Shown here piece after piece: positions 1 through 64,000 of a stretch of 64,000 bases of DNA. This stretch comes from Prochlorococcus sp. AG-363-K07 (lineage in GTDB: Bacteria > Cyanobacteriota > Cyanobacteriia > PCC-6307 > Cyanobiaceae). The DNA lies in the NCBI GenBank assembly GCA_003280225.1, contig QCFO01000011.1, forward strand, positions 1 through 64,000. The letters run 5' to 3'. The notes below the pieces were generated by a model, which did no database searches, was not told the DNA's origin, and saw only the letters and a list, made by a program, of their open reading frames with translations. Each line of letters starts with the position of its first letter. Positions within the stretch are counted from its first letter, which is position 1. The position numbers were made by a program, and so were the translations under genes.

Positions 1-2
1 TG

Positions 3-368
3 CGTTCACAATATTGGGATAAGCATTGTTTAGGAGATCACTTGAAACCTTGTTCGGATTTACCTTCAATAAGTGAAAGGGATCCACTTTGGAAGGCAAT
101 CTGGTCTTTGGAAAACTTATCGGAAGGCAGGCTTCTGGTCTTAAACCCCGCTGGTTTCCCTTCCGGTACTTTAGATAGGCAAGATGTTGGGAATGCAATT
201 TTGAAAACTTTAGGGTGGAAGCTCCCTCCGTATTTTCTTGAAAACTCTAGAAAACAAAATATTTACCCTTTGCCCTGGTCCTTGCCTAATGTTGTTGAAG
301 CTATGATTTCTGAGGGGTTGGTCGAACTTACTGATTCCCTAAAAGTGGAAGATAGTTCAAAGATTTAA
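3..368 (+). CDS. Conserved hypothetical protein, 5' end outside window
   Basis: The frame is open from the first bases of the window, so the gene probably begins upstream; a TTG at 42 preceded by a TAGGAG-like sequence is the only internal start suggested. The C-terminal 120 or so residues are visible and contain LVLNPAGFPSGTL, a tryptophan-rich middle and an acidic/lysine C-terminus. No transmembrane segment is seen. Its stop lies 41 bases inside the convergent lipoate-ligase-like gene. I do not recognise the family, so no function is assigned; that it is a real gene is inferred from its sustained, protein-like frame. Confidence 0.6.
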   Translation, partial: RSQYWDKHCLGDHLKPCSDLPSISERDPLWKAIWSLENLSEGRLLVLNPAGFPSGTLDRQDVGNAILKTLGWKLPPYFLENSRKQNIYPLPWSLPNVVEAMISEGLVELTDSLKVEDSSKI

Positions 369-1068
369 TTTTTAATTCACTTAAGTCTTTGTCGTTTAGA
401 GTCCCATTCTCCCAAGAGACTTCTGGCCAGTAGCTCATACAGCTTTTATATAGTCGTTCGGTTAGTTGCCTTCTGAAATCAGATGATGCAAATGTTTTAG
501 GTGGTTTTGTTTTAAATATTTCCTCCCATAGTGCTTTTGGTGGGAAAAGAAGAATTTCTCCATGTTGTAGAAGGGTTCCCTTTCTCCAAAGTTGTGCACT
601 TCCTATAAGCTTTTGGTTATTCATATCAGTTAGATCTGCAATTGTAGAGGTCGCAAAACAATTACTAGAGAGTGAATTGGAAGCTTGGGAACCAAATTTT
701 AAAGGTAATTGCATCTTCTCGAACGCTGTTATTAGCCATTGACTAGCTATTTTGTAGGCCTGTTGCTTTTTCTTTGGAGGCGATTGCCAAATCAAGGAAT
801 ATGTAAGACCTGCCCCATGGAGAACAGCCTTTCCACCTGAGGGTCTTCTGACTATTTCTATCTTTTTATCTTTTGCTATTTGAATCCAGTGACTTGGGAT
901 GGAAGTTTGATTTTTTCCAATTGACAGCCAAAAATTTTCTGATTTATATAAACGTATGATTAGTGAATGTCGAGACTCTTTGATACATTTATCCATGAGT
1001 ATTACATCAAGTGCCATCTGCTCAGATCCTTTCAATAGTATTTCTGGGTAGATAAGTCCTTGTTTCAT
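328..1068 (-). CDS. Lipoate/biotin protein ligase family protein (LplA-like)
   Basis: This 246-residue protein belongs to the BPL/LplA/LipB fold. The diagnostic element is RRPSGGKAVLHGAGLTYSLI at about residues 77-96, matching the family RRxSGGGAVxHxxGxxxYS motif with a lysine in the glycine loop. The expected role is attaching lipoyl or a related acyl group to carrier-domain lysines, such as the E2 subunits and glycine-cleavage H protein, in the cytosol; the exact substrate is not evident. It starts at an ATG at 1068, and its 3' end overlaps the convergent upstream gene by 41 bases. Placement beside psaM and por resembles other picocyanobacteria from memory. Family assignment is confident, substrate is not. 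Confidence 0.8.
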   Translation of the reverse strand: MKQGLIYPEILLKGSEQMALDVILMDKCIKESRHSLIIRLYKSENFWLSIGKNQTSIPSHWIQIAKDKKIEIVRRPSGGKAVLHGAGLTYSLIWQSPPKKKQQAYKIASQWLITAFEKMQLPLKFGSQASNSLSSNCFATSTIADLTDMNNQKLIGSAQLWRKGTLLQHGEILLFPPKALWEEIFKTKPPKTFASSDFRRQLTERLYKSCMSYWPEVSWENGTLNDKDLSELKIKSLNYLPLLGNQ

Positions 1069-1428
1069 TTATATTTCTGTAATTTTGTCGTGATTGAGAC
1101 TTTGACGTAGTTCAAGTCGTTTTTATAGGAGTTTTGGGTTTTCTTTTGACTGTGATCAAGTGTTTATTTTCAATAGCAAATATAATAACTTTCTGAAAAG
1201 AGTTGGCACTTCCCTGTCGATCTTAAGTCGAAAGAGTCTTTCAGGCCCTTTGTTCTTGATCAGCATCTTGAGGGAGAAAATGATTTTCCTTTGGTGATTT
1301 TAATCAATGCAGTAAAAACGGCTTTTTTTGTTGTTTGGTGGTGAACGTGTGACAGCCTTTTGCAAATGCTGGCCATTTCTACATATATCAGTTGAAAATG
1401 GTTATGTACTAGAAGCTCGAGTCAACTC
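1069..1428. other. Intergenic region upstream of psaM
   Basis: There are 360 bases between the divergent lipoate-ligase-like gene and psaM. It is AT-rich with several T runs. Only very short frames are present, none with a convincing start and composition. It should hold the psaM promoter and that of the - strand gene, but I could not pick an unambiguous -35/-10 pair. Confidence 0.5.
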
Positions 1429-1533
1429 ATGGATGTCACTCCGACAATCGATCTAGCAGGTCTTTGCCTCATAGTCGTTATACATGCAGCAGTACTGGCT
1501 CTTCGCCTAGGCATTAGTCTTGCAAGAGCTTGA
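1429..1533 (+). CDS. psaM: Photosystem I reaction centre subunit XII (PsaM)
   Basis: This 34-residue frame is one hydrophobic helix ending in VLALRLGISLARA. The LALRLGxxL segment is characteristic of PsaM, the single-helix PSI subunit XII in the thylakoid membrane near the monomer interface of trimeric PSI. The length agrees with the family (about 30-35 residues). The ATG at 1429 is the only start that gives this product. It is short enough to be missed by automatic calling. It lies just upstream of a small membrane protein gene and por, an arrangement I recall from Prochlorococcus. The remaining uncertainty is the small size. Confidence 0.85.
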   Translation: MDVTPTIDLAGLCLIVVIHAAVLALRLGISLARA

Positions 1534-1600
1534 TAAATCCAAACGGAAGACTTGGCAAGCAAGCTTCTTTGCGATAGAAGCGGGTAATTGACAAAAGTCT

Positions 1601-2035
1601 TTGCCTTCATCTTTAGCTGAGGTTAGCCCTAAACCTTTAGGGAAAAGTAGACCTCGCAAAAAAAGATTAAAGCCTCTTTCGAAAAAACCTCCAAGAGTTG
1701 CATCAAAGTCCCAAAGACTTGATGCTGCAACTTTGGCCTCTAAATTGCAGCTGCAAGAACAGCAGCGAGAACTCATATATGGAGTAATTTCACTGGTCAT
1801 GAAATTTGGCCTTTTATTAATAGGGACTACAAGCTTGATTAAGCTTGGCATTTCTTCTCACCAGAGGATTGGCAGATATTCCGAACTCTCTTCAGTCTTA
1901 CGGGTTGAGTCAGGTAAATTAATTGGTCTAAAGAGCCGTTTTGATCGTTTTTTTACTATTGGAGGAGATAGACGTTTTATGGATGAGAATGATCAATGGA
2001 TAGCACCTAATAGGAGAAGGATTATCTGGCGATAA
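1601..2035 (+). CDS. Conserved hypothetical membrane protein upstream of por
   Basis: A 144-residue protein starting at a TTG. The N-terminal 45 residues are strongly basic (K, R and P rich), followed by a Q/E helix and one hydrophobic segment (about residues 60-85, ELIYGVISLVMKFGLLLIGT) and a soluble C-terminal part ending in RRIIWR. The topology suggests a single-pass or bitopic membrane protein, perhaps septum or thylakoid associated, but this is inference. The C-terminal half (GLKSRFDRFF...W.APNRRRI) resembles small cyanobacterial proteins of unknown role. It sits between psaM and por on the same strand. No catalytic motif is visible. Confidence 0.65.
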   Translation: MPSSLAEVSPKPLGKSRPRKKRLKPLSKKPPRVASKSQRLDAATLASKLQLQEQQRELIYGVISLVMKFGLLLIGTTSLIKLGISSHQRIGRYSELSSVLRVESGKLIGLKSRFDRFFTIGGDRRFMDENDQWIAPNRRRIIWR

Positions 2036-2065
2036 TTCTCACTTCTAAAAAGGTTGTGATCTTTT

Positions 2066-2083
2066 AATCGCCTTCAGGTGATT
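2066..2083 (+). terminator. Weak hairpin between hypothetical gene and por
   Basis: Bases 2066-2072 (AATCGCC) pair with 2077-2083 (GGTGATT) around a TTCA loop, including one G-T pair. It is followed by TT and an AT-rich stretch rather than a long U run, so it may be a weak terminator of the upstream gene or part of the por leader. Confidence 0.3.
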
Positions 2084-2107
2084 TTAAATTCTCTGTTCGC
2101 TTTTTAA

Positions 2108-3121
<1,014 letters not shown>

Positions 3122-3156
3122 TTAATTCAGTTAATAAGTTGATTAGTTCTTTTGAT

Positions 3157-4074
<918 letters not shown>

Positions 4075-4236
4075 CTAATGATATTTAGGACTTAAATAAG
4101 TAATCTTGTTGTTTGTTTGTGAACTTCGAAACATGAAAGATAGCCTTTGATATTTTATTGGAAGACATGACCATATTTAGGCTGAATGAGCCTAAATACT
4201 CATGGCATATAATCGATCTCTGGCTAGGGAATAGCC

Positions 4237-5826
4237 CTAAGCTTTGAAATGAGCCTTCGCTTCATAAAGTGTTTCACTATCTATTTGTCTGCAGCCTGCT
4301 TGACGAGCATATTTTTCAGTTTTCTGCCTTATTTTACCCCTCACAAAGAATGGAATTTTGGAAAGCTCTGCTTTCCCTTCTGATGTCCAAACAGGGGATT
4401 CGTCGGAGATATTGTTTTTTGCTTCATTAGATAATTGAGACTTTTCCGCCTGGTTTTCACCTTGGCTATTAGTTAAATGGCCTAAATGGCTTTGATGGCC
4501 ATCGACGAATTCAAAGTCATGTCGGAACATATTTATTAAATGTTCCTCCAATCCCATCATTAATGGATGGACCCAGCTGTCAAAAATAACGTTTGCCCCT
4601 TCCCAACCCATTTGAGGACTATATCTTGCAGGCACGTCTTGGACATGCATGGGAGTACTTATGACTGCACATGGTATTCCTAACCTTTTAGCACTGTGCC
4701 TTTCCATTTGCGTCCCAAGAACAAGTTCTGGTACTGCATCAGCGATAGCCGCCTCTACCTCCAGGTAGTCATTAGTGATTAAGGCCTCTAGGCCAAGTTC
4801 CTTTGCCGCACTCCTTACTGCTCGTGCCATTTCCCTGCTATAGGTTCCAATCCCAACCACTTCAAAACCAAGTTCCTCTTTAGCAATTTTTGCGGCTGCT
4901 ATCGCGTGGCTTCCATCGCCAAAAATAAAAACACGTTTTCCTGTTAGATAGTTGGAGTCAACTGATTCGGAGTACCACTTTAATCTTGATTGATTGGCAT
5001 TTTTACTTTGGTTGTAAGCAGGGAGCCCTAACAAGTTGTGCGCTTCACTTAAAAAAGTGTGAGTTGCACCAATCCCAATTGGAACAGTTTTGGTAAAAGG
5101 GATCCCAAAATTTCGCTCTAGCCAGATGCAACTAGATTCTGCAATTTCTGGATAAAGGAGGATGTTTATGTCTGCTTTGGGTATTTCGAGAATATCTTTC
5201 GGAGAAGCATTTAAGGGAGCAACTACGTTTACATCAATATCATTTTCAATTAGGAGTTTTTTTATTTCTAAAACATCATCACGGCATCGGAAGCCAAGAA
5301 GGGAAGGACCTAAAAGATTTACAGAAGGTCTTCTACCCTCTGTTTTCCACTTTTGGGGGTCATGAGTTATCTGCACTGGTTTTTGGTTATTGAGCAAACC
5401 TCTTGTGAGTTGGTAAAAAGTTTCTGAGGCGCCCCAATTTTCTTTTTTGCTATAAGCAGGTAACTCAAGGTTGACAATGGGCATGCTTAATCCCATCCCA
5501 GCTGCTAATGAGCCTGGTTGATCTTGAATTAATTCGGCTGTACAGCTTTCTCCAACTAGAAGAGCTTGTGGCTTGAAACGCTCGACTGCTTCACGTATAT
5601 GGCCTTTAACTAATTCAGCAGTGTCTCCCCCAAGATCTCTAGCCTGAAAGGTTGTGTAGGTAACCGGCGGCCTTTTACCTCTCCTTTCGATCATCGTAAA
5701 CAATAGATCGGCGTAGGTATCTCCCTGCGGTGCATGCAGTACGTAATGAACACCTTCCATTGAGGCGGCGATGCGCATAGCGCCAACATGAGGAGGACCT
5801 TCGTAAGTCCAGAGGGTTAGTTCCAT
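4237..5826 (-). CDS. chlB: Light-independent protochlorophyllide reductase subunit ChlB
   Basis: NifK-like subunit of the ChlN/ChlB catalytic core that binds protochlorophyllide and shares an iron-sulfur cluster with ChlN. The 529 residues begin with the typical [20 protein letters not shown] and end in the small C-terminal domain ([17 protein letters not shown]). Between about residues 445 and 480 there is a polar N/Q/E/K-rich linker separating core and C-terminal domain, as usual for cyanobacterial ChlB. It starts three bases after the chlN stop, so chlN-chlB form a translationally close operon on the - strand. Confidence 0.97.
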
Positions 5827-5829
5827 AAT

Positions 5830-7445
<1,616 letters not shown>

Positions 7446-7817
7446 TTAGTTTCGCCAATAAGAAGCGTCTTTTTCTGCTTTGCTTAATTTCCATACATTT
7501 CGAGTTAGACGTCTTGCTATAAGCCCACCTCGTTCTGACTTTGCAGATCCAGGCCTTGCGCCTAGAAGATGACTTACTTCAGAGGTGCTCAAGGGAGCGC
7601 CAGTTTCGATGGCTAGAGCAGTTAGTTCGAGTCGTTGCCGAAGAGCTATTAGATCAGCTTTTTCTGTATTGCCATCTGTTGACCAATCCCAGTTTTCGGT
7701 ACCTTCAAGGCGCATTTTTTGCAATAGACCAAGCCCTATCAATCCCAGTGCTTGTTCTGCTTTTAGTTCTGCAGGAAGAGTATTTGCGCTAGAGGTTTTG
7801 CCTTCTGAATTCGACAT
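7446..7817 (-). CDS. Conserved hypothetical cyanobacterial protein
   Basis: A 123-residue soluble protein, unrecognised. An N-terminal helical part is followed by WDWSTDG and an acidic helix. The C-terminal half, [15 protein letters not shown] then [15 protein letters not shown], resembles a small helix-turn-helix-like module with a basic final helix, so nucleic-acid binding is conceivable but not shown. It is divergent from csoS1D with 97 bases between them, so the two promoters share a short region. Its transcript probably ends at the terminator at 7264-7296. A reading frame is open antisense to it but is not supported. Confidence 0.7.
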
Positions 7818-7914
7818 TTTTCTTTTAAATAATTGCTTTGAAGTTATCGGCTCTTATTCAGCTCGCAAGTTCTTTTTTTTCAAGAAAAGCAAATCGTCCG
7901 GTAATATCCGCGAT

Positions 7915-8688
7915 ATGAGCGGATTCACAAATCTGGAGAATCGTGAACGGCGACTTGTTAGGAGTTCGCTGGTTACAGGAACTGAGGTATATCCTCAGGC
8001 CTCTGGAGCAAGCTGCGTAATAACCACTGATTCCGAAACAGCGCGCGTCGCACGCCAGGCGAGCCATGTTCAACAAATTGAGTTAAGAACCTACGTTTTT
8101 CTTGATTCCCTTCAGCCCCAACTTGCGGCTTATATGGGAACAGTTAGTCAAGGTTTTCTTCCTATTCCAGGGGACGCATGCTTGTGGATGGAAGTCTCCC
8201 CGGGTATGGCGGTCCATAGAGTTACAGATATTGCTCTAAAGGCAAGCAATGTCCGCCTTGGACAGATGATTGTAGAAAGGGCTTTTGGCTCTTTAGCTCT
8301 CTATCACAGAGATCAAAGTACTGTTTTACATTCTGGGGATGTTGTACTTGATGCAATTGGTAGCAGCATAGATCGAAGAAGTTCGTGTGAAGTCAGTTGG
8401 ACAGAGGTAATAAGAGCCATTACCCCTGATCACGCGGTTCTTATAAATCGTCAGAATCGTCGTGGCTCGATGATTCAATCAGGTATGAGCATGTTTATTC
8501 TTGAAACAGAGCCAGCTGGGTATGTTCTTATCGCTGCGAATGAAGCCGAGAAGGCTTCAAATATCACTGTTGTAGATGTTAAAGGTGTAGGGGCCTTTGG
8601 TCGTTTAACCCTTGCTGGAAAGGAGGGAGATGTTGAAGAAGCTGCTGCTGCTGCAATGAGAGCAATTGATCAAATAAATAGTGATTAA
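7915..8688 (+). CDS. csoS1D: Carboxysome shell protein CsoS1D (tandem BMC-T)
   Basis: A 257-residue protein of two fused BMC domains that trimerises into pseudohexamers and stacks as a double layer. The pore is thought to open and close to pass larger metabolites such as RuBP. The second domain holds [15 protein letters not shown], in which Glu121-Arg122 match the gating pair known from the Prochlorococcus MED4 homologue (offset by one). ATG 7915 is chosen because the frame upstream is antisense to the neighbouring gene and the length from here matches the family (about 256). It precedes the main cso operon, separated from it by the oppositely oriented rdgB. Confidence 0.93.
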
Positions 8689-8689
8689 T

Positions 8690-9271
8690 TTAGGGAATTA
8701 ATCCCAGTTCCTTCTTTAGAGATGGGGCAATAGCTCTAGCAGCTTTGCCTCGACTCCCAAGTTTTAACAATTGTGCGAGATTTAACTCTCCATAGGTGCA
8801 GTGAGCTTCTTTCACCCAGAAGAGAGATTCGAACTCACCTCCTTGGTATGCAGGTTTATTTAGTAGCTCACCCCAACAGATCCCCTCAGCATCTTTGATT
8901 GGGTGCCCTTCAGGGTCGCAGAGCACCATTACGCTATGAAATCTGGCACTGCGATATGGATTATTCTCAAGTGCTGCAAGCAGTTTGGTGATTTTTTCTT
9001 CGTTAGTCTTTGCGAAACGAGCAGAGTAGATGCCTGGCTCACCATTTAAAGCGTCCACTTCTAGGCCTGAATCGTCAGCAAGAGCCCAAGTCCCTGCAAC
9101 CCCAGCAACAGCCTTGGCTTTTAGAAGAGCATTCTCAAGGTAACTTGAGCCAGTCTCTGGGATATTTAGATCACTTGGTTGTCTTTGAACATCTATTGCT
9201 AGAGGACCAAGCATTGCTTCTATTTCAGCAACTTTCCTAGGGTTGCCACTTGCAATTGTTAGAAGTGGCAT
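8690..9271 (-). CDS. rdgB: XTP/dITP diphosphatase (RdgB/HAM1 family)
   Basis: House-cleaning nucleotidase hydrolysing dITP, XTP and related non-canonical purine triphosphates to monophosphates. The N-terminal SGNPRKVAEIEAML and the central ALADDSGLEVDALNGEPGIYSARF are diagnostic; the DDSGLEVDAL segment supplies metal-binding acidic residues. The length of 193 residues is typical. It lies between csoS1D and csoS1 on the opposite strand, converging on csoS1D with one base between stops. An 8-bp inverted repeat (8683-8690/8696-8703) spans both ends and may act as a weak bidirectional terminator. Location inside the carboxysome locus is common in picocyanobacteria and does not imply a carboxysome role. 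Confidence 0.92.
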   Translation of the reverse strand: MPLLTIASGNPRKVAEIEAMLGPLAIDVQRQPSDLNIPETGSSYLENALLKAKAVAGVAGTWALADDSGLEVDALNGEPGIYSARFAKTNEEKITKLLAALENNPYRSARFHSVMVLCDPEGHPIKDAEGICWGELLNKPAYQGGEFESLFWVKEAHCTYGELNLAQLLKLGSRGKAARAIAPSLKKELGLIP

Positions 9272-9383
9272 TTGATGAAAAATCCCATTAATAGCTGTGG
9301 TTAGTCATCATCATTAGCTGAGCTGACCATCTATCTCGAAGCAATTCTATTTCACATTCAGATTAATTGAGACAGGATTGGTT

Positions 9384-9399
9384 GAACATTCCATCCCTT
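9384..9399 (+). repeat. Direct repeat copy 1 upstream of csoS1
   Basis: The 16 bases GAACATTCCATCCCTT recur exactly at 9618-9633, 234 bases downstream. The second copy ends 13 bases before the csoS1 start codon, so it lies in the leader of the cso operon. Confidence 0.85.
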
Positions 9400-9617
9400 G
9401 GCAAGGCCTTGGGTCCCATCTCAGCAAAAAAATTTTAGACATTTTTATTTGGATGAGTATCGAATATTTGGAAGTCCTCACCAAATTAACCACAGTGGTT
9501 TTTAACAGTCAGGCCAGGGGTTATAAGTCAGGCTTATCAATCGTAGTAAGAACGGTGATGGCTCTTTTGGTCAAAATGTCTTGACTAAACAGTGCTTCTC
9601 AATGCATTGTCCATAAC

Positions 9618-9633
9618 GAACATTCCATCCCTT
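9618..9633 (+). repeat. Direct repeat copy 2, csoS1 leader
   Basis: Exact second copy of GAACATTCCATCCCTT (first at 9384-9399). It lies immediately upstream of the csoS1 ribosome-binding region, so it could be part of the untranslated leader or an operator; its role is unknown. Confidence 0.85.
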
Positions 9634-9646
9634 ACAGAGTTAGGCA

Positions 9647-9958
9647 ATGGCTAACGAAACAATGGGCATCGCTCTCGGTATGATCGAGACTCGCGGCCTC
9701 GTACCAGCAATTGAAGCTGCTGACGCCATGACCAAGGCTGCTGAAGTGCGCCTTATAGGTCGTGAGTTCGTGGGCGGTGGTTACGTGACCGTATTAGTTC
9801 GCGGCGAGACAGGTGCTGTTAACGCTGCTGTTCGTGCAGGTGCAGATGCATGTGAACGTGTTGGAGACGGTCTAGTAGCAGCTCACATCATTGCGCGTCC
9901 TCATCGCGAAGTTGAGCCAGCTCTTGGCAATGGCAACTTCCTTGGTCAAAAGGACTGA
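9647..9958 (+). CDS. csoS1: Major carboxysome shell protein CsoS1 (BMC-H)
   Basis: Single BMC-domain protein of 103 residues forming the hexamers that tile the facets of the alpha-carboxysome and admit bicarbonate and RuBP through a central pore. The whole chain is the domain, with IALGMIETRGLVPAIEAADAM at the N-terminus and RVGDGLVAAHIIARPHREVE near the end. Codons look optimised (many C-ending codons), as expected for an abundant protein. It opens the operon, followed by cbbL after 70 bases that include an imperfect hairpin around 9970-9989. CsoS1E downstream is about 86 percent identical over 87 aligned residues (hand count). Confidence 0.97.
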   Translation: MANETMGIALGMIETRGLVPAIEAADAMTKAAEVRLIGREFVGGGYVTVLVRGETGAVNAAVRAGADACERVGDGLVAAHIIARPHREVEPALGNGNFLGQKD

Positions 9959-10028
9959 GATTTCAGTCGGATTTCTTGAAAGAATCCTTCTATATCAAAC
10001 CCTTACCTCGACTTAAAGGAGTTATCTA

Positions 10029-11444
10029 ATGAGCAAGAAGTATGATGCTGGGGTCAAGGAGTACAGAGATACCTACTGGACTCCCGACTATGTCCCCCTT
10101 GACACTGATCTTTTGGCCTGCTTTAAGTGCACTGGCCAAGAAGGTGTCCCAAGAGAAGAAGTTGCTGCTGCTGTAGCCGCGGAATCTTCAACAGGTACCT
10201 GGTCCACAGTGTGGTCAGAACTTTTGACCGACCTAGAGTTTTATAAAGGTCGTTGTTATCGCATCGAGGATGTCCCTGGAGACAAGGAATCTTTCTATGC
10301 ATTTATTGCCTACCCTCTCGATCTTTTTGAAGAAGGATCTATAACTAACGTTCTGACATCTTTAGTTGGTAACGTTTTTGGGTTTAAAGCTCTACGTCAT
10401 CTACGCCTAGAGGACATTCGCTTCCCAATGGCCTTTATCAAGACCTGTGGAGGACCTCCTAACGGAATAGTTGTTGAGCGTGACCGTTTAAATAAATATG
10501 GTCGCCCACTTCTTGGTTGCACCATTAAGCCAAAACTTGGACTTTCTGGTAAGAACTATGGTCGTGTTGTTTATGAATGTCTACGTGGAGGATTAGACCT
10601 CACTAAAGACGATGAAAACATCAACTCACAACCTTTCCAGCGTTGGAGAGAGCGCTTTGAATTCGTAGCTGAAGCAGTCAAGCTTGCTCAGCAAGAAACT
10701 GGAGAAGTTAAAGGTCATTACCTTAATTGCACAGCAACTACTCCAGAAGAAATGTATGAGCGTGCGGAGTTCGCTAAAGAACTCGACATGCCGATCATCA
10801 TGCATGACTACATCACCGGAGGTTTTACAGCTAATACAGGATTAGCTAACTGGTGTCGTAAGAATGGCATGCTGCTCCACATTCACAGGGCAATGCATGC
10901 TGTTATTGACCGTCACCCTAAGCATGGAATTCACTTCCGAGTTCTGGCCAAGTGCTTACGTCTTTCCGGTGGTGATCAGCTTCACACTGGAACTGTAGTA
11001 GGAAAACTTGAAGGTGACCGTCAGACTACTCTTGGTTATATAGACAACCTTCGTGAGTCTTTTGTCCCTGAAGACCGTTCACGCGGAAACTTCTTTGACC
11101 AAGATTGGGGATCTATGCCTGGAGTGTTTGCTGTTGCCTCAGGTGGTATTCATGTTTGGCACATGCCAGCACTGCTAGCAATTTTTGGCGATGATTCTTG
11201 CCTTCAATTTGGTGGTGGTACTCATGGTCACCCATGGGGATCTGCTGCTGGAGCAGCTGCAAACCGCGTAGCTCTTGAAGCTTGCGTTAAAGCGCGCAAC
11301 GCGGGACGTGAGATCGAGAAGGAAAGTCGCGACATCCTTATGGAAGCCGCTAAGCACAGTCCTGAGTTGGCTATTGCACTTGAGACTTGGAAAGAGATCA
11401 AGTTCGAATTCGACACTGTCGACAAACTCGACGTTCAGCAATAG
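10029..11444 (+). CDS. cbbL: RuBisCO large subunit, form IA
   Basis: Carboxylates ribulose-1,5-bisphosphate in the carboxysome lumen. The 471 residues are full length. [17 protein letters not shown] carries Lys193, the lysine carbamylated in the active enzyme; [18 protein letters not shown] and [11 protein letters not shown] are active-site segments. Form IA is inferred from the alpha-carboxysome context and the sequence type. A good ribosome-binding site, AAAGGAG, lies a few bases before ATG 10029. It is followed by cbbS after 99 bases. Codon bias is strong, consistent with very high expression. Confidence 0.98.
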
Positions 11445-11543
11445 AGAAGTTGAGGAGATTAAAATGTCTCCTCTCTTCCTAAATCTTTCTTGGCCGCCAG
11501 TTCATCTGACCGGCTCTAATACATCTACAATCCCAGGTTCACC

Positions 11544-11885
11544 ATGCCTTTCCAGAGCACAGTTGGTGACTATCAAACAGTCGCCACCCTGGAAACCTTC
11601 GGCTTCTTACCGCCGATGACCCAGGACGAAATTTACGATCAAATTGCCTACATTATTGCTCAGGGATGGAGCCCTGTCATTGAGCATGTTCATCCAAGTG
11701 GTTCAATGCAGACTTACTGGTCTTATTGGAAACTACCCTTCTTTGGCGAGAAGGACTTGAATGTTGTGGTTAATGAGCTCGAAGCTTGCCATCGTGCTTA
11801 CCCTGATCATCATGTTCGTATGGTTGGCTACGACGCTTATACCCAAAGTCAGGGTACTGCGTTCGTTGTTTTCGAAGGTCGTTAA
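11544..11885 (+). CDS. cbbS: RuBisCO small subunit
   Basis: The 113-residue small subunit completes the L8S8 holoenzyme. Signature segments are ETFGFLPPMTQDEIYDQIAY near the N-terminus, YWSYWKLPFFGEKD in the middle and HHVRMVGYDAYTQSQGTAFV near the end. The ATG at 11544 gives the usual MPFQSTVGDYQTVATLETFG start. It follows cbbL after 99 bases and is followed by a strong intercistronic hairpin (11903-11929) before csoS2, which may set the ratio of RuBisCO to downstream products. Confidence 0.97.
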   Translation: MPFQSTVGDYQTVATLETFGFLPPMTQDEIYDQIAYIIAQGWSPVIEHVHPSGSMQTYWSYWKLPFFGEKDLNVVVNELEACHRAYPDHHVRMVGYDAYTQSQGTAFVVFEGR

Positions 11886-11902
11886 TTATCTACCTTTAGT
11901 GC

Positions 11903-11929
11903 ATAGCCTCGAATTACTTTCGGGGCTAT
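11903..11929 (+). terminator. Strong intercistronic hairpin between cbbS and csoS2
   Basis: Bases 11903-11911 (ATAGCCTCG) pair with 11921-11929 (CGGGGCTAT) over nine positions, one of them G-T, around a nine-base loop. It is followed by CCCTTCTT, not a clean U run, so it may be a partial terminator or an RNA processing and stability element lowering csoS2 relative to cbbLS. Confidence 0.55.
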
Positions 11930-11988
11930 CCCTTCTTAATTTGAAGGAAGTGCTTTTTCACTAATCAAGACGTTTCTTTTGGGCGGAC

Positions 11989-14361
11989 ATGGCAAAACAA
12001 TCGAGTCGAGAACTAGCACTAGAGCGTCGTAAGGCTCTAAGTGAATCTGGCAAGAAATCCACATCGATTAGTGGTTCTAGCTCTAATAGGATTCGTACAT
12101 CTTCTGATGCACGAGTTACAAGAACTAGTACATCCTTTGTTAGGACTACCAATAATTCCTCGAAGCCAATCTCTCCAAAGGCTTTTGTATCCGATTCTTC
12201 TACTGTCAGTTCGTCTGCAAGTCCTAGACGTATCAAACCTATAAGTCACCCAAGTCGTGATTTGGTTCTTGCAAGACGAGAAGCACTTTCAAAAAGAGGC
12301 AAGTCTGCAGATACAAGTAAGGATCGCACTCGGATTGACGTTGAGAAGAATTCGTCTTCCAAGGAGAGCCAAATCCCTAAAGGAACAAATACTTCACAGT
12401 GTGGCTGTGATGGAGGAACATCTACTTCTTCAAGTTCAGCACCCTCTCTTGGTAAGAAAGGTAAATCTCTAGAAATTATTTCCAGAAATACTGAGAGGCG
12501 TACTCCAAAGAAACGCCGAGCTATTCAGAATCCCAGCCGTGCAATTGTTTTGGCGCGGCGTGAGGCTCAATCAAAACATGGTAAAACAGCTGGAAAACAA
12601 CCAACCTCAGCAGCATCAGTTGCTCGTCAAGGAGATCCAGATTTGACAAGTAGAGAACTTTCTCAGAGAGTTCGTGAATTGCGTAGCAAGAGTGGTGCTA
12701 CAGGCAAACAGCGTTCTGCAGCTTCACGCCCTTGTGGTCCAAATAGACATGGGTCTAAACAAACCGCTGTTGTAGATGCCCATTGGAAGGTTGGTCTTAG
12801 TGAGACTTCTTCAGGGCAAGTTGTCACTGGTACTCAGGCCAATAGATCTGTCAAAACAACAGGTAATGAAGCCAGTACATGTCGTTCGATTACTGGGACA
12901 CAATATTTAGGCTCAGAAGTTTTTGAAACATTCTGTCAGGCTCCGGTTGCTCCTAGCCAACCTCAGAAAGTTTCAGTCACTAATACTTCTCATGGGAATA
13001 TAGTTACTGGCAATGAAGTGGGCCGCTCCGAAAAGGTTACAGGAGATGAGCCTGGAACTTGTAAGGTTCTTACTGGTACTGAATATATTTCAGCAAATCA
13101 GTCGAGTAACTATTGTGGAGGTACTAACCCATCTCCTCGCAAAGTTGGAGAAAGCCTTACTCTTGATGGTCGAAAGGTGAGTGGCGTCATGGTAGGTCGC
13201 TCCTCTAAAGTCACGGGAAATGAAGCCGGATCAGAAAGGGGACTTACAGGTGATCAGTATTTAGGATCGGATCCTCTACCAGATGGGAGGCCTGCTCAAA
13301 AAGTTGGCTCTTTTAATACTCTTAATGGTGCAGGTGTTACAGGTACAAACGTAGCCCGATCTGAGCAAGTTACTGGGAATGAACCTGGTAGCTGTAAACG
13401 CGTCACTGGTGACGAGTATGTAGGCACTCAGCAATATCAATCTTTTTGTGGAGCAAGACCCGATCCCGAAGCAGCTAAAGTTGGTCTTAGTATTACAAAT
13501 AAGTCCCAAGCTGTAAGTGGAACCCTCACGGGCCGCTCCAATCTTGTTACAGGAGATGAGCCTGGAACATGTAAGGCTGTAACAGGTACTCCTTATGCAG
13601 GAATGGAGCAAGCAAGTACCTGGTGTGACTCTCGCTCAGTTAAGGAGATCCAAGGACGTACACCTCAAAGACTTGGAACGCCTGCTCATGCCATGACTGG
13701 TCTACAGCCAGGAGTAGGAGGACCTATGACTGGAGCGGATAAAGGTGCTTGTGAAGCATTGACAGGTACCCCATATCTTGGTGGTGATCAATTATCATTA
13801 GCATGCGGCGACAATCCTTCTTTTAATAACCCTGTTCCAAATGATTCCTTAGGGAGTAATTATGGGAATGGATTCACAGTTCAATCTCCAGCACAAACTG
13901 CAAGAGTTCAACGAGATAAGACTAGTGGTGTAACAGGGACTAGTTATGAAAATGGCCTAAAAATAACTGGTCCATTTGATATGGCCCCTGAGAAAGTTAC
14001 TGGAACTGAGCAATTCCGTTTTGACCGTAAACAGCGACAGTTCAGTTCAGACTTAAGCTCTAATCAGGTAGCAGATAACGAAGGTTCATCCCGCCCAACT
14101 TCGCGAATAACTGGCGAAGGACAATCAGCTGGTTTAAACATCACAGGCGATGATTGGGCTAGAGGGGACAGTGTTACTGGAACTGAGGGAGTATCTGCAC
14201 GTAGACGAAATCCGTCTCGCCAGGGTGGAACTAGTGCAATGCCATCATTTGATTTAAAGCGAAATGAGGAGACAGCAAAACCAGATTTTTTAATAACAGG
14301 TGCTAGTGGTAATACTCGTGAGGGTCAGTTAGTGACCTTCTCTGGTGGTGCAAGAGGTTAA
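11989..14361 (+). CDS. csoS2: Carboxysome scaffold protein CsoS2
   Basis: Disordered repeat protein of 790 residues that gathers RuBisCO and links it to the shell during alpha-carboxysome assembly. The N-terminal region has RuBisCO-binding repeats of the form SRxxxLxRRxALSxxGK (around residues 4-23, 85-104, 178-196, with a weaker fourth SRELSQRVRELRSKSG). The middle has about six repeats built around VTGNEPGTCK and TGTxYxG motifs, several ending in a cysteine. The C-terminal shell-binding part ends in the conserved LVTFSGGARG. ATG 11989 begins directly with MAKQSSRELALERRKAL, so the start is safe. csoSCA follows after seven bases. Confidence 0.96.
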   Translation: MAKQSSRELALERRKALSESGKKSTSISGSSSNRIRTSSDARVTRTSTSFVRTTNNSSKPISPKAFVSDSSTVSSSASPRRIKPISHPSRDLVLARREALSKRGKSADTSKDRTRIDVEKNSSSKESQIPKGTNTSQCGCDGGTSTSSSSAPSLGKKGKSLEIISRNTERRTPKKRRAIQNPSRAIVLARREAQSKHGKTAGKQPTSAASVARQGDPDLTSRELSQRVRELRSKSGATGKQRSAASRPCGPNRHGSKQTAVVDAHWKVGLSETSSGQVVTGTQANRSVKTTGNEASTCRSITGTQYLGSEVFETFCQAPVAPSQPQKVSVTNTSHGNIVTGNEVGRSEKVTGDEPGTCKVLTGTEYISANQSSNYCGGTNPSPRKVGESLTLDGRKVSGVMVGRSSKVTGNEAGSERGLTGDQYLGSDPLPDGRPAQKVGSFNTLNGAGVTGTNVARSEQVTGNEPGSCKRVTGDEYVGTQQYQSFCGARPDPEAAKVGLSITNKSQAVSGTLTGRSNLVTGDEPGTCKAVTGTPYAGMEQASTWCDSRSVKEIQGRTPQRLGTPAHAMTGLQPGVGGPMTGADKGACEALTGTPYLGGDQLSLACGDNPSFNNPVPNDSLGSNYGNGFTVQSPAQTARVQRDKTSGVTGTSYENGLKITGPFDMAPEKVTGTEQFRFDRKQRQFSSDLSSNQVADNEGSSRPTSRITGEGQSAGLNITGDDWARGDSVTGTEGVSARRRNPSRQGGTSAMPSFDLKRNEETAKPDFLITGASGNTREGQLVTFSGGARG

Positions 14362-14368
14362 GTAATTA

Positions 14369-15898
14369 ATGGCCTATAGGAATTTGGCCAAGGTGAGTAA
14401 TCGTTTCCTAGGACCTACAGCTCCTAGGAAACGACATCCTGCACAACAACTTTCTACTTTGCGAGAGGATAAGTTTTCAGCTCCTCACCAGCGAATTCAT
14501 CCTCTTACTGATATTGAAACTAATCAATATTTACAGAAGTATGAACTTGAAATCAAAGGGAAATTTGATGAGATTGTTCCTCTTCTCAAAAGTGTTTCTG
14601 CTCTCCAGCATGAACATGATTTTGTGAGTCGTGCAAAAGAATTAACCCATAAAGAGCTTGGATTTGACTTGCCCGACCATATCCTTAACAAGGCTTGGGT
14701 CCGCCCATTAGATATGAGGGGGCTCTTTGCATGGTGTGTCTTTCAAGCCCATCAACAAACTAGTGATCAGTTTTTTGAGTTAGATCCTTTACAAGGGGGA
14801 GTAGAGAGTAGAAAAGCTAGAGATTTTCAATCATTTCTCGAAGGATGTGGTTTTCATTTGTTAGATATAACCCCTTGTTCTGATGGACGTCTTGCTCATA
14901 CCATTGCGTATGCATTACGCATACCTTTTAGTGCTGTTCGTAGAAGATCTCACGCTGGTGCTCTTTTTGATATAGAGAAAACGGTTAACCGTTGGATCAA
15001 GACCGAACATCGGCGTTTTCTTGAAGGACTACCCAACAAGGTAGAGGTAGGTTCAAGGTATTTAAAGGTTGTTACCTATCATTTTAGTTCTTTAAATCCA
15101 ACTCACCAAGGTTGTGCAGCGCATGGGAGTAATGATGCACTAGCAGCTTCTGAAGGCTACAACAGATTGCTTGGTTTTCGGGAAGCAGTTGAAAAGAGCT
15201 TTTGCTGCGGAGCATCGGTTGACCTTCTCTTGATTGGATTAGATACAGATACTGATGCAATCCGTGTTCATGTTCCTTCTTCGAAAGGGGAAATTGATTT
15301 AGCCAAGTGGGTTTGTGCTGTAGATGTTTATGAAAAGACGAAGGCTTTGTCAACTGAAGTTGCTTTAAATAAAATTTTGGAGATTGTTGAGGAAAATTCC
15401 CCAAATAAAACTGAACCAGGAATGGCAACCTTTATTGCAAGGCTTATTGCTAATAATATTTCACAAATTGATTATGTTCGAGAATTACATGGTGGCAATT
15501 ATCCTGATGCTGGTCATGCTGAACGTTTTATAGGTGTTGGGATTGGATTTAAGGAGGTTCATCTTAGGAATCTGACTTATTTTTCTCATTTAGATACTGT
15601 TGAGCAAGGAGCTCCGGATTTGGATGTGGGGGTGAAAATATTTAAAGGTCTCAATGTTTCTAGAGATCTTCCTATACCAGTCGTTGTTCGTTTTGATTAC
15701 TCAGGTGATATTCAAGGCGCTAGAGAACGTGCAATAGCTGATTGTCGAAGAGTGAATGATGCTATTGGTACTCGTTATCGAGACTTGGTAGCTGATGGCT
15801 TATTGCATACCTTCCTTACTATTCGTGATCGCGATAAAAAAACATCGGCTGAAGTTGTAGGCTCATCTCTTGACCCTGCAATTCAGGAGGGACATTGA
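14369..15898 (+). CDS. csoSCA: Carboxysomal carbonic anhydrase CsoSCA
   Basis: Shell-associated carbonic anhydrase (also called CsoS3) that converts bicarbonate to CO2 for RuBisCO. 509 residues. By alignment to the Halothiobacillus enzyme, the zinc ligands are Cys170 (PCSDGR), His238 (TYHFS) and Cys249 (GCAAHGSND), with the Asp172-Arg174 pair alongside, so the active site is intact. The N-terminal basic stretch (APRKRHPAQQ) is likely the tail that contacts RuBisCO; that part is inference. The gene begins seven bases after csoS2 and ends one base before csoS4A. Confidence 0.96.
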   Translation: MAYRNLAKVSNRFLGPTAPRKRHPAQQLSTLREDKFSAPHQRIHPLTDIETNQYLQKYELEIKGKFDEIVPLLKSVSALQHEHDFVSRAKELTHKELGFDLPDHILNKAWVRPLDMRGLFAWCVFQAHQQTSDQFFELDPLQGGVESRKARDFQSFLEGCGFHLLDITPCSDGRLAHTIAYALRIPFSAVRRRSHAGALFDIEKTVNRWIKTEHRRFLEGLPNKVEVGSRYLKVVTYHFSSLNPTHQGCAAHGSNDALAASEGYNRLLGFREAVEKSFCCGASVDLLLIGLDTDTDAIRVHVPSSKGEIDLAKWVCAVDVYEKTKALSTEVALNKILEIVEENSPNKTEPGMATFIARLIANNISQIDYVRELHGGNYPDAGHAERFIGVGIGFKEVHLRNLTYFSHLDTVEQGAPDLDVGVKIFKGLNVSRDLPIPVVVRFDYSGDIQGARERAIADCRRVNDAIGTRYRDLVADGLLHTFLTIRDRDKKTSAEVVGSSLDPAIQEGH

Positions 15899-15899
15899 C

Positions 15900-16175
15900 A
15901 TGCTGATCTGCAAGGTTGTTAAACCACTTGTTTCAACAAATAGGATACCTGGATTTGAACATAAACATCTTCAGGTAGTACTTGATGGCAGCTCGAAAAA
16001 GGTTGCGGTTGATGCTGTTGGATGTAAGCCAGATGATTGGGTGATTTGTGTTGGAAGTTCTGCAGCTAGAGAGGCTGCTGGTAGCAAGTCCTATCCAAGT
16101 GATTTGACTATTGTTGGCATTATTGATCATTGGGATCCAGATGCTCCTCATTCTTCCTTAGGGACAGGTGGATAA
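15900..16175 (+). CDS. csoS4A: Carboxysome vertex pentamer CsoS4A
   Basis: EutN/CcmL-fold (BMC-P) protein of 91 residues; pentamers cap the twelve vertices of the icosahedral shell. MLICKVVKPLVSTNRIPGFEH at the N-terminus, then VDAVGCKPDDWVICVGSSAARE and DLTIVGIIDHWD, are typical. ATG 15900 with an AGGAGG ribosome-binding site (15885-15890) is chosen over an in-frame TTG at 15870 inside csoSCA. Its stop overlaps the csoS4B start as TAATG, which suggests translational coupling. Confidence 0.95.
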   Translation: MLICKVVKPLVSTNRIPGFEHKHLQVVLDGSSKKVAVDAVGCKPDDWVICVGSSAAREAAGSKSYPSDLTIVGIIDHWDPDAPHSSLGTGG

Positions 16176-16426
16176 TGGAGATAATGCAGGTTATGGGACG
16201 TTTGGTTTGTACTCAAAGAGTTGAAGGACTTGGCCATATGAACCTTAGAATTCTAAGAAATAACAAAGGGAAAGAGCTTGTCGCTGTTGATCCAGTAGGA
16301 GCTAGAGAAGGTAATTGGGTTTTTACTGCTAGTGGCTCTGCTGCACGTTTTGCTTGTCCGGATCCAAGCACACAAACTGATCTGACTATTGGAGGCATTA
16401 TTGATTTCTGGATGCCAGATGGTTAA
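16175..16426 (+). CDS. csoS4B: Carboxysome vertex pentamer CsoS4B
   Basis: Second BMC-P pentamer protein, 83 residues, paralogous to CsoS4A. MGRLVCTQRVEGLGHMNLRI, VAVDPVGAREGNWVFTASGSAARFA and DLTIGGIIDFW match the family. Start ATG 16175 overlaps the csoS4A stop by one base; ATGs at 16184 and 16193 are later in-frame possibilities. CsoS4A and CsoS4B together provide the vertices and help make the shell tight. Context within the cso operon supports the call fully. Confidence 0.94.
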   Translation: MEIMQVMGRLVCTQRVEGLGHMNLRILRNNKGKELVAVDPVGAREGNWVFTASGSAARFACPDPSTQTDLTIGGIIDFWMPDG

Positions 16427-16465
16427 AACTATCCGCCTTTATGACATCCCTCTTTGCTTTCTCTA

Positions 16466-17020
16466 ATGACTACTTCAAAGTTACCTTCTAAATCTGGCGC
16501 TTCAAATCAAACAGTTGATGTCTCTTTAGTGCAAAATATGAATCAAGATTCTTCAAACGATAAAAATTCCAAGACAGGAGATGATCAATCTTCGAAAAGC
16601 CCTAATAAAACAGCAATAAAACTTGGATCACCTTCTTCTAAAACTACTAATAAGAGCGCTGCCGGCGGCGGATTCTCCAGTGGCTCATTTACCAATTCTT
16701 CTTCTTTATCTTCATATTCAGCAAATCAGGGCATTGCTCTGGGAATGATTGAAACAAGGGGAATGGTGCCGGCAATAGAAGCTGCCGATGCAATGACAAA
16801 AGCAGCTGAGGTAGCTCTGGTATCGAGGGAATATGTAGGCGGTGGATATGTGACGATTAAGGTCCGTGGTGAAACAGGAGCCGTTAATGCATCTGTCAGG
16901 GCAGGAGCAGATGCTTGCGAAAGGGTAGGAGATGGCTTAATTGCTGCCCATATCATTGCTCGTCCTCACGAAGAGATTGAACCAGTTCTTGTTTCTACTG
17001 GTGCTAAACGCCGCTATTAA
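16466..17020 (+). CDS. csoS1E: CsoS1E-type shell protein with long disordered N-terminus
   Basis: BMC-H protein of 184 residues. The C-terminal part from GIALGMIETRG onward is a complete BMC domain, about 86 percent identical to CsoS1 over 87 residues by hand count. The first 90 or so residues are low complexity, rich in S, N, K, T and G, and predicted disordered by composition. Paralogues of this kind (CsoS1E) are known from some Prochlorococcus and marine Synechococcus. Expected role: minor facet hexamer whose tail contacts other carboxysome or cytoplasmic partners; the tail's role is inference. ATG 16466 is chosen over TTG 16454. Codons are less biased than in csoS1, implying lower expression. 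Confidence 0.88.
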   Translation: MTTSKLPSKSGASNQTVDVSLVQNMNQDSSNDKNSKTGDDQSSKSPNKTAIKLGSPSSKTTNKSAAGGGFSSGSFTNSSSLSSYSANQGIALGMIETRGMVPAIEAADAMTKAAEVALVSREYVGGGYVTIKVRGETGAVNASVRAGADACERVGDGLIAAHIIARPHEEIEPVLVSTGAKRRY

Positions 17021-17110
17021 TAGTTTTATTTTATGTTTGTCTTTTGGGTTTGAAGCTTAGGCCTTTTGCTTATTGTTATAAGTTGATTAAGTGATCAATT
17101 AGGCATCTTG

Positions 17111-17362
17111 ATGAGCAAATGGGAAAAGAGAAATCGACCTGTTCGACTAGAGCGTCGATTTGACTTTGAAAATTATGAGAAAACCAGAAACTTTCTTGAG
17201 CAATTGGGAGACTTGAGCGAATTAAAGAAAATTTTCCCTGATATAAGCTTTGGGAAAACCTACGTCAATATTACTTTGCGGCCCCAGGACGATTCCCCTG
17301 ATGCTCAACTACAGGATGTGGAAAGGCAGTTTGCATTAGAGATTGATGAGCTCTTCCATTGA
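17111..17362 (+). CDS. acRAF-type PCD-like RuBisCO assembly factor
   Basis: Small protein of 83 residues with the pterin-4a-carbinolamine dehydratase-like fold found in alpha-carboxysome loci, where it acts as a RuBisCO assembly factor (acRAF). [21 protein letters not shown] followed by [17 protein letters not shown] is the typical helix-strand pattern. The PCD catalytic His-His-Pro motif is not seen, consistent with a chaperone rather than an enzyme. ATG 17111 is preferred over the preceding TTG. The 3' end overlaps the cbbX start by 17 bases, so the two are probably coupled. Assignment rests mainly on context and overall pattern. Confidence 0.8.
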
Positions 17363-18245
17363 CCTCTCTGCTGAGTACTTAGATTCAGGTGTTGCAGAAG
17401 TTCTTGATCAATTAGATCAAGAGTTAATTGGATTGAACCCAGTTAAAACACGTATTAAAGAAATTGCTGCTTTGTTGTTAGTTGATAAAGCAAGGAAAGC
17501 ACTGGAACTAAGTTCTACTAAGCCTGTTCTGCATATGTCTTTTACAGGTAAGCCTGGGACAGGAAAAACAACCGTTGCAAAAAAAATCTCACAGATTTTG
17601 TACAAACTTGGTTATTTAAGAAAGGGACATGTTGTTACAGTGACAAGGGATGATTTGGTTGGTCAATATGTTGGTCATACTGCACCAAAGACGAAAGAAA
17701 TGATTAAACGAGCACAAGGAGGCGTTTTATTTATTGATGAGGCCTACTATTTATATAAACCTGGGAATGAAAGAGATTATGGATCTGAAGCTATTGAGAT
17801 TCTCTTGCAAGATATGGAAGACTTAAGAGATGGATGTGTAGTAATCTTTGCAGGATATAAGGATTTGATGGAAACTTTTTATCATTCAAACCCCGGCCTT
17901 TATTCAAGAGTTGCCCATCATATTGATTTTCCTGATTACACTAATAAAGAATTAATGGAGATAGCAAAAATCCTCTTATCTCATCAAAATTACTGTTTTA
18001 GTAAAGAAGCATCTCCAGTTTTTGAGGAATACATAGAGCGCCGAAAAAAACTTCCTTTTTTTGCTAATGCTCGTTCAATTAGAAATGCTTTGGACCGTGT
18101 AAGGTTACGACAAGCCAATCGACTTTTTTCAAGAAAAGATCAACTTATTACTCGTGAGGAATTGATAACTATTGAACCTGCCGATATTTCTGCTAGTAGG
18201 GTATTTGATGGGGAAATAGAGGGCCGGAAATTCAAAGAAAAATAG
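17346..18245 (+). CDS. cbbX: RuBisCO activase CbbX (AAA+ ATPase)
   Basis: AAA+ ATPase of 299 residues that remodels inhibited RuBisCO by pulling on the large-subunit C-terminus. Walker A GKPGTGKT lies at about residues 68-75, Walker B is [12 protein letters not shown], and the arginine-finger region includes [17 protein letters not shown]. The pore-loop motif [14 protein letters not shown] matches the CbbX family. The start ATG 17346 lies inside the acRAF 3' end. It is the last gene of the cso operon; an imperfect AT-rich hairpin (18234-18269) follows. The link to carboxysomal form IA RuBisCO is inferred from its position. Confidence 0.92.
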
Positions 18246-18269
18246 GGTAATTCTCTTCTAATTTTCTTT
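18234..18269. terminator. Possible bidirectional terminator at end of cso operon
   Basis: AAAGAAAA at 18234-18241 pairs with TTTTCTTT at 18262-18269; after one A-A mismatch TAG at 18243-18245 pairs with CTA at 18258-18260. The stem is almost all A-T. It begins inside the cbbX 3' end and could stop both cbbX and the converging small gene. Confidence 0.35.
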
Positions 18270-18280
18270 AGAGATGGAAT

Positions 18281-18526
18281 TCATTTGTCTTCTTCTTTAG
18301 GGTTTTCAAGATCTCGTTTTATTAAGACCATAAGATATGAGGGGGCTTTGTATCGGCCAGGTAGGCACCTGTTTAGAGTTTCTAGATGTCCCCAGCAAAC
18401 TGTCCTTTCAATTTCTTTGGTGCTACGACCTTCTTGTAGCAGGCGCCTCAGTGCCTTGCAATACAGTGGATAGCCAGCTTCGAGTTCTCCTATGGTTAGC
18501 TTGGCTGCAGGCATAGTTAGTCGCAT
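18281..18526 (-). CDS. DUF3136-like small protein
   Basis: A conserved picocyanobacterial protein of 81 residues; I recall the pattern KLTIGELEAGYPLYCKALR then IERTVCWGHLETLNRCLPGRYK from the DUF3136 family, which has no assigned function. It is soluble with paired cysteines (Cys23, Cys44, Cys54 by rough count) and a basic helical character. Start ATG 18526; ATG 18514 (MPAAKL) is an alternative and would match homologues equally well. It converges on cbbX with 35 bases between stops. Confidence 0.75.
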   Translation of the reverse strand: MRLTMPAAKLTIGELEAGYPLYCKALRRLLQEGRSTKEIERTVCWGHLETLNRCLPGRYKAPSYLMVLIKRDLENPKEEDK

Positions 18527-18723
18527 TTAGAATCTCAATTTAGACAATCGTCGGTCCCCGTGGCAAAATCTTTATCACTAAAGAGGATATTTACTTAGAA
18601 AAGACTTCCTGTATCTGGGTTCTTGACTTTCCTGATTTTTCTAAAGGGTAATTTTGAGCCCATAATTCCCATATAGCTCTCTGTAGGGAGGGTTCAGTTA
18701 AATACCGAGGAGAATATAAAGGG

Positions 18724-19128
18724 TCAAGATGAACCGATATAAGCTATGCAGTCTATTTCGATCCGCGCTCCCTTTGGGAGCGCGGAAACCTCCACACAAG
18801 CTCTGGCAGGGCTGATGCCATTATTGAAGACCTCAGCATAAAGAGTATTTACTTTTTCAAAATCCTTTAGATCAATAAGGTAAATAGTGGTTCTTATTAC
18901 CTGTGAAGGGAGCGCCCCTGCTTCGTTTAGTACAGCAATAAGGTTTTTAAGCACCTGGCGAGTTTCCCTCTCTATGTCTCCTCCTCCAACAAGCTTTCCA
19001 TCATTTGGATCCAGCGGAATTTGTCCAGAGCAGTAAAGCCAGTTATTGGCAAGTACGGCTTGGCTATATGGGCCTACAGGAGAAGGAGCTGAATTGGTGA
19101 TAATTTCTCTATGAGGAGATGAATTCAT
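18724..19128 (-). CDS. ridA: RidA family enamine/imine deaminase
   Basis: 134 residues, full-length Rid/YjgF/UK114 protein. SPVGPYSQAVLANNWLYCSGQ at the N-terminus, VIRTTIYLIDLKDFEKVN in the middle and SPARACVEVSALPKGARIEID at the end are hallmark segments; the Arg in PARACVEV corresponds to the substrate-binding arginine of RidA. Known role: hydrolysis of reactive enamines and imines from PLP enzymes, for example 2-aminoacrylate, in the cytosol as a trimer. It is transcribed away from gloB's end, 147 bases downstream of the gloB stop. Confidence 0.92.
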   Translation of the reverse strand: MNSSPHREIITNSAPSPVGPYSQAVLANNWLYCSGQIPLDPNDGKLVGGGDIERETRQVLKNLIAVLNEAGALPSQVIRTTIYLIDLKDFEKVNTLYAEVFNNGISPARACVEVSALPKGARIEIDCIAYIGSS

Positions 19129-19275
19129 GGGAACTTGATTCTACTTTTAGGAAATAGTATTTATATTTATAGCCGAGATATTTGAGGTTGCAATTAACTT
19201 TAGACTTATCTTTTTATGGAGATCTTTATTGTTTGGCCTTATTTTATTCTAGTATTAATATTTTCAAAAAGTGCT

Positions 19276-20031
19276 TTACCAGTTATCTTTATGCAGTCTT
19301 AGCCTTTTGAATTCTTCAATAGTTTTTGCCCGTATAAATAGATTGGTCTTTTTTTCTTCTTCGAGACTACTTGGAAGTGATAGTAGTCCTTCTGCCCTTT
19401 TCTTAATTGTTGATGTAAGCCTTTTCGAAATTAGTTCATTATCGGGATAAATTTCATGTGCCCATCGGAGATTGGCCACTGTATATTCATGTGCACAATA
19501 AATTTGAGTGCTTTCAGGTAGTTGCTTGAGTTTGCCAAGCGATTTAAACATAGTTTCAGCTGATCCTTCGAAAAGGCGACCACATCCTGCTCCAAATAAG
19601 GCGTCTCCACAGAATAATGAAGGCTTAGGACTCATTCTGTTTGTATAAGGAACGTAATACGCAACATGCGCATTTGTGTGGCCAGGAACGTCTATAACTA
19701 TGAGAGGCTGTCTCATCAAAACAAATTCAGTGCCATTTTTCACTGAAATTGTTTGGAATGGGATTCTCTTTAAATCTGCTTTGCTTGCTACAACTTCCGC
19801 TTCTGGCCAATCCATTAAAAGCTCTTGAGTCCCTCCGATATGATCGGAGTGATGATGTGTTTGTAAAACAGCAGTTAGCTTCAAATTATTTTGCTTTAGC
19901 CACATTTTTACAGGTTGACTGATAGCTGGATCTATGACCACTGCTTCAGAACCATCCGTCCATATCCATATAATGTTGTCTTTGAGGACAGGTATCGCAT
20001 GTATTGAGTAATTGTTTTTTCTCTGGTACAT
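19276..20031 (-). CDS. gloB: Hydroxyacylglutathione hydrolase (glyoxalase II)
   Basis: Metallo-beta-lactamase fold thioesterase of 251 residues that hydrolyses S-lactoylglutathione in methylglyoxal detoxification. The metal motif THHHSDHIGG lies at residues 58-67; further ligands are in VPGHTNAHVAYY, FCGDALFGAGCGRLFEG and YCAHEYT. The C-terminal glyoxalase II domain (NLRWAHEIYPDN onward) is present, which separates it from other lactamase-fold hydrolases. It is divergent from hisG with 50 bases between starts. Confidence 0.94.
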   Translation of the reverse strand: MYQRKNNYSIHAIPVLKDNIIWIWTDGSEAVVIDPAISQPVKMWLKQNNLKLTAVLQTHHHSDHIGGTQELLMDWPEAEVVASKADLKRIPFQTISVKNGTEFVLMRQPLIVIDVPGHTNAHVAYYVPYTNRMSPKPSLFCGDALFGAGCGRLFEGSAETMFKSLGKLKQLPESTQIYCAHEYTVANLRWAHEIYPDNELISKRLTSTIKKRAEGLLSLPSSLEEEKKTNLFIRAKTIEEFKRLRLHKDNW

Positions 20032-20081
20032 AACTCGTTAGGGATGAGAACTAGTTACAGTCACAATTGGAGATTTAAGAC

Positions 20082-20735
20082 ATGATCACAGTTGCGCTAG
20101 CAAAGGGAGCTTTGCTAAAGGATTCTGTATCTCGTTTTGCTAAAGCGGGATTGGATTTTTCAAATCTTTTGGACAAAGGGAACCGTCAGTTGATGGTTCC
20201 TTCAGCTTGTGGCCGTGCCAAGGCAATTCTAGTAAGAAATGGAGATGTTCCTGTTTATGTGGCTTACGGTCAGGCTCAGCTTGGTGTTGTTGGTTATGAC
20301 GTTCTTAGAGAGCATCAACTCCCTGTAGCTCATCTCGTGGATCTTGGCTTTGGTGGCTGTCGTATGGCTGTAGCGGTTAAAGACACTAGTGCTTATAAAT
20401 CTGCTTCTGATCTTCCACCACATTGTCGTGTGGCTAGTAAATTTACACATTGTGCAAGGTCCTTTTTTAATCAACTAGACCTCCCAGTGGAATTGGTTCA
20501 TTTGACTGGTTCAGTTGAATTGGGGCCCATTACAGGCATGGCAGAAGCGATTGTTGACCTGGTCGCAACTGGAAGAACTCTTCGAGATAATGGCTTGGTT
20601 GCAATCGAGGAACTTTTTTATTCGACCGCGCGTTTAGTTGGTAATCCTCTTGCATTGCGCTTAGACCATGGGGATCTTCAACGCATTATTGATTCAATTC
20701 GCTCTAATGATCATCCTAATAATTTTTCGTCCTAA
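20082..20735 (+). CDS. hisG: ATP phosphoribosyltransferase, short form
   Basis: First enzyme of histidine synthesis, joining ATP and PRPP to phosphoribosyl-ATP. 217 residues is the short HisG form, which lacks the C-terminal regulatory domain and normally needs HisZ as partner; no hisZ is visible here (the synthetase at 32044 looks like true HisS). Motifs include [13 protein letters not shown] at the N-terminus, [15 protein letters not shown], and the PRPP loop around [16 protein letters not shown]. It overlaps the next gene by one base (TAATG), so it may be translationally coupled to an ABC exporter. Confidence 0.95.
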
Positions 20736-22531
20736 TGGCCTTGAATGACTTTCAACGCGTAAGACGCTTAGGGCGTTATTTGCGTCAAGACAGAAAAAGA
20801 TTGATAGTAATCGTTCTGGTATTAGTCCCAGTCGCTTTTGCTGGAGCTATTCAGCCCCTTCTTGTTGGTCAAGCTATAAGCGTGTTGAGGGGGGAAGCTA
20901 CATTTCCTATTCTAAGTGATTTGCCGATGCGATCAGCAATAAGACTTTTGATAGGAATTTTATTGTGCTCAGTTTTATTGAGACTTTTTCTTCAGGGTTA
21001 TCAAACTTATAATATTCAGGCTGTAGGGCAGAGGCTTACTGCTCGAATTAGACAAGATTTATTTTCACATGCAATGGATTTATCATTGCGTTTTCATGAA
21101 AGAATGCCAGTTGGTAAGTTATTAACAAGACTCACAAGTGATGTTGATGCACTAGCAGAAGTATTTGGTAGTGGAGCTGTAGGTGTTTTAGCGGATGTGG
21201 TTAGTTTATTTGTAATATCAATTACAATGATTCTTGTTGAATGGCGTCTAGGAATAATACTTTTAGTTACTCAAATTCCAGTAACTATGTTTATACTATG
21301 GCTTCAGAAACGTTATCGAAGATCTAACTATAGGGTGCGAGAGGAACTTTCTCAGCTGAATGCTGATTTTCAAGAAAATTTGCAAGGTTTAGAAGTTGTT
21401 CAAATGTTTAGAAGGGAATCTATTAATGGAGAAAAATTTAATAGAACTGGTTTACTCTATAGGGAAGCAGTCAATGGAACTATTTTTTTTGATAGCAGCA
21501 TATCCGCCTTTATTGAATGGGTTTCTCTAGCTGCAATTTCGATTGTTCTGGCGATTGGTGGATGGATGGTAATCAGAAGCATTGTAGGGTTAGGTACATT
21601 GACGACTTTCATCCTTTACTCTCAAAGATTATTCGAACCGCTTCGTCAATTAGCTGAAAGATTCACACAGATTCAGGGAGGGTTAACTGCTGTTGAGAGA
21701 ATAGGTGAACTGCTAGAGCAGGAGGTTGAGATATCAGACAGTTCATATGTTGCTGGAAATAAAACAGAAATGAATAAGGTGCAGCCACTTCAATTAGGTG
21801 AAGTGATTTTTGAAGGGGTTAATTTCAGTTATAGAGAGGATGAGCCAATACTTAAAGAACTTAGCTTTCGAATTGCTCCAGGTGAAAATGTCGCACTTGT
21901 TGGTCCTACAGGTTCAGGAAAAACGACTCTTATTAGATTATTGTGTAGGCTATATGAACCTCAAAGTGGAAGGATTTTGATAGATGGGATTGACATCAAA
22001 AATATACCAATTGCACATCTTAGGAAGCAATTAGGAGTTGTTTTACAAGATACTTTTTTATTTAGTGGCAATGTTGCAGATAACCTTAGATTAGATAATT
22101 CCATTCCAGATGAGCGTTTAATAGAGATTTGCCGAGATCTTGGGCTGCATACACTGCTCAGGCGCTTGCCAAATGGCTTACATACAGAGCTTCGTGAGAG
22201 AGGTGGGAATTTGTCCTCAGGAGAACGGCAACTCTTGTCGGTAGCCAGAGTGGCTATTCGTAATCCAAGAGTTTTGATAATGGATGAGGCAACAGCATTT
22301 ATGGACCCATCTACTGAAGCTACTTTGCAAAGGGATTTGGATCGTTTGTTAGCTAAAAGAACTGCTTTAGTGATTGCTCATCGTCTAGCTACAGTTGAAT
22401 CAGCAGATAGGATCTTGGTTCTCAGAAGGGGTAAGCTTGTCGAGCAAGGAACTCATCAAGAACTTCGCAAGTTAGGGGGTCTATATTCCCAGCTTGCTGA
22501 TTTGCAAGAACGTGGACTAGCAAAGCTATGA
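20735..22531 (+). CDS. ABC exporter, fused membrane and ATPase domains (MsbA/MdlB-like)
   Basis: 598 residues in one half-transporter: six-helix transmembrane domain (about 1-320) and nucleotide-binding domain (about 350-598). Walker A is GPTGSGKTT, the signature LSSGERQ, Walker B VLIMDEAT, and the H-loop AHRLATVE. It should work as a homodimer in the inner membrane; substrate is unknown and could be lipid, peptide or drug. The C-terminal helix (GGLYSQLADLQERGL) is usual. Overlap with hisG by one base is notable but does not indicate function. Confidence 0.9.
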   Translation: MALNDFQRVRRLGRYLRQDRKRLIVIVLVLVPVAFAGAIQPLLVGQAISVLRGEATFPILSDLPMRSAIRLLIGILLCSVLLRLFLQGYQTYNIQAVGQRLTARIRQDLFSHAMDLSLRFHERMPVGKLLTRLTSDVDALAEVFGSGAVGVLADVVSLFVISITMILVEWRLGIILLVTQIPVTMFILWLQKRYRRSNYRVREELSQLNADFQENLQGLEVVQMFRRESINGEKFNRTGLLYREAVNGTIFFDSSISAFIEWVSLAAISIVLAIGGWMVIRSIVGLGTLTTFILYSQRLFEPLRQLAERFTQIQGGLTAVERIGELLEQEVEISDSSYVAGNKTEMNKVQPLQLGEVIFEGVNFSYREDEPILKELSFRIAPGENVALVGPTGSGKTTLIRLLCRLYEPQSGRILIDGIDIKNIPIAHLRKQLGVVLQDTFLFSGNVADNLRLDNSIPDERLIEICRDLGLHTLLRRLPNGLHTELRERGGNLSSGERQLLSVARVAIRNPRVLIMDEATAFMDPSTEATLQRDLDRLLAKRTALVIAHRLATVESADRILVLRRGKLVEQGTHQELRKLGGLYSQLADLQERGLAKL

Positions 22532-22586
22532 AAATAAATAGTCTTATTAATAAAAACCTATATGCACCAAGGCTTGGATCGAAACT

Positions 22587-23090
22587 GTGATTAGTGCACC
22601 TTCATTAACTAAAGATGAGCTTGATGAGGTTTACGGAAAAGGAGCGTGCCAATTCCAATCATCAGACCACTTAATGACGCTTGTGTTTAGTCAATCTAGA
22701 CCTTTTGATTTAATTGAGCTGGAACAGTTGCTCCAGTCAGTTGGTTGGAGTCACCGTCCAGCTAGAAAAGTAAGACGGGCACTAGCTTATAGCTTGTTGA
22801 AGGTGGGATTGTGGAAACATGAAGCAGGATTGCCTCGATTAATTGGCTTCGCTAGATGTACAGGAGATGGTGTTATTGAAGCAACAGTTTGGGATGTTGC
22901 AATTCTCCCCGTTTATCAAGGCTATGGTTTTGGAAAGCAACTTATGTCTTATTTGATCAAGTCTCTTCAGGAGATGGGTATAAAAAGGATCACGCTATTT
23001 GCTGATCCAGGGGTTGTTGATTTTTATAGGAGTCAAGGTTGGGTATTAGAGCCAAGAGGTAATAGATGTGCTTTCTGGTATGCTAATTAG
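22587..23090 (+). CDS. GNAT N-acetyltransferase, Ycf52/NSI-like
   Basis: 167 residues with a C-terminal GNAT fold. The acetyl-CoA loop is VWDVAILPVYQGYGFGKQLM, and ITLFADPGVVDFYRSQGW follows. The middle segment (GWSHRPARKVRRALAYSLLK, LIGFARCTGDG) matches cyanobacterial and plastid Ycf52/NSI-like acetyltransferases; plant members acetylate plastid proteins and related amines. The actual substrate here is unknown. A GTG start at 22587 is used. It is on the same strand as the ABC exporter and convergent with the next pair. Confidence 0.85.
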   Translation: MISAPSLTKDELDEVYGKGACQFQSSDHLMTLVFSQSRPFDLIELEQLLQSVGWSHRPARKVRRALAYSLLKVGLWKHEAGLPRLIGFARCTGDGVIEATVWDVAILPVYQGYGFGKQLMSYLIKSLQEMGIKRITLFADPGVVDFYRSQGWVLEPRGNRCAFWYAN

Positions 23091-23135
23091 GTAGTAAATA
23101 ATTCAACTTTATAAAAATAATTTTATAGCTTATGG

Positions 23136-23843
23136 TTAGCTTTCTTGATAATAATCCTTCGACAAGTTTATAGATCTCTCTCCTTTTAGCCACCGATTTC
23201 TTAGTTTTAGATTCTTAATTGCTCGAGAAAATACATTTATGCTTGACCACCGTCTTGGGCTAGAAACAATATCTAAGTTCAAAGGTTTTATTTGTGCTAT
23301 TTTATCAAGACGTAAAATTAGGTCTAGATCTTCCATAATTGGTAGAGGCTTAAATCCCCCCATTTTTTTGTATAAAGATCTTTTTATTAGAAGTCCCTGG
23401 TCACCATAAGGAAGTCTTTGCAATCTGCTTCTAATAAAGACGGCTAATTCCAATATCCTAAAATCTAATCTTCTATCTTCTATCTTTAGATCGAAATACC
23501 AAACAGAATTGGCTGAATGAGGATTGTTTGTTATTGGAAGTACTGTTTCTGGCCAATTTGTTGGTAAGCGTGAATCAGCGTGTAGGAAAAGGATCCATTC
23601 TCTTGTTGAATGATCAGCTCCATGATGAAGTTGTTCCCCACGGTTGGCTTCTAAGTTTTTAAAAGGCTTTGCCCCAAAGAGTTTAGCTATTAATACTGTT
23701 AAATCTTTGCTATTGCAATCACAGACAGATATCTCTAAGTCGTAAGGCCAAAGTTGCAGATCAGACAAAAGTAGAGGTAAATTACTTGCCTCATTAAGTG
23801 AGGGAATTACAATACTGAGATTGTTTTTGTTTAGCCTTGCCAT
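23136..23843 (-). CDS. Family 2 glycosyltransferase (TIGR04283 type)
   Basis: 235 residues with a GT-A fold start: LSIVIPSLNEASNLPLLLSDL, then the acceptor/nucleotide region VCDCNSKD, and ANRGEQLHHGADHSTREWILFLHADSRLP (written here as its parts), containing a HADSRLP metal-binding segment. Proteins of this type often sit next to a DUF2064 protein, as here: the neighbouring start overlaps by 13 bases. Together they have been linked in annotations to arsenosugar or other glycoside synthesis, but the product is not proven. Confidence 0.82.
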   Translation of the reverse strand: MARLNKNNLSIVIPSLNEASNLPLLLSDLQLWPYDLEISVCDCNSKDLTVLIAKLFGAKPFKNLEANRGEQLHHGADHSTREWILFLHADSRLPTNWPETVLPITNNPHSANSVWYFDLKIEDRRLDFRILELAVFIRSRLQRLPYGDQGLLIKRSLYKKMGGFKPLPIMEDLDLILRLDKIAQIKPLNLDIVSSPRRWSSINVFSRAIKNLKLRNRWLKGERSINLSKDYYQES

Positions 23844-24502
23844 GGATTTAGATCCTCAACTATATCAAGGTCATTTTGTTCTCTAAGCAGTTTATATTTA
23901 ATGTTTCTATCATTAGCTTTTTGAAGAGTCTCTTCTAATACTTTGTTGGTGCCCCATGTAATGTCTTCAAAAGACCAATTAATGCCTTTTTGCAACTGAT
24001 TTCCTGAGAATCCAACTAGCCAATATCCACCATCACTAGAAGGGCCAATTATCATGTCATATTTGGATAATAATTGAATCCCAATAAGTAAATCCTGATG
24101 AGATAATGTAGGAAGATCTGTACCTATTACGATAATATTAATCTTGTCTATATTTTCTTCAGAATTCTCTTCGGCAAGTATTAATTGATCAATAATACGC
24201 TTACCTAAATCACCATCTCTTTGATTCGCGACAGTCTTAAATCCATGGTCCAAGCCATACTGTCTTCTTTTTGTATCTGGGAGTCCTGCGACCGCTAAAT
24301 GTATTTCTATCAAATTTCTCTCTTTAAGAATTTCTGCCACTGAAAGTGTATGAATTGTCAATTTATCTTGTATCAAGTAAGCATGATGTTCCCCAATACT
24401 TCTTGCAAGTCTTGTTTTACATCTTCCGGGTTCATTCCATCTAGTCATTATTATTAGAGTGGTTTTCGGAAATGATAGGAATTTTGCTTTTGATGTCTTC
24501 AC
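23831..24502 (-). CDS. TIGR04282/DUF2064 family glycosyltransferase-like protein
   Basis: 223 residues resembling nucleotidyl-transferase/GT-A proteins of the DUF2064 family. Key segments are RWNEPGRCKTRLARSIG near the N-terminus, VIGTDLPTLSHQDL and GPSSDGGYWLVGF, the last two being family hallmarks. It precedes and overlaps the TIGR04283-type gene, so the two are probably cotranscribed and coupled. The family name often includes arsenosugar biosynthesis, but no arsenic gene is visible in this window, so the product remains open. Confidence 0.82.
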   Translation of the reverse strand: MKTSKAKFLSFPKTTLIIMTRWNEPGRCKTRLARSIGEHHAYLIQDKLTIHTLSVAEILKERNLIEIHLAVAGLPDTKRRQYGLDHGFKTVANQRDGDLGKRIIDQLILAEENSEENIDKINIIVIGTDLPTLSHQDLLIGIQLLSKYDMIIGPSSDGGYWLVGFSGNQLQKGINWSFEDITWGTNKVLEETLQKANDRNIKYKLLREQNDLDIVEDLNPWQG

Positions 24503-24922
24503 TTTTTCTTTGGTTTGATTGATGATGTCTTTCTCTTGATTCTTAGATTTTTTTCTGATTTTAAGCTTTGCTGACTTTAGAGTTTAGAGAAGAGTTTGAT
24601 CAACGCAGCTCGCTGTAGCCCTAAAATCTTGAGGCTTAATTCCAAACAACCATTTTAGGTTACATCGAATTGGATTCTAAAAAGCTCACGGTCAGAATTC
24701 TTCTGTGAAGGGCATGTAGGCATTTGACGATTAAGTTACTCTTCGTTTCAGACTTGTATCCCTCAACTTGCGCCTGTCTTTTCGGGAGCACTTGCTCTAA
24801 TGCAAGTCAAGGGAAGGGCTTACAGATTGTCAAAGAGCAAAGAATTTGCCTGTTCCCCGTTTATTTGGCAATGAAGGTTTTCCTATTAATGCTTAGATTC
24901 AGCATCCTATTCGAAAAGTGAA
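24503..24922. other. Intergenic region upstream of dnaA
   Basis: 420 bases between divergent starts. A 65-codon frame at 24724-24921 ends immediately before dnaA but is cysteine/leucine rich without recognisable pattern and is likely non-coding or the dnaA leader. No DnaA-box cluster was found, so I do not call an origin. Confidence 0.5.
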
Positions 24923-26296
24923 GTGCCACAGGGCAGAGAGCTATGGATCAAGGTTCAGGAGGCCCTTCAGCAAACTTTAAGTAAGCCTACGTTTGAGACT
25001 TGGATACGGCCAGTTAAGTGTTTGGAATATGGTGACGGAAAGTTGTCTCTTATAGCTCCCAATAGCTTTTCAAGTGATTGGTTAAGAAAAAACTACTCTC
25101 GTACCATTGAAGAGGTCGCTGGCGAGATATGTGGCAGTCCTGTCAGGGTAGATGTTAAAGCTGATACCCAAGCAAAAGTAAGTGAAGGTGCTACCCCATC
25201 AATTGCCCCTAAGTCTTCTTTACCTGAGGCTAGAACTACCGTAAATGTGAACCGTACAAAAATATTACCGGGTTTAAACCTTCGATACGTTTTCAATAAG
25301 TTTGTCGTAGGTCCTAATAGTCGGATGGCTCACGCAGCTGCATTGGCAGTCGCTGAAGCGCCAGGACGAGAATTTAATCCTCTTTTTATATGTGGTGGCG
25401 TTGGACTTGGTAAAACGCACCTTATGCAAGCTATTGGTCACTATCGCTTGGAGATAGACCCAAGTGCGAAGGTTTCATATGTATCGACTGAGACTTTTAC
25501 TAATGATCTAATTCTTGCTATTAGGAAAGATGGTATGCAGGCATTTAGAGATAGATATAGGGCTGCTGATTTGATTCTTGTTGATGATATTCAATTCATA
25601 GAAGGTAAGGAATATACCCAAGAAGAGTTTTTTCATACATTTAATGCTTTGCATGAAGCTGGTAGGCAAATTGTTATTGCCAGTGATAGACCTCCTAGTC
25701 AGATTCCTCGTTTACAGGAGCGTTTGATATCTAGATTCTCAATGGGATTGATTGCAGATATTCAGGCACCAGATCTTGAAACAAGAATGGCCATACTTCA
25801 CAAGAAAGCTGAGCAAGAACGTATGAGATTGCCTAGAGATTTAATTCAGTTTATCGCCGGCCGCTTTACTTCAAATATTCGTGAACTTGAGGGAGCTCTT
25901 ACAAGGGCGGTTGCATTTGCTTCTATTACAGGACTTCCTATGACTGTTGAGTCAGTCGCTCCAATGCTTGATCCGAATTCACAAGGCGTGGAAGTTACAC
26001 CGCAACAAGTTATTGAAAAGGTCTCAGAAGTTTTTGAAGTTACTGCTGAGGAAATGCGTAGTGCGAGTCGACGCCGCCCTGTAAGCCAAGCAAGACAGGT
26101 TGGCATGTATTTGATGAGACATGGCACTGACTTAAGCCTGCCCCGCATAGGCGATGCTTTTGGAGGTAAAGATCACACAACTGTTATGTATGCTATAGAA
26201 CAAGTTGAAAAGAAACTTTCAAGTGATCCTCAGACGGCTAGTCAAGTTCAAAAAATAAAAGATCTTTTGCAAATTGATTCAAGACGAAAACGTTAG
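24923..26296 (+). CDS. dnaA: Chromosomal replication initiator protein DnaA
   Basis: AAA+ initiator of 457 residues that binds DnaA boxes and opens the origin. Domain I is the first 70 residues ([21 protein letters not shown]), a linker follows, Walker A is [11 protein letters not shown], Walker [16 protein letters not shown], and the domain IV DNA-binding helix-turn-helix contains the signature [17 protein letters not shown]. Start is GTG 24923, giving MPQGRELW. Its location away from any DnaA-box cluster fits picocyanobacteria, where dnaA is not beside the origin. Confidence 0.97.
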
Positions 26297-26393
26297 TTGC
26301 TTGGATGGATTGCTATTAAGTTGGTGAGTTTGTCAATCCTAGTTTTAAATTTAAAGATGCTTTTTTTATTATTTGAGGATTTTTACTACTCAA

Positions 26394-27662
26394 TTAGATT
26401 TGCTTGATTGATAGAAAAGGTAGTGGATTTTGGTCAAGTCGATTACTGGTTTTGATTGAAGGACCCTGCGCTGTACTATCTAATTTAGCTGTAGCCTCAA
26501 GAGCCTTCCTTAGCTCTCTTGCGGCAAGTAAAGGCATATCTCTTGGGACTGAAATCCTATCTCGCAAATATCTAAGGCCTAAGGCACTATTCCTACTTGG
26601 TTGAGAAGCTTGGCCATTGATTAATAGGGTTAAAGCTGCTCTTAATGGCTGGTCAAATAAAGGTTCTCCTAATGGATTTATTTTCATAATCGTTTTTCGA
26701 TGCTTCAGTACCCTTCTAAGAGCTAGTGATGATGGGTCGGGTAAGAGGTCTCGTCCCTTAGTTAGTGAACTCATTTCCATTTCCCCTAATCCTGAGCCGT
26801 TATCAATTGCTTGCGCAAATTGTTTTTGTGTGGAATTAGTACTGAAATAACATCCTCCCATTTGAGGTGGTAAATCATGGGAATGCGTATGAAAGTCCCC
26901 TTGGGTGCCTCGATATTCCTCCTGCGCTTCTAGAGCGGTAAACCAACTATCTATTCCAGGATGTTCCTTTCGAAGATTGAAACCTTTGTAGTAGCTCAAT
27001 GAAGCATTCATCCTCTCTAAGTAGGGAATAAAGATCAGGTCGCAACTTCCTGGTGAATGAGATCCTGACTCGTCTGCTACTGAATCGAGAAATGGCCCTT
27101 TCTCTTTGAGAAGCTGTTGCTCTAATTCTTGAGCTATCACTTGGAACTCATTTTGTCTTTTTGTCTCATTCCATATAGCGAGAGAAGGTCTGCATAGCCA
27201 CATACACCATGCTCGAAAAAATCTCCTTTCTAGAAATCTTAGTTCAATAGAATTTGTGTCGTTTATTGATCTCCCTAAAGGCCCAAAGGTGTTTTCAAGG
27301 GCTAGTAGTATTTCATCACTTTCTGTGATGAGTTGATTGTCAATTTCCAAGGCGGGTAGAATTCCTGTTGGAACTTTTTCTAAATACCAACTTTCTTTCT
27401 CTCCATAGCAACGCATGGTTACTTTTTGGATTCTGTAGGGAATTCTTTTGAATTCAAGCCATAACCAAACTTTTTGGCAGTAAGGACACCAAGCATGGTG
27501 GTCTCTATAAAGAATTACTCTGACACTTTTCTCTGGGTTACCAAATAAACGAAGTTTAGAGTATGAGTTGGTTGGACCTTCTATTCGATCAAGTTCTTGC
27601 GGGGCAAGTTTTTCAAGCTCATCCCAGCCAAGAGATTCGGTTCTTAACACATGAGATTCCAT
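26394..27662 (-). CDS. Glutathione S-transferase-like protein with long C-terminal extension
   Basis: 422 residues. A thioredoxin-fold domain around residues 45-125 holds HAWCPYCQKVWLWLEFKRIPY, with a CPYC active-site motif and the cis-proline region KVPTGILPALEID, followed by an all-helical GST domain (about 135-255). The last 150 or so residues are an additional helical part (ELRKALEATAKL etc.) beyond a usual 200-250 residue GST. Likely role is glutathione-dependent redox or conjugation chemistry; substrate is unknown. It converges on dnaA with 97 bases between stops. Confidence 0.8.
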   Translation of the reverse strand: MESHVLRTESLGWDELEKLAPQELDRIEGPTNSYSKLRLFGNPEKSVRVILYRDHHAWCPYCQKVWLWLEFKRIPYRIQKVTMRCYGEKESWYLEKVPTGILPALEIDNQLITESDEILLALENTFGPLGRSINDTNSIELRFLERRFFRAWCMWLCRPSLAIWNETKRQNEFQVIAQELEQQLLKEKGPFLDSVADESGSHSPGSCDLIFIPYLERMNASLSYYKGFNLRKEHPGIDSWFTALEAQEEYRGTQGDFHTHSHDLPPQMGGCYFSTNSTQKQFAQAIDNGSGLGEMEMSSLTKGRDLLPDPSSLALRRVLKHRKTIMKINPLGEPLFDQPLRAALTLLINGQASQPSRNSALGLRYLRDRISVPRDMPLLAARELRKALEATAKLDSTAQGPSIKTSNRLDQNPLPFLSIKQI

Positions 27663-27768
27663 TTGGTTACAACGCTAGAGTTGATTGCTAATTGATTTGA
27701 ATTTATTCCAAAGCGAGAATAAATCAATTAGTTTTATTGTCGGAAGTATTAGATTCTAAAAAGAAATA

Positions 27769-28506
27769 TTAGCTTTGTCTCGACTTGATTGAACTTCTAG
27801 TTGATATAAGCATATTCCAGCAATGTGATAGAATCCCTATAGACATTAGAACTTCGAAGATCTCTTGATCGTTACGAATTTGCTTTATGGTTGAGGCATA
27901 TGATAAGTCAAAATATAAGTAAAATAATGCTACAAGTAAGAAATAAAGACTAAACCTACGTGCAGGAAATGCGTCGATTTGAGGCCAAAATCTCCAGCCT
28001 AGCCACCCTAGAAATATGCAAGAGATTTCAAAGGCTGGATCTAATAATTTATGGTGGATAAAGCCAATATTGTGTATGTTTGATTCTCCCTGCATGTTTA
28101 AGGAACGAATAGAGTCGAAACCAAAACCAGTTATCCTCTCTCCCCAACTTATTTCTTCGCCAGCTACAAAGAAGCAGACGATAGCTAATACTAGCCAAGC
28201 CATGGATTGTCTATTTATACTTAGTTTTCTACGTTTCCAAAGGATTAGTGTGCATATTATAAAAGAGCAGAGGAAACTAATAAATTGAATCCATTCAAGG
28301 GGACCATCCTCGCTTCTGCACCAATCAAACCAGCTAATACCTATTATGTCCCTACCAAATGGAAGTATGTATATAAAGCCATAAATAATTGCTAAATAGA
28401 TAACTGGAAAAATATCTACTCTTGGAGAAAGATCTCCCCATGGTGTTGATATTTTAGGTTGGGGCGTACTATTTAAGGGATTTAGAAGCGTCAAAAATTG
28501 GTTCAC
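27769..28506 (-). CDS. Conserved integral membrane protein of unknown function
   Basis: 245 residues with about five or six hydrophobic segments. The motif FFVAGEEISWGERITGFGFDSI followed (as separate parts) by NMQGESNIHN and IGFIHH resembles a widespread membrane family whose invariant GEEISWGxRI and N.Q.E...HN segments carry acidic and histidine residues facing a membrane cavity. I do not know its function. It precedes an outer-membrane beta-barrel candidate on the same strand, with 106 bases between. Confidence 0.7.
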   Translation of the reverse strand: MNQFLTLLNPLNSTPQPKISTPWGDLSPRVDIFPVIYLAIIYGFIYILPFGRDIIGISWFDWCRSEDGPLEWIQFISFLCSFIICTLILWKRRKLSINRQSMAWLVLAIVCFFVAGEEISWGERITGFGFDSIRSLNMQGESNIHNIGFIHHKLLDPAFEISCIFLGWLGWRFWPQIDAFPARRFSLYFLLVALFYLYFDLSYASTIKQIRNDQEIFEVLMSIGILSHCWNMLISTRSSIKSRQS

Positions 28507-28612
28507 TTGTTCAAATTGCTAAAGCATATATTGACTTTGCCATAGAATTGCTTGATTGGCAGCCTTATCTCATGGCATGTTTGCATTAAGGGCCTTTAAG
28601 GTTGATTTGACT

Positions 28613-30577
28613 TTAGTAAGTTAAATTAAATCTTGTTCCTAGTTTTGTTTCATCTGCCCCTATCAGTTGCCCAATGTCTTGAAGGCCAGCAGCAGAGCTG
28701 CCGTAAATATCTATATTAAAGTCTTCAGTTAAAAGCCATCTTAATGCAATGGTGTAATTATTATTGTCTTTTGGGGATTCTACCAGATTATATTCAGGAA
28801 TTAATTGCAGCTTTTTTGATACTTGAATATTAGCTCCTAATCCTACTCCTTTTGGAGTGCTGATATTATTCCAAGCAGCCTTTGGATTTATGTTTATAGC
28901 GATTCTTCTAGTGGGCTCCCAAGTTGTGATGAATTCAGAGAATAAATAGCCTTGGCCTCCTGATAACCATCTGCTTCTACCTGCGCTTAGACGCAATGCA
29001 GTCCAAATAGGAATCTTACTCTTGGGACTGAGAAGAATAATCTTTCCACCAACTCTTGTTTTGACTCCATTGTTGCTAAGGTATTCATTTACGATTGCTT
29101 TGGTGTTACCTTCTCTAGGAGGAATATCGTTGAACTTACCTAAATTAATTATATCCAGCTGGAAATTATTTGATATTGAATGACCTAAATATCCAAAAAC
29201 ATTTCCCGAACTATCTAAATTCCCCCAGGCTTGGGTAGTCCCTCCGGGAGGGATTAGAGCACTGCCTACAGTAAGTCCACCTTTAGATAGAGAAGTTTCT
29301 CTAAAAGTGAACTCTCTCTGAGGGGAATCTATAGCAGATGGTGTATATTTAATCCCTGCATAATATCCTAATTGATTAGCAGAGGGGAGTGTAAGTATTC
29401 CTGTTGAGGGTGTTGCACCAAACCCATTTGTCAGTCTACCTTCAAGTCCAATTCGGGGATTTAAATCCCAATCTATGCCAAAATTGAGAATTGGCTTCTT
29501 TTTGAAGTCCAAATCTGAATTAAAACTGTTATCTCCTGGCCCTAAAGGCAGTATTGCTGAGGTTAAAAAAGTTATTTTGGAAATTGGCCGCCACATTAAT
29601 CCAGTCCCAGCAAATATATTATTTCCATAGAATGTTCCTTCTCCTCCTTGATTATGCCCTTGCTTTTGAGGCAAAAAACTTATGCCTGATAGTATTGATA
29701 CTTGTAGATCTTTTGTTACCTGAAAACTTGCTGGCAAAGTAATTGACCCTACTAAATTCTTAGTAGAAACGAGCTTATTTGATGAGTTGAAAATATTTGG
29801 AGCACCGCTTTGAACATTCCAAAGCTCAATCGAACTTTCTAAAGCGATTGACCAGTTATTTTGTTTATATAGGGGTGTCTTTAGAGATGCCCCATAGCTT
29901 TCCCAGAAATTGGGTGTTTGATTTGTACTATGTGAATTAGGTGTTGAGTATAAGGGGTCATCTGCTGCAGAAAAGAAGCCAGAGACTTGTAGGTTTTCAA
30001 GCATCCCAATATCAAATCGAAATGCATAATTTTGGTTCCCTGTTCCTGATGCGTCACCACCGGAGAAAGCTGAAAGGGAAAACACTTTGATTTGATTGTC
30101 ACCTTTTTCAAGCAGATTTCCAGTTGGAAAAGAAGGAGATAATCTTGTTGGCCATAAGTAATCTGCGCGGATTGGTTCTAGTTGCTTATACATGCTTATG
30201 GCTGTTTTGTAGTCTGAGGGGATTTTTGAAATCCCTATATTTGCTGTATCCCACGAATTAGGAATTAGAAGTTTCGTTTCGGATGGTGATAGACGCTGCC
30301 AAGTAGGAAGATTCCCATTTTGATAATTGTTCTTGGGTATTAACTTCCAAACTAAATTTTTGCTATCAAAAAGGGAATACTCTGAGGTAGGACGTAGCTT
30401 CTTTTTGGTGGTTACACCCTTAGAATCCAAATCTTTAAAATCATTCGGCAGCTTTCTCTGTTCGGATACAAATGTGAATGAATCCCATATTTCTTCGGCA
30501 TTGATCGGTTTTGAAAACCCCAAGACGGAGATTAAAATCATTCCTAGGGATTTTGCTTGATGTTTTAATATGATCAT
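28613..30577 (-). CDS. Putative outer-membrane beta-barrel protein
   Basis: 654 residues. An N-terminal signal peptide (hydrophobic segment SLGMILISVLGF, probable cleavage after PINA-EE) is followed by a mostly beta-rich sequence with many alternating polar/hydrophobic strands and aromatic girdle residues; it ends in GTRFNLTY, an aromatic C-terminus typical of outer-membrane barrels. It may be a porin or polysaccharide-related barrel; no specific family is recognised. The start overlaps the galE stop by four bases, suggesting cotranscription and a possible envelope glycan connection, which is inference. Confidence 0.65.
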   Translation of the reverse strand: MIILKHQAKSLGMILISVLGFSKPINAEEIWDSFTFVSEQRKLPNDFKDLDSKGVTTKKKLRPTSEYSLFDSKNLVWKLIPKNNYQNGNLPTWQRLSPSETKLLIPNSWDTANIGISKIPSDYKTAISMYKQLEPIRADYLWPTRLSPSFPTGNLLEKGDNQIKVFSLSAFSGGDASGTGNQNYAFRFDIGMLENLQVSGFFSAADDPLYSTPNSHSTNQTPNFWESYGASLKTPLYKQNNWSIALESSIELWNVQSGAPNIFNSSNKLVSTKNLVGSITLPASFQVTKDLQVSILSGISFLPQKQGHNQGGEGTFYGNNIFAGTGLMWRPISKITFLTSAILPLGPGDNSFNSDLDFKKKPILNFGIDWDLNPRIGLEGRLTNGFGATPSTGILTLPSANQLGYYAGIKYTPSAIDSPQREFTFRETSLSKGGLTVGSALIPPGGTTQAWGNLDSSGNVFGYLGHSISNNFQLDIINLGKFNDIPPREGNTKAIVNEYLSNNGVKTRVGGKIILLSPKSKIPIWTALRLSAGRSRWLSGGQGYLFSEFITTWEPTRRIAININPKAAWNNISTPKGVGLGANIQVSKKLQLIPEYNLVESPKDNNNYTIALRWLLTEDFNIDIYGSSAAGLQDIGQLIGADETKLGTRFNLTY

Positions 30578-31641
30578 TGTCTGTGCTCGCTTGCGTAGCC
30601 ATTAGGGTTCTCCTTCTGCCATCTCCAAGTATCTATACACATATTTCCAAGTGATTTCTTGGTTTCCCAACCAAGAATCTTTTTTGCCTTTTGGGGATCA
30701 GCTACGGTTATAGCAGTGTCACCTATGCGTCTATCTACTATTTCATATGGAATTTCTGTTTTAGTAGACTTTTCAAATTCATTTACTACCTCTAATACTG
30801 AATGACCAATCCCACTCCCAAGATTTAATACTAAGAAGTTTGTTCTTTCAGCTATCAGGTGATTTAGGGCGGCCAAGTGGCCTTCAGCTAGGTCCATTAC
30901 GTGAATGTAATCCCGAATGCAAGTTTTATCAGGAGTAGGCCAGTCACCACCATAAACTCTTAAAATTTTTTTTCTTCCGCTTGCTACATCGGATACCAAT
31001 GGAAATAAGTTATTAGGACTACCTAAAGGACATTCGCCAATACGACCGCTTGGATGTGCCCCCACAGGATTAAAATAACGAAGTGATGTGATTTTCCAGT
31101 CGGCATCACTTCTAGACAAGTCTAGAAGTATTTGTTCAACCGCTGCTTTTGTATTGCCGTAGGGGTTGATTGGACTTATTAGTTCAGACTCTGATATAGG
31201 CACTGCGCTGACATCACCGTAGATAGTTGCGCTACTACTAAAAATTAGAGATCTGCAGTTATATTTTTGCATCATTGCAAGTAGACAACAAGTACCATTT
31301 ACATTGACATCCCAGTAATTAAGAGGGTATTGAACAGATTCGCGGACAGACTTAAGCCCAGCAAAATGTATTACAGCGTCTAAAGGTCGGCCTTGTCTTT
31401 TCGCATTTATAAATAGCTTTTCTAGGGTGCTTTTTTCTCGTATATCGCCCCTTGTTACTTCAAGTCGATTACTTGTGTTTTTCGCATCTAATGACGCGAT
31501 TTCCATAACCCTTTGAAGAGCTAATTCTGAACTATTTACAAAAGAGTCTATTACTACCAGGTCATATCCAGCCTCTAGAAGAGCTGCAATTGTGTGACTT
31601 CCAATGAAACCAGCTCCTCCCGTGATAAGGACTCTTGGCAT
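30574..31641 (-). CDS. galE: UDP-glucose 4-epimerase
   Basis: Extended short-chain dehydrogenase of 355 residues interconverting UDP-glucose and UDP-galactose for envelope glycans. NAD motif TGGAGFIGS at the N-terminus, catalytic serine region SSSATIYGD and the YxxxK motif PYGNTK are intact, as are RYFNPVGAHPSG and CIRDYIHVMDLA, which are typical of GalE. It is the first gene of a - strand pair with the barrel protein. Confidence 0.93.
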   Translation of the reverse strand: MPRVLITGGAGFIGSHTIAALLEAGYDLVVIDSFVNSSELALQRVMEIASLDAKNTSNRLEVTRGDIREKSTLEKLFINAKRQGRPLDAVIHFAGLKSVRESVQYPLNYWDVNVNGTCCLLAMMQKYNCRSLIFSSSATIYGDVSAVPISESELISPINPYGNTKAAVEQILLDLSRSDADWKITSLRYFNPVGAHPSGRIGECPLGSPNNLFPLVSDVASGRKKILRVYGGDWPTPDKTCIRDYIHVMDLAEGHLAALNHLIAERTNFLVLNLGSGIGHSVLEVVNEFEKSTKTEIPYEIVDRRIGDTAITVADPQKAKKILGWETKKSLGNMCIDTWRWQKENPNGYASEHRQ

Positions 31642-32043
31642 TTTGCTACCACTTCATTGTTACAAGAGGGGATATGAACTTTTTAATAGCTCTGTTGGTT
31701 GAGGTAAATCTTTGGTTGAAACCTATTAGGTAGATGTATGTCGAAGCACTGTAGATTGTGTCGTTCTTTTGATGCATTGGAAAATAATTGTGGAATTTCT
31801 CTTGCGAAAGGCCTCTTATCAGTAACTGCTGAAGATTATTATGTCTGCATTAGACAATGCAGCCTGAGTGAAGCAGTAAATTGAAAAGAGATGTTTAATA
31901 TAAATGCGACAATATTAGAGTTATGGAAGACGTTGTAGATTTTGTGGTCGGGAGGACAATTGGACCACATAAAGTCAGATAGAAAGAAATGGATTTTCTA
32001 TCGCAAATACATGAGGCGAAATTAACTTGAACCCACTTTTCTC
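31642..32043. other. galE-hisS intergenic region
   Basis: 402 bases between divergent galE and hisS. Apart from the 48-codon cysteine-rich frame at 31738-31884, I see nothing definite. The stretch 31885-32043 likely carries the hisS promoter. Confidence 0.5.
31738..31884 (+). CDS. Small cysteine-rich protein (48 residues)
   Basis: A frame from ATG 31738 encodes MSKHCRLCRSFDALENN and further residues, with a CxxC pair (Cys5, Cys8) plus Cys18, Cys37 and Cys41. The pattern suggests a small metal-binding or redox-active peptide. An AGGTAG-like sequence lies about seven bases upstream. It is below common length cut-offs. No family is recognised; coding status rests on the spaced cysteines and protein-like composition only. 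Confidence 0.45.
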   Translation: MSKHCRLCRSFDALENNCGISLAKGLLSVTAEDYYVCIRQCSLSEAVN

Positions 32044-33330
32044 GTGAAACAGCTTCAAAGCCTAAGGGGCATGGTGGATGTCCTCCCTGGAGAGACTGAA
32101 CGGTGGCAAGCTGTTGAGTCTATTTCAAGAGAGCATCTCAGTAGAGCCGGTTTTAAAGAGATCCGGACTCCTCTTTTAGAAGTTACGGATCTGTTCTCTC
32201 GAAGTATTGGAGAAGCAACAGATGTAGTTAGCAAGGAAATGTACTCGTTTATAGACCGTGGCGACCGATCTTGTACTTTGCGCCCTGAAGGTACCGCTGC
32301 GGTAGTGAGGGCTGTTTTAGAGCATGGTTTGTTGAATAAAGGTTTCCAAAGACTGTGGTATTGCGGACCAATGTTTAGATATGAACGTCCTCAAACTGGG
32401 AGACAGAGGCAATTCCATCAATTAGGTGTTGAGTGTTTTGGCATGAATTCCCCTACATCTGATGCTGAAGTTATTTCTATTGCATGGGACTTACTTAGTT
32501 GCTTGCGGATAGAGGGACTAGTCTTGGAGATTAATAGCCTTGGCGCGTCGCTAGATCGCAAAAAATATCGGGATGAATTAGTTGATTGGCTTAAAGTTCA
32601 TTTTGAAAAGCTTGATCTCGATTCAAAACAACGATTAGACACTAATCCTTTAAGAATTCTTGATAGTAAAAGTAAACAGACACAGGATCTTTTACAGGAA
32701 GCACCACAGCTAAAAGATTTTTTGTGTGAGGAAAGTACTCAAAGATTTTTAGCACTTCAGGAAATCCTTAAACATCTCAAAATTCCTTTCAAGGTCAACC
32801 CTTGCTTGGTTCGGGGACTGGACTATTACAGTCACACAGCTTTTGAAATTACAAGTCACCATCTTGGATCGCAAGCAACCGTTTGTGGTGGAGGACGTTA
32901 TGACGGACTCGTCGGAGAACTAGGAGGATCTCCAACTTCTGGTTTTGGGTGGGCAATAGGTTTAGAACGTTTGTTAATGCTTTTGGGAGACTCCATTCAT
33001 CGCAACTGGATACCTGATGTATATGTTGTTAATAGAGGTATAAAGGCTGAAATTTCAGCGCTTGTTTTGGCTCGTAAATTAAGAGCTTTTGATCTTCGTG
33101 TTCAGCTTGATAGCTCTGGAGCTTCATTCTCTAAGCAATTCAAACGAGCAGACAGGAGTTCTGCGACGTGGGCTCTAGTGCTGGGAGATGATGAAGTTAC
33201 TAATGGGGAGGTTCGACTTAAAAGACTCCACTCAAATAAAATGTCTTCTACTGTCAAAGAACACATATTTTCATCTTCTGATTTAGAAGGCTTAATGTCC
33301 TTTTTGCTTGATGAGAAAGTTACCCGATAA
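32044..33330 (+). CDS. hisS: Histidyl-tRNA synthetase
   Basis: Class II synthetase of 428 residues. Motif 1 region [21 protein letters not shown], motif 2 [18 protein letters not shown], the histidine-binding [15 protein letters not shown] and motif 3 [13 protein letters not shown] are all intact (each is read separately), so it is a true HisRS and not the regulatory paralogue HisZ. Start GTG 32044 gives [20 protein letters not shown]-glucose dehydrogenase follows seven bases after the stop. Confidence 0.94.
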
Positions 33331-33336
33331 GAAATT

Positions 33337-34761
33337 ATGATGCTCAACTCGATTCAATCTATTTGTTGTATTGGAGCTGGTTACGTTGGTGGACCAACGA
33401 TGGCAGTTATCGCAGATCGTTGCCCAGAGATCATGGTTAATGTTGTTGACTTGAATGAGGACCGAATTGCGGCATGGAACGACCCTGACTTGAGTCGGCT
33501 TCCTATATATGAACCAGGCCTCGATGCTGTTGTTCAAAGAGCAAGAGGAAGGAACCTCTTTTTTTCTTGTGAAGTGGACGAAGCAATTTCTTCGGCTGAC
33601 ATGGTTTTCATATCAGTTAATACTCCTACAAAAAGGAAGGGGGTTGGTGCTGGCCAAGCTAGTGATTTGCGTTGGGTAGAAGCTTGTGCTCGACAGGTGG
33701 CTAAATGTTCCAAGGGACATACGGTTGTAGTAGAGAAAAGTACCTTGCCAGTTCGTACTGCTGTGGCAATTAAGGCCATACTCGATATCCCTTCAAGAAA
33801 AAATCACACAAATGATTCGATACCAACCTTTTCCGTCCTTTCAAATCCAGAGTTCCTCGCTGAAGGAACTGCAATAGCTGATCTTGAAAATCCTGATAGA
33901 GTTTTAATTGGTGGAGATAACCAGGAGGCTGTAGAGGCCTTGGTCAATATTTATAAACATTGGGTTTCTGAAGATAAAATTCTTCGCACGAAATTATGGA
34001 GTAGTGAACTTTCAAAGCTCACAGCAAATGCTTTTTTAGCCCAGAGAATCAGTTCTATCAACGCTGTTGCAGCACTTTGTGAAACGACTGGTGCAGATGT
34101 TCGTGAAGTGGCTCTAGCCATTGGAACTGACAGTCGAATTGGTTCAAAGTTTCTTAATGCTGGCCCTGGTTTTGGGGGTAGTTGTTTTAAGAAAGATATT
34201 CTCAATTTGGTTTATTTATGTCACTATTTTGGTTTGCCAGAGGTTGCTGACTATTGGTCAAAAGTAGTAGATCTGAATACTTGGCAACAGAGTCGAATAG
34301 CTCGTTTGCTTGTGCAGAAATTATTTGGAACTGTTACTGCTAAAAGAATTGCAATCTTAGGATTTGCTTTTAAGGCGAATACAAATGACACACGTGAATC
34401 TCCGGCTATAAGAATTTCTCTTGATTTGATTGAGGAAGGTGCCCAGTTAGCCATTCATGATCCAAAGGTAGATCCAACCCAAATCGAATTAGATCTAAAA
34501 CAGCAACCTAGCACTGTAGACTCAAACTTGTTAGCTGAAGGTACATGGCATTTTACTGATAGTGTTGAAGAGGCTCTGAAGGGGGCTGATGCGGTTTTGA
34601 TCTTAACCGAATGGGAGGAATATAGACGACTCAATTGGGCCTTTTTGGCTTCTCTTATGAGAGCTCCTGCTTGGGTGTTTGATACTAGATCTGTTGTAGA
34701 TTCCAAGCAAATTAGTGAAGCAGGTTTAATACTTTGGAGACTTGGGCAAGGTGAAGATTAA
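33337..34761 (+). CDS. UDP-glucose 6-dehydrogenase
   Basis: 474 residues; oxidises UDP-glucose to UDP-glucuronate with two NAD, supplying acidic sugar for envelope polysaccharide. NAD motif CCIGAGYVGGPTMAVIA, ISVNTPTK, the catalytic cysteine segment GPGFGGSCFKKDIL and the C-terminal NAD/UDP domain (GFAFKANTNDTRESPA) are present. The GAGYVGGPTMAVIA form with PEIMVNVVDLN resembles the eukaryotic-type branch. It sits close behind hisS on the same strand; galE, using the same nucleotide sugar, lies nearby on the other strand. Confidence 0.92.
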   Translation: MMLNSIQSICCIGAGYVGGPTMAVIADRCPEIMVNVVDLNEDRIAAWNDPDLSRLPIYEPGLDAVVQRARGRNLFFSCEVDEAISSADMVFISVNTPTKRKGVGAGQASDLRWVEACARQVAKCSKGHTVVVEKSTLPVRTAVAIKAILDIPSRKNHTNDSIPTFSVLSNPEFLAEGTAIADLENPDRVLIGGDNQEAVEALVNIYKHWVSEDKILRTKLWSSELSKLTANAFLAQRISSINAVAALCETTGADVREVALAIGTDSRIGSKFLNAGPGFGGSCFKKDILNLVYLCHYFGLPEVADYWSKVVDLNTWQQSRIARLLVQKLFGTVTAKRIAILGFAFKANTNDTRESPAIRISLDLIEEGAQLAIHDPKVDPTQIELDLKQQPSTVDSNLLAEGTWHFTDSVEEALKGADAVLILTEWEEYRRLNWAFLASLMRAPAWVFDTRSVVDSKQISEAGLILWRLGQGED

Positions 34762-35041
34762 ATGAGTCTTTCTTAAAGTGAAATATTTGATTTTTATTTA
34801 TTAGTTTGATCTATTTAGATATGATTCTCTTGAGAGCATCAATGACATTTATTTAATCAGGCTATTTCATTATTTTTTCTATAATTAATATTTATTTACC
34901 TGTTAAATTTCCTTTCTTGATAACTCTAAAGCCCTGCAATCAGCTATTAGGGACTCGTCCTGAGATGCGTTTTCTGCATAATCCCATTGATGTGAGCAAG
35001 CTCTACTCATCAACTATGCAAGAATCACCTTATGTTTTTGC

Positions 35042-35317
35042 ATGTTGTGGAGCCCTGGAGATTTGAATAACTTCTTCTTTTTACTTGCGTCAGTTTTCTT
35101 GATAGTACTTGCCTACAAGCTATTTCTTAGATCTAGATCAGATAAGAAAACTAAACTGATGTCACCCAGGAATATGTCTAGTTGGATGCAGATGAGTCGA
35201 GAAGATAGAAATGCATATGATCAGGAATTGAAAAAGATAAATATGCAAAAAAAAATGAAACTAATCAGTGATATAAGGAAGGAGTACAAAGGTCTTAATA
35301 AACTTTCTGGTAAATAG
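35042..35317 (+). CDS. Small single-pass membrane protein, hypothetical
   Basis: 91 residues from ATG 35042: one hydrophobic helix (about 10-27, FFFLLASVFLIVLAYKLFL) followed by a very basic cytosolic tail with K/R/M-rich helices. No family recognised. A 33-codon frame (34965-35066) overlaps the start in another phase and is less convincing. The 280 bases upstream are AT-rich and hold nothing else I can support. Confidence 0.6.
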   Translation: MLWSPGDLNNFFFLLASVFLIVLAYKLFLRSRSDKKTKLMSPRNMSSWMQMSREDRNAYDQELKKINMQKKMKLISDIRKEYKGLNKLSGK

Positions 35318-35410
35318 AATTTAGTCTATTCTAATTTCAATCTTATCTTCAGCTGATGAGGTTGTTAGCTCCAAGAACAAGAATATAAACAATATCTAAA
35401 AGTCTATTTC

Positions 35411-35638
35411 TCAATTATATTCACCTGGCATATCATTTTTCTTGACAGTGACTTTCCCTACTTTCTTTCCTGAAAATCGTAACAGTTCTTCTCCTGAGAC
35501 TTCAAAACCTAGACCTTGAGCAATTTTGGCGACATCGTCAGCAGTTGAGGAAGACAGTACTTGTTCCTTGAGGAGTTGATCGCTCTGCATTTTTTGCAAG
35601 AATGCTTTGAGTTGTTCAATTGACAAGGCAATATCCAT
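35411..35638 (-). CDS. Nif11-domain protein without core peptide
   Basis: 75 residues. The helical Nif11 domain is visible: SIEQLKAFLQKMQSDQLLKEQ, then ADDVAKIAQGLGFEVSGEEL. Nif11-like leaders precede lanthipeptide (prochlorosin) cores in some picocyanobacteria, but here the C-terminus (FSGKKVGKVTVKKNDMPGEYN has no double glycine, no Cys and no Ser/Thr/Cys core) does not support a precursor peptide. It is therefore a free-standing Nif11 protein of unknown role. ATG 35638 is preferred over the preceding TTG. Confidence 0.75.
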   Translation of the reverse strand: MDIALSIEQLKAFLQKMQSDQLLKEQVLSSSTADDVAKIAQGLGFEVSGEELLRFSGKKVGKVTVKKNDMPGEYN

Positions 35639-35728
35639 CAAAGCTTTAATTATGATTCATGAACTTTGTTCTCTCGCATAAGGATTACATTTTTCTTTTA
35701 TATATGAGAGATAGTTGCCTGGATTGGA

Positions 35729-36502
35729 ATGGACCTTGAACCAGTTTTCAAACAGATTGTCTTAGGGATGGTTTCTTTGGGGGCTAATTTTCTTTCGGCA
35801 AGTGCTGGAGGTGGGGCGGGGTTAGTCCAATTGCCTGCCTTAGTCCTTTTAGGCTTGCCATTCTCTAGTGCTTTAGCCACGCATAAATTAGCAAGTGTTG
35901 CTTTAGGTTTAGGGGCAGGGTTGAGGCATGCACAGGAAAGAACTCTAAAGAGTTCTTTGGCGTGTTGTGTTCTCGTTTTTGGATTGCCTGGGGTTTGGCT
36001 TGGGGCCCAAATAGCGCTAGTAATTCCTCCTGATATAGGCACTTTTTTCCTGGGAGCCCTAACTTTTTGTATTGGTATATATTCCATCAAATCCCCAAAT
36101 ATGGGGATAAAAATCCAAGAACATAAGAGAAAAAATCTAGATTGGATCATTGGGGGCGTAGGGTTATTTCTGATTGGGTTATTAAATGGTTCTTTCTCAT
36201 CTGGTACTGGCCTTTTAGTAACCATATGGTTAGTTAAATGGTTTAAATTGGCATATCTTCAAGCAATAGCTTATACACTAATTCTTGTGGGACTAATGTG
36301 GAATGGTACAGGAGCTTTAGTCCTTGGGTTGAATGGTCAAGTTGAATGGACTTGGTTACCAATGCTACTCATAGGGTCATTTATAGGAGGTTATTTAGGA
36401 GCACAGCTTTCTCTTTCTAAGGGCAGCTCATATGTGAAATATCTATTCGAGATCCTTTCACTTGCAATGGGTTTGTCTTTGCTTGTAAGGAAGTTTGTAT
36501 AG
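35729..36502 (+). CDS. TauE/SafE family membrane permease
   Basis: 257 residues with seven to eight transmembrane helices. The N-terminal repeat FLSASAGGGAGLVQLPAL with LATHKLASVALGLGAGLRHA and the second GLLNGSFSSGTGLLVTIW are the two inverted halves typical of the TauE/SafE (DUF81) family. Members export or import sulfite, sulfonates or other small anions; the substrate here is unknown. It has its own start at ATG 35729 and precedes psbN, which converges on it with 36 bases between stops. Confidence 0.85.
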   Translation: MDLEPVFKQIVLGMVSLGANFLSASAGGGAGLVQLPALVLLGLPFSSALATHKLASVALGLGAGLRHAQERTLKSSLACCVLVFGLPGVWLGAQIALVIPPDIGTFFLGALTFCIGIYSIKSPNMGIKIQEHKRKNLDWIIGGVGLFLIGLLNGSFSSGTGLLVTIWLVKWFKLAYLQAIAYTLILVGLMWNGTGALVLGLNGQVEWTWLPMLLIGSFIGGYLGAQLSLSKGSSYVKYLFEILSLAMGLSLLVRKFV

Positions 36503-36538
36503 TTCTCTTTTAATTTATAATTGAACTATCAGTAAACA

Positions 36539-36679
36539 CTAGTCATCATCTGCTTCCCATGGGTCTATAAGCTTTTTCGAGGGAGGACCAAAAGAGAAAT
36601 AGACTCCTATGCTCGTAAGCCCTATCACTCCAATCAAGATTGCAAGTATTAAAGAGAAAGCGGGTGATGAGGTTTCCAT
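36539..36679 (-). CDS. psbN: Photosystem II assembly protein PsbN
   Basis: 46 residues read on the - strand from ATG 36679. One transmembrane helix (about 8-29) is followed by FSFGPPSKKLIDPWEADDD; the FGPPSKxLxDPFExH/D pattern is diagnostic of PsbN, a thylakoid protein needed for PSII reaction-centre assembly and repair. It is shorter than usual gene-calling limits. In many cyanobacteria psbN is divergent from psbH, but no psbH or psbI frame is visible in the 460 bases upstream, so it looks isolated here. Confidence 0.9.
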   Translation of the reverse strand: METSSPAFSLILAILIGVIGLTSIGVYFSFGPPSKKLIDPWEADDD

Positions 36680-37141
36680 CAAATTAGAAGCAGTGGAAGA
36701 CTTTGGAAATTTGATTCAGCATACAAATATACATAATTCAAGTGAATTTGTGGCTTAGAGCTTGCCTCTGTTCTCATTTAGCCTTATTGCTTCCCTTATA
36801 AGGGGGCACGGCGATTGCCAAAAAAGTGCTTGCGTAGAGGGATCACTTTAAATGATTTAGTTCGATGGCTCTCAATACTTGGCAATGATACTAGGGTTTT
36901 AGGCTGGTTTGCAGCTTAATAAGGTCTCTTTTGATCTCATCCTCTAATCCCTGCTATGCCTCTTAGACCTTTTCTGTAGGAAAAGGCTAATCAGATACCC
37001 TTCATAGAAAATATCAAAGCTTAAGAAATGGCTTTATGAGTCAAGTTTTATTTACTTAATTTTTAAACTTGAGTGAACTCTATGGTTGCTATCTGTTCCC
37101 AGAGGCCATTTAAAGACTAAGCTGAATGAAGGTTTTGAATA
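36680..37141. other. psbN upstream region
   Basis: 462 bases without an evident psbH or psbI. A TTG-started 34-codon frame at 36815-36919 (MPKKCLRRGITLNDLVRWLS followed by a hydrophobic end) reads like protein but has no known relatives that I recall and is at best tentative. The psbN promoter should be in its left part. Confidence 0.4.
36815..36919 (+). CDS. Tentative 34-residue basic/amphipathic peptide
   Basis: Frame starting at TTG 36815: basic N-terminus, then an amphipathic helix ending in VLGWFAA. It is AT-rich-region sequence that is nonetheless protein-like. No ribosome-binding site is clear and the start is weak, so this is low confidence. Confidence 0.22.
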   Translation: MPKKCLRRGITLNDLVRWLSILGNDTRVLGWFAA

Positions 37142-37303
37142 ATGCCGTTGACTTTCTCCCCTGCATGGCCACTTGTAGGAATCGTACTCATAGCAATTGG
37201 TTTTTTTGTGAAATTTGAAATTCAGGTTGCTCATTCAGATTCAGATGATCCTCAAGAAATTAAACCATCCAAGAAAGTTGAAGGACAAAATGATTTCAAT
37301 TGA
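37142..37303 (+). CDS. Small membrane protein, 53 residues
   Basis: ATG 37142 begins MPLTFSPAWPLVGIVLIAIG, with one transmembrane helix (about 9-26), followed by an acidic then lysine-rich soluble tail (HSDSDDPQEIKPSKKVEGQ). The sharp helix/polar tail division argues that it is coding. It resembles small photosystem-associated subunits in size but matches none that I know. It is not annotated by usual length limits. Confidence 0.55.
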   Translation: MPLTFSPAWPLVGIVLIAIGFFVKFEIQVAHSDSDDPQEIKPSKKVEGQNDFN

Positions 37304-37455
37304 TGAGCCTATTTGAATTCTCTTTTGTTTTCATTTTCTGAGACTTGACGATCAAGCCTTTGCTCAGCTCGTTATTCACAACAGATTTAAGTCTTAAACT
37401 GATCTTTTTCTAGTATTTAGCATTATTTTATCAATAAACTCCTTTTGTTTGATAT

Positions 37456-37986
37456 TTAGTCATGGCCACCATTGCATCGCATTACCTTGTAGGCAATGCT
37501 GTCTGTTTCGGCATCAGCGAAATCAATTGTTGTTGCTATGCACTCATTTTGACTTCCACTCCATTTAGAAATTGGAGCGAGCCTTGTTGCCACTACTACG
37601 AGGGAAGCGGTGCTTATTGCGGCTAATACCGGATAAATAAATTTGATTACAGATTTTCGTTTCAGAAGCCTTAGCTTTCTTTCTTCTGATCTGATTTCGC
37701 GCTCTTCTGCTCTTAGTTCTTCTGCGATCTTTGCTTTTTCTTGAGCTATCCTCTCTTCTTCACGTTTGTTCCGTTCTTCCTCCTTAATTGTGGCAGCTCG
37801 GTTGTCCGCTTGTATTTTGAGGTCGCCACGCCATTGAATGAATACTTTGCTTGCTTTTTCGAAAAGCGTTATTAGAAGAGCTACGGTTGCAATGAAAAGA
37901 GTTCGGATGGCAGTTAATCCTTCACGAAGTCCCTTTGTGATTGCTTTTGGGTCTTCTGAGCCTTTGAGAGGAGAATTTTCAGTCAT
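37456..37986 (-). CDS. Two-helix membrane protein with charged coiled coil
   Basis: 176 residues: a first hydrophobic segment (about 28-48, TLFIATVALLITLFEKASKV), then a long E/K/R-rich helix (about 60-112) with strong coiled-coil character, a second transmembrane segment (about 115-135, IYPVLAAISTASLVVVATRL), and a short C-terminal domain with two cysteines (NECIATT, VMRCNGGHD). Topology suggests a hairpin-like membrane-anchored coiled coil. No family recognised. It is flanked by low-coding-density DNA. Confidence 0.65.
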   Translation of the reverse strand: MTENSPLKGSEDPKAITKGLREGLTAIRTLFIATVALLITLFEKASKVFIQWRGDLKIQADNRAATIKEEERNKREEERIAQEKAKIAEELRAEEREIRSEERKLRLLKRKSVIKFIYPVLAAISTASLVVVATRLAPISKWSGSQNECIATTIDFADAETDSIAYKVMRCNGGHD

Positions 37987-38207
37987 ATCTTTTTTTACTC
38001 CTACTATCTCTCTTTGGTTTTATCTCTTAAAAAATAAACAAACAAGCCCTTAGTCGTTAGGAAGTCATTTGAGCAGGGAAGATGGCTGGCGATTTTAAGG
38101 ACTGGTTTTTAGGGAAGAGTATCTTCTAAGACAATAAAAAATGAGTAATCTAACGGATCGCTTTTGATCGGTAGATGTTGTTCCCTTGGGAAACTTTACA
38201 AATAAAA

Positions 38208-38396
38208 ATGTTTTCAACCCTTTTTCGAGCACTTTTGCAAGGAGCTGATTCCCATTATGGCAATACAATCGGCCTTTCTCCGATTGTATTGGCATCTCCC
38301 AAAGTAAAGAAAAAGCTTGAGACAGCTAATTCCAGATTTTGGGCAAATGAGTGTGCTGTTTATCCAAGCCAGATTGCCTGCTTAAATTATGATTAA
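38208..38396 (+). CDS. Small conserved-pattern protein (62 residues)
   Basis: From ATG 38208: MFSTLFRALLQGADSHYGN, then a middle part, ending in RFWANECAVYPSQIACLNYD. The C-terminal W..EC...P....C..YD pattern recalls a group of very short picocyanobacterial proteins of unknown function. An earlier in-frame ATG at 38175 would add 11 residues. A 12-bp perfect inverted repeat (38261-38291) lies inside the coding sequence. Confidence 0.5.
   Translation: MFSTLFRALLQGADSHYGNTIGLSPIVLASPKVKKKLETANSRFWANECAVYPSQIACLNYD
38261..38291. repeat. 12-bp perfect inverted repeat inside small gene
   Basis: CAATACAATCGG at 38261-38272 is the exact reverse complement of CCGATTGTATTG at 38280-38291, with a seven-base loop. 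It is inside the 38208-38396 frame and not followed by a U run on either strand. Confidence 0.9.
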
Positions 38397-38864
38397 TTCA
38401 TGAAACTCCCTTGAAGTTAATGGTATTCATTTTTATTTGTTTGTATCTTAATACTTTGTTTTGCCCAATTGGTCTAAATTTTAGGCGAATAGTTAAAAGC
38501 AATTAGGTCATGATTCAAGGAAATCATCTTTAATCCTCTCTAAAATATTTAATCCCTTCTCTTTCTAAAATTAAATCATCTGAAATTTTTAAGCTTTCGA
38601 TTTTTAAAAAGAATTTCTTCATCCTAGATCAAGAAATTCTGCCTTTTAATGCAAGTTATGGTGATAGCGCACCACGAGAATTAACCTTCGTGTTGGATTC
38701 CATCAGGCTGAATCTTGCTATTGTCGTGCAGATAACTTTCAATTCTTGCTGGATCACCTCAATTAGCCACAGGAATCAGCTCATGTATTGAAGGAGCCAA
38801 GCAATTAAATCAGCTTTGTCGGATAATGAATGTCAATGCTTATAAAAGCTGAGCAAGTCTGAAA
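38397..38864. other. Upstream region of nuclease/ATPase pair
   Basis: 468 AT-rich bases with A/T runs and no frame that I can support. The start of the SbcD-like gene at TTG 38865 follows directly, so its promoter is expected here. Confidence 0.45.
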
Positions 38865-40049
38865 TTGGCACGTTTTATCCACACAGCTGATTGGCAGATA
38901 GGCAAACCTTTTCTGCAGATTAAAGATGAGCAGAAGCGATTCAAGCTGAGACAAGAACGCTTGAATGCCATTGGTCGCATTCGAGAAGTTGCTCGAATGC
39001 AAGAATCACAATTCGTCTTAATTGCAGGGGATCTTTTCGATTCACCAACACCGTCAAGTTCTGTCGTTACGGAAGTTTTGGAGGTGATTGGAGAAATGAA
39101 TGTTCCTGTCCTTGTTATTCCTGGGAACCATGATCATGGAGCTTTAGGAACTGTTTGGCATACAGATGATTTCAACAAGTACCAAAAGCAGATGGCGCCT
39201 AACCTTTTGCTTTTACTAGATAGTCAGCCAGTTGAAATTGAAGACGCAGTTGTTCTTCCTTGTCCCCTACTACGAAATAAGGACAATACTGACCCAACGC
39301 TTTGGCTGAGAAATTTTGATTGCAGCACTATATCTTCTACGAAACCAAGGATTGTTCTTGCCCATGGTGGTGTTCATGAGTTTGGTGGACGGGATTACTC
39401 CTTTGACGATGAAGCACAGTCTGGAGCAAATAATTTAATCAATCTCAATCAGCTACCAATTGATGAGATTGACTACATCGCGTTAGGCGATTGGCACAAT
39501 CTTAAGCAAGTCAGTAAGAAAGCTTGGTATGCAGGTACTCCAGAGCCTGATCGTTTTGACCAAGGTGAGAACAATCAACGAGGGCAAGTTCTGCAAATAG
39601 ATGTTTCTCGCAGTCAAAAACCAGAGGTGAAAAGCATTCCTACTGGACGCATTCAATGGCACAACATAAGTTTTAGATTTAACAGCGATACAGATCTTGA
39701 TCGCTTTGAACGTCAGATTGAAGATCTAACTGCTGGTCGTGTTTCCCGAGATCTATTAAGAGTTGAAATTAGTGGAGGGTTGAGCCTTTCAGGACATCAT
39801 CGCTATGAGCTGTTAAAAGCGGACCTTGAAAATAAGTTGTTGAGACTACGTATTAAAGGAGAATGTCATCAAGCACCTGAAGCTGGCGAACTCGAAAAAC
39901 TCACAAGAAATATTGAAGATCCCTTAATTGCACAGGTCGCAAGTCGACTGCAAGAACGCTTAAACAGAGAAGAAGATCAAGACTCTGAACAAGCTTCGAT
40001 TACGCGTGTAGCTCTTTGTGAGTTGTACCGATTTGCGGTGAAAGGCTAA
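38865..40049 (+). CDS. SbcD/YhaO-like DNA repair exonuclease (Mre11 family)
   Basis: 394 residues. All five phosphoesterase motifs of Mre11/SbcD are present: HTADWQIG, AGDLFDS, PGNHDHG, LAHGGVHEF and LGDWHN, binding two Mn ions. A C-terminal cap domain follows (about 270-394). Expected role: nuclease partner of the SMC-like ATPase encoded six bases downstream, processing DNA ends or hairpins. TTG 38865 gives MARFIHTADWQIG; an internal start would cut into motif 1, so the TTG is preferred. The pair stands alone in a gene-poor, ORFan-rich stretch. Repair or phage-defence roles are both possible. Confidence 0.88.
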   Translation: MARFIHTADWQIGKPFLQIKDEQKRFKLRQERLNAIGRIREVARMQESQFVLIAGDLFDSPTPSSSVVTEVLEVIGEMNVPVLVIPGNHDHGALGTVWHTDDFNKYQKQMAPNLLLLLDSQPVEIEDAVVLPCPLLRNKDNTDPTLWLRNFDCSTISSTKPRIVLAHGGVHEFGGRDYSFDDEAQSGANNLINLNQLPIDEIDYIALGDWHNLKQVSKKAWYAGTPEPDRFDQGENNQRGQVLQIDVSRSQKPEVKSIPTGRIQWHNISFRFNSDTDLDRFERQIEDLTAGRVSRDLLRVEISGGLSLSGHHRYELLKADLENKLLRLRIKGECHQAPEAGELEKLTRNIEDPLIAQVASRLQERLNREEDQDSEQASITRVALCELYRFAVKG

Positions 40050-40055
40050 ATAGCG

Positions 40056-42770
40056 ATGCGTCTTATAAATTGCCAAGTTGAAAATGTCAGAGTTCACTCT
40101 GATCTGTCCGTTGATTTTTCTCCACGGATCACATTGATTGGTGGAGCTAATGAAACTGGTAAAAGCACCCTGATTGAAGCTCTCCATCGAACCTTATTTC
40201 TTAAGGCAACCGCAACAGGAGCACCAATTGAAGCTCTTAGATCAAAATTACATTTAGGCCACCCCACTGTTCAGATCAAATTTGAAGCTAAAGGTGAGAG
40301 CTATATCTTGCGTAAGTGTTTCACTGGTCCTTCTGGACAAGTCACGCTGTTGAGTGAAACCAATGGCAAGCAACTCTCTGGACCAGCCGCAGAAGAATGT
40401 TTAGCAGGTTTGCTTGGCGTCAAAGAATCGCTCGGTAGTCGTCAGGTCAGCACTCTTTTACCAACTCGATGGGCACACCTTTGGGTGATGCAAGGGTCTG
40501 CAGGTAATGATCTTTTAAAGCGGGATAAAAGCTACTACGACTTTGATTCATTACTTGTGCAACTCGAGAAAAAAGGCGGTGCCGCCATTCAACAATCAGC
40601 TCATGATCAACGTGTTGTACAACGAATTGAAAATGCAATCGACGAAAATTTTACGAGCCGTGGACCAAGAAAAAATTCTGCGTTCTGGCAACGTCAAGAG
40701 GAATTTGAGAATGCTGAGCTAGCGCTGGAAATGACTCTTTCCAAACTTCAGGAATATGAACAGTCCAGTGCAGAGTTGGTTGAAATTACCGACAAGATTG
40801 AGCACCTACAAAACATTGCCTTACCAAAACTGCTTGAGAAAAAACGAGTGATTTCATCAGGTGCTGATGCGCGTAAGCAACTTGAAGGAGGTATAAGTCT
40901 TGCTGAAAAGGAGTTGGAACCAATTCAATTGCGTTATGACACCCTGCAGAAGGATTTATTAACTATTAATCAACTTCAAGAAGAGATTAGGACGAAGGAA
41001 GAAGCACGAGCGACTTTGCAAAAAAAACAGAGTGAGCAAAAAGCCAGTGAACTTGTATTAGTCAATGCATTACAAACCAAGCAGGAAGTTCATACCAATC
41101 TCAAAAGGAATCTCCAACGCATGGATCAACGCCGGAATCTGCTTCAACTATTAGTAGAGCAATTTCGGATAAGAGAAGTGGTCTCTAGCCTGAAGCTTGA
41201 CTTAGAGAAGGCAGAAAAGAACTTAGAGAGAAGAAAAGAACTTGAACAGAAAATTGCGGCTTTATCAAAGATAGGTCGCTCAGAATTACAACAGTTACAG
41301 GGCTTAAATCAGAAACTTCGAGATGTACGTATTCGACAAGAGGCGATGGCAACAGGCATCAAGGTTCTTCGATCGAACCAGGTTATTCGTCTCAATGGCG
41401 AAGAACTGCGACCAGGAGAGCAGAAACAACTGAGTGAGACATTTCAACTGCAAGTAGGAGATGATGTCTCCCTCGAAATTAGACCTGGTGGGAGCGACGC
41501 TCTCAATGATCTACAGAGTCAATATCTAAATCAGCAGAAAGAGTATTCGGCAACACTATCTAGGCTGGGCTTGGAATCCATACAGGCCGCTGAAAAAGAT
41601 TTTGAGCAAAGAGTAACTCTTGAACTGCAACTTTCAACTTTAGAAGAATCAACACAAGAGCATATTCAAATCAAACAAAAAGAATTAGAGACGTGTGAGT
41701 TAAAAGCTTTAGATCTGGCGAAACAGCTTGTAGTGTTTGATCAATGCCTTGAGGAATTAGCCCAGGAAAAGTCTCTGCCCACTAGTGCTGCTGGTCTTGG
41801 TGATCTTCAGCAGCAGATTAGACGAACTTTTGCTGATACTTCTAAAGCGTTTGATCAGGCTCAAAGTGAATTGGAATTGACTCAATTAAATTTGCAGCAA
41901 TTTAAGAACGCTCAAGTTGATGATGAAAGCAATTCAAAGGTGATGGATAGCCAGTTGAGTACTCTTCGGCAAAACCTTTCTACCGTCGAAAAGGAGCACG
42001 TCGATCATGAATTGCTAAAAACTCAAATTAACTCCCTAAAAAGTCAACTTCAGAATTCAGCAGGTCATTTGGCGACTCTCAAAAGTCAACTCGCATCCTT
42101 GGAAGAAGTTGACAGCTCCAATGAACTGTTAAAAATCGAAGCTGAGATTCAATCTCTTGAAAAAGAGAAAGAAACACTTATTGCCGATAAAGGAGCTGCC
42201 AAAAGGACTTGTGACAACATTAGTTCTTCTAACCCTTATGAAGCTGTTGAACACGCACAAGTTCAATTAGAAATTGCTAAAGCTGATTATCAAACTCTTA
42301 AGCGACTGACCGATTCACATAAGTTGCTGGAAGAACTTTTTAGTAATGCGCAAGCAGATTTATCAACTCGATATACCGAACCTTTAGCACAATCGATTGG
42401 CAGTTTCCTTAAACCTTTAATTTCAGGTGGACCAGTAGCTCAACTCAGCTTTGACCAAGCTAGTGGCTTTAGTGGACTTCAAATGCGTCGAGGTAAAGAG
42501 TTCTATGACTTTGATCAATTAAGTGGTGGTATGAGAGAGCAACTAACAACTGCATTGCGATTATCCATGGCTGATGTTCTGAAGTCAGAGCATGATGGAT
42601 GTCTTCCTCTTGTTTTTGATGATGCTTTTACAAATTCTGATCCAGAACGGGTTCAAGTTGTAAAACAAATGCTCCAATCTGCAGTTGATAAAGGCTTACA
42701 AATCATTTTGTTAACTTGTGATCCAGAAGCTTATGAGAAATTTGCTGATCAACATATTCAATTAGGATAA
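40056..42770 (+). CDS. SbcC/YhaN-like SMC-type ATPase, partner of the exonuclease
   Basis: 904 residues. The N-terminal ATPase half has Walker A GGANETGKST (about 29-38); the C-terminal half has the ABC signature QLSGGMREQL and Walker B LPLVFDDAF. Long E/Q/K-rich coiled coils lie between (about 200-700). No CxxC zinc hook is visible at the middle; instead there is a short beta-rich insert (about 445-475, RLNGEELRPGEQKQL then LQVGDDVSLEIRPGG), as in YhaN-type proteins. It should bind DNA, dimerise through the ATPase heads and gate the SbcD-like nuclease. It starts six bases after that gene. Confidence 0.87.
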   Translation: MRLINCQVENVRVHSDLSVDFSPRITLIGGANETGKSTLIEALHRTLFLKATATGAPIEALRSKLHLGHPTVQIKFEAKGESYILRKCFTGPSGQVTLLSETNGKQLSGPAAEECLAGLLGVKESLGSRQVSTLLPTRWAHLWVMQGSAGNDLLKRDKSYYDFDSLLVQLEKKGGAAIQQSAHDQRVVQRIENAIDENFTSRGPRKNSAFWQRQEEFENAELALEMTLSKLQEYEQSSAELVEITDKIEHLQNIALPKLLEKKRVISSGADARKQLEGGISLAEKELEPIQLRYDTLQKDLLTINQLQEEIRTKEEARATLQKKQSEQKASELVLVNALQTKQEVHTNLKRNLQRMDQRRNLLQLLVEQFRIREVVSSLKLDLEKAEKNLERRKELEQKIAALSKIGRSELQQLQGLNQKLRDVRIRQEAMATGIKVLRSNQVIRLNGEELRPGEQKQLSETFQLQVGDDVSLEIRPGGSDALNDLQSQYLNQQKEYSATLSRLGLESIQAAEKDFEQRVTLELQLSTLEESTQEHIQIKQKELETCELKALDLAKQLVVFDQCLEELAQEKSLPTSAAGLGDLQQQIRRTFADTSKAFDQAQSELELTQLNLQQFKNAQVDDESNSKVMDSQLSTLRQNLSTVEKEHVDHELLKTQINSLKSQLQNSAGHLATLKSQLASLEEVDSSNELLKIEAEIQSLEKEKETLIADKGAAKRTCDNISSSNPYEAVEHAQVQLEIAKADYQTLKRLTDSHKLLEELFSNAQADLSTRYTEPLAQSIGSFLKPLISGGPVAQLSFDQASGFSGLQMRRGKEFYDFDQLSGGMREQLTTALRLSMADVLKSEHDGCLPLVFDDAFTNSDPERVQVVKQMLQSAVDKGLQIILLTCDPEAYEKFADQHIQLG

Positions 42771-43521
42771 TGTTAATTGACGATTGTTAGTAGCCAATAA
42801 TCACAAAATCTTTAGTTGATTGATCTGCATGCCTTTATTAAGAGAATGGCCTGATTAAATCTCTTCTTGTGTTTTCTCTTCTTTACGTCAGATTGCCGAT
42901 TTATTGATTTTCAGCCATGATTTAGATGAATTAATTTATGTCTTCCGTTTCGCTGTAGTTTAATAATGGTTCTTAGAGTAAAAGATGATTTGTTGAAGCC
43001 AAATAGATTAATAAGAACCATGCTAAGGATTCTTTGGCAAGTGCCAATCCCGATTAATATTTTCTGTTGCTAGAATAGGGATAGCAATACAAATTCTTCA
43101 GATCATGGTATGATTTTATCTAGAGAATTTTGAAGGTTTTGATAATCTTCTTGATCACTTTTGCCTACCTATAACTAGAAACATTAGCCAGCCATAAGGA
43201 TTGGAATCAATTGTCACTTGCTATAACTGATTTTGGAGGAGTTAAGAATTAAATACGCGAACTGCTAATATACAAAAGTGGGAGTTATTGCTACGCTCAG
43301 CCTCTTGAATGTAAGTAATTATAGAGATCTTTTTATAGTTTTTTGGTCCTTATCCTCCAGAAAATCTTTTACTTCTAAGCAACTACTATAGAGAAAAGCA
43401 GTAAACTGAGGAATACCTCTCAACTTTTCTCCTCTTTCCCTGATCAATTTCCCTAAAGCGAGAAATTGCATTTAAAATTCAAGAGATGAACCATTGGTTG
43501 ATGGGCTAGTGAATTTTTCTT
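42771..43521. other. Gene-poor stretch after the nuclease/ATPase pair
   Basis: 751 bases with no supported frame on either strand. It contains a spaced 10-bp inverted repeat, ATGGTTCTTA at 42966-42975 and TAAGAACCAT at 43012-43021, and many A/T runs. Possible regulatory RNA or decayed DNA; nothing specific recognised. Confidence 0.5.
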
Positions 43522-43689
43522 ATGGATATTTTTGACCCTGCCATCAACTATGGCCCTAATGATGCTGGAGCTAGTGCACTTTCTATAACCCTTGTTGTTC
43601 TTGGGCTTTTACTTGGGTTAGTTGTCCTTGGCCGGCTATATGGCTTTGTCGCAAACTTGCTAAATGGAGATCGAAAAAAAATTGATTAG
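43522..43689 (+). CDS. Small membrane protein, 55 residues
   Basis: ATG 43522 encodes an acidic N-terminus (MDIFDPAINYGPNDAG), one long hydrophobic helix (about 20-44, SITLVVLGLLLGLVVLGRLY) and a short basic tail (LNGDRKKID). The division into acidic lumenal-like, membrane and basic cytosolic parts follows the positive-inside rule, which supports coding. No known subunit matches. The ribosome-binding site is not obvious. Confidence 0.6.
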   Translation: MDIFDPAINYGPNDAGASALSITLVVLGLLLGLVVLGRLYGFVANLLNGDRKKID

Positions 43690-43961
43690 ATTGATTCAAC
43701 TCTAATCAGAACAGTTTGATTTTTGGAGGAACCTTTTCTTTGAATCAGTATTCAGAGCCCTTTTGGAGATCAAAGTTTCAAGATTGATTCTTTAAGATCG
43801 CATATTTAGTGTTTTATCTAAAGATTCGTAAAGCCAAATCTATATATGGTGTTACGAGTGGAGGGATCCTTGTTTTATAAGACTAGTGTTTTTGACGATC
43901 GGGTGATGGGGATCAGTCGATCTGAAACGCAGTTTCGAGCTGCTTCTTTTACATCATTGCT

Positions 43962-44135
43962 ATGAACGTTGGCTTACTTTTTCTTGAATCCATCTCATCA
44001 GGAGTAATCACACCTGATGAGATGGATTGGGTCACAAATCATCAGGGCGCTTTCTCTAGAACAGAAGAAGCCACTGCTTTAAGGCTAGGTAGGCTAGTTG
44101 ATAGTGGTTTAATCCAATTGGGATGTCGAATATAG
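43962..44135 (+). CDS. Small conserved-type soluble protein (57 residues)
   Basis: ATG 43962 gives MNVGLLFLESISSGVITPDE and continues with FSRTEEATALRLGRLVDSG and a C-terminal LGCRI. The SSGVITPxEM, EEATALRLGRLxDxG layout is one that I recall from short picocyanobacterial hypotheticals. It is soluble and helical; function unknown. A 16-bp perfect inverted repeat (43987-44028) lies in its 5' half, an unusual feature for coding DNA. Confidence 0.6.
   Translation: MNVGLLFLESISSGVITPDEMDWVTNHQGAFSRTEEATALRLGRLVDSGLIQLGCRI
43987..44028. repeat. 16-bp perfect inverted repeat inside small gene
   Basis: AATCCATCTCATCAGG at 43987-44002 is the exact reverse complement of CCTGATGAGATGGATT at 44013-44028, with a ten-base loop. 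It overlaps codons 9-22 of the 43962-44135 frame. Neither strand shows a U run after it. Confidence 0.92.
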
Positions 44136-45184
44136 CTATCTAAGTTAGTTTCTCTGAATTTCAGGGATCCAAGATATCTGTTAAGTTGGCTGCTTTTTTT
44201 AATAAAGGAGCATAACTAGCCAATTTTTAATTGATCCTATCTTGTTTGTGAGGTCAATATTTCAGCTTGATTAATAATTTAGTTTTTTGCTGATTTAATT
44301 ATTAGATATCATCGAGACAAAATCACCTCCCACGAGAAATAGGATTGGTTGGTATTACAGGTTTAGTCAGTGATAGTTTTATTTTAAAAAGCCCTCGTCT
44401 TGGGAAGGCGCGGAAACACTTTTAAGAAACTTATTCCATTGACTTGGGTATCTCCACCTAACAAATAACGCAATGTATAAAAGATATGCACATCCCTCGA
44501 GTGGATGCTGGAGAGTATTCAAGAGGTGATTCATCATTTCTACTCCCTCTTAGTTTGTAGAGCGTTCTGACAGAACATAAGGCAAAATCAGCAATTTTGA
44601 TTTTTTTGGAATGAAAAGAAAAACTGCTGGCCACCTGTCCTAGATCTACTCAAAAAACACTTGAAATTTACTCCTCAAGAAAAGCCCAATTTGCAATCAG
44701 TATTGTCTTTTTAGGAATGCCTGCCTATGACTTTTCTGCTTAAACCATTTTATGCAATGGAATTGCGCAAGAGGACCACCTCTACGACTAGTTGGCTATT
44801 GACTAAGAAAAGTTTCTATTAGAGCAGAAGTCATACCCTCCTTTTAACACCCTTTCTATCAGGAACCAAAGGAACAGGCCGCTTTTGCAAGAATTTTCTC
44901 TTGGTATCCCAAGTGTTTTGCGCAACGATCACAATCAAATTGAAGGTCAGCCCTTTTCGACTTGGTCTAGTAAATTAATGCCGTAGAAATGGAAATGTGC
45001 TTTGGCTCATTGGATAGGGGATGCCTTGTTAGTAGTCATGTTTGTATCTTTCTTTGCCCTATTGACATTTCCCTTCCCAAAAGAATAAAACTTTAGGATT
45101 GTCAATAATTTCTCGAAAGTCACTAGCTACTTTTTAGATATGTCCATAATTGCAGTAGGAATAAAAGCATTAGGAGACTAAATC
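44136..45184. other. 1-kb low-coding stretch with short frames
   Basis: No gene of normal size. Short frames include 44727-44822 (+, 31 codons) and a TTG-started, hydrophobic 28-residue frame at 45002-45088 (+). Around 44850-44980 all three + frames are open over short spans, which could be a decayed gene. A weak AT-rich hairpin followed by seven T occurs at 44583-44607. None is strong enough to call. Confidence 0.4.
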
Positions 45185-45283
45185 ATGCTTATCTGGATGA
45201 CTAGCCATGGAACCCCCTTGCTGGTAGTGATTTTGATAGGTCTAATTTTGAACTTTGGTTACAAAGCTAATTCACCAAGATGA
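45185..45283 (+). CDS. Tiny membrane peptide, 32 residues
   Basis: ATG 45185, preceded by a TAGGAG site, encodes MLIWMTSHGTPLLVVILIGL and a short polar end, forming a single transmembrane helix. Size and topology resemble the single-helix subunits of photosynthetic complexes, but I cannot name it. The ribosome-binding site is the main support. Confidence 0.4.
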   Translation: MLIWMTSHGTPLLVVILIGLILNFGYKANSPR

Positions 45284-45593
45284 AATTCCTCTCTTGACTT
45301 AATTAATCAATCATAATAATTGATTTTAAAATAAAAGGTTTTCATTTAATTAATACACTCTAGTATTAATATAGGAAGAATTATACTCTGACTAGGCCTA
45401 TCCTTCTGGCCTTTAAACTAACAATAAGTCTATAGCCTATAAATTTCAAGCATAGATTCTAATCTTCTTCCTGTCTGACAGTTTTTGTTTTATAATTGAA
45501 CATAAGTGTTTTTTTTTATGCCTTTTTGAATAGTAGTATGCAAACGAATACCTATCAATCCGCGGGCTCGTATGAGCAGGATTAAACCCGTTG
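45284..45593. other. AT-rich intergenic region
   Basis: 310 bases. A 7-bp perfect hairpin (AATCAAT at 45305-45311 with ATTGATT at 45319-45325) could terminate the preceding peptide gene, and a nine-T run lies near 45510. Otherwise nothing recognised. Confidence 0.4.
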
Positions 45594-46079
45594 ATGGAAT
45601 TGATTAAATTTTCTTTAACGACTTCGCAGGATGAACTTGTTTTATCCGCTTTAAAGCGAATTGAGGGACAGGTTTGGTCTTTAAGCCTTCCGGTTTTTCT
45701 TTTAAATCGATGTTGGCTCAGGCTAGAGGAGGTGCCTCTGAAGCATCTATTAGCTAGATTGCCTCCTGATAAATCTAAAGATGCCCCAGAACTTGTTTTT
45801 TATTATGAGCTTCTCAGGAATGGTAAAGATCCTTTGATTGCTGTTCAGGAATGTTGGCTTGAATTTGGCATGGAAGAATTTTATAGAGCTTACAGAAACT
45901 ATTGGCACTGGCAAGAAAAAGGTAATAATGACTGGACATTTTCGAAATATCTTCAACTTTTAAATAGGTATAAAACTTCTATTGATAATTTTCAAGTCTC
46001 TATCCCTCTAATTATCTTAAGTCGTTCATTCTCTCGAGAGAAGCACGAGCTTGAGTGGATTACTAATAATAAGACTTGA
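45594..46079 (+). CDS. Conserved hypothetical protein, W/L-rich helical
   Basis: 161 residues from ATG 45594 (a TTG directly before it is less likely). It is leucine- and tryptophan-rich and mostly helical, with LLNRCWLRLEEVPLKHLLAR and FYRAYRNYWHWQEKGNNDW as the most distinctive parts. No signal peptide or transmembrane helix is clear. I do not recognise the family; a protein of this kind with a conserved W-rich middle looks picocyanobacterial. It is convergent with the next gene. Confidence 0.65.
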   Translation: MELIKFSLTTSQDELVLSALKRIEGQVWSLSLPVFLLNRCWLRLEEVPLKHLLARLPPDKSKDAPELVFYYELLRNGKDPLIAVQECWLEFGMEEFYRAYRNYWHWQEKGNNDWTFSKYLQLLNRYKTSIDNFQVSIPLIILSRSFSREKHELEWITNNKT

Positions 46080-46139
46080 ATCCCACAAATATTTTATTTT
46101 ATTGAATTAATATACAACCCTGAAATTTCGGCTAGATCT

Positions 46140-46538
46140 TTATATTCGAAAAAAATCCAATGGGAATGGACCAAGTGTTTTTGTCGGTATGGAAGGATCT
46201 TTATGTTGGCATCCAAGTAATATCCCTTCTCCTAGTCCATGTTCAATTCGAATATGAACGTCTCCGCTGCTCTGATTCGCCTTCAGAAATACAGGACCAG
46301 TTTGATCTGGAGATGAGACTATTTTCAATTCGGACCAATCAAGACGTCTCTCTACTTGCCGTAATGAACTGATGGATTCTTCTGCTGATGGTGCCATAAT
46401 TCCTACAGTAAACCAATCAGCTTTTTTGCAGTAAGAAAGAAGTTCAGCAAATAACGCATCAGCTTGATTTTGTTCAAGAATAGGAGCAGATCGAAGATTT
46501 TCAAGATCTTTTAGGCTTTGAATGGAGTCGACTGTCAC
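46140..46538 (-). CDS. DUF1824 family protein
   Basis: 132 residues. The segment CKKADWFTVGIMAPSAEESI and the C-terminal IEHGLGEGILLGCQH match what I recall of the cyanobacterial DUF1824 family, which has no assigned function. It is soluble, alpha/beta in pattern. Start ATG 46538. No operon partner is visible: it converges on the gene before it and is followed upstream by a gene-poor stretch. Confidence 0.72.
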   Translation of the reverse strand: MTVDSIQSLKDLENLRSAPILEQNQADALFAELLSYCKKADWFTVGIMAPSAEESISSLRQVERRLDWSELKIVSSPDQTGPVFLKANQSSGDVHIRIEHGLGEGILLGCQHKDPSIPTKTLGPFPLDFFRI

Positions 46539-47162
46539 CTTGAAATTGCATTTGTTACTCCTATATATTATTTGAGATGCCTCAAGAAAATAGTCTTATT
46601 GTAGTGTTTTAACATTAAGCTACTCTTTTTAGATTTTAGTATTAACTAGGCTGCGAACTGATGCCAATTAAGGTTGAGTTTAATCTGCAATAATCTTTGT
46701 TATGAGGTTCCCATGACCTTAAAAAATTTCCCCACACTTAAATTCTTCCATTACGATTCTGACTATATGAAACTTCATCCTAATCTTGAATATGTATAAA
46801 TTTTCAAGATGTTGTACTGCTTATTCTTAACAAACATATTATGAGTTTGTCTAGAACTTGAAAATATCTTTCATTTTAAGGAGTCGCTTCTGCCTAGAGT
46901 ATGGGCGTGAATGTCAGCAAGACTGCTACTCTTGCTAAGGGGGATGCACTTGGGCATGACTTCACGTAATAGACAACTATTTTATCGCAAGTCTTGGAGC
47001 ACATAATGAGCGAATGAATATTATTCGTTATATAAGGCTTTCTTGTGTTGGTTGTTTCCGCTATAAGTCAAATAGTTCACACTTTTCCGGTTTAGAAAAT
47101 TGTTTGAATTTTCAAATTCTGGTAGAAAGTGACGACTAAAAGTAGTTCCTCTTTTGTTATCA
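46539..47162. other. Gene-poor stretch upstream of DUF1824 gene
   Basis: 624 bases. Very short + frames occur at 46713-46799 (28 codons, MTLKNFPTLKFF...) and 46901-46969, neither convincing. The DUF1824 promoter should lie in the left part. Nothing else recognised. Confidence 0.4.
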
Positions 47163-47369
47163 ATGCCAGAAACTAATTGTCTGCCTCAGTCAAGATGGTT
47201 CAAAGGAAGTCGGGATAGAGGAATCAAGATCACGACTGATAGGGAATCTTGTCAAAACCAAGAAGTGGGAATAACTAACCATAATAAGGTTCCTGAGCTA
47301 TTACTTTTCAAAAAGCTGCAAGCATCATGGGATGCAGACGAACAACAAAACAAAAGTATTGCGGCATAA
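47163..47369 (+). CDS. Weak hypothetical frame, 68 residues
   Basis: From ATG 47163: MPETNCLPQSRWFKGSRDRG then a polar, Q/N/K-rich sequence without hydrophobic core. It ends 12 bases before the next frame on the same strand. Composition is not typical of a folded protein, so it is included with low confidence only because of its proximity to that gene. Confidence 0.3.
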   Translation: MPETNCLPQSRWFKGSRDRGIKITTDRESCQNQEVGITNHNKVPELLLFKKLQASWDADEQQNKSIAA

Positions 47370-47381
47370 CTCGTTAGAGCA

Positions 47382-47729
47382 GTGCCTCTCTTTAGCTTGC
47401 TTCTATCGTTTTTTATCACGATCACACCACCATCTGACTATTTGTGTGGTGGATCAGAATTACACGCCACTGTCTACATCGGCCTGCTAGACAAGCGCGA
47501 GATTGTTCAGGATTTAGATCGGCTTGACGAGGATTCTTTCGTTTTATTGAACTGGCGTGATTATGAGTTAAAAATTCCCATCACCAAGTATGGAGCTCTT
47601 AGTTTTTCTGATCGCTTTTGGAGGTGGAGTTATATCAGTCAAGAATCTATTGACATTGATCATCCATTTTTAAGTCGACAATACCCGACAGGAAAAGTTG
47701 TGACGTATCTGTGCAGGCCTCTTGACTGA
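47382..47729 (+). CDS. Hypothetical protein with hydrophobic N-terminus (possible secreted)
   Basis: 115 residues from GTG 47382. A hydrophobic leader (about 2-17, PLFSLLLSFFITITP) looks like a signal peptide or anchor; the rest is soluble, with FVLLNWRDYELKIPITKYG and FSDRFWRWSYIS as the notable aromatic segments and two cysteines (Cys22, Cys112 approx.). The W-rich FxLxWxxxxLxLP pattern recalls small cyanobacterial exported proteins of unknown function. Confidence 0.6.
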   Translation: MPLFSLLLSFFITITPPSDYLCGGSELHATVYIGLLDKREIVQDLDRLDEDSFVLLNWRDYELKIPITKYGALSFSDRFWRWSYISQESIDIDHPFLSRQYPTGKVVTYLCRPLD

Positions 47730-48182
47730 TGCCGAAAATTTCCATGAGTAATACTCGACAACGAATTCAGAGCCTTTTAAAATAAAAACCTTTCAGGTAT
47801 TAACTCTAATAGGTGAGATAATATCGTTCCTACCCCAAACTAGCTTTCTCTTAATACGTTTGTGTTGTCGGGTTGACATAGACAAGGTGTAACTATTGCT
47901 CTGGATTACCAGGAGAATGCATAAAAATCGTCGTAATATCGAATTCTTCACTGCTTTTATGTGAGTAGGGCTATTCTTTATATTTTTACTTTGGCTTTTC
48001 AGATGAGTGATTTGATAGCTATAGCAATTTACTCTAGTTTTAAGCTACTAAGCGGATGGTATTGATTATGCCAATGATATTTTGGACATCTATTCTAAAT
48101 AGCTATTGACTAACCAAAGTCTCTTCTTCTGCTTGGTGTAGAGATAGGGATCCGCAGTCTAATATTTCAATTGACAATCAAA
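47730..48182. other. Intergenic stretch before decayed gene
   Basis: 453 bases. A GTG-started, 34-codon hydrophobic frame (47961-48065) with an internal ATG is the only candidate and is weak. Nothing else recognised. Confidence 0.4.
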
Positions 48183-48605
48183 GTGAGTGCCAAGGCTGAA
48201 GCTAAATCGCTCAACTTCAAAAGGAAATATTCAATAGACGTCGTACAAAAATCACTACAGAAGTAGTGGTGGAATCTTTGCTTGAAAGTGGTGCAAAGTC
48301 AAAATCTGATAAGCATTTGCCACATCCTGGAAGAACCTCATCAAGGACATTCAGAAGGCTGCTAAGGCCTTAGAATTTCACGGTAACAAACACGCCAATA
48401 TCAGTTCTGAAGAATGTGCGTTAATCCTTTCTTATCGCACGCGTAAAGGAGCAACTACACAAAAGTCCCCTACTAAAAAGCTTCTGCTAAAAAAGTAGTT
48501 GCTAAGAAGACCACTCCTGAATCAGCGATTAGAGCTGATACCTGAAGACTTGTTAAACGTGCAAGAAAAGCAAGAAAAGTATCTGATATACCTCCAGCTA
48601 GTTAG
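48183..48605 (+). pseudogene. Decayed gene for a small lysine-rich (histone-like) protein
   Basis: Consecutive protein-like pieces occur in shifting + frames. GTG 48183 starts MSAKAEAKSL; a shift leads to QLQKEIFNRRRTKITTEVVV and ESLLESGAKSKSDK; another to WKNLIKDIQKAAKALEFHG and EECALILSYRTRKGATTQK; a further shift to SAKKVVAKKTTPESAIRADT, then an in-frame TGA and RLVKRARKARKVSDIPPAS before TAG 48603. Taken together they suggest one gene of about 135 codons with at least three frameshifts and one nonsense change. The K/A-rich tail resembles DNA-binding tails (histone H1-like). A sequencing-error explanation is possible but would need several errors. Confidence 0.6.
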
Positions 48606-48842
48606 CAGCTCTTTTCCCATTATTTAAAAGGGGTGTCGGCACGTTGGCCTGCCTTTCTTTCCGAAGATAGGAATAAATCAGCTTATGTCTTAGCGTACTA
48701 GTAAAGAGCTGTGATCAGATCATTTAGGGATTGCTAACTAGTTCGCATGGTTTATCGATCTTGGTCTTCAAAAGAGGATTACATAATTAAAATGTGTTTG
48801 TGTTGACCCAACCAACCAGGAAGGATAATGTTTGGTTTAGAG
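48606..48842. other. Spacer after decayed gene
   Basis: 237 bases with no supported frame; a 19-codon + frame near 48748 is too short to judge. Confidence 0.4.
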
Positions 48843-49295
48843 TTAATCAAATGTACTTGATTTAGGATCAATCCAGACGCAATTTTCTTTTACTTTAATT
48901 TGACGGCCGTTGCTATTTCTGTAAACTCTCTTCATCACCAGTGATCTCAAATTGATAGTGTTTGTGATTATGGATTTTCTTGCAATTTTGTTGTCAATGT
49001 AATCAATCTCCTGAATCACCAATTTGTTTTTTACAAAGCTAGAAAAAACCTCTTTCATTGAATTAAAATATATACCTTCATCAACTTTGCTGGTGAGCGG
49101 TTTGAATGTTTTATTGAGAATGTCGTAATAATAAAGAGACCCATTGATTTTATTGAAAACAAACTTTCTAGGTTGAGTATTCTGACGAGCGAAACCACAT
49201 TTGACTGCCTGATAGGGGCCAGATGAAATAGGCTGAGGCTTAGAGCATGCCAGAAGGGGAAGAGTTAATAAGATTAAATAAACAAATTTTTCCAC
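48843..49295 (-). CDS. Putative lipoprotein, unknown function
   Basis: 150 residues with a lipoprotein signal: hydrophobic MEKFVYLILLTLPLLACSK, lipobox LLAC with Cys17 as the lipidated residue. The mature part is soluble, basic, with two more cysteines (KCGFA, ENCVW) that may form a disulfide in the periplasm. No family recognised. Start ATG 49295. Confidence 0.65.
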   Translation of the reverse strand: MEKFVYLILLTLPLLACSKPQPISSGPYQAVKCGFARQNTQPRKFVFNKINGSLYYYDILNKTFKPLTSKVDEGIYFNSMKEVFSSFVKNKLVIQEIDYIDNKIARKSIITNTINLRSLVMKRVYRNSNGRQIKVKENCVWIDPKSSTFD

Positions 49296-49410
49296 AAGAA
49301 ATAGCTTCTATCTCAATACTCTCACAACTATTGCAATATAAGGAAATGCTAGATAAGTCATTGAATTCCATGATCTGATTTATTGCTCTCAGCTTTTCTG
49401 TAAAGGGATC

Positions 49411-49566
49411 TTAATTTTTTAAATACAACCTTGAAATCATAATAGAGAGTAAAACTCCTATAAGAAGCCCCTCCCCAAAACCCATCCAAAATATTTGATA
49501 ATCGCTTAAACCGAATCTTGATTTCCATCTCGTGATCTTTGCTCGGTGTCTTCGGATAAGTAGCAT
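49411..49566 (-). CDS. Small membrane protein, 51 residues
   Basis: ATG 49566 on the - strand gives MLLIRRHRAKITRWKSRFGL, a basic N-terminus, then an acidic turn and one transmembrane helix (about 24-48, QIFWMGFGEGLLIGVLLSIM) ending in RLYLKN. The layout is an unmistakable membrane-protein pattern and too ordered for chance. It was below the usual length limit. Function unknown; a photosynthetic or transport auxiliary role is possible but unsupported. Confidence 0.6.
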   Translation of the reverse strand: MLLIRRHRAKITRWKSRFGLSDYQIFWMGFGEGLLIGVLLSIMISRLYLKN

Positions 49567-49645
49567 GAACATTTGAACTTACTATCAGATTTGCTTGACC
49601 ACACGTATTGGATAGTCAGAAGTGACCTGGAACTCAATGAAAAGG

Positions 49646-49879
49646 CTAAGCAGCCTGTTCCCCCACTTCAACTGTTTTCCAATCCTGTTTAGCCATATCA
49701 GTCCATATAACTAATGCGTGAGCTTTTGATGTCCTTTTTCTATATCTAAATTCTTTGTCTCCGTTATTCGCTATAGACCAGCAACCTATATATCCTTCTT
49801 GCATCGGATTCATTGGATCTTTTTCAAAAAGTAAAAGCCGTTTACCTTCTGGATCTATTAGCCAACCTTCAGGATACAT
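49646..49879 (-). CDS. Conserved small hypothetical protein, 77 residues
   Basis: Soluble, from ATG 49879: MYPEGWLIDPEGKRLLLFE, then GYIGCWSIANNGDKEFRYRK and a C-terminal ALVIWTDMAKQDWKTVEVG. The WLIDPEGKRLLLFE opening is one that I associate with short picocyanobacterial hypotheticals. No function known. The region downstream (49567-49645) is short and empty. Confidence 0.55.
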   Translation of the reverse strand: MYPEGWLIDPEGKRLLLFEKDPMNPMQEGYIGCWSIANNGDKEFRYRKRTSKAHALVIWTDMAKQDWKTVEVGEQAA

Positions 49880-50355
49880 TTCTAAGAATAGTTATCTACA
49901 AAAGAGTTAACTACTACTCTCTTGAATGTCAAGTGCTTTTTTATGAGCAAGGTTGTATCTTCCCAATCACTTGTCTGTTGACCAGCTAAATTCTTATAGT
50001 TCTTGCACCCATGGCTAAATCTCTTGTTATTTCTAGGAGTGGAGAACACATCTAGGACTTTGATGAAATAGTTCCAGGCTTAGTAGGAGTTAGTAGCTGG
50101 ATTTCTGGGGATATGGACGATTGTTTCCATTTTAATCAGGATTATTAGCATGCTGAAAGTCGTAAAAGTTCGCAGCTTGAAATTACGAGGAAATCTGATT
50201 AAAAGTGTCTGGGCTGATTTTTCTCCCTGGTATCTGCATCATTAATTCTGCACAAATTCCAAAATTTCAGTTACGCTATACCGAATTCGTCTGGTCTTCG
50301 TAATGTATTCAGAAAGAGTTGGGCCTTAAGCGTCTTCTCATATAAAGAGGTAAAA
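49880..50355. other. Intergenic stretch
   Basis: 476 bases. Only a 31-codon basic + frame, 50150-50245 (MLKVVKVRSLKLRGNL...), is visible, and it is weak. The promoter for the next gene should be near 50300-50340. Confidence 0.4.
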
Positions 50356-50931
50356 ATGCGTATCGTGATTTTTATTTTTTGGATTTTAACGGGAATCGCA
50401 TCAGGGGTGGTAGCTTCTGATAAAGGCCACGGTTTTGGATCTTGGGCTTTCGCTGGATTATTGTTAGGTCCTCTTGGGCTAATAGCTGCTGCAGGATTGT
50501 CCGATCAGAAACTCAGGGAATATATAAGAAGATCAATAGAACCCCAATCAATTCGAGAGCATTGGAATGCTCAAGACCTTTTGGAGCAATCTCCTTTAGA
50601 TGTTGATTCAAAGCCTAGGCTTCTTATGGAAGGTTCATTCAATTCTGAGCATCAAGTTCAGTACAATTTGAATGATAAATATGTAGGCGATTTCCTACTA
50701 GGAAAGAGTGCTTCTCAGAATCAAATATGGGGCAAGATTTTAGAATTACTTGAATTTCGAAGCTCAGATATAGCGTTTTTGGCTGATAGGTCAAAGTCAA
50801 ATCTAAACCTGTCATTAACTGGTGGTAGAGCTTATAAGATTCGGAAATCAGATGGGAAAAAGCTTGCTTTGGCTTATGCAAAACAAACTTCTGATATGGA
50901 TATTCTTCATTGGCAGGTCAAGCTTTATTGA
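50356..50931 (+). CDS. Hypothetical membrane-anchored protein
   Basis: 191 residues. Two hydrophobic segments (about 1-20 and 28-48, the second GFGSWAFAGLLLGPLGLIAA) with GLLLGPLGLIAA typical of small phage-like or glycine-zipper anchors, then a soluble domain (about 60-191) with several charged helices. No family recognised. Start ATG 50356 with GAGG upstream. It is on the same strand as the prepilin peptidase 158 bases ahead. Confidence 0.6.
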   Translation: MRIVIFIFWILTGIASGVVASDKGHGFGSWAFAGLLLGPLGLIAAAGLSDQKLREYIRRSIEPQSIREHWNAQDLLEQSPLDVDSKPRLLMEGSFNSEHQVQYNLNDKYVGDFLLGKSASQNQIWGKILELLEFRSSDIAFLADRSKSNLNLSLTGGRAYKIRKSDGKKLALAYAKQTSDMDILHWQVKLY

Positions 50932-51088
50932 TTATTGTAAAGCATCTAAAATCTTAAGTATATATTTAAAGCTATTGTATTATCTTTTAATAAGACTCTA
51001 GCTTTAATTAGACGAAAGTAAAATAGGCTATATTTGAATCTAAATTAAATTCAATGCTAGGCTAAATCTAATCTATTAATGTAAGACA

Positions 51089-51904
51089 ATGGTCTTGGAT
51101 AAAATATCCCTTATAAAAGCTATTTTTGTTTTTATAATAGGATCTTGCTTCGGTAGTTTTGTTAATGTAGTAATTTATCGACTTCCTCGTGGCGAATCAG
51201 TTATTTCCCCAGGAAGTCATTGTATACAATGTAACTACAAGATCCGTTGGTTTGAAAATATACCTATAATCAGCTGGTTCCTTTTGAAAGGTAGGTGTAC
51301 ACATTGCAATACAAATATATCAGTTATATATCCTACATTGGAACTATTCTGTGCTCTTTTGTTCTTATTAAATAATTACTCTTCTCCATCGAGTTTTGAA
51401 ACCAGCTCAGAGCTAATGAGAATAATATTTGGATGGATTTTAATCTCAATACTACTTACGGTGGCAGTACTAGATATTAAATATTTTTGGATTCCGGACT
51501 CTAGTTGTAGATTTGGCTTGATATCGGGAATTGGATCTTCTGCAGTTTTAACACTATTATCACAAGATAATACTGGATTAACTTTGCTATTAGATTCAAT
51601 AATAGCTACATTTTTCGGTTACATAGCCTTTCGACTTATAAGTACGATTGGATTGCAACTCTTTAAACGACCTGCAATGGGTAAGGGAGATGCAAAGCTT
51701 TCAGCGATGTTGGGATCCTGGCTAGGGATACAAGGACTTTGTTTAACGATTTGGCTGGCATTTAACTTGGCAGGTATATATGTATTATTAGGCTTAATAA
51801 CAAAAAAGATTAATAGATACCAAAAGGTTCCATTTGGTGCTTTCTTAGCATCAGCTGGAATATTAGTATGGCATTTTGGTAATACAATGCTTTCTCCTTG
51901 GTAA
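51089..51904 (+). CDS. pilD: Prepilin peptidase (PilD, A24 family)
   Basis: 271-residue inner-membrane aspartyl protease that removes the leader of type IV prepilins and N-methylates the new N-terminus. Motifs: GSCFGSFVNVVIYRLPRG, two CxxC pairs (CIQCNY, CTHCNT) forming a zinc site, first catalytic aspartate region LDIKYFWIPD, and the GxGD motif GKGDAKLSAMLG. About eight hydrophobic segments. ATG 51089 gives a full-length protein. It is at the edge of the pilus locus and converges on pilC. Confidence 0.94.
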   Translation: MVLDKISLIKAIFVFIIGSCFGSFVNVVIYRLPRGESVISPGSHCIQCNYKIRWFENIPIISWFLLKGRCTHCNTNISVIYPTLELFCALLFLLNNYSSPSSFETSSELMRIIFGWILISILLTVAVLDIKYFWIPDSSCRFGLISGIGSSAVLTLLSQDNTGLTLLLDSIIATFFGYIAFRLISTIGLQLFKRPAMGKGDAKLSAMLGSWLGIQGLCLTIWLAFNLAGIYVLLGLITKKINRYQKVPFGAFLASAGILVWHFGNTMLSPW

Positions 51905-52027
51905 TTATATAGGAAAATATACATCAATTATTTTTTTGGCTAAATTGTTTTAAGGGATTCTCTTTGCTAAGGCATTAATCTAAATTTTAGAAGTAGAATT
52001 AACAAATAATGAATATTATAATTCCAA

Positions 52028-53386
52028 TTATCCAACAGTTTGCATCATGCTAAACATTGGTAAATACATTGCTATTAAGATAATGCCAACGAAAACAGCT
52101 ACAAAGACTATCATTAATGGTTCCATTATTGATGTCAATGCCTTAACACTCGCAGAGACTTCGTCTTCATAGAAATCTGCTAACTTTGTAATCATCTGAC
52201 TTAGTTCGCCTGTCTCTTCGCCAATACGGAACATGGATGTGAACATTGTTGGTATTACTTGCTCTTGATCTAATACCCTATAAATAGGGTTCCCTGATTG
52301 AATGTCTTTGTGCATTCTATCAATTATTCTGCTAAATACTCTGTTTGAGATAGTCCTTTTTGCTATTGTTAATGATTCCAAAATGGGCACACCAGCTGAA
52401 TTTAGTGAAGATAATGTTCTTGAGAAATTCGCCAAGCAAGATTTGGTAACAAGGTCTTTAGTAATCGGTAGCTGTAATAAAGCTTTGTCATACCACCACA
52501 TTACAGATGATTTGTTTGATAGATACTTTGCAAACCAATAAAATGTAAGTCCACTAGGAATAGCCTTCAAATAAAACTGACTTGACCTAAGTTGATTAGA
52601 AAAATCAACTAGCATTTGTGTTATACCTGGTAATGCGGCCCCTGATGTTTTATATATATCTACAAATATCGGGATAACAAAAAGCATCATTATAAAAACT
52701 ACCACGATTGTAAGAACAGCAATTGCGATGGGATATGCCATTGCACTTTGTATTTGACCTTTGATTTTTGCTAGGCTCTCTAGCAACTTTGCCTGACGGT
52801 CCAATGTGTCAGGTAAGAGGCCAGCAGTCTCTCCTGCTGTTACAAGAGCTCTATACATTGGGTTAAATACTTCTTGATATTTGTCCAGCATTTCAGACAT
52901 TGTTAAACCCTTACTTATTCCCACTGCTATTTCTTTAAACACGTATTTTATTGAGGTATTTTCTGATGTCTCGGAAATTATTTTTAATGCTTCTAATAAG
53001 GGTAAGCCTGTCCTAACCATAGATGCTAATTGTTTTGTAGCAACAGCCAAATCTTTTGTAGGAGGAGATTTAATCCTTCTGCCTTCCATGGAATTACGGA
53101 CTATCAATGTTTTTTGATCTGCTCGCAGTGATGTATCACCTTCTAAGTATTCTTTCCTTTCCTGAATCCTCCTCTCTACGTATGTTTTTAGAGTATAGAT
53201 CTTATTTTTCTGCCTTTTTCTTATTGACTTGTTTTTCACTGGCATCACCCTATCCATTTTCTTCTGTATTAATTTATTCTCATCTTTTGATGTCTTTTTG
53301 TTTCCATCATTGGATACTTTCCTCTTATAGCGGGCTCTTTCCATCAACCGCCTTAGCTTAGGATTTTCAATGTATTTGTAGCTCAC
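52028..53386 (-). CDS. pilC: Type IV pilus platform protein PilC (GspF family)
   Basis: 452-residue inner-membrane platform with two GspF domains. The N-terminal 100 residues are strongly basic (K/R-rich), then KQLASMVRTGLPLLEALKI and LAELE-like helices of the first domain (about 108-230), hydrophobic TM segments (for example IAIAVLTIVVVFIMMLFVIP), the second domain (about 310-430) and C-terminal TMs (LMIVFVAVFVGIILIAMYLP). It follows pilT (30 bases between), so pilB-pilT-pilC make one - strand operon. The long basic N-terminus is somewhat longer than in gammaproteobacterial PilC. Confidence 0.94.
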   Translation of the reverse strand: MSYKYIENPKLRRLMERARYKRKVSNDGNKKTSKDENKLIQKKMDRVMPVKNKSIRKRQKNKIYTLKTYVERRIQERKEYLEGDTSLRADQKTLIVRNSMEGRRIKSPPTKDLAVATKQLASMVRTGLPLLEALKIISETSENTSIKYVFKEIAVGISKGLTMSEMLDKYQEVFNPMYRALVTAGETAGLLPDTLDRQAKLLESLAKIKGQIQSAMAYPIAIAVLTIVVVFIMMLFVIPIFVDIYKTSGAALPGITQMLVDFSNQLRSSQFYLKAIPSGLTFYWFAKYLSNKSSVMWWYDKALLQLPITKDLVTKSCLANFSRTLSSLNSAGVPILESLTIAKRTISNRVFSRIIDRMHKDIQSGNPIYRVLDQEQVIPTMFTSMFRIGEETGELSQMITKLADFYEDEVSASVKALTSIMEPLMIVFVAVFVGIILIAMYLPMFSMMQTVG

Positions 53387-53416
53387 AGAACTAACTCATC
53401 TTATATTAAAGTTCAT

Positions 53417-54490
53417 TTAAATATTATCTGTAGAGTTAATATCATTTAGTAAGCCCTTTAAAACATTGGGTCTATTGCATTTATACACAGCTTCATCTGT
53501 AGTTATTATGCCTTTAGCTACAAGTTGAGAAAGGGATTGCTCTAATGTTTGCATGCCATACTTTCCACCTATTTGAAGCTGTGAGTAAACCTGTGATGAT
53601 TTTGCCTCACGCACAAGATTTGCTATGGCATTATTATTCACTAGAATTTCGGCTGCTAAGGTCCTAGTATTATCTGTAGTTTTGCATAATGTTTGAGATA
53701 TCACACCTATGAGTGATGATGATAACTGAACTCTTATTTGCATCTGTTGAGATGTTGGGAAGACATCAATAATCCTATCTATAGTTTGTGCTGCAGAAGC
53801 AGTATGCAGAGTTCCCATAACAAGGTGACCTGTTTCTGCAGCTGTTATGGCTAAACTTATCGTTTCTAGATCCCTCATTTCACCGACTAGAATAATGTCA
53901 GGATCTTCACGTAGTGCTGATCGAAGAGCCTTAGAAAAAGAATTAGTATCTTCTCCTACTTCTCTTTGTCGAACTAAACAGTTTTTATTCTCATAGATAA
54001 ATTCAATTGGATCCTCAATTGTGAGTATATGATGTGCTTGATTAGTATTAATCCAGTCAATAGAGCTTGCTAAAGTTGTAGTTTTTCCTGAACCAGTAGG
54101 ACCAGTTACCAGTATTAGTCCTCTAGGTCTATTTAAAAGCTGTTGAACACTATCGGGAAGCCCTATCTTAGAAAAGCTAGGAATACTTGTATTCAATGCT
54201 CTCATAACACATGAGATCTTGCCCCTATCTAAAAAGAGATTTATTCTAAACCTTGCTATTCCGCTTAATCCATAACTACAATCAAAGTCCTTTTCTTGGT
54301 CAAAATTTTGGAGCTTTTGTTCTCCAAGCATATTTTCCAGTTGCTCCCTCAGCTCCGAACTTGGGAATGGTGAACTAGATGCTGGAAGTATTTGGCCCTG
54401 TATCCGAAAGTAAGGAACACTATCCCCTGTTAGATGTAAGTCAGAGCCATTTCTCTTGACTAATTCCGACATAAGTTCTGTAAGGTTCAT
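53417..54490 (-). CDS. pilT: Retraction ATPase PilT
   Basis: 357-residue hexameric ATPase that powers pilus disassembly. Walker A GPTGSGKTT lies at residues 130-138; the Asp box region TIEDPIEF, Walker B LREDPDIILVGEMRD and His box TLHTASAAQTIDRIIDVFP are intact. The N-terminal DNA-like domain LMSELVKRNGSDLHLTGDS is typical of PilT. Its start overlaps the pilB stop by four bases (ATGA), so it is translationally coupled to pilB. A retracting pilus is therefore likely. Confidence 0.95.
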   Translation of the reverse strand: MNLTELMSELVKRNGSDLHLTGDSVPYFRIQGQILPASSSPFPSSELREQLENMLGEQKLQNFDQEKDFDCSYGLSGIARFRINLFLDRGKISCVMRALNTSIPSFSKIGLPDSVQQLLNRPRGLILVTGPTGSGKTTTLASSIDWINTNQAHHILTIEDPIEFIYENKNCLVRQREVGEDTNSFSKALRSALREDPDIILVGEMRDLETISLAITAAETGHLVMGTLHTASAAQTIDRIIDVFPTSQQMQIRVQLSSSLIGVISQTLCKTTDNTRTLAAEILVNNNAIANLVREAKSSQVYSQLQIGGKYGMQTLEQSLSQLVAKGIITTDEAVYKCNRPNVLKGLLNDINSTDNI

Positions 54491-56310
54491 AGTTCTTCAG
54501 CTGGAGTTTCGTCTAACAAGCAGACTCGTTCTACTTCTTCAATTGTAGTCATCTGATTTTTGACTAGGTTCATTCCATAGACTAGTAAGCTTCTCCCTGC
54601 TTTAGTAAATGCATGTTCCCTTATTAAATCTGCATTTGATTGTTTCATAATTAGATCCCGAATGACGTCATTGACCTTCATTACCTCATAGATCCCTATA
54701 CGACCTTTATATCCAGTTCCACCGCAAATAGAGCATTTTGCTGTACCTGAAATAACAGTCTTCTTGAGAAAACGAGCTTGTTTAATGCCAAGATTCAATG
54801 CGAGGTCATCCTTACCATGTTGTAAATCTTTTATTGTGCTGCATGAGGGGCAAACTTTCCTAACTAATCTTTGAGCAACAACCCCAAGAATTGAAGATCC
54901 TATTAGGTACGGCGGTATTTCCATTTCTGCAAGCCTTGTTATAGCAGTAGCCGTATCATTAGCATGTAATGTTGTGAACACCATATGACCAGTTAAAGCT
55001 GCTTCCATTGCAGCTTGTGCAGTCTCCTTATCTCTCGTTTCGCCCACTAAAATTATGTCAGGATCTTGCCTCATAAGTGATCTTAGGGCTCTTGAAAAGT
55101 CTAACCCTTTTTCTCTAAGTACTTGAACTTGGTGAATACCATCAAGTGTATATTCAACAGGGTCCTCTACCGTACTTATATTGACATCTGGAGTATTTAA
55201 CTCACTTAACATGGAGTAAAGTGTTGTAGATTTTCCACTTCCAGTAGGACCAACAACAATTACTATCCCATAGGGTGATTTTGCCATTCCTCTTATTAAA
55301 GATAATTCATCTTTTTCTGTAATTAATTTAGATAGGTTAAGAACCGAGCTATCACTTTCGAGAGCTCTAAGGACTACTTTTTCTCCCCATTTGCCAGGCA
55401 AAGTACTTACTCTGAAATCTGACTTTCTTCCTCTTAATAAACAACGAATCCTACCATCCTGTGGAAGTCTTTTTTCTGATATATCTAGGTTACTCATTAT
55501 TTTTATTCTACTAACTATTGGATTAATATGGGACTTTGGAAATGCAAAAGCTTCTTTTAAAACACCATCAACTCTATAGCGAATCCGTAGACGATCTTCT
55601 AGGGGTTCTGCATGAATATCAGAACTTTTCAATATGAAACATTTACTTAAGATAGAGGCAACTCCAGCAATGACTGGATCTTTTGATGCTGTTAGTTCTT
55701 CTCCAAAGAACCTATCATTTTCAATATCAGAATCTTCACCAATATTTGCTTCGGCTAGTTGAATAAGGGCATCATCGTTTTCTTCATCCACAAGGTCTAG
55801 ATCAAATTCATCATCCTCTAATTCTTCTGCGTCGTAGGCAGTAGAGATTGAATCAAGTTGTTCATCTGGCTCTAGAACCGTAAAGTCGGGATTTGATGGA
55901 AATGGGCTAGTGAATTCACCCGAGCTATCCTGTATAGAGTTTTGATAGTCATCTCTTATATCGTTTGTCTTTGTGGAAGGTTCTACTTGGTAATTATTCT
56001 GATTAGATTTATTCGAAGAGCTCGCTGGAATTGATTCAGTATTTCCCGAGTGATTACTTTCGAACCAATTTTCCCACTCAAGTGGTGTTATTTGCTTTAA
56101 GGAAACTTCTAGTTGGAACTCTCTTTTTATTTTCTTAACGACTTGTTTGACCTTGATATAGTCTGGATTCATGGCACCTAAGTCTACAAATCCTTCGCCT
56201 ATATTCATTGCTATAAGTCCTGCGTCTTCGCATAATTCAGGCGTTAAAAAGGCATTAAGTTCATTTTGGCTCATATTTTTCATATCTTCTTTGATCTCAA
56301 AAGCTGACAT
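54487..56310 (-). CDS. pilB: Extension ATPase PilB
   Basis: 607-residue GspE-family ATPase driving pilus assembly. The N-terminal region has a short MshEN/GspE_N-like part (about 15-85) followed by a low-complexity and very acidic linker (about 150-200, with ELEDDEFDLDLVDEENDD). Walker A GPTGSGKST is at residues 354-362, Asp box TVEDPVEYTLDG, Walker B RQDPDIILVGETRD, and a zinc tetracysteine region CPSC ... CSICGGTGYKGR near the end. It is the first gene of the - strand operon. Start ATG 56310, 119 bases divergent from the pilus biogenesis operon on +. Confidence 0.95.
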   Translation of the reverse strand: MSAFEIKEDMKNMSQNELNAFLTPELCEDAGLIAMNIGEGFVDLGAMNPDYIKVKQVVKKIKREFQLEVSLKQITPLEWENWFESNHSGNTESIPASSSNKSNQNNYQVEPSTKTNDIRDDYQNSIQDSSGEFTSPFPSNPDFTVLEPDEQLDSISTAYDAEELEDDEFDLDLVDEENDDALIQLAEANIGEDSDIENDRFFGEELTASKDPVIAGVASILSKCFILKSSDIHAEPLEDRLRIRYRVDGVLKEAFAFPKSHINPIVSRIKIMSNLDISEKRLPQDGRIRCLLRGRKSDFRVSTLPGKWGEKVVLRALESDSSVLNLSKLITEKDELSLIRGMAKSPYGIVIVVGPTGSGKSTTLYSMLSELNTPDVNISTVEDPVEYTLDGIHQVQVLREKGLDFSRALRSLMRQDPDIILVGETRDKETAQAAMEAALTGHMVFTTLHANDTATAITRLAEMEIPPYLIGSSILGVVAQRLVRKVCPSCSTIKDLQHGKDDLALNLGIKQARFLKKTVISGTAKCSICGGTGYKGRIGIYEVMKVNDVIRDLIMKQSNADLIREHAFTKAGRSLLVYGMNLVKNQMTTIEEVERVCLLDETPAEEL

Positions 56311-56366
56311 GGTTTCAGAAGACTCCTTTGGTGCTCCTTTTAAATGCTAGTAACAACATAAAGGTG

Positions 56367-56395
56367 TTGGCTCTTCTAGTCAATCTAGCTATAAT
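56367..56395 (+). promoter_or_regulatory. Sigma70-type promoter for the PilP/M/N/O/Q operon
   Basis: TTGGCT at 56367-56372 and TATAAT at 56390-56395 are separated by 17 bases, the optimal spacing, and the -10 is a perfect consensus. Transcription would begin near 56402, about 28 bases before ATG 56430. It lies within the 119-base region between divergent pilB and the + strand operon. Confidence 0.6.
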
Positions 56396-56429
56396 AGTAG
56401 AAGATGTTGCCCTAGACTTCTAGGACCCC

Positions 56430-56948
56430 ATGAAAAATAGTTTTTACAGGGGATTTTTAGATTTATCAATTAAAAACATCTTTCTGATTTGTGGATTTTT
56501 AATGATTGCTGGAGCTTCAGCCTCTGTCGCAATTTCGCAGGGCTCTAGGGTAAAAACAACCATTGTTGGCCAGCATGAACTGCCTGTTAAGAAGATCTTA
56601 GTCAATTCCCCCCTCCCTCCGGAGGCTCTCTTGCCTATGCCAGTAGGTAATTTGGATTTAGCGGCAAGAAAAGTGGCGAGCTCTAGGAATCCATTCCAAA
56701 AGCCTTCAGGCCTTCAAGCGGCAAATTTGGCTATTCTTAATAGACAAATTCAATTTAGTGGTATAGCAAAATCAGTTGATTCAGTCGTCGCAATGATAAA
56801 GACTACCGAAGGACAAGAGGCTTATGAAGTTGGCGATACTCTTGGCAACGGTTTTGTTGTTACGTCAATTTCAAGCATTGATGTGACTGTAGATATATCA
56901 GATGGCTTGAGAAATTATAGGCTTTCATTGAAGGAAATCAAAGATTAA
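56430..56948 (+). CDS. PilP/GspC-like pilus biogenesis protein
   Basis: 172 residues: a short N-terminal signal anchor (about 15-38, NIFLICGFLMIAGASASVAI) and a periplasmic part ending in a small beta domain (RQIQFSGIAKSVDSVVAMIK, GDTLGNGFVVTSIS). The layout, first in a pilM-N-O-Q-like operon, is that of PilP or a GspC-like adaptor which links the inner-membrane alignment complex with the secretin. In classical loci PilP follows PilO, so its position here is shifted. Sequence identity to known PilP appears low; the function is inferred from context. Confidence 0.65.
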   Translation: MKNSFYRGFLDLSIKNIFLICGFLMIAGASASVAISQGSRVKTTIVGQHELPVKKILVNSPLPPEALLPMPVGNLDLAARKVASSRNPFQKPSGLQAANLAILNRQIQFSGIAKSVDSVVAMIKTTEGQEAYEVGDTLGNGFVVTSISSIDVTVDISDGLRNYRLSLKEIKD

Positions 56949-56949
56949 T

Positions 56950-58437
56950 ATGGACAAGAAGAAGTTTGGGTCTAAATTCCTACATATTTTCGAAAAACTC
57001 GAGTATCTCTATAAGATATCAAATCGCAAATTGAATGCAAATTACTTGAGTAAGAGAGTAGATTCACTATTTAGTCGAAGGGTTAAGATCGAAGAGCTAA
57101 TCAATTTAGAAGGATATGGTAAAGCAACAAAGGCATTCATTAATAGAAAAATTAATCTTCCAAAATGGGCCACTGTAGATAGCTTTTCAAAGGCAGTTAG
57201 GCTTTTGATCAAAAATAAATTTGGGGTAACTACTGCTATTGAAACACATGGATCTCAATCGTCTAAGAAGAATAAAAGTGATTCAAAAATAGAAATTAAT
57301 TTTAAGGATAAGTTGATCAACTTATTTGTAGAATTAAAGCAATCAGTTGGCAAGGCCAGATCATCTTTACTTGAAAAGAAATCTTTAGCAAGCTCTGCCA
57401 AGAATTCAATTTTACGAACATTCTCATTCCAGACCATATTCAAGAGAATCGGATTATCAAGCCATTCGGTTATTAAACGACAAAATGAACCAAGCATAAA
57501 ACTTGCTAAAAATTCTCTGATCATAGGAGTTATCCTTTACAGTGATCATCTTTTAACATTAGCTAGGATAGGCATTACTCCTAACAAAAAAGTTGCAATC
57601 AGAGGAGTAGTTGAGGTACCTATCCCAGGACAAATTATAGGAGATAATCTTGTTGAAGATAGTAATGAATTGGCAGATATAATCTTAGACTTATTTAATC
57701 TATTGAACCTTAATAATTCTCCGTTATTAGTTGTTCTTTCTTCTTCATTCTTTAATATACACACATTCAGCTCATCAGAATTAAAAATAATATCTAATAC
57801 AGACTATAAAGTTCAATCAAAGAGTCCTTATCTCCCAGCGGATACATTTGTGGAATTTTTGAGGATGTCCCCAAAAGTTCATAAGGATAACCTGATAAGA
57901 GCAGTTTATTCAAGGAAACATACTATAGAGAGTTGGACTAATATGTTGGAGACTGTAAATGTTCCTATAATAGGTTTAACTCCTGCATCTCCAGTTGTTT
58001 TTGATATACTGACGGCAAAGATTTCAGAAAGAATTACAATTTTAATTGATATCGATATAAAATCTACAACTGTTCTAATTGGCAGTAAATCATCTAGCCT
58101 TGACTCCTTCAAACTACCATATGGTGCAAGTTTATATATGTCAGATTCAACTTATGAGTTAAGCCAAAATTACTTTACAAGGGTTTTTTCGTCTATTAAA
58201 TTAGCGATTGAAGAATATGATGAACAAATGCCAACCAATATATATGTCATGGGCCATGGTTTGGATTACTTAGTAAAAGAAGGTGGACCTTTACCAAAGA
58301 AATTCAGACGAGTGTCAGATATGGGGTTAGTGGATTATTCATATTCGCCTGCTAATATGGATATACATGAATTACATTCCAAATCTGTTGTTTCAACAGT
58401 TGATACGTTGGCAAATATTGCTTCATCATGCCTATAA
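56950..58437 (+). CDS. PilM-like actin-fold protein with long N-terminal extension
   Basis: 495 residues. The actin-like core appears to start near residue 188 (NSLIIGVILYSDHLLTLARI) and contains LIDIDIKSTTVLIG and YGASLYMSDS, in keeping with PilM. Typical PilM is about 350 residues; the first 187 here are an added K/R-rich, helical part with no clear homologue. It is cytoplasmic and should bind the PilN N-terminus and PilB. It begins one base after the PilP-like gene and overlaps the pilN-like gene by ten bases. Confidence 0.72.
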   Translation: MDKKKFGSKFLHIFEKLEYLYKISNRKLNANYLSKRVDSLFSRRVKIEELINLEGYGKATKAFINRKINLPKWATVDSFSKAVRLLIKNKFGVTTAIETHGSQSSKKNKSDSKIEINFKDKLINLFVELKQSVGKARSSLLEKKSLASSAKNSILRTFSFQTIFKRIGLSSHSVIKRQNEPSIKLAKNSLIIGVILYSDHLLTLARIGITPNKKVAIRGVVEVPIPGQIIGDNLVEDSNELADIILDLFNLLNLNNSPLLVVLSSSFFNIHTFSSSELKIISNTDYKVQSKSPYLPADTFVEFLRMSPKVHKDNLIRAVYSRKHTIESWTNMLETVNVPIIGLTPASPVVFDILTAKISERITILIDIDIKSTTVLIGSKSSSLDSFKLPYGASLYMSDSTYELSQNYFTRVFSSIKLAIEEYDEQMPTNIYVMGHGLDYLVKEGGPLPKKFRRVSDMGLVDYSYSPANMDIHELHSKSVVSTVDTLANIASSCL

Positions 58438-59138
58438 ATTATAACTTTGCTTTTAAAACCTCTAAATTACAGAGATGGAAAAAGCCAGCTCCTCAGAATT
58501 TACTTCTTTCAGATTCTAGTTTCCTCACCAAGCTTAAATATATATACAAGAAATTTACAGGAAATCCTGAGTTGTTTTATCCTTCATGCGTAGTTGTAAT
58601 TATTACATTGTTGATGCAAATTGCTATTATCTATCCAACTAGTAATATAAATAAATTGGAGGATAAGCATATGGAATATATTAAGGTAGCAAAACAATTA
58701 TCTAGGCTTAAATCAAAATCTAAAATTATGAATAAGCATCTTAAGAATCTTTCTGTATTCTTCACACAACCAACACCAGTTTATTTATTTGCTTTTTATC
58801 TGCAAAACTCAATTCCTAAGGGTGTTCAACTTAATAATTATTTTGTTAGTAATAATGGATTTGAAATATCTGCTAGCGCATACGACATTGAACCTCTAAA
58901 CGATATGGTTACATTATTAATTGAATCACCTATTGTAAATAGAGAATCATTGATCATTAATCGGATTAATGATACTGGACCAAATAAAGATATTCCCACA
59001 GTAATTTTAGAGCTTGAAGGTAATCTTCTCAAGCTTTCATTGGACAAGCGAGAGCGGCTTTATAAGGAGTCTCTGGCCGAAGGATTATTAAGAAAACTCC
59101 TAAGGTTTAGAACTTTACAGCAACTCATACGCTCCTAA
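58428..59138 (+). CDS. PilN-like inner-membrane assembly protein
   Basis: 236 residues with one transmembrane helix (about 50-72, FYPSCVVVIITLLMQIAIIY) after a basic cytoplasmic N-terminus, then coiled coil and an alpha/beta ferredoxin-like domain (ISASAYDIEPLNDMVTLLIE region). This is the layout of PilN, which pairs with PilO. It overlaps pilM by ten bases and pilO follows after four bases. Identity to characterised PilN looks low; assignment is by size, topology and position. Confidence 0.72.
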   Translation: MPINYNFAFKTSKLQRWKKPAPQNLLLSDSSFLTKLKYIYKKFTGNPELFYPSCVVVIITLLMQIAIIYPTSNINKLEDKHMEYIKVAKQLSRLKSKSKIMNKHLKNLSVFFTQPTPVYLFAFYLQNSIPKGVQLNNYFVSNNGFEISASAYDIEPLNDMVTLLIESPIVNRESLIINRINDTGPNKDIPTVILELEGNLLKLSLDKRERLYKESLAEGLLRKLLRFRTLQQLIRS

Positions 59139-59142
59139 TCAT

Positions 59143-60048
59143 ATGGCAAATTCCAAAAAGAAAAATCCATTTGTGGCTTATTTAAGTAAAGTTAATTCTA
59201 TAGATATTAACAAATTAATTTCGTCACTCAAAACAATAAAGCTCAAAGATTTTAAAAATATAGATTTAAGGAGCTTTGCTTCTAAGTTAAAAAAATCATC
59301 AATTCTAAAACCATCAATAGGTCTTTTGGGAGCGTCTTTTCTCTTTGGTATTTTTCTATTTCCGAGTTTAGAATCTTTTATCTCACAATTAAATAAATCT
59401 AGGCAATATCAGAAAGAGGCTAACAGTCTTGAATTGAGGAAAAGTGAATATATAGGCTTGAAGAGAAAAATTGAGAAATTGCAGGAAGCCATATCCATCG
59501 TAGATGGCTCAATTCTAAAAAAAGATGATCTTATATTTGTGAGTAATTTACTCAATCAAGCAGCAATAAAGTCCAATGTACAAATTGTATCGTTTACGCC
59601 GATCGATGTGGCTAAGTCTTCGAAATTATGTAAAGAGGATAATCAAGCAAAAATCAATCAAAGGAACATGAGGAAATTACGAAGATCCAATCAAAGAAAT
59701 AAGCGAAGGAATTCGAATAAAAAAGGACCCTTTGAATCCAATTTATATGAGATTAATCTTAAGTCAGATTATTTAAATATTATTGAGTTTATAAAGACTA
59801 TTCAATATTACGATGTTACAATAAATCCCCATTGTTTGGAGATAACAGCTAGACCAAATACAAGAAAAATCGCTCCTAACAGTAGTAATTCATCAGAGTT
59901 AGATTTGAGTTCCACCATCATTACACCCTTATCCCAATCAGGTCAGCCCTTAAAGTCGCCTGGTCGGACTGACGAACTAAATGAATTTGGACCTGGCGGA
60001 CTTGTAATCGCTAGATTGATATTAAGAATACCCTCCCATATCAGATAA
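59143..60048 (+). CDS. PilO-like inner-membrane assembly protein
   Basis: 301 residues: a lysine-rich N-terminus, one TM helix (about 57-77, IGLLGASFLFGIFLFPSL), coiled coil (about 85-120) and a periplasmic alpha/beta domain, as in PilO. An unusual polar, very basic stretch (about residues 172-195, with NQRNMRKLRRSNQRNKRRN) interrupts the periplasmic domain. It follows pilN-like by four bases. The 145 bases before pilQ contain a 7-bp perfect palindrome near 60134-60149. Confidence 0.7.
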   Translation: MANSKKKNPFVAYLSKVNSIDINKLISSLKTIKLKDFKNIDLRSFASKLKKSSILKPSIGLLGASFLFGIFLFPSLESFISQLNKSRQYQKEANSLELRKSEYIGLKRKIEKLQEAISIVDGSILKKDDLIFVSNLLNQAAIKSNVQIVSFTPIDVAKSSKLCKEDNQAKINQRNMRKLRRSNQRNKRRNSNKKGPFESNLYEINLKSDYLNIIEFIKTIQYYDVTINPHCLEITARPNTRKIAPNSSNSSELDLSSTIITPLSQSGQPLKSPGRTDELNEFGPGGLVIARLILRIPSHIR

Positions 60049-60193
60049 GACTAGTAACTCTTATCCCGTTACTGGTTTGGGATTATAATTTTACGCTTTA
60101 GCAATAGTACCTTCTGGCTTATTAATAGATTAACTTTAGCTGGCTAAAGAAAAATTAAATTGCTAAAATGAAAATAACTAATTAAAGCAATTT

Positions 60194-61888
60194 TTGTCTA
60201 AGCGTAAATCTCAAGCCCTTTCAATTTTCATATTAGGAGCTACTAGCTTAGTCGGCTTCGGCTCCTTGGCTGCAGAACGAGTAATCGGTAGTCAAGTAGG
60301 GAATGATGTTACATTTCCACAAAAGACATCCGTCGATCTTAATAAGGAGAACCAAGAAAATATCTATTCCTTACAAGATAAGCAAAATGATACTTCTTCT
60401 CAATATCCTATAATTAATCCCAATTTGTTAAATATTAAAGGCCCTGATGTTACTCTAATATTTAAAAAGACAGAGGCAAAAGAAATATTTGAATATCTTG
60501 CAAAAGTTGCAAATTATGGATTTGTATGGGTAAAGAATAATCCTACTGCTGATGAGTCACAGGATGTTGATGGGCAGAGAATGATTACATTGACGCTAAG
60601 AGAAGTTAGCTATAAAAGAGCATTTAATGCCTTATTGCTTGCCAGTGGGCTGCAGGCAAAGTTATATAACAATGTATTGTATATTGGCCCCAATGTTAGG
60701 AACACGGTCTTTACAAGTAGAAGCACTGGTGTGTACCAACTAAATCAAATCAGTGCCAGTTCAGCTGCCGACTATCTCGCAAATCTTGGAGCTAGTGTTA
60801 CTAAAACCTATACGATTAAGACTTCAGTCACTCAGGGAGCATCACAATCTCAGGCAGTTCAGGGTGGATCGACTTCATCTACTACAACAGATCAATCTGA
60901 GACTTCTGTAAAAGTTTATGGCGCCACAATCGGTCCTTTAGTTGGTTTAATCGCTACTACCGATGAACGATTGCAAACTGTCACTATGGTCGGAGAGAAG
61001 AATCTAATTGATCTTGCTTCAGTATTTCTTCAGAGACTGGATAAGATGCAAAAACAAGTAGCACTTAGTGTCCGTGTTCTTGATGTAAACCTAACAGATA
61101 AGGATGGCTTTACTCAGACATGGGGGTCTACATTTAAAGGCGGATCTCCATTTATCGTAGGAAGTGGCGGAATCATAAAGTCTGCTATTGGTCGCTGGGT
61201 TCCTCAATATGGTGAGCCAGAAAAAAATCCTGGTCGATCTTATCCGAGCAAAACCAACTTCTTTGGTTTATTGGAAGCTAGCATTGAATCTGGCTCCGCT
61301 AAAGTTCTAGCTAGTCCAACACTTCTACTCAGCGAGTCCTCAGGTGCTGCAGGAGTAGCAGATATTGGTAGAAAGTTTGGTAATGAAGGTTTTGTTGAGG
61401 TTGGAGACAAGGTTGCTATTGACGCAACATATAGTGATGGTGCATGTAAATTTTCCTATGGCCTAGTCGGAGTCAAGCTAGGGGCTAAGGTCCTAGGAAT
61501 TGATCAAAATAATTATATAACTTTTACCATGTCACCTTTAGTGACAGGTATATCCAGTAGTTTGACTATTACTGGTTGTGGCGAAGTCTCTATTCTTAAT
61601 ACACGGAGAGTTGATACTGGTTCTGTTCGTATTAAGGATGGGGAAACACTTGTTTTGACAGGAGTAATACAGGATACGGATATCGAAAAAATTTATAAAT
61701 ACCCATTGTTAGGAGATCTTCCTCTATTAGGTTCTTTATTTCGATCAAGGAACAATGAATTTAAAAAGAGAGAACTTATTGTGTTAGTTACACCTAGAAT
61801 AGTAAAAGACAGTGGATCTAATCTGGACAGTTTTGACTTGAAATTCAGCGACAATGATTCCAAGAAATTTATTGAACAATTAAAATAG
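60194..61888 (+). CDS. pilQ: Secretin PilQ
   Basis: 564-residue outer-membrane secretin. A signal peptide (LSIFILGATSLVGFGSLAAE) is followed by N-domains (about 85-200) and the secretin domain (about 285-545), which contains VLASPTLLLSESSG and NTRRVDTGSVRIKDGETLVLTGV, ending in PLLGDLPLLGSLFRSRNNE and ELIVLVTPRIV, hallmark secretin end sequences. A TTG start at 60194 gives the signal peptide, so it is preferred. It completes the + strand operon and should form the pore for the pilus. Confidence 0.93.
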   Translation: MSKRKSQALSIFILGATSLVGFGSLAAERVIGSQVGNDVTFPQKTSVDLNKENQENIYSLQDKQNDTSSQYPIINPNLLNIKGPDVTLIFKKTEAKEIFEYLAKVANYGFVWVKNNPTADESQDVDGQRMITLTLREVSYKRAFNALLLASGLQAKLYNNVLYIGPNVRNTVFTSRSTGVYQLNQISASSAADYLANLGASVTKTYTIKTSVTQGASQSQAVQGGSTSSTTTDQSETSVKVYGATIGPLVGLIATTDERLQTVTMVGEKNLIDLASVFLQRLDKMQKQVALSVRVLDVNLTDKDGFTQTWGSTFKGGSPFIVGSGGIIKSAIGRWVPQYGEPEKNPGRSYPSKTNFFGLLEASIESGSAKVLASPTLLLSESSGAAGVADIGRKFGNEGFVEVGDKVAIDATYSDGACKFSYGLVGVKLGAKVLGIDQNNYITFTMSPLVTGISSSLTITGCGEVSILNTRRVDTGSVRIKDGETLVLTGVIQDTDIEKIYKYPLLGDLPLLGSLFRSRNNEFKKRELIVLVTPRIVKDSGSNLDSFDLKFSDNDSKKFIEQLK

Positions 61889-61936
61889 TTCTTATGTAAT
61901 TCTCTGCTCCTTGAAGATACATTATCACCCAATAAA

Positions 61937-63433
61937 TTATTTGATGTGTGCACACATAGACTCTGCCCCACTTGATACCAAACCTAACCAATTATTTTGA
62001 TAATAATTCTTGGATGATTCACAGAAGTTGTGGAAATATGATATGCTATCTATAATCAATGATCCTATATTGCTTTTACTTCTTGTAATCATATTGTAGT
62101 CATTTATTATTTCATCATAACTTCCTGTTTTACCAAAGCATGTAATTTCAGAACTAAGAGGTCGAGAAGCGCTTAAAATTATTATTTGGCCAACATATTC
62201 TTGTTCAATTGTTTTACAGATGTCGAGCCATGGATTAATACTTAGTGAACTATCTATCGGTAGTTTATTAATGAAATCTATTGCATTAATTTTACGATCG
62301 GATGTTAGTTCTCTTGGCCTCGGATCTTCTACATTACCAAATAGGTATCTGGAATCCCCGCCACTAAATGCTATTACCTGGATAGATATCTTCTTGCCCC
62401 CTGTCGTTATATCTGATGCGGGTAACTTTTCTATATGGCGCTTAAGACTATATTTTGCTGATTTGAATAAACTTTGTCCATTTATTCTAGGAGAAATCTC
62501 TGGATTTTCCTCATTTTGTACCCACTCCCCATCAATAATAGAACCATTTGGGTGAAATATATATCTCTCATCCATTACAAAAGAACGGTCAATCATATAT
62601 GTAACCTTATTAGATTTTAGGCAAACTCCAAGCCAGCAACAGTTCCCTCCATTGCAAAGTAGCGTATTAGAGCTTTCTCCCAAGTTGGGTGGTCTAAGGT
62701 TTAGCTGCCTTTCATCTTGAATAGTGCTGAATCCTCCCGTAGATGCTATCGACTTTATTACATCTTTATTATTAATTGTCTGGGGATCTTCGGCCTCTAT
62801 TTGTATCTCAATTGACTTCTTGTATTCATCTATACAAAATGTTATTCCCTTTATAGTCTTAAGATTATCAATCCAGCTATCCGGGCATTCTATTTTCTTA
62901 TATTCTCCTGATCCTGTTATCCCATCTAATAGAACTGTTTCTTTGAAGTCCTGAAAGGATGGTGAAATGTAATATCCTTTCTTATCGTACTGTGGACCAT
63001 ACCTTACTAGTGTATATGGTTTTTTTTCGTCGCTATTGCTTGGCCTGAGTGTATACACTATTGGACACTCAACTTGGCTTAAATTAAACAGATTGCCTTC
63101 AGGACTGTAGTCCCCTTCTACAAGTGCTTGATCAGGTAATCTAATTCCAAATATGAACTCGCCGTCATTAGGAAATGTACAGTTGCTATTTAGACTAGTT
63201 ACTTCAGACTCATCTTCAATAAGTCTTTTTCCTACTTTTATTTCATCTAATATAAAGTCTAGAGTATCATTTAATTTACCGCTTAGTCCCATTTGAGTTT
63301 CGTCAATCTTATTTCCTTTTAACCCTACTTGTATAATAGTATAACCAAGAGCCAGCATACTAATAGAAACAGCACCTGCGAGAATTAATTCCACAATAGT
63401 AAAACCACTTTTGTTGTTATTTTGCCTGTTCAT
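61937..63433 (-). CDS. Large prepilin-like protein with vWA-like C-terminal domain
   Basis: 498 residues. The prepilin leader is MNRQNNNKSG then FTIVELILAGAVSISMLALG, with cleavage expected after Gly10 and Glu15 as mature Glu5. The usual minor pilins are much shorter. A cysteine-rich segment (Cys260, Cys265, Cys266, Cys271 in NTLLCNGGNCCWLGVC) follows, and the C-terminal part from about 275 (VTYMIDRSFVMDE, KISIQVIAFSGGD, LSINPWLDI, IIILSASRPLS) has the strand order of a von Willebrand A domain with a degenerate MIDAS (IDRSFV instead of DxSxS, SASRP where SDGxP is usual). Adhesive or tip role is inference. It is four bases after the next partial pilin gene. Confidence 0.72.
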   Translation of the reverse strand: MNRQNNNKSGFTIVELILAGAVSISMLALGYTIIQVGLKGNKIDETQMGLSGKLNDTLDFILDEIKVGKRLIEDESEVTSLNSNCTFPNDGEFIFGIRLPDQALVEGDYSPEGNLFNLSQVECPIVYTLRPSNSDEKKPYTLVRYGPQYDKKGYYISPSFQDFKETVLLDGITGSGEYKKIECPDSWIDNLKTIKGITFCIDEYKKSIEIQIEAEDPQTINNKDVIKSIASTGGFSTIQDERQLNLRPPNLGESSNTLLCNGGNCCWLGVCLKSNKVTYMIDRSFVMDERYIFHPNGSIIDGEWVQNEENPEISPRINGQSLFKSAKYSLKRHIEKLPASDITTGGKKISIQVIAFSGGDSRYLFGNVEDPRPRELTSDRKINAIDFINKLPIDSSLSINPWLDICKTIEQEYVGQIIILSASRPLSSEITCFGKTGSYDEIINDYNMITRSKSNIGSLIIDSISYFHNFCESSKNYYQNNWLGLVSSGAESMCAHIK

Positions 63434-63437
63434 CTAA

Positions 63438-64000
63438 TTATGATGAGATACAATTATTAGGGACAAGAATATCACCAGGAAGAAGCTGACTTACGGCCAT
63501 ATTTGATGATATCCAATAGCTTGTTATGAAGTTGCCTTTCCTAATCTGGCCTGTGGGTGTTTTGATTACAAGGCATTTTAATGTTTTAGGTCCAGAATTG
63601 TGGTATGCGGAACCTATTACAATGACAATTGCTTTGTCAGAGCTTATCCTTCCGTTAGGAGTGACTTCAAAATTCTTGCTAATAACTTGAAAAATAGAGT
63701 TATTTATTGGAGGTACAATAGATCCTATTTTAGATGTTTGGTTTGCAGGAATATTTGGATCATATGCTTCTTCACAGCTAACTGAATAACCAAAATAGTC
63801 TTTATCACTTGGAACAGAATTATAACCGATAGAATTGGTATTGATATAGCAATTAGTGCCCCATCTCCTAGCATGAAGTCTAACTATTCTTAAGTACTCC
63901 CTGAGTTGCCTTGTATATGAGTTAACTTTTTCTGCTCTAATCCAATTAAGAGAATTCCCTACTATTATGCCAGAAAATGTAGAAATTATTCCGATAACTA
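63438..64000 (-). CDS. Pilin-like (GspH/FimT-type) protein, N-terminus beyond window
   Basis: The frame is open to the window edge. Visible is a hydrophobic start (VIGIISTFSGIIVGNSLNWI), the conserved Arg/Glu helical stretch (YTRQLREYLRIVRLHARRW) and a beta-rich C-terminal region with two cysteine pairs (NCYIN, VSCEE; LKCLV, NNCIS), ending in NNCISS. Length visible about 187 residues. It directly precedes the vWA-like pilin, and the two should be minor pilins that initiate or tip the fibre. Confidence 0.65.
   Translation of the reverse strand, partial: VIGIISTFSGIIVGNSLNWIRAEKVNSYTRQLREYLRIVRLHARRWGTNCYINTNSIGYNSVPSDKDYFGYSVSCEEAYDPNIPANQTSKIGSIVPPINNSIFQVISKNFEVTPNGRISSDKAIVIVIGSAYHNSGPKTLKCLVIKTPTGQIRKGNFITSYWISSNMAVSQLLPGDILVPNNCISS

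Follow-up and report, generated by a model that had tools for sequence, protein, structure and literature searches.

The minor-pilin operon of a type IV pilus locus in the window (the whole 64,000-nucleotide stretch of Prochlorococcus DNA analysed) ends with a gene (61937..63433, minus strand) whose 498-residue product combines a prepilin N terminus, a cysteine-rich linker, and a von Willebrand A-like (vWA) domain with a degenerate MIDAS metal site. The protein is probably a modular type IV minor pilin that presents its vWA domain at the pilus tip, the domain having become metal-free in the lineage of the window.

Architecture and predicted fold of the pilin-vWA protein

The reading frame starts with ATG, 4 nt past the preceding minor-pilin frame, the stop of which lies at 63438. 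Type IV prepilins are recognized by a short hydrophilic leader ending in Gly, a Phe directly after it, a Glu at mature position 5, and a hydrophobic helix. The window protein has each of these, with a class III leader at residues 1–10 (63404..63433, minus strand), a predicted cleavage after Gly10 and before Phe11 in MNRQNNNKSG^FTIVEL, and Glu15 as the mature Glu5, followed by the hydrophobic helix. Gly10, Phe11, and Glu15 are invariant or nearly so in the homologue alignment. The Pfam N_methyl model was not detected in the window protein itself and scores above its cut-off in the homologue L023 (24.9 versus 21.2 bits). The prepilin N terminus noticed in the preliminary description is confirmed. 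The window protein alone gave no Pfam or NCBIfam family match; 23 relatives align to it end to end at 30–65% identity, which places the architecture beyond chance.

The pilin module (residues 11 to ∼240; 62714..63403, minus strand) was modeled by AlphaFold2 as a helix (residues 13–67) followed by a β-rich head extending to about residue 235, an arrangement that a pilin would be expected to show, and contains conserved cysteines at positions 85, 123, 183, and 200. The module matches no Pfam pilin family, so that the assignment of the protein to the PilW/GspJ position is taken from gene order alone. No pilin was present among the PDB fold matches listed for the window model (Foldseek), and when the family profile was run against PDB sequences, the matches were all weak, consisting of geopilins aligned over the N-terminal helix and a single unrelated entry.

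The linker carries the four-cysteine cluster reported earlier, with Cys residues at exactly 260, 265, 266, and 271 (62621..62656, minus strand) in the alignment and cysteine table. Cys266 and Cys271 are jointly present or jointly absent in all but 3 of 32 Prochlorococcus-type rows; the exceptions (L051, L053, and L056, which form one clade) have Cys265 and Cys271 as their only linker cysteines. The simplest reading of this pattern would be a pair of disulfides, Cys260–Cys265 and Cys266–Cys271, a pairing that fits every Prochlorococcus member except these three. The linker cysteines differ between clades and are absent in most members from larger genomes. Within the vWA part, Cys432, Cys471, and Cys494 are conserved in Prochlorococcus members.

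The vWA domain comprises residues 276–498 (61940..62608, minus strand). The AlphaFold2 model of the window protein has a mean pLDDT of 79.3 and a pTM of 0.51; values are largely below 50 for residues 243–263 and roughly 76–94 per ten-residue block from residue 271 onward. Because the pTM is only 0.51, the model does not predict the relative placement or orientation of the pilin and vWA modules. Two end-to-end homologues exceed the Pfam cut-off (27) for VWA_3 (L019, 28.6 bits, 42% identical in the alignment; L029, 28.5 bits), which gives the vWA profile match that the window protein alone lacks, and L021, L023, and L024 have VWA matches under the cut-offs with E-values of 8e-6 to 4e-4. The five best Foldseek matches of the window model in the PDB were ITIH1 (E = 1.9e-5), chain 6ro4_D of a TFIIH complex, the integrin α1 and α2 I-domains, and Sec24, all of which carry vWA-type domains; two of the five have E ≤ 0.001. 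The same search with L046, a relative with an intact MIDAS, returned 54 matches at E ≤ 0.001, mostly to vWA-bearing chains. Structure prediction, fold search, and homologue profiles agree in predicting a Rossmann-like vWA fold for the C-terminal domain, as had been proposed from the sequence. Three of the four strands named in that proposal are strands of the model (276–282, 350–356, and 416–421), whereas the fourth, LSINPWLDI, corresponds to the loop at the MIDAS Thr position and then helix 402–409.

It had also been considered that the C-terminal part might be an unrelated β/α fold or the frame a chimera, a reading to which the absence of a Pfam match in the window protein by itself would lend some color. 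It is refuted at the level of prediction by the end-to-end homologues that pass VWA_3, by the vWA and I-domain fold matches, by relatives in 12 genera in one search, and by the conserved gene order, and we regard it as extremely improbable.

The pilus locus and the distribution of the fusion

A complete type IV pilus locus is carried by the window and its contig. Immediately upstream of the pilin-vWA gene is a FimU/GspH-like minor pilin gene (63438..64000, minus strand, running past the window to contig position 64172), and further upstream in the operon are genes for a PilV-like pilin, a 736-residue PilX/GspK-like protein, and a PilA-like pilin. The order PilA-X-PilV-FimU-pilin-vWA, with the pilin-vWA gene last and convergent with PilQ-O-N-M-P, is kept in the Prochlorococcus loci examined, with a single variant in which FimU precedes PilA. 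On the convergent side are the PilQ secretin (60194..61888, plus strand; Pfam Secretin, 98.9 bits) and PilP/PilM/PilN/PilO-like genes (56430..60048, plus strand), where PilN has a weak Pfam match and the rest are placed by position; the names PilM, PilO, PilP, PilV, and PilX are positional, without database matches. Beyond these are the assembly ATPase PilB (54487..56310, minus strand), the retraction ATPase PilT (53417..54490, minus strand; TIGR01420, 468.7 bits, above cut-off), the platform protein PilC (52028..53386, minus strand; best NCBIfam match, under its equivalog cut-off), and a probable prepilin peptidase PilD (51089..51904, plus strand), read from the sequence and without an NCBIfam match. 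No terminator was found between the pilin-vWA gene and pilQ, where promoter-like sites were at background.

The PilX/GspK-like protein (contig 64681–66891, minus strand; L003:10681–12891) has no Pfam or NCBIfam match, has Gln in place of Glu at mature position 5, and keeps a length of ∼710–770 residues in almost every relative with a complete copy. A small divergent pilin-like frame adjoining PilA (L003:13947–14465, plus strand) occurs in several relatives at 43–67% identity.

With the window protein as query, one search recovered relatives from 12 of 59 genera of the family (30 of 400 genomes); the preliminary description had proposed searching picocyanobacterial genomes for the same fusion. 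The named relatives are Prochlorococcus single-cell genomes, isolates such as MIT 9302, and one short Synechococcaceae fragment. One further locus of Prochlorococcus type (L051, PBXW01000005.1) lies on a contig labeled as a Crocinitomicaceae MAG, which is probably misbinned. A contig scan with the single sequence detected no relatives, whereas an alignment-based scan did, and phage records contained no match to the window protein. The alignment-based search also found pilin-vWA fusions of 520–550 residues at the same operon position in larger genomes (mostly 2.4–3.3 Mb), which are probably Synechococcus. Across 292 genomes of the phylum, full-length matches came from this family only and, elsewhere, the matches listed covered the pilin or the vWA part alone; these homology searches are compatible with unrelated pilin-vWA fusions, which may exist elsewhere in the phylum. 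No intact paralogue was detected in nine genomes of the degenerate type that are at least 90% complete (the window's own and G005, G100, G121, G201, G263, G310, G373, and G383), each with one match.

Larger-genome relatives have a further, paralogous minor-pilin operon, whose terminal gene encodes a pilin with an RTX calcium-binding domain in place of the vWA domain (L092:9782–11128, minus strand, PF00353 50.3 bits; L085:5086–6459, plus strand, PF00353 22.5 bits, just under cut-off; L089:8521–9825, plus strand, by reading of the sequence). Both kinds of pilin occur within one 18 kb in L085. The corresponding minor-pilin gene thus seems to carry exchangeable C-terminal modules.

Loss of the MIDAS and constraint on the remaining domain

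The MIDAS (DxSxS...T...D) is common, and not universal, in the vWA superfamily. In the window protein, the first motif reads Asp282-Arg-Ser284-Phe-Val286 (62576..62590, minus strand), so that Asp and the first Ser of the canonical DxSxS are kept and the second Ser is lost, while the Thr position is Ile399 (62237..62239, minus strand) and the distal Asp position Ala422 (62168..62170, minus strand) in the MIDAS alignment. The partial loss suspected from the sequence is therefore real, the five positions (D,S,V,I,A) departing from the canonical site. Among the 39 aligned members, 20 have D,S,S,T,D, including all seven from larger genomes, and many Prochlorococcus members retain an intact MIDAS. 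Across the 16 rows of the degenerate clade, Asp282 and Ser284 are invariant, the second Ser is Phe, Asn, Leu, Tyr, Val, or Ala, the Thr is Ile, Ser, or Val, and the Asp is Ala or Ser. L015, which branches off early in this clade, has the intermediate state D,S,S,S,D. In a distant branch (L026 and L027) the site is lost differently (A,N,S,K,G), a second independent loss.

A maximum-likelihood tree was made without the MIDAS columns and rooted on the seven larger-genome members, which are distant (15–18% identity) and assumed to be the true outgroup. The window protein groups with L005 (100/99), and this pair is nested in clades of 12 rows (100/97) and 17 rows (100/98) in which the site is lost or altered. 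Two changes of MIDAS state are required on this tree, and hence the intact site is most simply ancestral and was lost twice; the loss in the window's clade is most simply derived.

The domain that remains is under purifying selection and not freely decaying, as judged from low dN/dS, invariant columns, and a clade-specific motif. Pairwise NG86 estimates of dN/dS for the vWA part within the degenerate clade are about 0.05–0.25 for most closer pairs; comparisons of distant subclades, whose dS is nearly saturated, give higher values, up to about 0.5. Constraint on the pilin module is in most cases somewhat stronger, the dN of the vWA part often being 1.3–2 times that of the pilin module. No variation is seen across the clade in 41 of the 211 vWA columns, and essentially all members retain the full-length domain. 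One gene copy (L018; G153:C32) has in-frame stops in the vWA part and is either a pseudogene or an assembly error. Beside the first MIDAS motif is a hairpin arm, His294-x-Asn-Gly-xxxx-Gly-x-Trp304 (62522..62554, minus strand), with model strands at 297–300 and 303–306. All 17 members of the clade formed by L015 and the degenerate rows carry its motif, HxNGxxxxGxW, whereas none of the 22 others does. The arm is a putative binding surface.

Known systems and possible roles at the pilus tip

The preliminary description had likened the protein to PilB of Streptococcus sanguinis, a comparison that holds for design and not for detectable sequence similarity, no PilB chain having been found by sequence. 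PilB likewise has a class III leader and a pilin module onto which a C-terminal vWA domain is grafted by a short linker, a processed size of 454 residues (488 here), and arms beside the MIDAS (PMC8179133). Its MIDAS is canonical, whereas that of the window protein is lost; the Cys-cluster linker and the PilQ-containing locus of a diderm cyanobacterium belong to the window protein. The window protein has the pilin module and C-terminal vWA by which modular vWA pilins are defined (PMC8179133) and, since its MIDAS ligands are replaced, it is filed as a probable variant of the PilB-type design rather than a PilB orthologue. In PilB, the vWA module sits on the pilin and is modeled at the pilus tip only; the substitution D319A abolishes metal binding and leaves structure, piliation, and in vitro ligand binding intact, while metal is required for twitching and cell adhesion (PMC8179133).

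PilY1/PilC of Pseudomonas, Myxococcus, and Neisseria has in some cases a vWA domain, displayed alongside a minor-pilin complex at the tip (PMC8806160, PMC7541494). PilY1 contains a β-propeller and does not belong to the pilins, whereas here the vWA domain is fused to the pilin itself; the window protein has no Pfam match to the C-terminal propeller PF05567, and its C-terminal half is the vWA domain. A search for PilY1 found nothing in this genome, in 146 genomes across the phylum, or in any control genome, so that PilY1 may be present nonetheless. Nearer at hand, the larger-genome vWA pilins (L084, L085, L086, L087, L090, and L091; probably Synechococcus) are homologous and share architecture and operon position; they differ in an intact MIDAS (DGSGSM...GGTxPW...[ST]DG), another long insert after the MIDAS motif, the lack of linker cysteines in most, and an overall identity of 15–18%. 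The PilA1-type pili of marine picocyanobacteria (PMC7994388) are very likely the same system (pilA, pilC-T-B, pilMNOQ, and minor pilins beside pilA); the paper describing them makes no mention of von Willebrand domains and leaves the neighboring genes as unknown.

From these comparisons a mechanism can be proposed. PilD would remove the 10-residue leader, and the pilin module would join the FimU-like, PilV-like, and PilX/GspK-like partners in the priming complex that initiates the pilus, and would so come to lie at its tip, a location suggested by the size of the protein and its operon with minor pilins. By analogy with S. sanguinis PilB, the vWA domain, on its Cys-rich linker, would then project from the tip. 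The ancestral domain would have had a working MIDAS; in the window's Prochlorococcus lineage the ligands were replaced (D,S,V,I,A) with the predicted fold kept, and the HxNGxxxxGxW arm arose next to the former site. On this reading, the domain most likely remains functional in a metal-free form, either contributing to the structure of the tip or offering a binding surface that needs no metal.

Loss of the MIDAS in this clade is compatible with a pilus that still assembles and lacks metal-dependent adhesion, as PilB D319A keeps piliation while adhesion and twitching need metal. Such a loss would fit the reported role of picocyanobacterial pili, which raise drag, hinder grazing, and prevent sinking (PMC7994388). 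PilT is kept in the window and in many relatives, so that retraction may still occur. The loci examined give no support to a connection between loss of the MIDAS and loss of PilT, since the window and many degenerate-clade loci have retained PilT.

Other roles for the vWA domain were weighed against this metal-free tip pilin. If Asp282 and Ser284, with water or other residues, still held a metal, the protein would be a conventional MIDAS adhesin binding particles or cell surfaces as PilB does, and the invariance of both residues in 16 of 16 degenerate-clade rows despite three changed ligands, together with the design and function of PilB, would suit this. Yet substitutions, for the most part to hydrophobic residues or Ala, affect three of the five ligands, and a single change suffices to abolish metal binding in PilB (D319A; PMC8179133). 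We therefore hold a retained metal site to be improbable; classical MIDAS adhesion is likewise unlikely in the window's clade, because the metal site that PilB-type cell adhesion needs has been lost. The domain might instead be a mechanosensor whose disulfides, in the linker or the vWA part, open when the tip is under force, a mechanism suggested for Pseudomonas aeruginosa PilY1, where Cys152 of the vWA domain affects surface sensing (PMC8806160). The conserved Cys-rich linker and Cys432, Cys471, and Cys494 accord with such a role, which the variation of the linker cysteines between clades and the rarity of surfaces in the life of a planktonic cell nevertheless make doubtful. Finally, the domain could be vestigial, decaying since attachment was given up, with the pilin module alone of importance. 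Two losses of the MIDAS, the higher dN of the vWA part, and the L018 copy with its stops point that way; a dN/dS well below 1, the invariant columns, the retained length, and the new conserved arm motif point against it, and we judge decay quite unlikely.

A further proposal, which we put forward tentatively as a minority possibility, is that in an open-ocean Prochlorococcus lineage the metal-dependent adhesion site of the tip was exchanged for a metal-independent surface, the hairpin beside the filled MIDAS pocket, which would have turned a pilus for attachment into one for flotation or defense that does not stick, or into one with a new ligand. A literature search, incomplete in coverage, found no paper describing a cyanobacterial vWA pilin or the loss of its metal site, and no experiment on these proteins. 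vWA modular pilins were already known and belong to a diverse range of modular pilins (PMC8179133); the present family extends the vWA kind to Prochlorococcus, and the RTX calcium-binding domain in the corresponding pilin of a related operon suggests a swappable effector module. The authors of PMC7994388 asked what sets attachment pili apart from flotation pili, and a tip domain whose MIDAS some lineages retain and others have lost would be a direct molecular candidate for that difference.
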